Shown: positions 1-29,122 of the stretch, piece by piece
Numbering within the stretch: position 1 is the stretch's first letter
Layout of the letters: each line of letters begins with the position of its first letter
Notes under the pieces: generated by a model
Told to the model about the DNA's origin: nothing
The model's database searches: none
What the model saw: only the letters and a program-made list of their open reading frames with translations
Made by a program: the position numbers and the translations under genes
Origin: a virus
Reading direction: 5' to 3' (one strand)
Length of the DNA: 29,122 bases
Virus record (IMG/VR): IMGVR_UViG_3300042876_000280
Span: 1 to 29,122 of that record

Positions 1-79
1 GGCACCAAAGGCCGGCGGTCACCTCGAGGAGGAGGACGATCTTGGCGTTGGGGTGCTGCAATGCTTGGGTCAGCGTCAT
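1..79 (-). CDS. Distal tail protein, N-terminal fragment (cut by window edge)
   Basis: This is the 5' end of a gene that continues beyond position 1; 26 residues are visible, beginning MTLTQALQHPNAKIVLLLEV. The ATG at 79 lies 3 bases after the stop of the upstream distal tail gene. Position (second gene after the tape measure) suggests a minor tail or tail-hub protein. The N-terminal wording is like conserved distal tail proteins of siphoviruses as I remember them, but too little is present for a family call. Confidence 0.6.
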   Translation of the reverse strand, partial: MTLTQALQHPNAKIVLLLEVTAGLWC

Positions 80-82
80 GGA

Positions 83-841
83 TCAAAGCTGCTCCTCAAA
101 CTCAAGACTCAGGCCCCAGATGATCGACGAGTCAACACCCTCGACGTCACGCTTGAAGGCGCGCCGGAGCTTTACATACCAGATGTCAGAGAAAGGGCTG
201 ACGGTGTCGACCTGGATGAAGAACGACTTGTTCCGACGCACGGTGGCAGCCATGGTTTTGATCGCCTCCGTCATCGTGTTGTTGATTCGGGAGAAGTCGG
301 TCTTGATCACGGAGTATCCGTTGACCACCTCGGAGTAGACCTGCCCGCCGAGGCTCTTCTGTGATCGGTCCGCGTCCTCGATGCTCTGTGAGTAGCCGTC
401 GTAGTTCGGTTGCTCGTCGCTCTCGTAAAATGTGCCAAGGAAGATCCGGCCGATGTCGCGCGTCTGTGCTGCCGCGCTCTTGGTGAAGCTGAGCCGCCAG
501 TAGCGGTAGGACTGGGACGCGAACGTCTGACCGATGGTGGTGGCGGCGTAGGTCAACGCCTGCGTGAACGGCGGACCGCCCCAAGCGTCGGCGCTGTTGG
601 CCTCCAGCTTGATGTTGGAATCCGCGCCGGTGAGCGTGTGCGCGTGGAGGATCACGGACGTGATCGACTTTGCGGATCCGAGATCGATGACGAGGGTTTC
701 GGTTGCGGTGGAGGTTCCCGTCCGCCACACCTTGGTCTTCAGCTCGTTGGCAACGTTCGAGGCTGGCAGGTTTGCCTGAGCCGATGACGCAGTGAACGCC
801 ACCCCCGACTTGTCGATCTCGTTGTCGTAGAAAAAGCGCAT
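83..841 (-). CDS. Distal tail protein with discoidin-like (F5/8 C-like) beta-sandwich
   Basis: A 252-residue protein just downstream of the tape measure, the usual site of distal tail or baseplate-hub proteins. Residues about 20-140 look like a carbohydrate-binding beta-sandwich: an early segment on loss of native order (NLPASNVANELKTKVWRT), then VIDLGSAKSITSVILHAH, and later YRYWRLSFTKSA and IGRIFLGTFYE, the pattern of F5/8 type C folds. The C-terminal third (FFIQVDTVSPFSDIWYVKLR) is probably a tail-docking part. The likely role is contact with surface glycans or tail tip assembly. Family assignment is inference from strand pattern and synteny. Confidence 0.65.
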   Translation of the reverse strand: MRFFYDNEIDKSGVAFTASSAQANLPASNVANELKTKVWRTGTSTATETLVIDLGSAKSITSVILHAHTLTGADSNIKLEANSADAWGGPPFTQALTYAATTIGQTFASQSYRYWRLSFTKSAAAQTRDIGRIFLGTFYESDEQPNYDGYSQSIEDADRSQKSLGGQVYSEVVNGYSVIKTDFSRINNTMTEAIKTMAATVRRNKSFFIQVDTVSPFSDIWYVKLRRAFKRDVEGVDSSIIWGLSLEFEEQL

Positions 842-845
842 GGCA

Positions 846-2201
846 TCAAGATGTGCTGACCGCCTTGGCCGAGATCGACAGCTGCCCGTTCCGACTCATG
901 CGCCAGAGCACGCGGCCGACGCGGTCGCCGTCCAGGTAAACGTCGCCGGATGATGCGCCGGAACTCACCGCGCCGCCAGAGCGTTGGTCCTCCAGGAACT
1001 CCGTCAGCTGGACGTTCTGCCGCGGTTGAACCACGCGCTCCCCGCGTTGAAGCAGGAAGGTTGACTCGGAAGGGACATAGTCGAGGCCTCCGTGTGCGAC
1101 GTTTGCCTTGGTCGATGCGATGGTGGCGATCTGCGCGGCGCCAGCGGCGGCTACCGTCGCTGCGACAACAGCCGACACAGGGAAGTCATACGTTGCGTAG
1201 GCCCTTGCGATGCCTGCGGCCACGTTAACGACCGCCTCGGCGTATCGGAGCGCCTGTGTCAGCGCAAAGTTCTTTTTCCCGAATGCGGCCGCTATCTGTG
1301 AAAAGCTGCCAATGATTGAGGCGTAACCAGACAGCATTACCGATTGCTGCATAAGTGCGTCCTTGCGCTCTTTTGTCAGGATCGCTCCTCGCTTTTCGCT
1401 CCAATCGCGCGCGAGTTTTGTCCGCTCTGCTTCCATCAATTCCCATGACTTCACGATCAAGCGGCTGCCTTCTTCTTCGGCAATGTCCATCTCGTTGATC
1501 ATCTCTATTCGGCGCTTGTGCTCGACCTCCACGTCGAGAAACGATGCCGTGTCCGGGTTGTTGATCTTCTCTTTTTGCTGTTGCCAATCGATCAACAACT
1601 TGTTGACGGATTTGATCTTCTCTTCCTCTGCCTTTACTTGGCCCTCTTGGAATGCCTCGTTTCCCGCCGCCTGAAGTCGTCGGAGCTGAAAAACCAACTC
1701 CTCCTGTTCCCGGGTCTTCACGCCGAGGCGTTCGAGTCCCTGAATCCTGGTCTCGATGTCCTCGTTAAAGTTGGCGATCGATGCTCTCTCGGCGTCTGTA
1801 AACGCGATCGTCTGATTGGTGATCTTGCGGATCTCAGCCTGGAGCGCGACGGCCTTTTCGAGGATGATATCTTCGTTAAAAAACGGGATGAACTGCCGGA
1901 GCTGCGTGCCAATTGCGTAACCTCCGGCGGTCGCAGCTGCTGCCACTCCGAGGAGCGCGGTGCGTGACGCGATAGCATCCTTGCCAAGCTCGCGCACGAT
2001 TGCTGCCGCAGACTCGAGGCCGCCGATGACCGTCCTGGTCCCTTCACCACCGAGCTGCGAGGCGACATTGCCGAATTGCTGGAACGCCTGGCGTGCTCCT
2101 TTCAGTTCCCCAGACAACTGCTTGGCGTTTGTCGAAGCGGATTTGAAGGCTGGGCCGGATTCGTCCCTGCCTCCGATGATGATGTTTACCAGGTCAGCCA
2201 T
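846..2201 (-). CDS. Tail tape measure protein (short)
   Basis: A 451-residue protein starting MADLVNIIIGGRDESGPAF; this ATG is preferred over an upstream one because it overlaps the end of the frame-shifted chaperone ORF. It has long alpha-helical and coiled-coil stretches (residues about 115-330) and a hydrophobic Ala/Gly-rich part (about 330-380). The C-terminal block, AHGGLDYVPSESTFLLQRGE, is typical of phage tape measure proteins. It sets tail length and is threaded inside the tail tube. At 451 residues it is short for the family, which predicts a short siphovirus tail. It follows tail tube and chaperone genes, as in lambda G-T-H. Confidence 0.85.
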   Translation of the reverse strand: MADLVNIIIGGRDESGPAFKSASTNAKQLSGELKGARQAFQQFGNVASQLGGEGTRTVIGGLESAAAIVRELGKDAIASRTALLGVAAAATAGGYAIGTQLRQFIPFFNEDIILEKAVALQAEIRKITNQTIAFTDAERASIANFNEDIETRIQGLERLGVKTREQEELVFQLRRLQAAGNEAFQEGQVKAEEEKIKSVNKLLIDWQQQKEKINNPDTASFLDVEVEHKRRIEMINEMDIAEEEGSRLIVKSWELMEAERTKLARDWSEKRGAILTKERKDALMQQSVMLSGYASIIGSFSQIAAAFGKKNFALTQALRYAEAVVNVAAGIARAYATYDFPVSAVVAATVAAAGAAQIATIASTKANVAHGGLDYVPSESTFLLQRGERVVQPRQNVQLTEFLEDQRSGGAVSSGASSGDVYLDGDRVGRVLWRMSRNGQLSISAKAVSTS

Positions 2202-2337
2202 TTTTTGAGTCTCGTTCGTCCTGCTCGGCCCCGATGATCGCGGTCTGAAGACAGATCGACAGGTCCGCAACCGACATCTTCAGCAGGCCGGACGGAGTGG
2301 TGTGATACCTACGCGCCAACCTGTCCAGCGTCACCAC
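2194..2337 (-). CDS. T-like tail assembly chaperone extension in overlapping frame
   Basis: A 47-codon reading frame, counted from a possible GTG start, that overlaps the end of the G-like chaperone in the +1 (equivalently -2) frame and ends inside the start of the tape measure gene. The product contains LARRYHTTPSGLLKMSVADL, with the short helical pattern seen in C-terminal T parts of tail assembly chaperones. The frame stays open upstream past about 2400, so it could be made as a G-T fusion by ribosomal frameshifting rather than from its own start. No ribosome binding site is visible before the GTG. I infer a programmed frameshift product by analogy with lambda gpGT. Confidence 0.6.
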   Translation of the reverse strand: MVTLDRLARRYHTTPSGLLKMSVADLSICLQTAIIGAEQDERDSKNG

Positions 2338-2743
2338 CGTCTGCTTGCGCCGCAGGAAACGTCCGCGCCGCGTCTGCGGCCTCCTTCCCTGCTCCGGACA
2401 ACTGGATCACGGCGTCGCAAATGGCCTGGGCGTCCTCTTGTTTCAGCTCACCGATGGTGATCTCGTCGTTGCCGCAGAGGTCCAGGTCCTTCTCGACGAT
2501 TCGCCGGCGTCCGGCCGGCCAGGTGATTGGGGAAGAACCGCGGAGCAGGGCGACCCGTGCAAACTGGAGGCCGGCATGGATGTCGTGCTCCTTGGTTTTC
2601 TCGGTCGGCCGGCGCGGTTTCGACGTCCCCGGCGAGTAGAGACAGGGGATCTCGGCCTCGACCAGGAGGAAGTCCTCCCCGGTCAACCCGCGGACAACGC
2701 AGGTGCCACCGCTTGGCAACGTGAGTTTTCGGCGCGTCTCCAT
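2309..2743 (-). CDS. Tail assembly chaperone (G-like)
   Basis: A 144-residue protein starting METRRKLTLPSGGTCVVRGL, one base after the tail tube stop. The opening strand-rich part (LTLPSGGTCVVRGLTGEDFL) and the later acidic helical part (GELKQEDAQAICDAVIQLSG) fit tail assembly chaperones that bind the tape measure. Position between tail tube and tape measure is diagnostic. The last 30 codons overlap a second frame described separately. A longer reading upstream to 2869 exists but is antisense-like, basic and overlaps the tail tube gene, so it was not used. Confidence 0.75.
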   Translation of the reverse strand: METRRKLTLPSGGTCVVRGLTGEDFLLVEAEIPCLYSPGTSKPRRPTEKTKEHDIHAGLQFARVALLRGSSPITWPAGRRRIVEKDLDLCGNDEITIGELKQEDAQAICDAVIQLSGAGKEAADAARTFPAAQADGGDAGQVGA

Positions 2744-2744
2744 G

Positions 2745-3701
2745 TCAGATCGCGGAGGTGAGGTTGCGGAGCGTGACCTGCAATTCGTCATTCGCCGCCG
2801 CATTCTGGAGCGCCTCCCAGTTGAGGGTGAGCTTGTATGGGCCGGCGTCCTTGGTTGTCGGCTCGTCACCGCTGAAAACGACTTTCGGCAAATTGAAGTC
2901 CAGGCTGTAGGTGGTCGATCCGGCGGTAGGTCCCGTGTAGGTGACCCGAAGCGACTGCTCCGTCAGGTTCCGCCAGTAATTGTATTCCGTGAGTTGCTCG
3001 AGTTCGAGCGTTAGCTTGCCGCTGACGCGCCGGGCCTGCTGCCGGCCGAGGCCCTTGCGGATCATGGAGCCGAGCTTGTAACGGTCGGACGCCAGATTGT
3101 TCTCGATGGTGAGCTCGAATTCCTCGATCGCCGCGGTGACGCCGTTCACCTGGGCGAGTGTCACCTGGTCATAACTGACGCCGACGAACGCCGGGAATGT
3201 CGCGGCCGGCTGTGCGATGAGTTGCTGGTCCTCGCCGAGCAAGTCAACCGAGCACATCAAAAAGTCCTCCATGCCCTGGCTGAACGTGATCTTGTTGATC
3301 TGGCAGCCTTGATACTCGAATGCGCTCGAACCACCGATCGCCGATGCGTCCCGGTTGACTTGGAACGTGAGGCCGGTCGGCAATGACGTGGTCGGATCAA
3401 ATGTGTGGGTGTATGCCCCGAGCGTCGGGCCCGTGGTGCCACCGGTGCCGAGCGCGTGCTTCAGGAGCTTTTCCGCACCGTCGAAAGGGAACTGGAACTT
3501 GACCGAACCCTCGACGGACTTTTTGGACTTCACCTTGTTCTTCAGGCTGACGCGTCCCAGTGCGGGCTTGGTGATGTAAGACTGCTTGTAAGACAAAGTC
3601 TCCTCGAGGATCTCGAGATACTTGTACGAAACCGCGGGCGTCCCATAGGTCGACTCCTCGCCGAATCCGATCCATGCCGTGTGTCCGAATGCGATGCTCA
3701 T
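2745..3701 (-). CDS. Major tail tube protein
   Basis: A 318-residue strand-rich protein opening MSIAFGHTAWIGFGEESTYG, the typical start of a large tail-tube family (glycine-rich, 'eesTYGTp' motif). It then alternates strand and loop segments such as SVEGSVKFQFPFDG, FEYQGCQINKITFSQG and KLTLELEQLTEYNYWRN, repeated in two similar halves as in two-domain tube proteins. It polymerises into hexameric rings that form the tail tube. It sits immediately before the tail chaperone genes and overlaps the upstream 55-aa gene by ATGA, with AAGGA eight bases before the start. Confidence 0.85.
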   Translation of the reverse strand: MSIAFGHTAWIGFGEESTYGTPAVSYKYLEILEETLSYKQSYITKPALGRVSLKNKVKSKKSVEGSVKFQFPFDGAEKLLKHALGTGGTTGPTLGAYTHTFDPTTSLPTGLTFQVNRDASAIGGSSAFEYQGCQINKITFSQGMEDFLMCSVDLLGEDQQLIAQPAATFPAFVGVSYDQVTLAQVNGVTAAIEEFELTIENNLASDRYKLGSMIRKGLGRQQARRVSGKLTLELEQLTEYNYWRNLTEQSLRVTYTGPTAGSTTYSLDFNLPKVVFSGDEPTTKDAGPYKLTLNWEALQNAAANDELQVTLRNLTSAI

Positions 3702-3865
3702 TGCGTTTCCTTCTCGTTTGCGGGCTGGAATTCGTCGGCCGGGAGCAGCTCCGCCAGCTCGTCGGTGACCTCAAATGGTTGGCCTGCCGTGAATTGAACC
3801 TCGGCACCACCCGGCGCGACAATGGACCCGGCCGGCAATGGTCCGGTGTAGACGATCGCTTTCAT
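3698..3865 (-). CDS. Small protein of tail module, 55 aa
   Basis: A short gene read directly from the sequence: ATG at 3865 overlaps the stop of the upstream membrane protein (ATGA) and its own stop overlaps the tail tube start (ATGA). A purine-rich AGGGGAAGG lies just before the start. The protein begins MKAIVYTGPLPAGSIVAPGG and ends with an acidic FEVTDELAELL segment. It looks like a small beta fold with a ligand-like 'vTDElAe.L' tail, similar in style to small conserved phage proteins found next to head or tail genes. Function unknown. The double overlap is good evidence it is translated. Confidence 0.75.
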   Translation of the reverse strand: MKAIVYTGPLPAGSIVAPGGAEVQFTAGQPFEVTDELAELLPADEFQPANEKETQ

Positions 3866-4179
3866 TGCCTTCCCCTATAGCTCGCCATTGCCCGGAGTTC
3901 GGTGGTGCACTCCTCCAGTGCCGACGTGTTGCGGGCGATGACCTCGGCCAGTTTGACGGCGGTTGTGGATTGTTCGGACACGATCGACGACAGGCTCGTC
4001 TGATACGTCTCCCGGGCCAGCTTGTGATCCTCGATGAGCCTCTCGTGCTGGGCCACGAAATAACGCATGACCGCCATTGCGAAGAACCCAAGGACGACCA
4101 GGGCCCCGACAAAGAGGTAGCGGTCGCTCTGCTGGCTGGCGTGAGTTATGATCGTTTCCATTGTCTGTTCGTTGGTCAT
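3862..4179 (-). CDS. Membrane protein with coiled coil; holin or spanin candidate
   Basis: A 105-residue protein from an ATG that overlaps the tail terminator stop (ATGA). Residues 21-43 form one transmembrane helix (YLFVGALVVLGFFAMAVMRY), followed by about 60 residues of amphipathic helix (LIEDHKLARETYQTSLSSIV and on). An N-terminal membrane helix with a C-terminal coil resembles inner-membrane spanins (Rz type) and some small phage membrane proteins. There is no matching outer-membrane lipoprotein adjacent. Its place among tail genes is odd for lysis. It could equally be a membrane protein of DNA entry. The function is unproven. Confidence 0.6.
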   Translation of the reverse strand: MTNEQTMETIITHASQQSDRYLFVGALVVLGFFAMAVMRYFVAQHERLIEDHKLARETYQTSLSSIVSEQSTTAVKLAEVIARNTSALEECTTELRAMASYRGRQ

Positions 4180-4619
4180 GTCGTGTGATTGATGTAAGCC
4201 GCCTTGTCGAAAAACACGATGTAGGCCATGAGCCCGGGGTCGGAGTCGTCGACCGTGAAGCACTTGGCACCACGGGCCAGCTCAAACCGGTCTTGCTTGT
4301 TCGCCAGCCCGTAGTTGAGCACGGCGGCGATGACCTGGCTGACCATCTCGTAAATGTCCAGGGTGGCCAGCTCCGGGTTGATGGCTACCCGGACGGCAAT
4401 CGACACGGACAGGATGGCCGACCCGGTAGCGTTTCCGACGGTCTGCCCGTCGAGCAGCGGGAGCACCGTGACGCAGTGCCCGGTATTCCGGAGCGCGTCC
4501 TCCTCCTCGGGGAACTTTGTCCCGTCGTCGGCCAGGACCGTCACGTCGGCGAAGTACGCGGAAGCGGCGATCAGTGTCCTGACCTGCTCCTGGACTGCGC
4601 TGAGTGCGATCACGCTCAT
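4176..4619 (-). CDS. Tail terminator / tail completion protein (U-like)
   Basis: A 147-residue alpha/beta protein starting MSVIALSAVQEQVRTLIAAS. It has a helix, then strands with a short-loop pattern (FADVTVLADDG, HCVTVLPLLDG, AILSVSIAVRVAINPE), then a helix (IYEMVSQVIAAVLNYG), which fits the tail terminator fold (gpU and related). Such proteins cap the tail tube at the head-proximal end. Synteny supports this: it lies upstream of the tail tube, as U lies before V in lambda. The start overlaps the stop of a 25-aa ORF. Confidence 0.55.
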   Translation of the reverse strand: MSVIALSAVQEQVRTLIAASAYFADVTVLADDGTKFPEEEDALRNTGHCVTVLPLLDGQTVGNATGSAILSVSIAVRVAINPELATLDIYEMVSQVIAAVLNYGLANKQDRFELARGAKCFTVDDSDPGLMAYIVFFDKAAYINHTT

Positions 4620-4693
4620 CGGGTTTGCTTGGCTGCTATGTAGTCGCGGATTCTGCGGACGGTCTCACGGTTGGCCTCTTCGGCCATTTTCAT
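4616..4693 (-). CDS. 25-residue ORF coupled at both ends
   Basis: A tiny frame, MKMAEEANRETVRRIRDYIA and five further residues, whose ATG overlaps the upstream stop (ATGA at 4690-4693) and whose TGA overlaps the downstream start (ATGA at 4616-4619). It would form a single charged amphipathic helix. The double overlap matches the coupling used by its neighbours, which is why I list it. It may be a true microprotein or only a translational relay that carries ribosomes to the tail terminator gene. Confidence 0.55.
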   Translation of the reverse strand: MKMAEEANRETVRRIRDYIAAKQTR

Positions 4694-5193
4694 GGCGTAG
4701 GCGGAAGGCTCGGGGCCGGTTGCACCCGAAGGAACGCCGCCGGCTCCGTCGGGAGTTTCCGATACGTCACGAACACCGACCCCGGGCTCGCCGGCTCCAC
4801 ACGAATTCGCTCGGACCAGTGGACCAGATCGAACGACACCTGGGCCGTCCCCGGCACCGGCAGCACAAGGGACAGCGGGACGGGCTGGAGGTTTGCCGGC
4901 GGGCCGGCCGGTACCGGAATCGTCACCACGTTCGTCCGCGGGGACTCGCCCCACGCATTGCTTGCTGTCACGGAGAAGGCGTGCGGGATCGCGATGTCGT
5001 AGTTTGTCACGGTCAGCTGGTTGGTCGTGGACTGACCGCGGAGGGTCCATCCGCTCGCGTTCGTTTCCCATAGCCGATAGAGATTGACCGCCTCTCCCGC
5101 CGGCCGCGGGTCCCAGCGGAACGTGACGTTCGTCACCTGCGCACAGGCAAGGAACGGCAACAGGATGGCGATGATGGTCAGGACGTTGGTCAT
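4690..5193 (-). CDS. Secreted-type protein with fibronectin-III-like domain
   Basis: A 167-residue protein starting MTNVLTIIAILLPFLACAQV: a hydrophobic signal segment with an A-C-A/Q signal peptidase I site (a lipobox reading is weaker). Residues about 20-95 have a fibronectin-III pattern, with VTFRWDPRPAGEAVNLYRLW near the start and HAFSVTASNAWGESPRTNVV at the end. A proline-rich strand part follows. The start overlaps the upstream stop (ATGA). It is third in a row of signal-bearing proteins in the fibre block. It could be a fibre accessory, a surface adhesin made by the lysogen, or a virion protein with an export-like N terminus. Confidence 0.65.
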   Translation of the reverse strand: MTNVLTIIAILLPFLACAQVTNVTFRWDPRPAGEAVNLYRLWETNASGWTLRGQSTTNQLTVTNYDIAIPHAFSVTASNAWGESPRTNVVTIPVPAGPPANLQPVPLSLVLPVPGTAQVSFDLVHWSERIRVEPASPGSVFVTYRKLPTEPAAFLRVQPAPSLPPTP

Positions 5194-6797
5194 GGCAGGA
5201 CGGGCCAGCGGCCGGTGCGGAAGTCGACCAGGACGTTTTCCACGATCGAGGTCCGTCCTGACGACGAGCCGATCTCGTTGTTTCCGAATTTGATTTTGTC
5301 CAGCTCGCCGCCGAGCTTCGAGGCTGAGATGTCCGGGTTGACGATGTTGGTGCCGGTGTAGAGTACCGTCAGATTTGTATCGTACATCCGAAGCCAGCCA
5401 CGACCGGAAGCGAAGTCCGCCTTGTATGTCACCCAGTAGGTTCCGTTCTCCGTGACGGTGTTTGTATTGCCGTGCGTCGTCGGGTTGCTTGACTCCTGGT
5501 TGACCGCGTAGTTGAGCCCCAGCTGCGCCGTGCCCGGATCAAGCTGGTGCATGACATAATTCCCTGTATCCGCCTCGTAGACACCGAGGTAGTCAATGAA
5601 CTGCGAACCCGCGCCCGCATTTGCTGGAGCATATTTGATGTAGAAAGAAATGACGGCGGAGGCGTAATACGATTTGATCCCGGTGGCCCAGTCGATCGTG
5701 TTTTGGGAAACGTTGTGACTGATGTGGATCGAGTGGGTGTCGTTGGTTGGCGCGATTACAGTCCCCTCGGCGTCCCCGAGGCGCACCGGACGATTGCGCC
5801 GTGGAAATGCCGACGCCTGGATTGAGATCGTATTCGTCGCCGCATTAACGGCCGTGTTTGACGTGTCTCCCCCTAGCATGACCGCGGCCCGCCTGGCGTT
5901 GTGATCCAAAAAGTTTCCGTTCGTCTCGCCCTGCGCCGTCAGGAACATTGTCGCAAAGTTGGTGAAATACTCGGTTGTCGGGATCACCAACTGGCGAGGC
6001 TTTATTTCCACGAGGACGACGCCCCACGATCTAGCCGTCGACTTTTGACAGGTGAACGTTGATTGGTAGTCCGGGATGCACATCCCGACAAAGTTGCACA
6101 TCCCCAGCGGTGGCGTATTGACGGCGATCTCCAGGATCTCGCTCATCCCGTTCGTGTGTCGGTTGCAATCCGTGGCGGAGTTGACGTTGTCCCCGACGGC
6201 GGCAAACCAGGCGTTAGTCCATGGCAAACTCGGCGTCGACATGGTGATTGTCGGCGTCGCCGTTGCGCCTGCGTTCGTTCTGGCGGTCACGATGGCTCCG
6301 GACCCGTTGACCCCGGAGGTGTCCGCCCCGGTGAACATGTCCACGCTGGCAGCCATTGCAGTTGCGTTGGATGGATAGCCGATGGTCAGCGTTCCGTTCG
6401 TTGGGCTCCCCATGGCTCGGAACACGTAAATGGTGTTGGTTGGTCCCTGGTAAAAGCAGTTCGTCACCAGGTCCCATGTCACGCCGTTTCCGGTCACGGT
6501 CGGTTGTGGTGCCGTTCCGTTGGTTCGCCCCGTGATTACAGTTGCGAGCAGTAGCGCGTTGGTAAATGGGGTGTAAGCGCTGATTGTGAAATTTGTTCCG
6601 TCAGTCGTGGAAGACGTAGAACCGAGATTGGTATAAACCAAAAAGTCGTAATTGGTCTGCGTGGCCACGGACGCGGACTGGGCCCGAAACGCCCACGCCT
6701 GATAGAGCGCGGAGTTGATATTCAGGCCGGACTGACCAAACGCCAGAGCGACAAGCCAGCCGATGCAGATCCCAACTATTAGGAGTTTCCGAATCAT
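5190..6797 (-). CDS. Large secreted-type beta protein; fibre or lectin-like
   Basis: A 535-residue protein from the ATG at 6797, chosen because it overlaps the upstream stop as ATGA; an ATG at 6803 is also possible. It opens with a signal peptide (MIRKLLIVGICIGWLVALAF, then GQSG). Residues about 45-270 are strand-rich and Thr/Asn-rich with TGADTSGVNGSG-type loops. Residues about 350-530 include a concanavalin-like pattern (ASAVISFYIKYAPANAGAGS, GTYWVTYKADFASGRGWLRM) that ends in KIKFGNNEIGSSSGRTSIVE and VLVDFRTGRWP, like a laminin-G or lectin fold. It probably binds surface glycans. Its family was not identified with certainty. Confidence 0.65.
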   Translation of the reverse strand: MIRKLLIVGICIGWLVALAFGQSGLNINSALYQAWAFRAQSASVATQTNYDFLVYTNLGSTSSTTDGTNFTISAYTPFTNALLLATVITGRTNGTAPQPTVTGNGVTWDLVTNCFYQGPTNTIYVFRAMGSPTNGTLTIGYPSNATAMAASVDMFTGADTSGVNGSGAIVTARTNAGATATPTITMSTPSLPWTNAWFAAVGDNVNSATDCNRHTNGMSEILEIAVNTPPLGMCNFVGMCIPDYQSTFTCQKSTARSWGVVLVEIKPRQLVIPTTEYFTNFATMFLTAQGETNGNFLDHNARRAAVMLGGDTSNTAVNAATNTISIQASAFPRRNRPVRLGDAEGTVIAPTNDTHSIHISHNVSQNTIDWATGIKSYYASAVISFYIKYAPANAGAGSQFIDYLGVYEADTGNYVMHQLDPGTAQLGLNYAVNQESSNPTTHGNTNTVTENGTYWVTYKADFASGRGWLRMYDTNLTVLYTGTNIVNPDISASKLGGELDKIKFGNNEIGSSSGRTSIVENVLVDFRTGRWPVLP

Positions 6798-9025
6798 TGC
6801 CATGCCGTGATCGATGCGTGGACGTTCGTCCCAAAAAACGTGAGCGTGTAAACGTAGGTCACGCCCTGGGTAAGCGTGGTCCAAAGCGTGGAGTTTTGGT
6901 TCGTCCAGAATCTCGTGCCGTCGTAGCTGTTTCCTGCGGCCGGGTAGGTCACTCCGCGATTGATGAGCTGAGGAGTGATGCGGAACATCACCGACCCGCT
7001 GACGCCATCCTTGACGCCGGTGTAGTTGGTGAACGTCAGGTTGTTGGTCGCATAGAGATCGACGACGTTTGTCCGCAGGTTGACGACCACGTTTGACAGT
7101 GCGCTGTTCGTCGGAATCAGGGCCGTCTGCTGCGCGTAAAGCGTGTTGTTTAGGTTGGATAAGATGAGCAGGTTTTGCAGGTTTGTGAGGACACCTGTGG
7201 CGGGCTGGTAACTATTGGTCCACGGCGCGTTGGTGATCGCTCCGGTGCCTGACAGGTTCGTGAGGATTGCGCTGGCGGCCTGATAGGAGTTGGTCCACGG
7301 TGCGTTCGTGATTGCGCCGGTCCCGGCCAGATTGGTGAGCGTTGAACTTGCGGGTTGATAACTGTTGGTCCACGGCGCATTGGTGATTGCGCCAGTCCCA
7401 GCAAGGTTGGTCAGTGTCGCGCTCGCTGGCTGGTAACTATTGGTCCAAGGAGCGTTCGTGATCGCACCAGTTCCCGCCAAGTTGGTAAGCGTCTGCGAGT
7501 TGATCCGGAGTAGAATGTTGGTGCCCTGGTTGATTCCGCTGAGCAATTCGATCGGCTCAATCGAGCGCAGCAAGTTCGTGACGCCGGACTTGCCGTTGAC
7601 CAGTCCGAAGCGCGTTGCGTTCGTGACCGCAGACTCGCCGTTCACGTTTGCTTCACCTGTTCCTCCCCCGACATCCGTTCCGTTCGTCCACGTAGAGCTT
7701 GCCGCATCATACTTGAGCACCTGGCCGTCAGACACAGAAGGGAACGCCGGCGCGAGTTTAAGCGGGGAGTTTGTTGGATTTCCGGAGCCATTCAACTGCA
7801 AAACCATTCCGGCCGTCAGCGACGGAAGCGACATCCCGTAAAACGTCTGGTTGGTTTGCGAACCTCCAGAAAGCATGTTGCGTGTCTCGAAACTACGCAT
7901 CACAACATTTGTTTTAGAGCTATCATGAAACCGATATCTTGAAGCTTCTGACAAATCAAAAAAAGATGAAATATAAACCTCTGAGTCGAAACGAATACTT
8001 GTTGAGGAGCCTGACACGGTTGGTGTAAACACGATGCCAGCGGAATCGGGGTCTACTATAAGCGCGCTTTGAGTTCCATTTGACTTAAGGTTTATGTTAT
8101 TATAACTATAAACCTGTCCTAATTGTCTTGTCGTGGAATAGTTTGTTAATTCCGGACCACCGTTAATATCTCCAAGTGTGGCTCCATTAGTAGCCATCAA
8201 CCGACCAGCGACCCAGTTGCTGCCGTAGGTGATGGAATTGGTTAGGAGTGCTCCGGAAGACCGCAACGCAGAGACGTAATTCGTCCCCTGCAAATAGGTA
8301 TTCGTTCCTCTGATGTAAGTAGTGTATGCAGGATCGCCTAAATACAAGTTCCATCCTGAATCATTTGTTGCGACTGTAGAAAATACCAAGCCAGCAGGCT
8401 CTTGAAAAAAGCGAATGCCAAATTCGTTGATCCAATATCCCGCTTCGTCCGGCCCAAAATTCAAGATAAATGCCGAATTGGGGTCGGCTGATAAGGACGG
8501 CAAAATTGCCTGTATCGACGCAAACGTCGGCACCGAACTTGTCGGGTCGATGCCTCCCAAATACATGATGTTGGTAGTTCCCTCGTTTCTGAACTGCAAA
8601 TAAGGCGCGAGGTTTGTGGCGTTGGCCAGAGCGATTTTGGAAAATCCAGTCCCAGTCAATACCGTAGTCCAGACAGGCTCGCGATTTGTCGAATCAAAAT
8701 AGGTTATGAGATTAGTCAACGCAGCTCCGCTCTTAATCGTGATCCGTCCATCCGTCTGCGCTGCGAACTGATTTGCGTTCGTCGTCAGGCTTCCGCCACC
8801 GCCACCGCTGGCCGAAAGCGTGGTCCCATCCCACGTGAGGTTTGCGCCGATTGTAACGGTCGCCAGGTTCGTGCCGGAATCGAGTCGCAGCAGAGACGAC
8901 GACGCCTGACCACCGGTGAGCTTGAGTCCCAGGGCCCAGATCGTGGTGCGGTATTTGGTGGTCCCGGCAGCGATGCAGCACAGTGCGACAATCGCCAGTG
9001 CCAGCGTTGTGAGTTTGCGGTTCAT
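6794..9025 (-). CDS. Tail fibre-like protein with signal segment and tandem repeats
   Basis: A 743-residue, Thr/Asn/Ser-rich protein. Residues 1-21 (MNRKLTTLALAIVALCCIAA) are a signal peptide-like segment. Residues about 90-400 are encoded by clearly AT-richer DNA. A GGGTGEANVNGESAVTNATR segment follows, then four 25-residue repeats of the type LTNLAGTGAITNAPWTNSYQ (about residues 510-610). A C-terminal strand domain (GVKDGVSGSVMFRITPQLIN and on) may be the receptor-binding tip. Repeats with short hydrophobic spacing are typical of trimeric fibres. It starts two bases after the tailspike stop and overlaps the next gene by ATGA. Confidence 0.75.
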   Translation of the reverse strand: MNRKLTTLALAIVALCCIAAGTTKYRTTIWALGLKLTGGQASSSLLRLDSGTNLATVTIGANLTWDGTTLSASGGGGGSLTTNANQFAAQTDGRITIKSGAALTNLITYFDSTNREPVWTTVLTGTGFSKIALANATNLAPYLQFRNEGTTNIMYLGGIDPTSSVPTFASIQAILPSLSADPNSAFILNFGPDEAGYWINEFGIRFFQEPAGLVFSTVATNDSGWNLYLGDPAYTTYIRGTNTYLQGTNYVSALRSSGALLTNSITYGSNWVAGRLMATNGATLGDINGGPELTNYSTTRQLGQVYSYNNINLKSNGTQSALIVDPDSAGIVFTPTVSGSSTSIRFDSEVYISSFFDLSEASRYRFHDSSKTNVVMRSFETRNMLSGGSQTNQTFYGMSLPSLTAGMVLQLNGSGNPTNSPLKLAPAFPSVSDGQVLKYDAASSTWTNGTDVGGGTGEANVNGESAVTNATRFGLVNGKSGVTNLLRSIEPIELLSGINQGTNILLRINSQTLTNLAGTGAITNAPWTNSYQPASATLTNLAGTGAITNAPWTNSYQPASSTLTNLAGTGAITNAPWTNSYQAASAILTNLSGTGAITNAPWTNSYQPATGVLTNLQNLLILSNLNNTLYAQQTALIPTNSALSNVVVNLRTNVVDLYATNNLTFTNYTGVKDGVSGSVMFRITPQLINRGVTYPAAGNSYDGTRFWTNQNSTLWTTLTQGVTYVYTLTFFGTNVHASITAWQ
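7190..7497 (-). repeat. Tandem 75-bp coding repeats in fibre gene
   Basis: Four in-frame copies with a 75-bp period (TTGGTCC at 7215, 7290, 7365 and 7440), each coding a 25-residue unit LTNLAGTGAITNAPWTNSYQ plus PASAT-type residues. Copies differ mainly at third codon positions, so the protein sequence is kept while the DNA drifts, which points to selection on the repeat at protein level. Confidence 0.9.
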
Positions 9026-9027
9026 GA

Positions 9028-10440
9028 TTACGTGACGAGCGGATCAACGGTCAGCTGACCGACGGACCAGTCGATGTTCGCGCTCGGGTCGGTGTTGGCG
9101 AACGTCTCACCGTAGATCTTCACAGTCTGAGCCGATCCGGCTGTGATCGATTCAGCCAGGGCGGGGGCAACGAGAACGCACCCATCGAGGACCAGCCCGG
9201 AAGCTGACACGCTCACAGGGTTGTTGCCGGCGGCGTTGGTGGTGGCCGTGTCGATCGTCAGGCCAACCGCTCGCAGTTCCTGAGTCCCGGTCTTGACGAT
9301 GCCCTTGCCGTTGACGTTCTTCGCGTAGGCACCGTGCAGGAAGATCAGCCCGCCGTTTGCGGCGATGGAGATCATCGACGCGGCAGCCACGGTCGCCTCG
9401 ATGTGGTCAGCGCGGAACCAAGCCTTGACCGTTCCAGTGCCTGCCAGACTCTTGATTGCAGGACCTCCTCCGCTGTTCGTGATCTTCTGGGAAGAGACCC
9501 ACGCCTCCATTGTCGCTGTTCCCTGCAGCTCGATTGTGCCGCTGCTGGAGTTTGTCGACTCGACCTTCTGCGCGGTCACGTAAATTCGGCCTGAGGAGTA
9601 CAGCAACACTGCAGACGTGCCGCTCTTCAACTGAAGAGCTTCCAGCCAGACGCGATAGGTTAAGGTCTGACCCGATGTATAAAGAGCAGCGCCGTCCGAC
9701 TCGATGTAATCAACTCGCGCCCACAGGTTCTGCGGTGTCACGTTTCCAATCGGATCGTACGCATAGATCCCGTACCAGCTGGTTTTGATGCTTCGGCATG
9801 TGAAGTAAGTCTCTCCCTTTTCCCAATACAGGCCGGTTGAGGATGGAACATACGTGGCCTCCGGATCTGTTGGGTCGGTCCGGCTGATTCCACGCCACGG
9901 ATCAACGATCTCGTCGACATCGATGTCGCAGCGAGTGCAGTCCTGAATCCAAAACGCACCGGATGAGTTGGCGCCGTCAGAATCGTATTCGACGCGCTTC
10001 GCTTCAAATCCGAAGGTTGTGCTCGCGTTCGTGATGTTGATCGCGCCGAGGACGTTGGCGTTTGCGTTTCGAAAACACGTGAACTTGAACACGCCGCGAC
10101 CGGTGACGGAGCATGTAACAGCGCCGCCGCGGTCGTCAAAGATTCCTCTGCCTGTCCCGGTGTTCGGGTCGGTGTAAGACACGATCGCACCGTCCAAGAA
10201 ATGCCAGTTCACGCCGTTCTTGAGCAGGTCGCGCTCCGCGTAGGTTCCAGGGTAAACGATGATCAGATCCCCGGACTGCGCGGCGGTCTTGGCGGCCGTC
10301 AACGTGGCAAACGCCATCGGCTTTCCACGGGCCGCCTTGGTGTTGTTCCCGTTGGTGCCGTCGACGATCAACGTCTTCCCCGTGTACCACTGCAGGGACG
10401 TAAAGTCCGCCGCAGTCATGTCGTTGAATTTGATGCTCAT
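9028..10440 (-). CDS. Tailspike-like right-handed beta-helix protein
   Basis: A 470-residue protein starting MSIKFNDMTAADFTSLQWYT. A short N-terminal part is followed by the pectate-lyase-type opening TLIVDGTNGNNTKAARGKPM, then FATLTAAKTAAQSGDLIIVY with PGTYAE. That is the usual start of a parallel beta-helix, with coils repeating through about residue 430 (for example TFGFEAKRVEYDSDGANSSG and later rungs). Such proteins act as tailspikes or depolymerases. I see no definite catalytic triad. It starts with an ATGA overlap after the tail completion gene and is the first gene of the fibre block, between head completion and tail terminator genes. Confidence 0.75.
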   Translation of the reverse strand: MSIKFNDMTAADFTSLQWYTGKTLIVDGTNGNNTKAARGKPMAFATLTAAKTAAQSGDLIIVYPGTYAERDLLKNGVNWHFLDGAIVSYTDPNTGTGRGIFDDRGGAVTCSVTGRGVFKFTCFRNANANVLGAINITNASTTFGFEAKRVEYDSDGANSSGAFWIQDCTRCDIDVDEIVDPWRGISRTDPTDPEATYVPSSTGLYWEKGETYFTCRSIKTSWYGIYAYDPIGNVTPQNLWARVDYIESDGAALYTSGQTLTYRVWLEALQLKSGTSAVLLYSSGRIYVTAQKVESTNSSSGTIELQGTATMEAWVSSQKITNSGGGPAIKSLAGTGTVKAWFRADHIEATVAAASMISIAANGGLIFLHGAYAKNVNGKGIVKTGTQELRAVGLTIDTATTNAAGNNPVSVSASGLVLDGCVLVAPALAESITAGSAQTVKIYGETFANTDPSANIDWSVGQLTVDPLVT

Positions 10441-11144
10441 GCCGTGGGGAATCCTGCTTGCTGGGCGCGCTCTTCGATCTTGCGGCGCACATATTCCATG
10501 ACGTCGTCCCGAGTCTCGCGGATCGCCCTGGCGATGATGGCTCGGCCAGCCGGACGATTGAGGCCCTGAGCGGCGGACGCCTCCGACTTGTTACGCGCAC
10601 CGTCCCAGGTGAATTCCAGTTTGCCGTCAGTTTCGGAAACGGAGATCTCCGCCTTCGACAGCTCAACGCCGAAACGATTCCTTGCGAACGACGTGTTCCG
10701 CAGCGTTTTCGGATAGCGCGACGAAATCGACAGGAAACCACGCCCAGACTCGCGGACGCCAATCTCACGCTGCACAGCCAGCGCCTGCAGGTTCAGTCGC
10801 TTCTTCTTGATGATCTTCGATCCGACGATCTTCACCCGTTTCGTTCCGACCTGGAACCGGACTTTCTTGTCTTCGATCGATGTCCTGGCGCCATACTTGG
10901 CGTAGATGGCGCGCCGCACTGATTCGCGGACCTTGATGCCCTCGCCACTCCGAAGCTTCGACAGACGTTCAGCCCTGATTGCGCCGGCTGCCGGGGACAA
11001 CCCTCGCAGGTTCTGCCGGAGCGCAAACCCGAGCTTGCCGCCCTGCTTCTTGAGGACATCGTCCCAGGACCGCCGCGAGAGCTCCTTATACTTGGAGATC
11101 GCTTCGTTCAGCGCGCTGATTTCGACTTTGAGATCGACTTCCAT
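10437..11144 (-). CDS. Putative tail completion / neck protein (Z-like position)
   Basis: A 235-residue basic protein starting MEVDLKVEISALNEAISKYK. It has a helix-rich N terminus and a central Lys/Arg-rich region (KKVRFQVGTKRVKIVGSKII then KKKRLN). The C terminus is helical (ARAIRETRDDVMEYVRRKIE). Its place between the head-tail joining candidate and the tail genes, and its basic helical nature, match the minor tail Z or HK97 gp10-type neck proteins. No motif is decisive. The stop overlaps the tailspike start. Confidence 0.45.
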   Translation of the reverse strand: MEVDLKVEISALNEAISKYKELSRRSWDDVLKKQGGKLGFALRQNLRGLSPAAGAIRAERLSKLRSGEGIKVRESVRRAIYAKYGARTSIEDKKVRFQVGTKRVKIVGSKIIKKKRLNLQALAVQREIGVRESGRGFLSISSRYPKTLRNTSFARNRFGVELSKAEISVSETDGKLEFTWDGARNKSEASAAQGLNRPAGRAIIARAIRETRDDVMEYVRRKIEERAQQAGFPTA

Positions 11145-11149
11145 GCGGA

Positions 11150-11542
11150 TCAGTTTGGCGCGACAAGGTCGACGCCGGCCGCCGTTTGCAGCTGCACTCC
11201 GGAACCGGAAAGGAGGAAGTTCGTCGTTGTGGTGGGCACGGACGACACCTCGCAGCGGGAAAAGTAGTAGTCCCCGACTCGGCGGACAGTCTGAATGCGG
11301 TGGCGCAGACTGTTTCCGTCGATGAATTCCTCGCCTGCACGGGGGACTGACGTGACGGCGGTCGAGCGAACTCGGATCTCTGACGTGTCGCGCGGGTTGA
11401 AGTCCGCGCTCCGGACGACTTTGTCGAACGGGACCAGGTTGACAAGGCCTCGGACGCTCCCGCCGCGAAAGGTCAACGACTCCCCGTTGGTGATCAACAG
11501 GGAGTCGAAGCCTTTCGACAGCAGGATCGACGATGCGCCCAT
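11150..11542 (-). CDS. Putative head-tail joining protein (FII-like)
   Basis: A 130-residue strand-rich protein starting MGASSILLSKGFDSLLITNG. The segment FNPRDTSEIRVRSTAVTSVP followed by AGEEFIDGNSLRHRIQTVRR and VGDYYFSRCEV resembles the order of strands in FII-type attachment proteins ('...GD.l.I....f.V.rv...g...'). It lies downstream of the capsid gene and upstream of a Z-like gene, the lambda FII position. I rate the family assignment as moderate; the structural role is likely. Confidence 0.5.
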   Translation of the reverse strand: MGASSILLSKGFDSLLITNGESLTFRGGSVRGLVNLVPFDKVVRSADFNPRDTSEIRVRSTAVTSVPRAGEEFIDGNSLRHRIQTVRRVGDYYFSRCEVSSVPTTTTNFLLSGSGVQLQTAAGVDLVAPN

Positions 11543-11551
11543 CGCGTGGCC

Positions 11552-11779
11552 TTACTTGCCTTTGGCGTCAGATTTCGGCGCAGGCTTGGCGGCGACCACG
11601 GCACGCGGCCGGCCCTGCCAAACCTCCACGCGAGCGACGCCTTCCGGCAGACGCCCGAGCTTGTATTTCCGCCACTTGGCCAGCTGTTCCTTGTAGGGGA
11701 CTTCCGTCCCATGAAGGATCGAGGCTTTGCCCGTGGGGGCGTATGCGATCGTGATGATTCGCGGAGCTGCTGTTGCCAT
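11552..11779 (-). CDS. Small protein following the capsid gene, 75 aa
   Basis: A 75-residue basic protein starting MATAAPRIITIAYAPTGKAS and ending in an Ala/Lys-rich tail (AAKPAPKSDAKGK). It follows the capsid fusion after 33 bases and precedes the joining protein by 9. Lambda-like phages often carry a small accessory protein here (FI position). I do not recognise a family. An overlapping longer frame at 11494-11865 has Ser/Arg-rich shadow character and was discarded. Confidence 0.6.
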   Translation of the reverse strand: MATAAPRIITIAYAPTGKASILHGTEVPYKEQLAKWRKYKLGRLPEGVARVEVWQGRPRAVVAAKPAPKSDAKGK

Positions 11780-11812
11780 AATCGTGGCGTTCCTTGTTTG
11801 GCTGCCGGTTGA

Positions 11813-13993
11813 TTACGCGGTGACGAGGTTTTCGGCTTGGGTGGTGTCGCCAGCGGCCGCGCCAAACATGACGTCGTAAGACGCCCACATGGTTCGGGTC
11901 GAGCGGCTCCACCAGGTGCAGACCTGGACGGACAGACCGAGGCCGGGGTTGTTGCTCGGGCTGGCGCTGTCGATCGTGACGATCTGCTGGCTCATGAACT
12001 CCCCGTTGGGGGTGCCAATCGGGATGCCGGAGGCCACGGCGATCGCGTCCGGCGAGCAAACGAAGCCCACACAGTTCGCAACGGCGCTGGTCCAGCGGTT
12101 CTGCATGAACAGACCATCGAACCCGAACACGCCCGGGAACGCGACCTGTCCGCCGCTGGCGATCGCCAACCCGACACCGGAGCTAAAGCTGGCGATCACG
12201 CCGGGGAACAAGCGCGCGAGATGGCCGCCGTCGAGGACCAGGTTGCGCCGGCGGTAGTTCTTGGCCAGCTCGAAGATCGGAGGGAGGTCGGACGGATCGA
12301 AATTGGCCGCAGTGCCGATCACAGTCGCCGCGCCGTAGTTGCCGGCGATGCAAAGCGCGGTCCACACGTCGCTGATTGCGTTGCAGAACACGTCAGCGTT
12401 GATCCCGGCCAGCTGGGCCATGACGAAACCCTTGTTGATCTGGTCGTTGGTGAGATGGAACGACTGGGTCAACTGGTTGACAGTCACGCCGACGTTCGTG
12501 AGCGTCGAGTCGCCGGACTCGAAGTTCGTCGCATTGGTCTGCGTGCTCGCGCCGGCCGTCGCCTTGGCGACCTGGACCGTGCTGCGGGGGCGAATCGGGT
12601 TCGCGCCGAAATCGCGGGAAAACGCCGTCAGCGGCGCCAGCTTGTTGTTGGCGACTACGATCACCTGATCGGCGAGCGTGTCGGGAACCAACGAGCTGCC
12701 GAGGGTGTTGGCGTTCTGCGGGCCGAACTGGCGGTGCACCGTTTCCAGCGCATCCCAGTTGGAGATCCGGTAGTTCAGCCGGTCCGCGCCGGCGCGCATC
12801 GTCCGATACGTCTCCAGCATGGGGTTGCCGTTGTTTGTGATGCTGCGACCCACCGGGGCCGCAGTCGACCCGGGCAGGGTCGCCAGCTGGTCGATGATGG
12901 TCTCATCGGCCAGGACACGCGGCAGCCACGCGGCGCGGTCAATCGACGGGTTCTGCGCGCACAGCGCATCGAGGCGGGCCGTGATCCGGGAGGACCGTTC
13001 CCGAGCGAGGCTGGCCTCGAGCGCAAGGATGCGCGGATCGCTGCCAGCCTGCGGGGTGGTGGGCACGGCCGGCGCAGGAGTCGCCGGGGAGGGAGTGGCC
13101 GGCGCGCTGGGCGCAGCGGCCTGCGGCTGGGCAGGAGGCGTTGCCGGCTGGGCCGGGTTCTGGTTGAGGTTGGCGATTTGGTCGCTCAACCATTTGTCAG
13201 TGGCGTCATCCGCCACCTGGATTCCACGCGCACGGAGCGCGGCGATCATTTGGGCACGGTTCATTGTGTGAGGTGGTTTGCCTGCGCCACTGGTCGCGGG
13301 CTGGTTGATGTTGGCAGTGGTCCTCAGGGAGTCCGGCACGCGCCGGAACCCAGAGAAATCGAAGCTCGCAGCGATTCGGGTTTCGCTGTCGATGTGGGAG
13401 GCCAAGCCGTATGCAACAGCTTCGGCCCCTGTAAACCATGTTTCATCGCGCATCGCCTGGCGGATGGTCGCCTTGGACTTTCCCGTGTGCTGCGCGTAAA
13501 TGTCCGCGAGGTTGTCGGCGTGCTGGTCGAGCAGCGAGGCCATCGACTTCATTTCCTCAGCGGTCCCGATGACGACTCCGGACGGGTCGTGGATCATCAT
13601 CCAGGCGTTTGACGGGATGCGTAGCTCGCGGCCGGCCAGTGCGATAATCGAGGCGATGCTCGCGGCCGTGCCGTCGACCCGGACCACGACCTTGTTCCGG
13701 CGTGCCGCCAGCTGGTGGTAAATCGCCAGACCATCGAACACGTTTCCGCCTGGGGAATTGATGCTGACCACGATCTCCCGGTTCATCGGGATCGCGGACA
13801 GTTCGCGCGCGAAGTCCGCCGCGCTGACGCCCGACTGGTCGAACCAGTCGCGCCCGATCTGGTCGTAGATCATCAGCTGGACGGGTTCGTCCTGGTTGGC
13901 CGACGCGGTGACGGAGAACCATGGCCGCGGATTGGCCGGCGCCGGCCGGGCCGCGTTGGCAAAGATCTGGGTGGGCTTGGCGTTCATGGTCAC
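11813..13993 (-). CDS. Prohead protease - linker/scaffold - major capsid protein fusion
   Basis: A single 726-residue frame. Residues about 25-230 are a ClpP/SppA-type prohead protease: INSPGG at 79-84, nucleophile Ser in DGTAASIASI (about S112), and His in WMMIHDP (about H135). Residues about 240-400 form a helical and Pro/Ala-rich part (NQNPAQPATPPAQPQAAAPS and on, then a coiled coil LALEASLARERSSR), likely the scaffold. Residues about 400-726 look like an HK97-fold major capsid protein, with TAFSRDFGANPIRPRSTVQV and NLVLDGGHLARLFPG. It starts GTG ACC ATG; the GTG overlaps the upstream stop (GTGA). Separate protease and capsid genes would be the usual arrangement. Confidence 0.85.
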   Translation of the reverse strand: MTMNAKPTQIFANAARPAPANPRPWFSVTASANQDEPVQLMIYDQIGRDWFDQSGVSAADFARELSAIPMNREIVVSINSPGGNVFDGLAIYHQLAARRNKVVVRVDGTAASIASIIALAGRELRIPSNAWMMIHDPSGVVIGTAEEMKSMASLLDQHADNLADIYAQHTGKSKATIRQAMRDETWFTGAEAVAYGLASHIDSETRIAASFDFSGFRRVPDSLRTTANINQPATSGAGKPPHTMNRAQMIAALRARGIQVADDATDKWLSDQIANLNQNPAQPATPPAQPQAAAPSAPATPSPATPAPAVPTTPQAGSDPRILALEASLARERSSRITARLDALCAQNPSIDRAAWLPRVLADETIIDQLATLPGSTAAPVGRSITNNGNPMLETYRTMRAGADRLNYRISNWDALETVHRQFGPQNANTLGSSLVPDTLADQVIVVANNKLAPLTAFSRDFGANPIRPRSTVQVAKATAGASTQTNATNFESGDSTLTNVGVTVNQLTQSFHLTNDQINKGFVMAQLAGINADVFCNAISDVWTALCIAGNYGAATVIGTAANFDPSDLPPIFELAKNYRRRNLVLDGGHLARLFPGVIASFSSGVGLAIASGGQVAFPGVFGFDGLFMQNRWTSAVANCVGFVCSPDAIAVASGIPIGTPNGEFMSQQIVTIDSASPSNNPGLGLSVQVCTWWSRSTRTMWASYDVMFGAAAGDTTQAENLVTA

Positions 13994-14577
13994 AGTTCGT
14001 ACCAGTCGAGCTCGACGAGAAGGCGTCCGACGCCGGCGGCGCCCATCAGGATCTCGTTGCGCACGATGAACCCCTCGTTGGCTCTCAGCGTGAGCAGCCG
14101 ATCGGCCGCACTGCCAGGCGTGAAAACCGCTTCGACAGCTGCGGGGTCATTGTTCGCACCGGACTGAGACCAGGCGTTGAGGCCGGCGAAGGCCTCGCCA
14201 TCGAGGGTGTGAGTGCCAGCAGTCAATGCCGCCGTGGAGCAGTAGCGGATCGATGCCACAGCCGACGCGGGCTGCAGCGTGTCCACCTGCAGGTTCGGAG
14301 CGGTGAGGGTCACGGCTACGCCGCCGGTATGAGATGCCGAGTATCCAGTCGCCCGGTAGCATCGGAAGAACATCTCCTGTGCGGCCGTGAACGGGGTCAC
14401 GGTCTGCCAGCGGAGCTTCAGCCGCTGGATGTGCGCCTGCAGACTGGTGGATGTCCAGCGGAAGGCGAACACATGGCCGGCGGTGGCAGTCCCTGCCGCG
14501 ATGGTGGTGAGGCCACCGGACACGGCGCAGAGCCTGTAGAGTCCGGTTGCGTTCGAGAGTTTGCGGATTGCGCCCAT
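13990..14577 (-). CDS. Unknown structural protein between portal and protease-capsid
   Basis: A 195-residue protein starting MGAIRKLSNATGLYRLCAVS. It is strand-rich throughout, with FAFRWTSTSLQAHIQRLKLR, an aromatic EMFFRCYRATGYSASHTG segment, and a C terminus GRLLVELDWYEL. The fold looks like a small beta-sandwich, as in head decoration or fibre-knob proteins. It starts 3 bases after the portal stop and its stop overlaps the GTG of the capsid fusion. A capsid-decorating or stabilising role is inference from position. Confidence 0.55.
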   Translation of the reverse strand: MGAIRKLSNATGLYRLCAVSGGLTTIAAGTATAGHVFAFRWTSTSLQAHIQRLKLRWQTVTPFTAAQEMFFRCYRATGYSASHTGGVAVTLTAPNLQVDTLQPASAVASIRYCSTAALTAGTHTLDGEAFAGLNAWSQSGANNDPAAVEAVFTPGSAADRLLTLRANEGFIVRNEILMGAAGVGRLLVELDWYEL

Positions 14578-14580
14578 GGT

Positions 14581-16083
14581 TTAGTCCTGGTCCTGGTATT
14601 TGGTCGGGTCCTGCTTGATCGGAATCGGCATGGGCTCGTCCATCGGGTCAGCCTCCTGCGATTGATCCGGTGTTCCGCCGGCCGCAGCAGTTTGAAGATC
14701 GAGGCCCAGAGATGCCGCGAACTGTCGCTGCTCCGCCAGCTTGCGGAACTGCTCGCGCCAATCGAGACCCAGAGGAGCGTAGATCAACTCGTAGTTGGTG
14801 GCGCCGGCTTCCAGCTCCGACAGCATCGCCGCCGAATTGCGGCCGACGTCCACGTTGACCGCCCGCGGTGGGTAGATGGTCACGTTCGCCCAGTCCGACG
14901 GCGGATCTTGCAAGTTCTTGTCCACGTTCCGCGCCCACTTCAGGTAGTGCTCGATCACCCGTCGAACGGCCTCCGCGATCACGCCATGGCGCGCCTTGAA
15001 AAACGAGTTGGCCATGTCCAACGCCCCACGGTAAACGGTCCCCTGCATCGAGTCGGGGAACACGATGACGTAAGGGATCCCGACTCCGGCGCAGACCAGC
15101 TCGGTCTTGTAGCGCCAGTAGTCGACCGTGACGACGGATGGCCGATCGCTGCGGAACTGTTGCACGTCGTCGCCGCGGCTGAGGACCACAGTCCGCGACC
15201 CGAGAACCTCCTGGTAATAGTCCGACTTGGGAACGCTGGTTGCCGCGCCGGTGTTCGTGGTCTGGCCCTGGGTGAATCGCTGGCGCAGGAGCTTGGCCGG
15301 ATCCATCTCTCCAGTCTGATTCTTGACCACGTTGGTGATCGCGGCTGCGTCCTTCGCGGCGGTCATCTCGAGGATGTGCAGATCGTCGAGATCGTGCAGC
15401 TCGTTCAGCACCGGATACAGCATCGTGATGCCGCGGTATTGACCGGGCCGGGACGGCTCGAAAACGTGAATCACGGACTCAGCCGGGGTGGCTTCCCCGA
15501 ATGCAATCCGACCGTCAGGCATCTCCTGCCCGATGTAGTAGCCGACCGGGCGCCCGTTGGCGTCGATCTTCACCCCGTCGACCACCGTCCGTCCTTCCTG
15601 ATCCGCAATGGCCGGAGGCGTGGCAACTCGGTGTCCCTCGATGATCTGGATTCGTGGCCGGTTACCGGAGCCGCTGGTCAGGAGGATGAACACCTCCCCA
15701 TCGATGAACCATGTCCTCGCGACGAGCGAGAAACAGGTCGACAGGCCGGAAAGGCTGGTCAGGTCGCAGTAGCGTGCGAACTGGTCGATCGAGAGTTTGG
15801 CCTTGGCGTTCCACTGCGGATCCGAGCTCGTCGGCATCACCTGCAACTGCGGACCAACCACGTAGCATTCGAACAGGTCGACCATCCGATTGACGATCCC
15901 GTTGTTCTGCTCGAAGTATCGGGCCTTCCGCGCAAGCTCCGAACGGGTCGATCCCGAGATGTCAAAGCGGGCGCCCTGGTATGGTGAGTTGATGCGTGAG
16001 CGGGTCGGCGAATACGTCGCGGCTTCGTACCTCCCCAAGAAGATGTAGGCGATCGCCGAGATGATGTTCCGAAGAATCTTCAT
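14581..16083 (-). CDS. Portal protein (lambda B family)
   Basis: A 500-residue protein starting MKILRNIISAIAYIFLGRYE. Lambda-type portal features are visible: the early motif RARYFEQNNGIV-like segment (ARKARYFEQNNGIVNRMVDL), FIDGEVFILL, RIQIIEGHRV, HVFEPSRPGQYRGITMLYPV and the C-terminal GLDWREQFRKLAEQRQFAAS. It forms the dodecameric ring at the head vertex and works with the terminase. Length matches the lambda family (about 530). The ATG overlaps the upstream stop (ATGA). Confidence 0.93.
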   Translation of the reverse strand: MKILRNIISAIAYIFLGRYEAATYSPTRSRINSPYQGARFDISGSTRSELARKARYFEQNNGIVNRMVDLFECYVVGPQLQVMPTSSDPQWNAKAKLSIDQFARYCDLTSLSGLSTCFSLVARTWFIDGEVFILLTSGSGNRPRIQIIEGHRVATPPAIADQEGRTVVDGVKIDANGRPVGYYIGQEMPDGRIAFGEATPAESVIHVFEPSRPGQYRGITMLYPVLNELHDLDDLHILEMTAAKDAAAITNVVKNQTGEMDPAKLLRQRFTQGQTTNTGAATSVPKSDYYQEVLGSRTVVLSRGDDVQQFRSDRPSVVTVDYWRYKTELVCAGVGIPYVIVFPDSMQGTVYRGALDMANSFFKARHGVIAEAVRRVIEHYLKWARNVDKNLQDPPSDWANVTIYPPRAVNVDVGRNSAAMLSELEAGATNYELIYAPLGLDWREQFRKLAEQRQFAASLGLDLQTAAAGGTPDQSQEADPMDEPMPIPIKQDPTKYQDQD

Positions 16084-16454
16084 CTGGTAGACCGCAAGAG
16101 GGTGAAGTCGGACGAATACTCGGAGACGGGCTGGAGCCGATCCATCATCTCCGTGTAGATCTGCGAGTCGGTCGGACTGGCTGTGCCTGATGCCACAAGG
16201 GCAGCCGTCGCGGTGTCGTAGAGATCCTCAGCCTCCCCGGCGAATTCGACCAGGTCGCCGGCGGATGGTCCGGAAGTCGAATACTGGACCGCGTGACCGT
16301 TGGCTGACGTGCCCATGATCGAGCCGCCTGCGACAAGTGACACCTTTTCCTCCCGAAACGCCGCAAGAGCCGCCGCGAGCGTGATTGCAGACGACTGGGC
16401 AGAAGCCCAGATCGATCGAAGCTGCGCCCGTTTTTGGCGTGCAGTCAGTAGCAC
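16080..16454 (-). CDS. Small head protein in gpW position
   Basis: A 124-residue protein with a GTG start at 16454 (an in-frame TAG lies two codons upstream, so no earlier start is possible). It begins MLLTARQKRAQLRSIWASAQ if GTG is read as Met, then a helix, a Gly-rich turn (AGGSIMGTSANGHAVQYSTS), and a helical C-terminal part (DLVEFAGEAEDLYDTATAAL). It sits between terminase large subunit and portal, where lambda has W (head-tail joining). Sequence likeness to gpW is only partial; the role is inferred from position. Confidence 0.55.
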   Translation of the reverse strand: MLLTARQKRAQLRSIWASAQSSAITLAAALAAFREEKVSLVAGGSIMGTSANGHAVQYSTSGPSAGDLVEFAGEAEDLYDTATAALVASGTASPTDSQIYTEMMDRLQPVSEYSSDFTLLRSTR

Positions 16455-16681
16455 GCCCTATTTCACGCACGCCGCAACCCAGATCTCCACGGCTCAAAGT
16501 GTGCGCAAGTGTGCCTTTTCGCGCCTTTTCGTGCGCACGTGGGAAATTCCGCAAACAGGGGGCGGACTTGCGGGTTTACGCCGGCCGAGTCTTTAACCTC
16601 AGAAGTTAAAGACTCGTTGACATGAAGACCGAGTATTTCAAAGCAGCTTTGATAGACTCGTTGACACCGATCGCCACCGAC
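16455..16681. other. Intergenic gap in packaging cassette with inverted and direct repeats
   Basis: A 227-bp gap in an otherwise tightly packed cassette. It holds an 11-bp-stem inverted repeat, a short inverted repeat CAAAGC-A-GCTTTG (16639-16651), a 13-bp direct repeat AGACTCGTTGACA at 16610-16622 and 16654-16666, and a tandem GCCTTTTCG pair at 16513-16531. No open frame with coding character was found. Confidence 0.7.
16587..16615. promoter_or_regulatory. 11-bp stem inverted repeat
   Basis: GAGTCTTTAAC (16587-16597), 7-base loop, GTTAAAGACTC (16605-16615), a perfect palindrome stem. It lacks a T-run on either side, so a simple intrinsic terminator is not supported. It may be an operator or an RNA processing or stability hairpin 67 bases after the helix-turn-helix gene's stop codon. 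Confidence 0.65.
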
Positions 16682-16867
16682 TCAGGATCCGCCGCGCCTA
16701 CGCGCTCTCGGCCCGCTGTGCCTCGCCAACCACACCAGCGCGGCGCGGATTGTCGCGACCCGGCCGGGCATTCGAAACCCCTCTCGGCGCATCGCGTAAA
16801 CGTAGGAAACGTGCTTTCGAAGTCGGGCCGCCAGCTCCTTGGCGGTCAAGAGTTGCTCGTCATCCAT
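16682..16867 (-). CDS. Small helix-turn-helix DNA-binding protein (excisionase/MerR-like)
   Basis: A 61-residue protein, MDDEQLLTAKELAARLRKHV then SYVYAMRREG. The LLTAKELAARL..VSYVYAM pattern is the winged helix-turn-helix of AlpA/excisionase/MerR-type proteins. The tail is basic. It overlaps the end of the large terminase gene by 8 bases (ATGGATGA). A DNA-binding protein placed inside the packaging cassette, next to repeats at 16587-16666, suggests a local regulator or a packaging cofactor. It is unlikely to be a real excisionase without an integrase in view. Confidence 0.7.
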   Translation of the reverse strand: MDDEQLLTAKELAARLRKHVSYVYAMRREGFRMPGRVATIRAALVWLARHSGPRARRRGGS

Positions 16868-18740
16868 GAGTCCCTTCCGCGTCGCCTTCCGTGGCCCTGG
16901 CCGGCTGCATGTGCGCGTCGATGTCGAGGAACTTGAAAAATGCAGCCGCTGCCAACTGCATGACCTCGCAGTCCAGGAGATGGTTCGGCCAGTGCCGCGA
17001 CCTTGGGCGCCACTGATACGTCACCCCGCCGCGCGTCCGGTTGTATTCGGCCGCCTTGACCTCGGCGTCGAGGTGGTGCCAGTAGGTGTCAGACGCCGCC
17101 TCCTCCGATGCGCTCCACCGCGGCATTGCCTCCCCCTTGCGCAGCCGCTCGAGTATGTCCTTGAAAAAATCCCCACCAAATTCAAGCAGTCCCATCCTGT
17201 AGTTGCCCGCGTCAACCGTGCCGACAAATGGGTCGATCATCGCCAAATGTAACGGCATCACGATGCCCGAGAACCGCCAGCTCTTTCGCCCAGCAAATCC
17301 CTTTGCCGGCATCCATCCGGCGAGCAGCCCGCCCTCTAATGTCTCGGTGTGATGTGCGCAGTTCCGGTAAACGTCCGCGTCCGAGCGCGCACCGAACCCG
17401 GAGTCGATGATGACCCCATCGTTGATCACCCCGTGCTTCAGCTGCAGCTCGCGCAGCTCCTCCCACGTGTCGCAGTTGCCGGCAGCCAGCGCCACCGTCT
17501 GCGTCTTTGACCACGAACGCACCACGAACCAGAACCGCGGGCTCTTCGCCTGGCAATCCACCGTCATTATGCGCTGCCCATCAGGCTGGATGTCTGCCGC
17601 CGACGTGATGAGCTCGACACGTTCCTGGAGCGTGTCCTGGGACTGGTAGGGCTCGGCCAGATCTCCGTTGATGAACCCCTGCAACCCGAGCAAGGACGAC
17701 TTGGCCTGCAGGAACTTGACCGCCAGCCGTCCGATCGAGTTCTCGCGGCTGATTGAGTAGAGCGACGGCAGGTGGCGCGACACAAACCCGCGGGCCGCCG
17801 AGGCCGTCGGCCGCCACTTGCCACCGGCGATCATCTGCAGCTTGTGCTGATCCCCGATCCTGAACTGGCAGTGGGGACACTCATGGTGCGCCGAGTCCTC
17901 GACCAGCTCGAGGTCCCACGACCCATCCCGCCGCTTGGCTTCAGGCGACCACTTGCAATATGCCTCGTCGCCCGTCTTGGGGAAAACGTTGTAGTTCTTC
18001 GACCAGGCCAGCACCACCATCCTCGAGCAGCCAGGGCAGGGGACGAAGTACCGTTGCTGGTCGCCCTTGAGGAACTCCTGCCAGATCATCCCGCTGGTCA
18101 GGGTCGGCGTGGACAACTTGAACCGCTTGGCCCGGTTCGACTTCTTCGACCTTTGCTCCGCCAGGTTGAGCGCGTCGGCCTCCGACCCGCCGCCAGAGTT
18201 GAACTTGTCGACCTCGTCCATGATGAGGACCCGCGCCGGCCGGCTCGCCAGGTTGGCCGGGGAGTTCGAGCCGACAAAGTTGATCTGTGCCCCGCCGATC
18301 TGCTGCTGCATTTTCTTGAACGAGTGCCGCCGATTCCCAGTGGGGACCATGACGGCCAGTGGCTCCGTCGCCTTCACCACCGGAATCCATCGCGTCTCGG
18401 AGAACGACCGCGCGAGGTCTGCGCCCGGCATCACCCAGAGAATCGTTGCCGGGTCGTTGGCGACCACGTAAGCCACGCCGGCCATCACGATCGTAGTCTT
18501 CCCGACCTGCGACCCGAAGCACGACACCGAGTCGTTGATCGCGTCGTTCCCGAAGTCGTCGATCACGTCCCTGGCGAACTCGCACCCGGACAGGGACAGC
18601 AGCCCCGGCCGCTCGGTCTGCGGTGGCGGGATGACGAGGTAGCGCGTCGCCCAGTCCGCCGGCGAGATGTCCGGCGGCGGGCGCAGGATGTCCGCGACGA
18701 ATCGCCGGAGCCGTTCCTCCTTGTCTTTGTGGTCGGTCAC
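16860..18740 (-). CDS. Terminase large subunit (GpA family)
   Basis: A 626-residue packaging ATPase/nuclease. The start is taken as the GTG at 18740 that overlaps the small-subunit stop (GTGA); the longer frame to 18821 is inside the small subunit. Walker A GSQVGKTT is at about 76-83 and Walker B VLIMDE at about 171-176. Two CxxC pairs (PCPGC, ECPHC) mark the zinc-containing middle region. The nuclease domain follows (IDSGFGARSDADVYRNCA and downstream). It cuts concatemeric DNA and drives it through the portal. Length is similar to lambda gpA (641). Confidence 0.93.
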   Translation of the reverse strand: MTDHKDKEERLRRFVADILRPPPDISPADWATRYLVIPPPQTERPGLLSLSGCEFARDVIDDFGNDAINDSVSCFGSQVGKTTIVMAGVAYVVANDPATILWVMPGADLARSFSETRWIPVVKATEPLAVMVPTGNRRHSFKKMQQQIGGAQINFVGSNSPANLASRPARVLIMDEVDKFNSGGGSEADALNLAEQRSKKSNRAKRFKLSTPTLTSGMIWQEFLKGDQQRYFVPCPGCSRMVVLAWSKNYNVFPKTGDEAYCKWSPEAKRRDGSWDLELVEDSAHHECPHCQFRIGDQHKLQMIAGGKWRPTASAARGFVSRHLPSLYSISRENSIGRLAVKFLQAKSSLLGLQGFINGDLAEPYQSQDTLQERVELITSAADIQPDGQRIMTVDCQAKSPRFWFVVRSWSKTQTVALAAGNCDTWEELRELQLKHGVINDGVIIDSGFGARSDADVYRNCAHHTETLEGGLLAGWMPAKGFAGRKSWRFSGIVMPLHLAMIDPFVGTVDAGNYRMGLLEFGGDFFKDILERLRKGEAMPRWSASEEAASDTYWHHLDAEVKAAEYNRTRGGVTYQWRPRSRHWPNHLLDCEVMQLAAAAFFKFLDIDAHMQPARATEGDAEGTHG

Positions 18741-19171
18741 TGGCTGCGGTTGGATACCTGCTCGAGGAGTCGGATGACCTCCGCCTTGATCGCCCTCCTG
18801 GCTGACTCCGGATCGACGCACTGCGGGGCGACTGAGTCTGGCATCGCGAGCAGGTTGGACCGGAACGGCGCCAGCGTCTCCGCAAGGCGTTTCTCCGCGA
18901 GCTCCATCGGAACCAAAAGCCCCTGCTTCTCCGCGCGCTCCATCTCACGGACGTCGGCGTCTGCCTTCGTCAATCGGATCTTCTCGACCTCGAGGTTCCC
19001 GAACAGCGCGTCGGTGATCTCGCGGGTCGTGTAGCGCGCGTGCCGCTGCAGCCGGTGCCCGCGCTCGCGGAGCTTCCGGCGCAGCGTCTCCAGCGGCCAT
19101 CCGAATTCCTCGGCCGCAGTCTGCGCTGTCCAGCGCCGCGGGTCGCGTGGGTCGGCCTTCTTTTGGCTCAT
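18737..19171 (-). CDS. Terminase small subunit (Nu1-like)
   Basis: A 144-residue protein starting MSQKKADPRDPRRWTAQTAA. An N-terminal winged helix-turn-helix (WTAQTAAEEFGWPLETLRRK) recognises the packaging site. The middle is charged and helical (LEVEKIRLTKADADVREMER) and the C terminus (ARRAIKAEVIRLLEQVSN) would bind the large subunit. Synteny with GpA supports this. Lambda Nu1 is 181 residues, so it is a little short. Confidence 0.8.
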   Translation of the reverse strand: MSQKKADPRDPRRWTAQTAAEEFGWPLETLRRKLRERGHRLQRHARYTTREITDALFGNLEVEKIRLTKADADVREMERAEKQGLLVPMELAEKRLAETLAPFRSNLLAMPDSVAPQCVDPESARRAIKAEVIRLLEQVSNRSQ

Positions 19172-19326
19172 GTGGTTTCCGTGCCAACTGGGCGGGCTTG
19201 CCGCCGGTAATCCCCAACCCGTTGATTATCAGGCATTCGCAAGCGTCGGTCGTCCTTCGGCCCCAGCTCGGAGAACTAGGCAAAAAGATTCCTTTAACGG
19301 TATCGGACGCGCGTGGCCGGTTTTGG
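19172..19326. other. Intergenic region before terminase genes; possible packaging site
   Basis: A 155-bp gap upstream of the terminase small subunit. It contains a 5-bp inverted repeat GGCGG-GCTTG-CCGCC (19191-19205) and, on the minus strand, a GATAAT -10-like hexamer (19225-19230) without a good -35. In lambda-like phages cos lies just before the small terminase gene, so this is the place to look for the packaging or cutting site. I see no canonical cos sequence. Confidence 0.4.
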
Positions 19327-19614
19327 TCATTGCGGCACGTGGATGAGGCTTGGCGGCGGGGGTGGGGCCACCCTGGCCTTCTCCGTCAGGAACGCGGCGA
19401 TGGTAGCGTCGCGATGGATGTGGAGGAGCTGGACGATCGCCAGCTGCGTCTCTGCCAGGTGTCGGTCGTGGTCCGCGCAGACTCGGTCGAGGATGCCCCG
19501 GGCCACGGTCGCCGCGTGCATTTCCTCTTGCACCAACAGGTCCCGGGACTCCTGCGTCCCCTGGGTCATGGCATACTCGCGCCACTGCTCGTAGTGCTGG
19601 ACGGCCTGACTCAC
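19327..19614 (-). CDS. Unknown helical protein, 95 aa
   Basis: A 95-residue protein read from a GTG that overlaps the lipoprotein stop (GTGA), with GAGGGGG upstream. It starts VSQAVQHYEQWREYAMTQGT and is helical with Glu/Gln-rich heptads (DLLVQEEMHAATVARGIL), then a His/Asp-rich stretch (DHDRHLAETQLAIVQLLHIH) and a proline-rich tail. It could pair with the lipoprotein just upstream. No family was recognised. Overlapping longer frames are basic His/Arg-rich shadows. Confidence 0.55.
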   Translation of the reverse strand: MSQAVQHYEQWREYAMTQGTQESRDLLVQEEMHAATVARGILDRVCADHDRHLAETQLAIVQLLHIHRDATIAAFLTEKARVAPPPPPSLIHVPQ

Positions 19615-19910
19615 TTGACCCCCTCGACGATGCGGGCAATGGCCTGCAGCAAAGCCAGCGTGTTGGTGCTGGACGTGTTGCTGTCCTCGCCGGTGATGCC
19701 GACGGCCTGGGTCCGACCGTTCGAGGCCTTCAGCTTCTCGATGGTCTGGCGTGCGTCCCAAAATGCGAGCGTGCGGTTGCGCGTTTCCCGAACCTCCTTG
19801 GTCCCGTCGGGGTGGGTGAGCTCGGTGCGCAGGTTCTGGTTGACCGATGCGCAGCCGATGAGGCCAGCGCACGCGGCGCCGATGCTGATGGTGGTGATGA
19901 TGCGTTTCAT
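19611..19910 (-). CDS. Small lipoprotein
   Basis: A 99-residue protein with a classic lipoprotein signal: MKRIITTISIGAACAGLIGC with lipobox LIGC at 17-20. The mature part is polar, with TELTHPDGTKEVRETRNRTL then AFWDARQTIEKLKASNGRTQ. The start overlaps the upstream stop (ATGA). It would sit in a membrane facing the periplasm. It could be an outer-membrane lysis partner (o-spanin) or a superinfection-related surface protein; neither is proven. It is not adjacent to the membrane/coil protein at 3862-4179. Confidence 0.75.
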   Translation of the reverse strand: MKRIITTISIGAACAGLIGCASVNQNLRTELTHPDGTKEVRETRNRTLAFWDARQTIEKLKASNGRTQAVGITGEDSNTSSTNTLALLQAIARIVEGVK

Positions 19911-20167
19911 TCTGCCTTTGGTTGTGGTGTTGGTGTCTGTGGCTTTCCCGTTGGGAAATTGAGGGCGAATTGATCGCCGAGTTCTTGCAGGCCCTTGGCC
20001 TTCTGGAGTCGCTCAAGGATGGCCTCCTTGCAAGCGAGCTTGTAGCGGACCTTGTCTGCGTCCCACCCGGCTTTGCGTTCCTGCAGCCACTTCGGGTAGA
20101 CCTTCTTGCTGATGGCCAGCTCCTCGCGGGCGCAGCGGATCTCGTCGTCGATGGTGATCGGGTTCAT
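19907..20167 (-). CDS. Conserved-type phage protein, 86 aa
   Basis: An 86-residue protein starting MNPITIDDEIRCAREELAIS, from an ATG overlapping the upstream stop (ATGA), with GAGGAA just before it. The EIRCAREELAISKKVYPKWL pattern, with VRYKLACKEAILERLQKA after it, resembles small conserved phage proteins near replication genes that I recall as uncharacterised. It is helical. The tail is proline-rich. No function is assigned. Confidence 0.7.
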   Translation of the reverse strand: MNPITIDDEIRCAREELAISKKVYPKWLQERKAGWDADKVRYKLACKEAILERLQKAKGLQELGDQFALNFPTGKPQTPTPQPKAE

Positions 20168-20388
20168 TTCCTCAGGCTGCCCATGACTCTGCGCATGACC
20201 CCTCGTTCGAACTCGATGTGGCATTGGCGCGCAATCGCCTCACAGAGGCGTCGATCGAGGTGGGAGGGTGCAAGTGGCTCATCGTGGGTCAATCGTCGCT
20301 TGTACGCCCAGCAGGCCTCAGCGTAGGCCACGTAGTCGCGGAGCTCGGGCTGCGCGCCGGCGAGTGGGAGTTCGGGTTGGGTAATCAT
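20164..20388 (-). CDS. Unknown phage protein, 74 aa
   Basis: A 74-residue protein from an ATG overlapping the HNH gene's stop (ATGA). It starts MITQPELPLAGAQPELRDYV and has an aromatic helical core (AYAEACWAYKRRL) and a C-terminal helix (AIARQCHIEFERGVMRRVMG). It was not recognised. Both ends are coupled to neighbours, which supports translation. Confidence 0.6.
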   Translation of the reverse strand: MITQPELPLAGAQPELRDYVAYAEACWAYKRRLTHDEPLAPSHLDRRLCEAIARQCHIEFERGVMRRVMGSLRK

Positions 20389-20843
20389 GGGGTGGGGTTC
20401 TCGGCTTTTTGCTGGGCCGGTTTCCAATCTGCGGCGAATCGTTCGACTGACCCGGGGGAGGCGGCCATGGACGCGACCGCGTAGGCGAATTTCAGCGGGT
20501 CGTGAGCATCCAACCCTGCGGCCAATGCACCGTTGACCACTCGGAATGCCGCCGGCGTGAGCTTCCGAAAAACATACCGGCGAAACCTGGCAAGCTCTCC
20601 GTGCAACTGCTCGTGGCATGTCGAGCAAAGAAGGACAACCTCGTCGATTTGATAGTCCCACGGCTCCCGATCGGGGTCGTAGAACAGGTGATGGACTTGA
20701 AGCGGTTTGCCGCCCTGCTTGCACGACTCGCACGCCATGCCTTTTGATTGCCGGACGCCGGCCGCGAATGATTTCCACGCCGGCGTTGACAGCTTCTGGC
20801 TGTAGGTGCCGCGCGCCCCTAGAATTTGCCCGATTGAGTTCAT
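20385..20843 (-). CDS. HNH endonuclease-type protein
   Basis: A 152-residue protein starting MNSIGQILGARGTYSQKLST, from an ATG that overlaps the upstream stop (ATGA). A zinc-bound HNH core is visible: C-x2-C at about 38-41 (CESC), a VHHLFYD motif at about 50, and CSTCHEQLHGE at about 73-83. HNH proteins cut DNA. It is next to the replication protein, so it could be a free-standing homing nuclease or a phage replication or packaging nuclease. It is far from the terminase, so a packaging role is less likely. Confidence 0.8.
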   Translation of the reverse strand: MNSIGQILGARGTYSQKLSTPAWKSFAAGVRQSKGMACESCKQGGKPLQVHHLFYDPDREPWDYQIDEVVLLCSTCHEQLHGELARFRRYVFRKLTPAAFRVVNGALAAGLDAHDPLKFAYAVASMAASPGSVERFAADWKPAQQKAENPTP

Positions 20844-21715
20844 CCAAGATTTGCGATTTTCTTCCTCATCTCTTTGATTTCTCGCCGCAGCTTGAAATAC
20901 TCTTCCTTGTGCGGACCAGGTGACCACGAGTCGCCCATTGCGACCTGTGAGCAGTGCCGATCCTTCAGCCCGCGAGCCTCGTCTTCCTTTGCCTGCAGAA
21001 TGGTCCGAAGATCCCCGACCGACAATGGGCGCTTGGACCCGCCACCAGCGGTTCCGCCGCCACTGCGAGCCTCCTGTGCGCGGGATTGTGCGTTCCTGAC
21101 CCATGACGCCAATCGGCTGACCCAATCACGAATCGGCTGGCCGTGCTTGTTGACCCATCCAACGGCTTGGAAGTGATTCCAGAACGCCTCGGCCTCCTCC
21201 AGTGGGTGCCCGTCCATCTTCGCCCGTTCCTTGACGAGTTCGAGAGACGGACCGCGCCCTAGATACTCTCTCTCTACAGTACTATCTTCTCTTCTCTTCT
21301 CTGGTAACGGTTTTGGTAACGCATCGGTAACGCTGGCGCCGTTACGTTCTGCGTTACACTGCGCCCTGTGCTTCGCGACCCGAGTGTTTGCAACTGCTCT
21401 AGCCTTAGCGGTTTGGCCGTTTTGTTGAGCAAAATTCGGGAAACACGTCCGGCCGTCGATGGTGGCGAGCCATCCAACGTCGCGTATGGCTTTTGAGAAG
21501 CCGGAAACGTTTGTGATGCGATCAATGAAAGCGTCTGTAACGCTTGCACCGTTACAGTCGGCGTTACCGTTGATCGTTTGCTGGTCCGCCCAGATCCAGA
21601 TTCGGCACAGCTTGCCGACGACCGCGTCTTGGTCGATTCCGAGGATCTCGGCCATGCGGATGACCTCGGGCTTGTCGGGTGTGGTGTGCTGCAATTTGAT
21701 CCAGTCGCCTGCCAT
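20840..21715 (-). CDS. Phage replication initiator-like protein
   Basis: A 291-residue protein starting MAGDWIKLQHTTPDKPEVIR. The N-terminal domain (to about residue 115, MAEILGIDQDAVVGKLCRIW through GWLATIDGRTCFPNFAQQNG) is a winged-helix type found in phage replication proteins. A variable, polar linker (QCNAERNGASVTDALPKPLP) follows. The middle has a DnaD-like element (PLEEAEAFWNHFQAVGWVNK, then PIRDWVSRLASWVRNA) and the end is coiled (RREIKEMRKKIANL). It probably binds the origin and recruits host helicase. GAGGA precedes the ATG. Confidence 0.75.
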   Translation of the reverse strand: MAGDWIKLQHTTPDKPEVIRMAEILGIDQDAVVGKLCRIWIWADQQTINGNADCNGASVTDAFIDRITNVSGFSKAIRDVGWLATIDGRTCFPNFAQQNGQTAKARAVANTRVAKHRAQCNAERNGASVTDALPKPLPEKRREDSTVEREYLGRGPSLELVKERAKMDGHPLEEAEAFWNHFQAVGWVNKHGQPIRDWVSRLASWVRNAQSRAQEARSGGGTAGGGSKRPLSVGDLRTILQAKEDEARGLKDRHCSQVAMGDSWSPGPHKEEYFKLRREIKEMRKKIANLG

Positions 21716-21724
21716 TGTGATTCC

Positions 21725-21931
21725 TCAGTTTTTGTCGGCGGTTTCCCACCCCAAAGGGTGTTTCCGTTTGATCCAATAGTCGTCCCCGAATCGCTCCACG
21801 TAGCCCTCGGCGATGTGCCGCTCGATGTGCTGGTGGCGCGCCTGGTGGTAGCTGCGTCCGTCCTCGAGTTTCGCCTGGCAGACCATGCAGCGGTTTTCGA
21901 ACGTGAACAGGTTGTGGAAGCGCAGGAACAT
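21725..21931 (-). CDS. Small zinc-finger-like protein, 68 aa
   Basis: A 68-residue protein from the ATG at 21931, starting MFLRFHNLFTFENRCMVCQA. It has a CMVC pair and later histidines in YHQARHQHIERHIAEGY, consistent with a C2H2-type zinc site, and ends with an aromatic strand (YWIKRKHPLGWE). It lies between the winged-helix protein and the replication initiator, so a nucleic-acid-binding role is plausible. No family was recognised. Frames in the other phases here are Arg/Ser-rich shadows. Confidence 0.65.
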   Translation of the reverse strand: MFLRFHNLFTFENRCMVCQAKLEDGRSYHQARHQHIERHIAEGYVERFGDDYWIKRKHPLGWETADKN

Positions 21932-21938
21932 GGTCGGG

Positions 21939-22748
21939 TCAGTAGTCGCCGGCGTCCGCGTCTCTGGGAACCGAGATCGCCGGCCCTTCGGACACGGCTG
22001 AACGTCCACTGGCCAGCCCGTAGAACGCGCCGGCGCCGTGCCCCATGCGTCGCAGCTTTCCGTTTGTGGCCAAGTCGAGGCAGCGCACGCGCAGATCGGT
22101 CCGTTTGCTGTCCTGCTCCTGCCGGTTGGCGTCGCTGATCTGCTCGGGGTGATGCTTCTCCATCCAACCGATGAGCTCGTTGACCGTCCACGTGCTGCTG
22201 GCTCCGCGTAGGGCCGCGTATTCGAGGATGGAAGCAATCTGCGGGGACTGCTTCGCCCCGTTCTGGAATCCGCCTGGGGGCCGCTCGGCAGGTTTCGGAG
22301 GCTCCGGTGCCTCGACCGATGGTTCGGCGGGCTCGTAGGTCGCCCAGCCGGCGCTGCGCAGGACGCCCTTGCGCTTGCCGATCGACAAGTATGTCCCTGC
22401 GATCTTCCGAGGTAACCCAAAGTGTTCGGCTGCGTCCTCCACTTTGGTGGTCGGCCTGGCTGCGGCCCACTGGATCACCGAGTCCTGGATTTCACCCCGG
22501 CCGCCGCTGGGTTTCGTGGCAGGTTCGGGCTTGCTCCGCTTCGGCTTCGGGACCGTGCTGCGCTTGGTGGCCTTCGGGTCCGGCTTGGGCGCTGGGGTCA
22601 CCGACTTGTCGTTCCACCGCTTGACCGCAAGTCCGGCGGTTCCGTTGGCCAGCTCGATCATCTGGCTGACGCGATCCAGTTCGATCGCCAGCTGTTCGCG
22701 TTTCTGTTGGAGCAGCTCAACAAGTTCAGAGTAATTCGGGAGTGACAT
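21939..22748 (-). CDS. Unknown protein with two winged-helix-like segments
   Basis: A 269-residue protein starting MSLPNYSELVELLQQKREQL. The N-terminal 55 residues are a coiled coil (LVELLQQKREQLAIELDRVS), as in H-NS-like oligomerisers. A basic Lys/Pro linker (about 55-85) follows. A winged helix is likely at about 85-135 (VIQWAAARPTTKVEDAAEHF, RKIAGTYLSIGKRKGVLRS) and a second one at about 170-250 (ILEYAALRGASSTWTVNELI through GAGAFYGLA). The layout suggests a DNA-binding nucleoid-like or regulatory protein. Its start lies inside the 3' end of the resolvase gene. Confidence 0.7.
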   Translation of the reverse strand: MSLPNYSELVELLQQKREQLAIELDRVSQMIELANGTAGLAVKRWNDKSVTPAPKPDPKATKRSTVPKPKRSKPEPATKPSGGRGEIQDSVIQWAAARPTTKVEDAAEHFGLPRKIAGTYLSIGKRKGVLRSAGWATYEPAEPSVEAPEPPKPAERPPGGFQNGAKQSPQIASILEYAALRGASSTWTVNELIGWMEKHHPEQISDANRQEQDSKRTDLRVRCLDLATNGKLRRMGHGAGAFYGLASGRSAVSEGPAISVPRDADAGDY

Positions 22749-23217
22749 GGGCTTGGTTGGTTGTTGGGTCGTTCAAATCGTTTCCGGCGGCAGGCTGAAC
22801 AGTCACGTCGACCCCTGGGGTCGCGCTGTAGATCTTTTCGAGAATCTCGACGCAGATGATCGCGTCATCCTTCCACACGATCCCGGTCAATGCGTCCTCT
22901 ACAGCCCGCGCCATCTTGAGCGCGTCGGGCTTGGTGGTGTGCCAAACTGGAGCGTTTTTGCGCAGTCTCCCGTCGGCGTGGAAGTGAGCCTTGGGTCGCG
23001 GGAGCTTGAATGACATCTGGACAGCCAGACCACCGATCAGTGGAGCGCCCTGATAGGCCTCCAGCGCGAATCGCTTCACGTCGCCACGCCAGTCCTTCCC
23101 GGCTTGGCCAGAGTCATCGACGATGACGGGAAACCGCATTCCAGGCCGCATGAACGCCCGCTTGCTCCCTGCGGTCTTTGGGATTCCAGGGACGAAGAAT
23201 TGGATCGTGGCGCTCAC
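22726..23217 (-). CDS. rusA: RusA-type Holliday junction resolvase
   Basis: A 163-residue protein starting with GTG (MSATIQFFVPGIPKTAGSKR); 'F.VPG.P....' with a KPDALKMARAVEDALTGIVW-KDDAI motif is the RusA signature, where Asp residues (about 98, 108, 117, 118) bind metal. It resolves branched DNA from recombination or replication. The GTG overlaps the upstream stop, and the last codons of the upstream gene encode a full Shine-Dalgarno sequence (AAGGAGGTGA). It ends inside the start of the next gene. Confidence 0.85.
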   Translation of the reverse strand: MSATIQFFVPGIPKTAGSKRAFMRPGMRFPVIVDDSGQAGKDWRGDVKRFALEAYQGAPLIGGLAVQMSFKLPRPKAHFHADGRLRKNAPVWHTTKPDALKMARAVEDALTGIVWKDDAIICVEILEKIYSATPGVDVTVQPAAGNDLNDPTTNQAHVTPELL

Positions 23218-23552
23218 GGCTTCACCTCCTTAACCGGCACCCCAATGAACGACAAATCGACAAAACAGTTTCCAAAACCGCAAGCCAGCGAGATGACACG
23301 TCGCCCGTGTTTGCGGGTAATGAATTCACCAATCTTGTGAACTGCAATTTGCCTCAAAACATCTTCGACGACTTCTTCCGGGGCCGACACAGTCTCGACC
23401 CACGGGACCGCGATGAGATCGAAGTCTCTGGCACAGCTACCGTGGACGGCCAGCGCGTAGCCGTGAGAGTGAAAGATTTGGCAAAGGTCTGGGTAAAGCG
23501 CGGCAACGTAAACCGGCGCGTAGTTGGGCTTCAATTCGGCCTTCGTTTTCAC
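23214..23552 (-). CDS. Nucleotidyltransferase-like protein
   Basis: A 112-residue protein with a GTG start overlapping the upstream stop. It has YPDLCQIFHSHGYALAVHGS then CARDFDLIAVPW, a GS...RDFDL pattern as in minimal nucleotidyltransferase folds. A helix-strand end follows (VISLACGFGNCFVDLSFIGV). Similar small proteins recur in phages next to single-strand annealing modules. The spacing between GS and DxD is shorter than in the standard motif, so activity is uncertain. It ends KEVKP, which is the Shine-Dalgarno sequence of the next gene read as protein. Confidence 0.65.
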   Translation of the reverse strand: MKTKAELKPNYAPVYVAALYPDLCQIFHSHGYALAVHGSCARDFDLIAVPWVETVSAPEEVVEDVLRQIAVHKIGEFITRKHGRRVISLACGFGNCFVDLSFIGVPVKEVKP

Positions 23553-23773
23553 GGCTTCACCTCCTTCGGCATCTCGATCCAGTGGGTGATTACCATCTCG
23601 TCAGCCGGACAGAAATCCCACCATACCCCGGAATAAAACGTCTGCCATTCATGGCCAACGAATCGGAGCGGACCGATAAACGGTTGGCCCTCTCTGCCCG
23701 ACGTGCGCCGTGTGTAGCCAATCGCCATAATCGGCGTGCCGTCCATCGGTGGCGGTGTGGTTTTCCAGCTCAC
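23549..23773 (-). CDS. Small DUF551-like phage protein, 74 aa
   Basis: A 74-residue protein with a GTG start overlapping the upstream stop. It reads SWKTTPPPMDGTPIMAIGYT and later WWDFCPADEMVITHWIEMPK, the 'W...P.P..G..v......W....dVTHWm.lP' shape of DUF551-type phage proteins. Function unknown. It ends in KEVKP, carrying the ribosome binding site for the next gene. Confidence 0.65.
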   Translation of the reverse strand: MSWKTTPPPMDGTPIMAIGYTRRTSGREGQPFIGPLRFVGHEWQTFYSGVWWDFCPADEMVITHWIEMPKEVKP

Positions 23774-23979
23774 AACCCCTCCTTTTCCACGAACCAGAGC
23801 GGAAGGGTCACAACGTGCCGTCCGTTCGGCTCTTTGGTCCTGTGCTCAATCAGCGACTTTGGAATCCAGACTTTTTCCCCGTGCATCGCTGAGCCGTCCG
23901 CGAATGCGCGAACGTATTTGATCGCATCATTGGTTTCCTCCCGATACCAGAGAGTAACCTTGATCGTTTCGGTCTTCAC
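23770..23979 (-). CDS. Unknown small phage protein, 69 aa
   Basis: A 69-residue protein with a GTG start overlapping the upstream stop. It is strand-rich: ETIKVTLWYREETNDAIKYV, then KVWIPKSLIEHRTKEPNGRH and VVTLPLWFVEKEGL. The last codons (GAGAAGGAGGGG) contain the ribosome binding site of the next gene. It was not recognised. Confidence 0.6.
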   Translation of the reverse strand: MKTETIKVTLWYREETNDAIKYVRAFADGSAMHGEKVWIPKSLIEHRTKEPNGRHVVTLPLWFVEKEGL

Positions 23980-24851
23980 GCAGCACCTCCGATTGTGATG
24001 GTTGGCCGTCCTCCACCGGTGCGGACCGTGGCCTTCATCTCGCGATGAAACGTCACGCCTGGCAGCTTCACCCCAGAATCGAGCAGCCGCTTGATCTCGA
24101 TCATGTCGAATTCAACCTTGCGAACCAGGTCAGGGCGGGCGCGGAGAAGCTCCAGTTCTCGGATCTGGTCGATGACGATCACTTCCTTAGCGATCTGTCC
24201 GGTGGCACGAATGGCTTCCGGAGGCGGCGCAATCGATGCAGACGCGGCGTTGAATGACTCCTGGGCCGCTTCCATTTTCTGGAGTGACTGCGCCTCGGCG
24301 AGCGCACGCTGGCGGTCGATCTCGCGTTGCAGCTCCGCAGCCTTCGCAGCATCCTCCGCGTTTTTGGCCGCCGCAGCAGCATCGGCGGCAGCTTTCGCTT
24401 CAGCCTCCAGCTTCAGAAGTTTCTGCCGTTCCTCATCGGCGATGCGTGCAAGCTCAAGCTGGCGCTCGCGTTCGATCTTTTGCTGCTCCAAGAGTCGCGC
24501 AGCCTCCTCGGCTTTCCGCTGCGCTTCAACCTTGGCCATGTAATCGCCGACAAGCTTGGAGATGCGCATCATCTCGGATTCAAGCGGTGCGACGAACGAC
24601 TTGGCGATCACATCGATCTTCCGGCCGAATTCCAACACCGGCTCCTTGGCGGCCTTGCGTGCCTTCTCGGTGTTGCTAATCAGTTCCTTGAGGCCACGCT
24701 GCGCTGCCACGGCCTTGTCATTGTCCTCCGGCGAGGACACGCGAGCGATCAATGCGGCCGTGTCCAGCGCGTCGGACTGCGCTTGCATCGCGGATTCGGT
24801 GATGCTGACGGACAGTGCGCCGTCGTCGCGGATGAGTAGCGCGGTGCTCAC
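23976..24851 (-). CDS. Coiled-coil early protein of recombination module
   Basis: A 291-residue protein with a GTG start overlapping the upstream stop. The N terminus (DTAALIARVSSPEDNDKAVA then LKELISNTEKARKAAKEPVL) is followed by EFGRKIDVIAKSFVAPLESE, a segment shared with recombination-module proteins of the DUF1351 kind. Residues about 105-205 are a long Ala/Glu/Lys-rich coiled coil. The C-terminal domain (ELLRARPDLVRKVEFDMIEI, SGVKLPGVTFHREMKATVRT) is globular. Such proteins accompany phage annealases; exact function unknown. Confidence 0.65.
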   Translation of the reverse strand: MSTALLIRDDGALSVSITESAMQAQSDALDTAALIARVSSPEDNDKAVAAQRGLKELISNTEKARKAAKEPVLEFGRKIDVIAKSFVAPLESEMMRISKLVGDYMAKVEAQRKAEEAARLLEQQKIERERQLELARIADEERQKLLKLEAEAKAAADAAAAAKNAEDAAKAAELQREIDRQRALAEAQSLQKMEAAQESFNAASASIAPPPEAIRATGQIAKEVIVIDQIRELELLRARPDLVRKVEFDMIEIKRLLDSGVKLPGVTFHREMKATVRTGGGRPTITIGGAA

Positions 24852-25297
24852 AGATCACCTCCGTCGTCATCGTCCCAATCCAGCTTTGCATCGTGCCGCT
24901 TTGCTGCACCGCCCAAGTCATCGAACGCTTTGCGGACTGCGGTTGTCTTACGCTCCGCAGACTTGCGCTCGCGTAACTTTTCTTCCAAGGACTCCTCGCA
25001 TCTCTTGATGTATGCCTCAGGCCCGCCGACGGGTTGCCCGTGTCGACGTTCAAACTCAGCCAAGGACATCATTTTTGTCTCCGCTATCCGTTTCGCCTCG
25101 CGACTCAGTTCCTCCTCAGTGGCGATTCCACGGATGGGCTGCAGTCCAGAAATGAGTGCTTCCACTGCCTTGATCGCTTCTGTCGCGCTTTCTCCCGCCG
25201 GGATGTCCACCGTCAGCTCATAACGGATGTGCTCGTAGTTCCCAAGGTTGTATACCCGACCGACGGAAATGCGGCTGATTCGTGTTTTGTCGCTCAC
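24848..25297 (-). CDS. Unknown early protein, 149 aa
   Basis: A 149-residue protein with a GTG start. The N-terminal half is strand-rich (ISVGRVYNLGNYEHIRYELT then VDIPAGESATEAIKAVEALI), a type seen beside phage recombination genes. The C-terminal half is charged and helical, ending in an acidic DWDDDDGGDL, reminiscent of the acidic tails of single-strand DNA-binding accessory proteins. No family name can be given with confidence. Its own end encodes GGAGGTGA for the next gene. Confidence 0.6.
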   Translation of the reverse strand: MSDKTRISRISVGRVYNLGNYEHIRYELTVDIPAGESATEAIKAVEALISGLQPIRGIATEEELSREAKRIAETKMMSLAEFERRHGQPVGGPEAYIKRCEESLEEKLRERKSAERKTTAVRKAFDDLGGAAKRHDAKLDWDDDDGGDL

Positions 25298-25875
25298 TTG
25301 GCACCTCCGATCCGGTTATCGCGCATCCACCGATAGACCTCTGAGCAGGCACGCACGTCCGCCAGCGCGTCGTGCGCCCCTTGGAATTCCGTGCCGAACG
25401 CATGTCGATAGGCCTCTTGCAGTTTCGGCCACTTGTAGTCCCCGTAATTCCCGGGAAATTTACAAATCGGAGTCATCGCGAGCATGGTGCAAAACGAATC
25501 GTAACCAACGAGCGTCCCGACGCACTGAGTAGCACGCTGGAATGCGGCACTTACTACCAGATCATCGAATGCGATGTTGTGTGCGACGCGAAGTGCGGAA
25601 AGCCGCTTGAACTCGTCAAACGCACTCAAGGCCACGTGGACCGAAACCCCATACTTGGCCGCCATTTCCGTTGTGATTCCATGAATGTTGGAGGCCTCAG
25701 ATGGGATGTCGTAACCATCGGGCTTGATGACGTAGCTAAACGATCCGCGCTCGCTCCAGTCGCATTCATCGATCAGTAATCCCGCGATCTGGACAATGTG
25801 AGGCTGATGTTTCGCGCCTGCCGGGGCTCGAAAGTCCGCCTTTCCAGTGGTCTCAGTGTCGAAGAAAAAGATCAC
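25294..25875 (-). CDS. DnaQ-type 3'-5' exonuclease (DEDDh)
   Basis: A 193-residue protein with a GTG start overlapping the annealase stop. ExoI motif FFFDTETTG (D6, E8), ExoII HNIAFDD (D104) and ExoIII AHDALADV (H168, D173) place it in the DEDDh exonuclease family (DnaQ, ExoX type). It degrades single-stranded DNA or RNA from the 3' end using two metal ions. Being directly downstream of the annealase it may supply its nuclease partner or perform end trimming. The upstream gene's last codons (GGGAGGTGCC) carry its ribosome binding site. Confidence 0.88.
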   Translation of the reverse strand: MIFFFDTETTGKADFRAPAGAKHQPHIVQIAGLLIDECDWSERGSFSYVIKPDGYDIPSEASNIHGITTEMAAKYGVSVHVALSAFDEFKRLSALRVAHNIAFDDLVVSAAFQRATQCVGTLVGYDSFCTMLAMTPICKFPGNYGDYKWPKLQEAYRHAFGTEFQGAHDALADVRACSEVYRWMRDNRIGGAK

Positions 25876-26876
25876 TTGGCACCTCCCTTGATCTGCGCCA
25901 GCTGCTCCATGATCACCTTGCTGCTGGTGCGTCCAAGAACTGCGCGAAGCAATCGCTGTGCATCGGCCGTCGGAATCTCGTCCCAGTCACCCAGCGATTC
26001 AGCATCTTTGAGGCTTCCGGACTGGTCGCACCACCGCCGGAACTCATCGAAGCCGAAACCAGACAAGCCAAGCACTCGCGCTAGCTCCGACTGCGGCGAA
26101 GCCGATGACTTCTGAGTTGCCGCCGCCGTCTCGGGCGCAAGACCAGCCTCAGACTCCTCGCGCTCGTCGCTGGTCTGAGATGCCGACGACGATTCCTCGA
26201 TGGCCGGAGCGTTGCGGACATCCACCAATTTCCCAATCGCCTCCGCGTCTGTCTTGCGGCCGGACACGTCAAGGCTGACCTCCTCGCGCATGTAGAGTCC
26301 GCCAAGCATCGTCGGGAAGGCGGACCGCAGCGCGTCGGCCTCTGCGCACTTGCAGATCATCCCGGCGGGATCAACCTGCCACTGCGCGAAGCCTTTGTTG
26401 AACCGCTCAAGCCGGATGCGGCGATGAATCGGGTGGGAGCGATTTTTGAAAAAGACCGTGGCCCATCCGCCGACGATCTTCTGGTTTGGCAGGTGAAAGT
26501 CGCCCTCCACCTCTGTCGTTTTCCCAGAGTCTTCGTCATCGAGGACGATGATGCCCGATTTCATCCCATCAAACTCCGGGTGAATCTCGGCCCGTTTGAG
26601 GAACGCCTGATGAGCCGTGATGAGCGAGAACTCGGGACCGTTTTTCCCGTCGTAGCCGATGAGGAACGCGTCCCCCTCGAACGGGTTTAGCCGCCGCGCC
26701 TGGCACATCATCATGAATTTGAGCGCGTCACGATCGGAGCATGTCTTTCCGCTCCGAGTCGGCACCGCCACTACGTTCTTGATGATCGAAACGCTCAGCT
26801 TGATGGCGTCGCTGCTGCCGTATGGGACGAAGGACATCACCTTGTCGTCGGGTCTCTGTGCGATGCTCGCGCTCAC
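25872..26876 (-). CDS. Single-strand annealing protein, Bet/RecT family
   Basis: A 334-residue protein from a GTG at 26876 with a strong GGAGG six bases before it. It has FMMMCQARRLNPFEGDAFLI then GYDGKNGPEFSLITAHQAFL, and PAGMICKCAEADALRSAFPT, which are hallmarks of phage Bet annealases. Residues about 225-270 are a Ser/Glu-rich linker and the last 60 residues a small C-terminal domain. It pairs complementary single strands in phage recombination and replication. It is the first gene of the GTG-start block. Confidence 0.9.
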   Translation of the reverse strand: MSASIAQRPDDKVMSFVPYGSSDAIKLSVSIIKNVVAVPTRSGKTCSDRDALKFMMMCQARRLNPFEGDAFLIGYDGKNGPEFSLITAHQAFLKRAEIHPEFDGMKSGIIVLDDEDSGKTTEVEGDFHLPNQKIVGGWATVFFKNRSHPIHRRIRLERFNKGFAQWQVDPAGMICKCAEADALRSAFPTMLGGLYMREEVSLDVSGRKTDAEAIGKLVDVRNAPAIEESSSASQTSDEREESEAGLAPETAAATQKSSASPQSELARVLGLSGFGFDEFRRWCDQSGSLKDAESLGDWDEIPTADAQRLLRAVLGRTSSKVIMEQLAQIKGGAK

Positions 26877-26882
26877 TGATTA

Positions 26883-26887
26883 CCTCC
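26883..26887 (-). promoter_or_regulatory. Strong Shine-Dalgarno before annealase gene
   Basis: Minus strand GGAGG, then TAATCA and the GTG start. It decides the start at 26876. It follows a CA-rich, probably unstructured leader (26888-26940) with a repeated CAACAGACA element. Confidence 0.8.
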
Positions 26888-26941
26888 ACTTGTATTCGAT
26901 TTCATTTTGTTGTATGTCTGTTGTCGTTGTCTGTTGTTTTG

Positions 26942-26970
26942 CGCCGTCCGTTCACGCGGACGGCGTTTTT
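26942..26970 (+). terminator. Rho-independent terminator on the plus strand
   Basis: Perfect 9-bp stem CGCCGTCCG / CGGACGGCG around a 6-base loop, followed by TTTTTCTT on the plus strand. On the minus strand the hairpin comes 6 bases after a stop codon and is followed by CAAAACAACAG, not by U residues. So as a terminator it faces opposite to all genes. It may also act as an mRNA stability hairpin on the minus strand. Confidence 0.7.
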
Positions 26971-26971
26971 C

Positions 26972-27253
26972 TTAAACCTCCAGCTCCGGTTGATTCGGGT
27001 CAGGGATTGGACACGTCGCAACGAGCTTGCGCTTTGTGCTCCACGCAAGCGCGGTTTCCATGCGGTCAGCGTCGATGTCCAGTGTGATAGTGAAGCCGAT
27101 TCGAAGCTTCGGCTTGGTCTCTTGCAACTGCGCTTCCTCGGCGGTCTCAGCCCACGCCTTGTTGATGTCGTCCTCCGCTTCGGAGATGAGCTGCTTGAGG
27201 TTCCCGGCCGCGAGGTTTGCGATTGCTTCGAGTTTGGTGTTGGGGGTGTTCAT
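26972..27253 (-). CDS. Unknown early protein, 93 aa
   Basis: A 93-residue protein starting MNTPNTKLEAIANLAAGNLK, from an ATG overlapping the upstream stop (ATGA). The N-terminal half is acidic and helical (QLISEAEDDINKAWAETAEE), then a strand segment (KLRIGFTITLDIDADRMETA, LAWSTKRKLVATCPIPD). The pattern is known to me from small phage early proteins but has no function assigned. It lies directly upstream of the annealase. Confidence 0.6.
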   Translation of the reverse strand: MNTPNTKLEAIANLAAGNLKQLISEAEDDINKAWAETAEEAQLQETKPKLRIGFTITLDIDADRMETALAWSTKRKLVATCPIPDPNQPELEV

Positions 27254-27699
27254 GCGATTTGTTTTTGATTGCGCTGCATCAGCGCGAGCTTGTTGGCGAG
27301 CCGTTCATGGATCGATGTATGGCGGTCGCGCTCCTCGTTTGTAAGTTTGGAAGTGTCGGTTTTCCCGGCGAACTCAACAAGGCCTCTCAGGTGCCGGAAA
27401 TGAAGTCTGGCCTTTTGAACCACCACGTCGGCGTTATGCCGAGGGTGAATGAACACGTAGCGATCACTCCCAACGCCGTCGCAGTCGAGGAAAAGGCCGT
27501 GTTTCCGCATGAAGTATTCGCGGACGGCGGAAATGTCATTGCGCAGCCACGAGTCGTTGATGTTGCGATGGAATTTTTCCGCAAACCATGAAAGCGGGAT
27601 TTCCATGCCGTCAGTAGCGCCTTTGTTTTCCAGCTCCTCACAAACCCCCTTCCAAAGCGGGAGCCGTGCGACCTGTTCATTGTTTGTGTCTGTGATCAT
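27250..27699 (-). CDS. Unknown early protein, 149 aa
   Basis: A 149-residue protein starting MITDTNNEQVARLPLWKGVC. It contains EIPLSWFAEKFHRNINDSWL then RNDISAVREYFMRKHGLFLD, a helical DNA-binding-like arrangement with a following strand (VGSDRYVFIHP), and a C-terminal helix-rich part (KLTNEERDRHTSIHERLANK). It is a candidate winged-helix regulator, not recognised further. It is the first gene downstream of the repeat/hairpin interval, with a CAAAACAAAACAC leader before the ATG. Confidence 0.6.
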   Translation of the reverse strand: MITDTNNEQVARLPLWKGVCEELENKGATDGMEIPLSWFAEKFHRNINDSWLRNDISAVREYFMRKHGLFLDCDGVGSDRYVFIHPRHNADVVVQKARLHFRHLRGLVEFAGKTDTSKLTNEERDRHTSIHERLANKLALMQRNQKQIA

Positions 27700-27730
27700 G
27701 TGTTTTGTTTTGGTTCACCGTGAAATCTTC

Positions 27731-27748
27731 GGCGGGGTTGCCCCCGCC
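27731..27748 (-). ncRNA. Hairpin 1 with GCAA (GNRA) tetraloop
   Basis: Minus strand GGCGGGG-GCAA-CCCCGCC: a perfect 7-bp stem with a GNRA tetraloop, followed at once by GAAGATTTC. No U-run follows, so it is not a standard terminator. Listed as a candidate structured RNA element of unknown function. Confidence 0.5.
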
Positions 27749-27756
27749 GTGGGGTT

Positions 27757-27846
27757 GCCTTGCCCAAGCCTCGCCCTGCCTTGCCGAGCCGTGCCTGGCC
27801 ATGCCCTGCCGCGCCTTGCCCAAGCCCCGCGCGGCCTTGCCGGGCC
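27757..27846 (-). repeat. GGCNN pentanucleotide array A
   Basis: Seventeen GCC triplets on the plus strand at an almost strict 5-bp spacing (27757, 27762, 27768, then every 5 bases to 27818, then 27824, 27834, 27839, 27844), with the two bases between varying (TT, CA, CT, GA, GT, TG, AT, GC). On the transcript this is GGCNN. Confidence 0.9.
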
Positions 27847-27861
27847 GATCCCCGAAATCTT

Positions 27862-27879
27862 CTCCCCCCGAAGGGGGAG
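27862..27879 (-). ncRNA. Hairpin 2 with UUCG tetraloop
   Basis: Minus strand CTCCCCC-TTCG-GGGGGAG: a perfect 7-bp stem closed by C(UUCG)G, an unusually stable RNA tetraloop. It is followed by AAGATTTCGGGG, sharing the GAAGATTTC tag with hairpin 1. No U-run follows. Confidence 0.5.
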
Positions 27880-27886
27880 TGTTGTT

Positions 27887-27949
27887 GCCATGCCTCGCCG
27901 CGCCGGGCCGCGCCAAGCCATGCCTCGCCATGGCTCGCCCAGCCGCGCT
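27887..27949 (-). repeat. GGCNN pentanucleotide array B
   Basis: GCC on the plus strand at 27887, 27892, 27897, 27902, 27907, 27912, 27917, 27922, 27927, 27937 and 27942, all in one 5-bp phase, with degenerate GGC/GCT units at 27932 and 27947. Intervening pairs vary (AT, TC, GC, GG, AA). Confidence 0.9.
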
Positions 27950-27960
27950 AAAAAATCCCA

Positions 27961-28203
27961 TCACCACCTCGGCCTCCCCGTGTCCTTGGCCGGTTCCTGC
28001 CCGCACTCGCGCATGAATGTCACGGCAGCGTCGCGGCTCTTGAAGTCGTAGCACTGGCCATCCTCGAACACGTGCCATCGGCCGGTCGGCTCGTGAAACG
28101 TCGGGCCAGACCAAACCGGCGGCTCAGGCGGCGGCAGCTGGTTGTCAAAAGAGCGCTGCGCGGACTTCATCGCGGCAACGTCGCGGGAGTGGGAGTCGCT
28201 CAT
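27961..28203 (-). CDS. Unknown small protein, 80 aa
   Basis: An 80-residue protein starting MSDSHSRDVAAMKSAQRSFD, from an ATG overlapping the upstream stop (ATGA). After a Pro-rich part it has GPTFHEPTGRWHVFEDGQCY then DFKSRDAAVTFMRECGQEPA, a short strand pair plus helix like AP2-type or integrase arm DNA-binding folds. That resemblance is weak. Function unknown. Confidence 0.6.
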   Translation of the reverse strand: MSDSHSRDVAAMKSAQRSFDNQLPPPEPPVWSGPTFHEPTGRWHVFEDGQCYDFKSRDAAVTFMRECGQEPAKDTGRPRW

Positions 28204-28916
28204 CGGCAGATCCTTTCAATTCGGGCGCAGGCGCGGCGGGTGATTAGCGGCGAACTAGCGATAGAGAAGCGGTCGCGGCGGAACCGAGCGAGGCCACGGT
28301 TCCATGCGGCGTATAGTTCGGATCTGGTGGGATTCCTGCCGAGCGCGACCGTTAGGGAGGATTCTAGAATCTGGAAATACTCGCGAGCATAGGCGCGGGA
28401 GACCGTGGGGTTGAGAGCGCCGCCCGTATAAGGAGCGACTGATTCTCCACGGCGCTCCCGCGCTCTACTCACACTCTGCCAAGCGGCAGCGTGAAATTGA
28501 AAGCGGCCCCTGGCGCGTCCTGCATCGCCAAGGGCCGTGTCGCATCCCTGCGACTCGATGACGGCAACAGCGTCGAGGAAACGCTCCGTCACCGCTGAGG
28601 CACCGGAGCACGACCGGCACCCCAGAATAATCAGGCCAATGAGGGTGATGAGCCCACAGAGCCCGATAAATGGAATGCACGCGGAACCATCCGCGCGAAG
28701 CTGCCGCCAGTTCCCGCCACCGGGACGGCTGGCCATTGAGACCTCCATCTGCCGATACCCGCCGTGATTCACGGACGCCGCGAACCGCGGCCGGTCGCAT
28801 GGCGACGGGAGGAAGGAAAATTCGGTGTGAGAATCGAAGACTTTTTCCTCGATGATCTCGCCGGGTTTAGCGTCCAGCGCGAGCGAAGGACGGTAGATGG
28901 TGACTAGGAGGTTCAT
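28200..28916 (-). CDS. Membrane-anchored lysozyme-fold / lytic transglycosylase-like protein
   Basis: A 238-residue protein from an ATG overlapping the upstream stop (ATGA). Residues 1-60 are a small strand-rich part (MNLLVTIYRPSLALDAKPGE). Residues about 79-99 are a hydrophobic anchor ending LIGLIILGC, which could also be a lipobox although far from the N terminus. Residues about 110-225 look like a lysozyme-type domain: LDAVAVIESQGCDTALGDAG then RARGRFQFHAAAWQ (likely catalytic Glu about 121) and ELYAAWNRGLARF. It would cut peptidoglycan from the membrane, for lysis or DNA entry. An ATG at M57 or M61 could start a shorter form. It is far from the late genes. Confidence 0.7.
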   Translation of the reverse strand: MNLLVTIYRPSLALDAKPGEIIEEKVFDSHTEFSFLPSPCDRPRFAASVNHGGYRQMEVSMASRPGGGNWRQLRADGSACIPFIGLCGLITLIGLIILGCRSCSGASAVTERFLDAVAVIESQGCDTALGDAGRARGRFQFHAAAWQSVSRARERRGESVAPYTGGALNPTVSRAYAREYFQILESSLTVALGRNPTRSELYAAWNRGLARFRRDRFSIASSPLITRRACARIERICR

Positions 28917-29098
28917 CGTGTCGCCTGCTTGTTGAGGATTCGCTTGGTCGCGAACGGCGCGAGGAGTCTGCGCACCGCTTCGTTGGCGATCTTGTTCCGG
29001 TTGCGGAATGTGCCCGGCTCAAGCTTCAGAGCGCGGTCAATCAGCAGCTGAACGTCCTCCTCCCATCGGATGCCTGTGGGTTTCGTTTTGTTGGCCAT
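28913..29098 (-). CDS. Small ribbon-helix-helix-like DNA-binding protein
   Basis: A 61-residue protein starting MANKTKPTGIRWEEDVQLLI. A short strand (TGIRWEEDV) then a helix (QLLIDRALKLEP), a turn and a second helix (RNRNKIANEAVRRLLAPFAT) match the size and order of Arc/CopG-type folds. It is basic. The ATG at 29098 follows AGTGCATTAGTGCAC-type direct repeats (29105-29119 on the plus strand), which could be an operator. A regulatory role is inference. Confidence 0.6.
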   Translation of the reverse strand: MANKTKPTGIRWEEDVQLLIDRALKLEPGTFRNRNKIANEAVRRLLAPFATKRILNKQATR

Positions 29099-29122
29099 AT
29101 CGTGAGTGCATTAGTGCACAAG

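What the first reader, a model, noticed from the sequence alone, without database searches (positions are those of the whole stretch)
27700..27960. Duplicated array-hairpin-tag module in the longest non-coding gap
On the transcribed strand two units of [GGCNN array, 7-bp hairpin with a stable tetraloop, GAAGATTTC tag] lie in tandem with a 132-bp offset, between a membrane-anchored lysozyme-like gene and an early regulator-like gene. Arrays keep strict 5-bp phase but vary at the two free bases, so phase and GG spacing seem to matter and not the exact sequence. It is not a CRISPR, terminator, or coding repeat that I know. It may be a non-coding RNA, a protein-binding array (half-turn spacing), or a replication or control site.
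Basis: seen in the sequence. Interest (0 to 1): 0.85.

Follow-up and report, generated by a model that had tools for sequence, protein, structure and literature searches.

The report
Two VIPR guide RNAs in phage
This gap in a phage genome encodes two guide RNAs of the recently described VIPR type (a CRISPR-like, phage-borne way of recognising DNA) next to the system's accessory gene; it is real and now explained, with one oddity: the VIPR effector gene that normally sits beside such guides is missing from this fragment.

Summary
On the minus strand, two units (27946-27854 and 27853-27722) each hold a (GGCNN)n tract, a hairpin and GAAGATTTC, far beyond chance. They match VIPR guide RNAs (vrRNAs), described in a 2026 preprint (PMC13142463): YNNGG repeats with variable NN, then a structured 3' tail. 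Evidence: (1) the same tract + hairpin + tag occurs in three other viral contigs, two with a Vipr gene beside it, and the stems covary; (2) 81 of 116 GGCNN-array loci have a Vipr gene, median 53 bp away, same strand 188:6; (3) the Vipr profile hits the solved "SUSP1 Vipr protein" and its model resembles Cas7/Csm3; (4) the window gene after the array (27250-27699) is a Vap1-family accessory protein. The window itself has no detectable vipr, although 29 of 29 close vap loci with enough upstream sequence have one. Deletion, relocation and assembly collapse all remain possible. No DNA target was found. Verdict: new member of a known kind, possibly a vipr-less variant.

The parts
27854..27946 (-). 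vrRNA unit A (guide RNA gene): GGCNN tract + hairpin + tag
   Evidence: same architecture beside vipr in L260, L261
27885..27944 (-). repeat tract A, 12 units; NN = TG GA AT GA AT TT GC CC GC GA AT AA (last AA belongs to the constant tail)
27863..27878 (-). tail hairpin A, UCCCCC-UUCG-GGGGGA
27854..27862 (-). tail tag A, GAAGATTTC
27722..27853 (-). vrRNA unit B (guide RNA gene)
27755..27846 (-). repeat tract B, about 18 units with two 6-nt steps; NN = CC AA CG GG TT(G) AA GC AG AT CA AC TC AA AG GA TT(G) AA AA
27731..27748 (-). tail hairpin B, GGCGGGG-GCAA-CCCCGCC
27722..27730 (-). tail tag B, GAAGATTTC
27250..27699 (-). vap gene (149 aa), Vap1-family accessory protein; starts 22 nt after tag B
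   Evidence: E 7e-14 to L016 vap; phrog_5926; vap-clade profile E 4e-15
28200..28916 (-). lysozyme/transglycosylase-like gene upstream of the guides, in the same relative place as in the L016 locus (synteny marker, not part of VIPR)

Best explanation
The element is a pair of vrRNA genes, the guide RNAs of a phage-borne VIPR locus, followed by the Vap1-family accessory gene. Each guide is a tandem GGY/NN tract: the GGY positions are held by a Vipr filament (a Cas7-like RAMP protein) and the NN dinucleotides together read a DNA target with one skipped base between dinucleotides. The hairpin and GAAGATTTC form the constant 3' tail. The complex would sit on a competitor's DNA and repress it. Shown here: tract, tail, covariation, homology to guides beside vipr genes, and the vap gene. 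Taken from the preprint on phage SUSP1: Vipr binding, the one-base-skip code, repression. Inferred: that these two guides are made and loaded. The vipr gene itself is not in this 29-kb fragment. In the related L016 locus it lies between two guide arrays, so it was probably deleted or moved, or the assembly collapsed across the similar arrays.
For: Same tract+hairpin+tag in three other viral contigs, two with vipr alongside; covarying hairpins; 81 of 116 array loci carry Vipr, median 53 bp away, same strand 188:6; Vipr profile matches PDB chain 'SUSP1 Vipr protein' E 2.4e-49 and SUSP1 ALH47069; model pLDDT 96.5 aligns to Csm3 with Z 11.6; window gene 27250-27699 is a vap homologue; synteny with L016; preprint definition of vrRNA.
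Against: No vipr in the window. No target found with the 1-nt-skip code. Unit B, at about 18 repeats with two phase shifts, is longer than the published 9-16. No expression data.
Confidence: 0.92

Rival explanations
1. Decayed VIPR locus: vipr was lost by recombination between the flanking guide arrays, and the guides and vap are non-functional leftovers in this phage.
For: No vipr in the window while 29 of 29 vap-clade loci with enough upstream sequence have it; unit B is irregular, with the same 14-mer twice, as if fused.
Against: The tails, the tetraloops and an intact 149-aa vap are preserved, which argues against long decay; the genome is incomplete.
Confidence: 0.3
2. Assembly collapse: the virus has a complete locus, but near-identical tails made the assembler skip the vipr segment.
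For: Tails of tandem units are near-identical over more than 30 nt in L260 and L261, and vipr is flanked by arrays on both sides in L016.
Against: The two window tails differ from each other; no reads available to test it.
Confidence: 0.25
3. vipr has moved to, or lies in, the part of the genome not covered by this contig.
For: The record is a linear 29-kb virus fragment; related records are 35-59 kb; a right-hand end lies 1.2 kb from the array.
Against: In relatives vipr lies 200-350 bp before vap, and the window has 1.4 kb there without it.
Confidence: 0.3
4. Protein-binding DNA array or replication/control site, with the 5-bp (half-turn) spacing read in double-stranded DNA.
For: Strict spacing in a non-coding gap.
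Against: Fixed orientation relative to vipr (188:6), RNA-like hairpin tails with covariation, and published sRNA-seq and pull-down of the homologous SUSP1 guides.
Confidence: 0.03
5. Chance low-complexity expansion (microsatellite).
For: Short GC-rich unit.
Against: NN vary freely while GGC is kept; far beyond shuffles; conserved tails in unrelated contigs.
Confidence: 0.01

Closest known systems
VIPR vrRNAs of SUSP1-like systems with Vap1 (PMC13142463)
   Same: GGY/NN tandem tract, variable NN, structured 3' tail, tandem arrays, vap1-family gene adjacent, phage-encoded
   Different: Tail sequence differs (hairpin + GAAGATTTC instead of SUSP1's tail); Y is C throughout; unit B is longer and has 6-nt steps; no vipr in the fragment
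VIPR loci L260, L261 and the L016 clade (found here, viral contigs)
   Same: Same tail architecture; L260 and L261 have the very same GAAGATTTC tag; L016 has the same gene order lysozyme-like - vrRNA - (vipr) - vrRNA - vap
   Different: They have vipr next to the guides; the window does not
Class 1 CRISPR-Cas (Cas7/Csm3 RAMP filament on a guide RNA)
   Same: The partner protein in relatives has a Cas7-like fold (Z 11.6 to Csm3)
   Different: No repeat-spacer array and no cas genes; information lies in scattered dinucleotides, not a contiguous spacer

Membership tests
VIPR guide RNA (vrRNA) | 9-16 tandem YNNGG (GGY/NN) repeats | tested here: met
   Unit A 12 repeats; unit B about 18 with two 6-nt steps, 11 of them in one perfect run
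VIPR guide RNA (vrRNA) | NN hypervariable while GGY is constant | tested here: met
   9 different NN among 11 and 5 among 9 in the perfect runs
VIPR guide RNA (vrRNA) | Invariant, structured 3' tail after the tract | tested here: met
   Hairpin + GAAGATTTC in both units and in L259, L260, L261; covariation
VIPR guide RNA (vrRNA) | Expressed as RNA and bound by Vipr | not testable with these tools
   No RNA-seq or binding data
VIPR guide RNA (vrRNA) | NN pair with a DNA target under the 1-nt skip rule | tested here: inconclusive
   No match in viral contigs or related records; host unknown, so the right DNA may not have been searched
VIPR system (complete) | vipr gene (RAMP protein) | tested here: inconclusive
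   Not found in the 29-kb fragment, but the genome is incomplete. So I file the RNAs as vrRNAs, not the phage as having a complete VIPR system
VIPR system (complete) | vap accessory gene | tested here: met
   27250-27699, Vap1 family
VIPR system (complete) | Phage or prophage setting | tested here: met
   Terminase, portal, head protease, RecT in the window
CRISPR array | Near-identical repeats of 20-40 bp separated by unique spacers | tested here: not met
   Repeat scan shows only the 5-nt degenerate period
Intrinsic terminator | Hairpin followed by a U run on the transcribed (minus) strand | tested here: not met
   Both minus-strand hairpins are followed by GAAGATTTC; none of the minus-strand terminator-like sites is here
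Rfam RNA families | Match at the gathering score | tested here: not met
   No match in the window

The most novel reading that the evidence does not exclude
A guide-only VIPR locus: the phage really lacks vipr but keeps two vrRNAs and Vap, so that its guides load into the Vipr of another phage or prophage in the same cell, either redirecting it or acting as decoys.
Probability: 0.12. Interest if true: 0.75.

Novelty: new member of a known kind. Interest (0 to 1): 0.5.

Why it matters
A reader working from raw sequence alone picked out a true guide-RNA locus of a system made public only in 2026. The work here adds a tail class (hairpin + GAAGATTTC) supported by covariation and links it to the Vap1 family. 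If the missing vipr is real, this would be a natural guide-only VIPR locus and would make it testable whether phages borrow or subvert each other's effector protein.

Tried and rejected
Rfam and tRNA scans: nothing. blastn against phages: no match. Coding repeat: the period of 5 is out of step with codons and shifts phase; the ORFs over it are mechanical. Weak Vipr-like hits in the array region with the first, untrimmed profile were low-complexity; a trimmed profile finds nothing. RecT-related phages carry no arrays in the fetched stretches. The window vap as a close-relative query found nothing; the L016 vap found 32 loci. Target decoding with 0-2 nt skips on 4.6 Mb of fetched DNA gave no excess over shuffled guides, and all same-type guides together showed no skip preference. 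That DNA set is small and the host is unknown, so this is not evidence against the code. Guide-only loci elsewhere: 35 of 116 array loci show no Vipr, but truncation and diverged Vipr types may explain them, so they are not counted as support. Terminase search for close relatives gave only a short identical contig without the array region. Structure prediction of Vap failed or was unavailable, so its predicted DNA-binding role rests on the preprint alone.

Full report
Observation. The 261-bp gap 27700-27960 reads, on the minus strand, as two head-to-tail units: a GGCNN tract, a 6-7 bp hairpin with a stable tetraloop (UUCG in one, GCAA in the other) and GAAGATTTC, with the tags 132 bp apart. 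The longest GCCNN run is 11 and there are 22 five-nt spacings, against maxima of 4 and 6 in 2000 dinucleotide shuffles. Nothing like it occurs elsewhere in the window.

Relatives. All-against-all BLASTP of the ORFs near these arrays showed one protein family next to the array in 72 of 114 loci. A literature search then found a 2026 preprint on VIPR systems (PMC13142463): phage-borne loci with a Cas7-like Vipr protein and vrRNAs of 9-16 YNNGG repeats ending in a structured 3' tail, whose NN dinucleotides read DNA with one skipped base. An iterated profile finds Vipr in 81 of 116 array loci, median distance 53 bp, on the GGC strand in 188 of 194 arrays. The family profile matches the PDB chain named SUSP1 Vipr protein (36pp, E 2.4e-49). 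The L261 Vipr model (pLDDT 96.5) aligns best with Csm-complex Cas7-like subunits (top row 6xn3_F, Z 11.6, rmsd 3.3 over 153 residues). In SUSP1 the genes are ALH47069 (phrog_4652) and ALH47068 (phrog_5926). I assign them as vipr and vap1 from homology, gene order and the flanking GGT arrays; the preprint text I read gives no accessions.

Same tail. Searching for the tail tag followed by GCCNN units gave exactly three other contigs. L260 and L261 carry several tandem units beside a Vipr gene. Across ten distinct tails the five basal pairs form in 97.9% of cells with 12 double changes; covariation score 0.711 against 0.177 in shuffles and at most 0.476 when slid. GC-rich stems and shared ancestry of units within a locus weaken this somewhat, but the two window tails alone differ in every basal pair but remain paired. 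In the L016 clade the architecture recurs with other stems and a TTT-bearing tag.

The vap gene. The window ORF 27250-27699, starting 22 nt after the second tag, matches an ORF in L016 at E 7e-14. A profile of vap proteins of the L016 clade finds it at 4e-15 and nothing else significant in the window. It also matches phrog_5926, the family of SUSP1 ALH47068; 11 of 15 aligned members match that family one by one. In L016 the order is lysozyme-like gene, vrRNA, vipr, vrRNAs, vap. The window has the lysozyme-like gene, a small ORF, two vrRNAs and vap. The window phage is related to both: head protease 54% identical to that of L016's record, terminase 50% to that of L261's record.

The missing effector. 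No Vipr is detectable in the window by trimmed profile, PHROG family or 40-sequence alignment; the PHROG search finds it in the records of L016, L260 and L261. In all 29 vap-clade loci with enough upstream sequence, vipr lies about 200-350 bp before vap; the three without it are cut off at the contig end. The window has 1.4 kb upstream of vap and no vipr there, so the contig end alone does not explain the absence. Deletion between flanking arrays, relocation to the missing part of the genome, and assembly collapse through similar tails all fit, and I cannot tell them apart without reads. The irregular unit B, with its repeated 14-mer, may be a scar of such an event (inference).

Mechanism. By homology the two RNAs would be loaded by a Vipr filament and would bind a competitor's DNA through NN pairs with one skipped base. 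Shown here: guide architecture, tail covariation, homology and synteny. Taken from the preprint: loading, code, repression. Not shown: transcription, loading and target. Target searches were negative, but the host is unknown and only viral contigs and fetched records were searched.

Verdict. The finding is genuine and is largely explained by a system published in 2026. It is a new member of a known kind; whether it is a vipr-less variant remains open.

Noticed in passing
window 7200-7497: Four tandem copies of a 75-bp unit inside the 743-aa ORF 6794-9025 (minus); a repeat protein with no PHROG or Pfam match.
   Followed up: no
window 25294-26876: A RecT-family annealing protein directly upstream of a DEDDh/RNase T-type exonuclease: a two-gene recombination module.
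   Followed up: no
L300 (IMGVR_UViG_3300044712_001318): A 5.8-kb contig from another sample with a terminase identical to the window's: the same or a very close virus occurs elsewhere.
   Followed up: no
L012, L037, L061, L087, L105 and others: GGCNN arrays with several kb of flank and no detectable Vipr: diverged Vipr types or further guide-only loci.
   Followed up: partly
phage records: Vipr homologues in 129 phage records (Felixounavirus, Salmonella, Mycobacterium, Gordonia phages), annotated in the listed records as hypothetical protein or not at all; PHROG phrog_4652, function unknown.
   Followed up: partly
L261 4700-5600: Tandem guides share runs of NN (for example TC CG TT GA GA, and TG AT GG TT), as if guides are shuffled by recombination.
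   Followed up: no
L260 7900-9000: Long repetitive ORFs rich in Arg, Ser and Pro overlapping on both strands.
   Followed up: no
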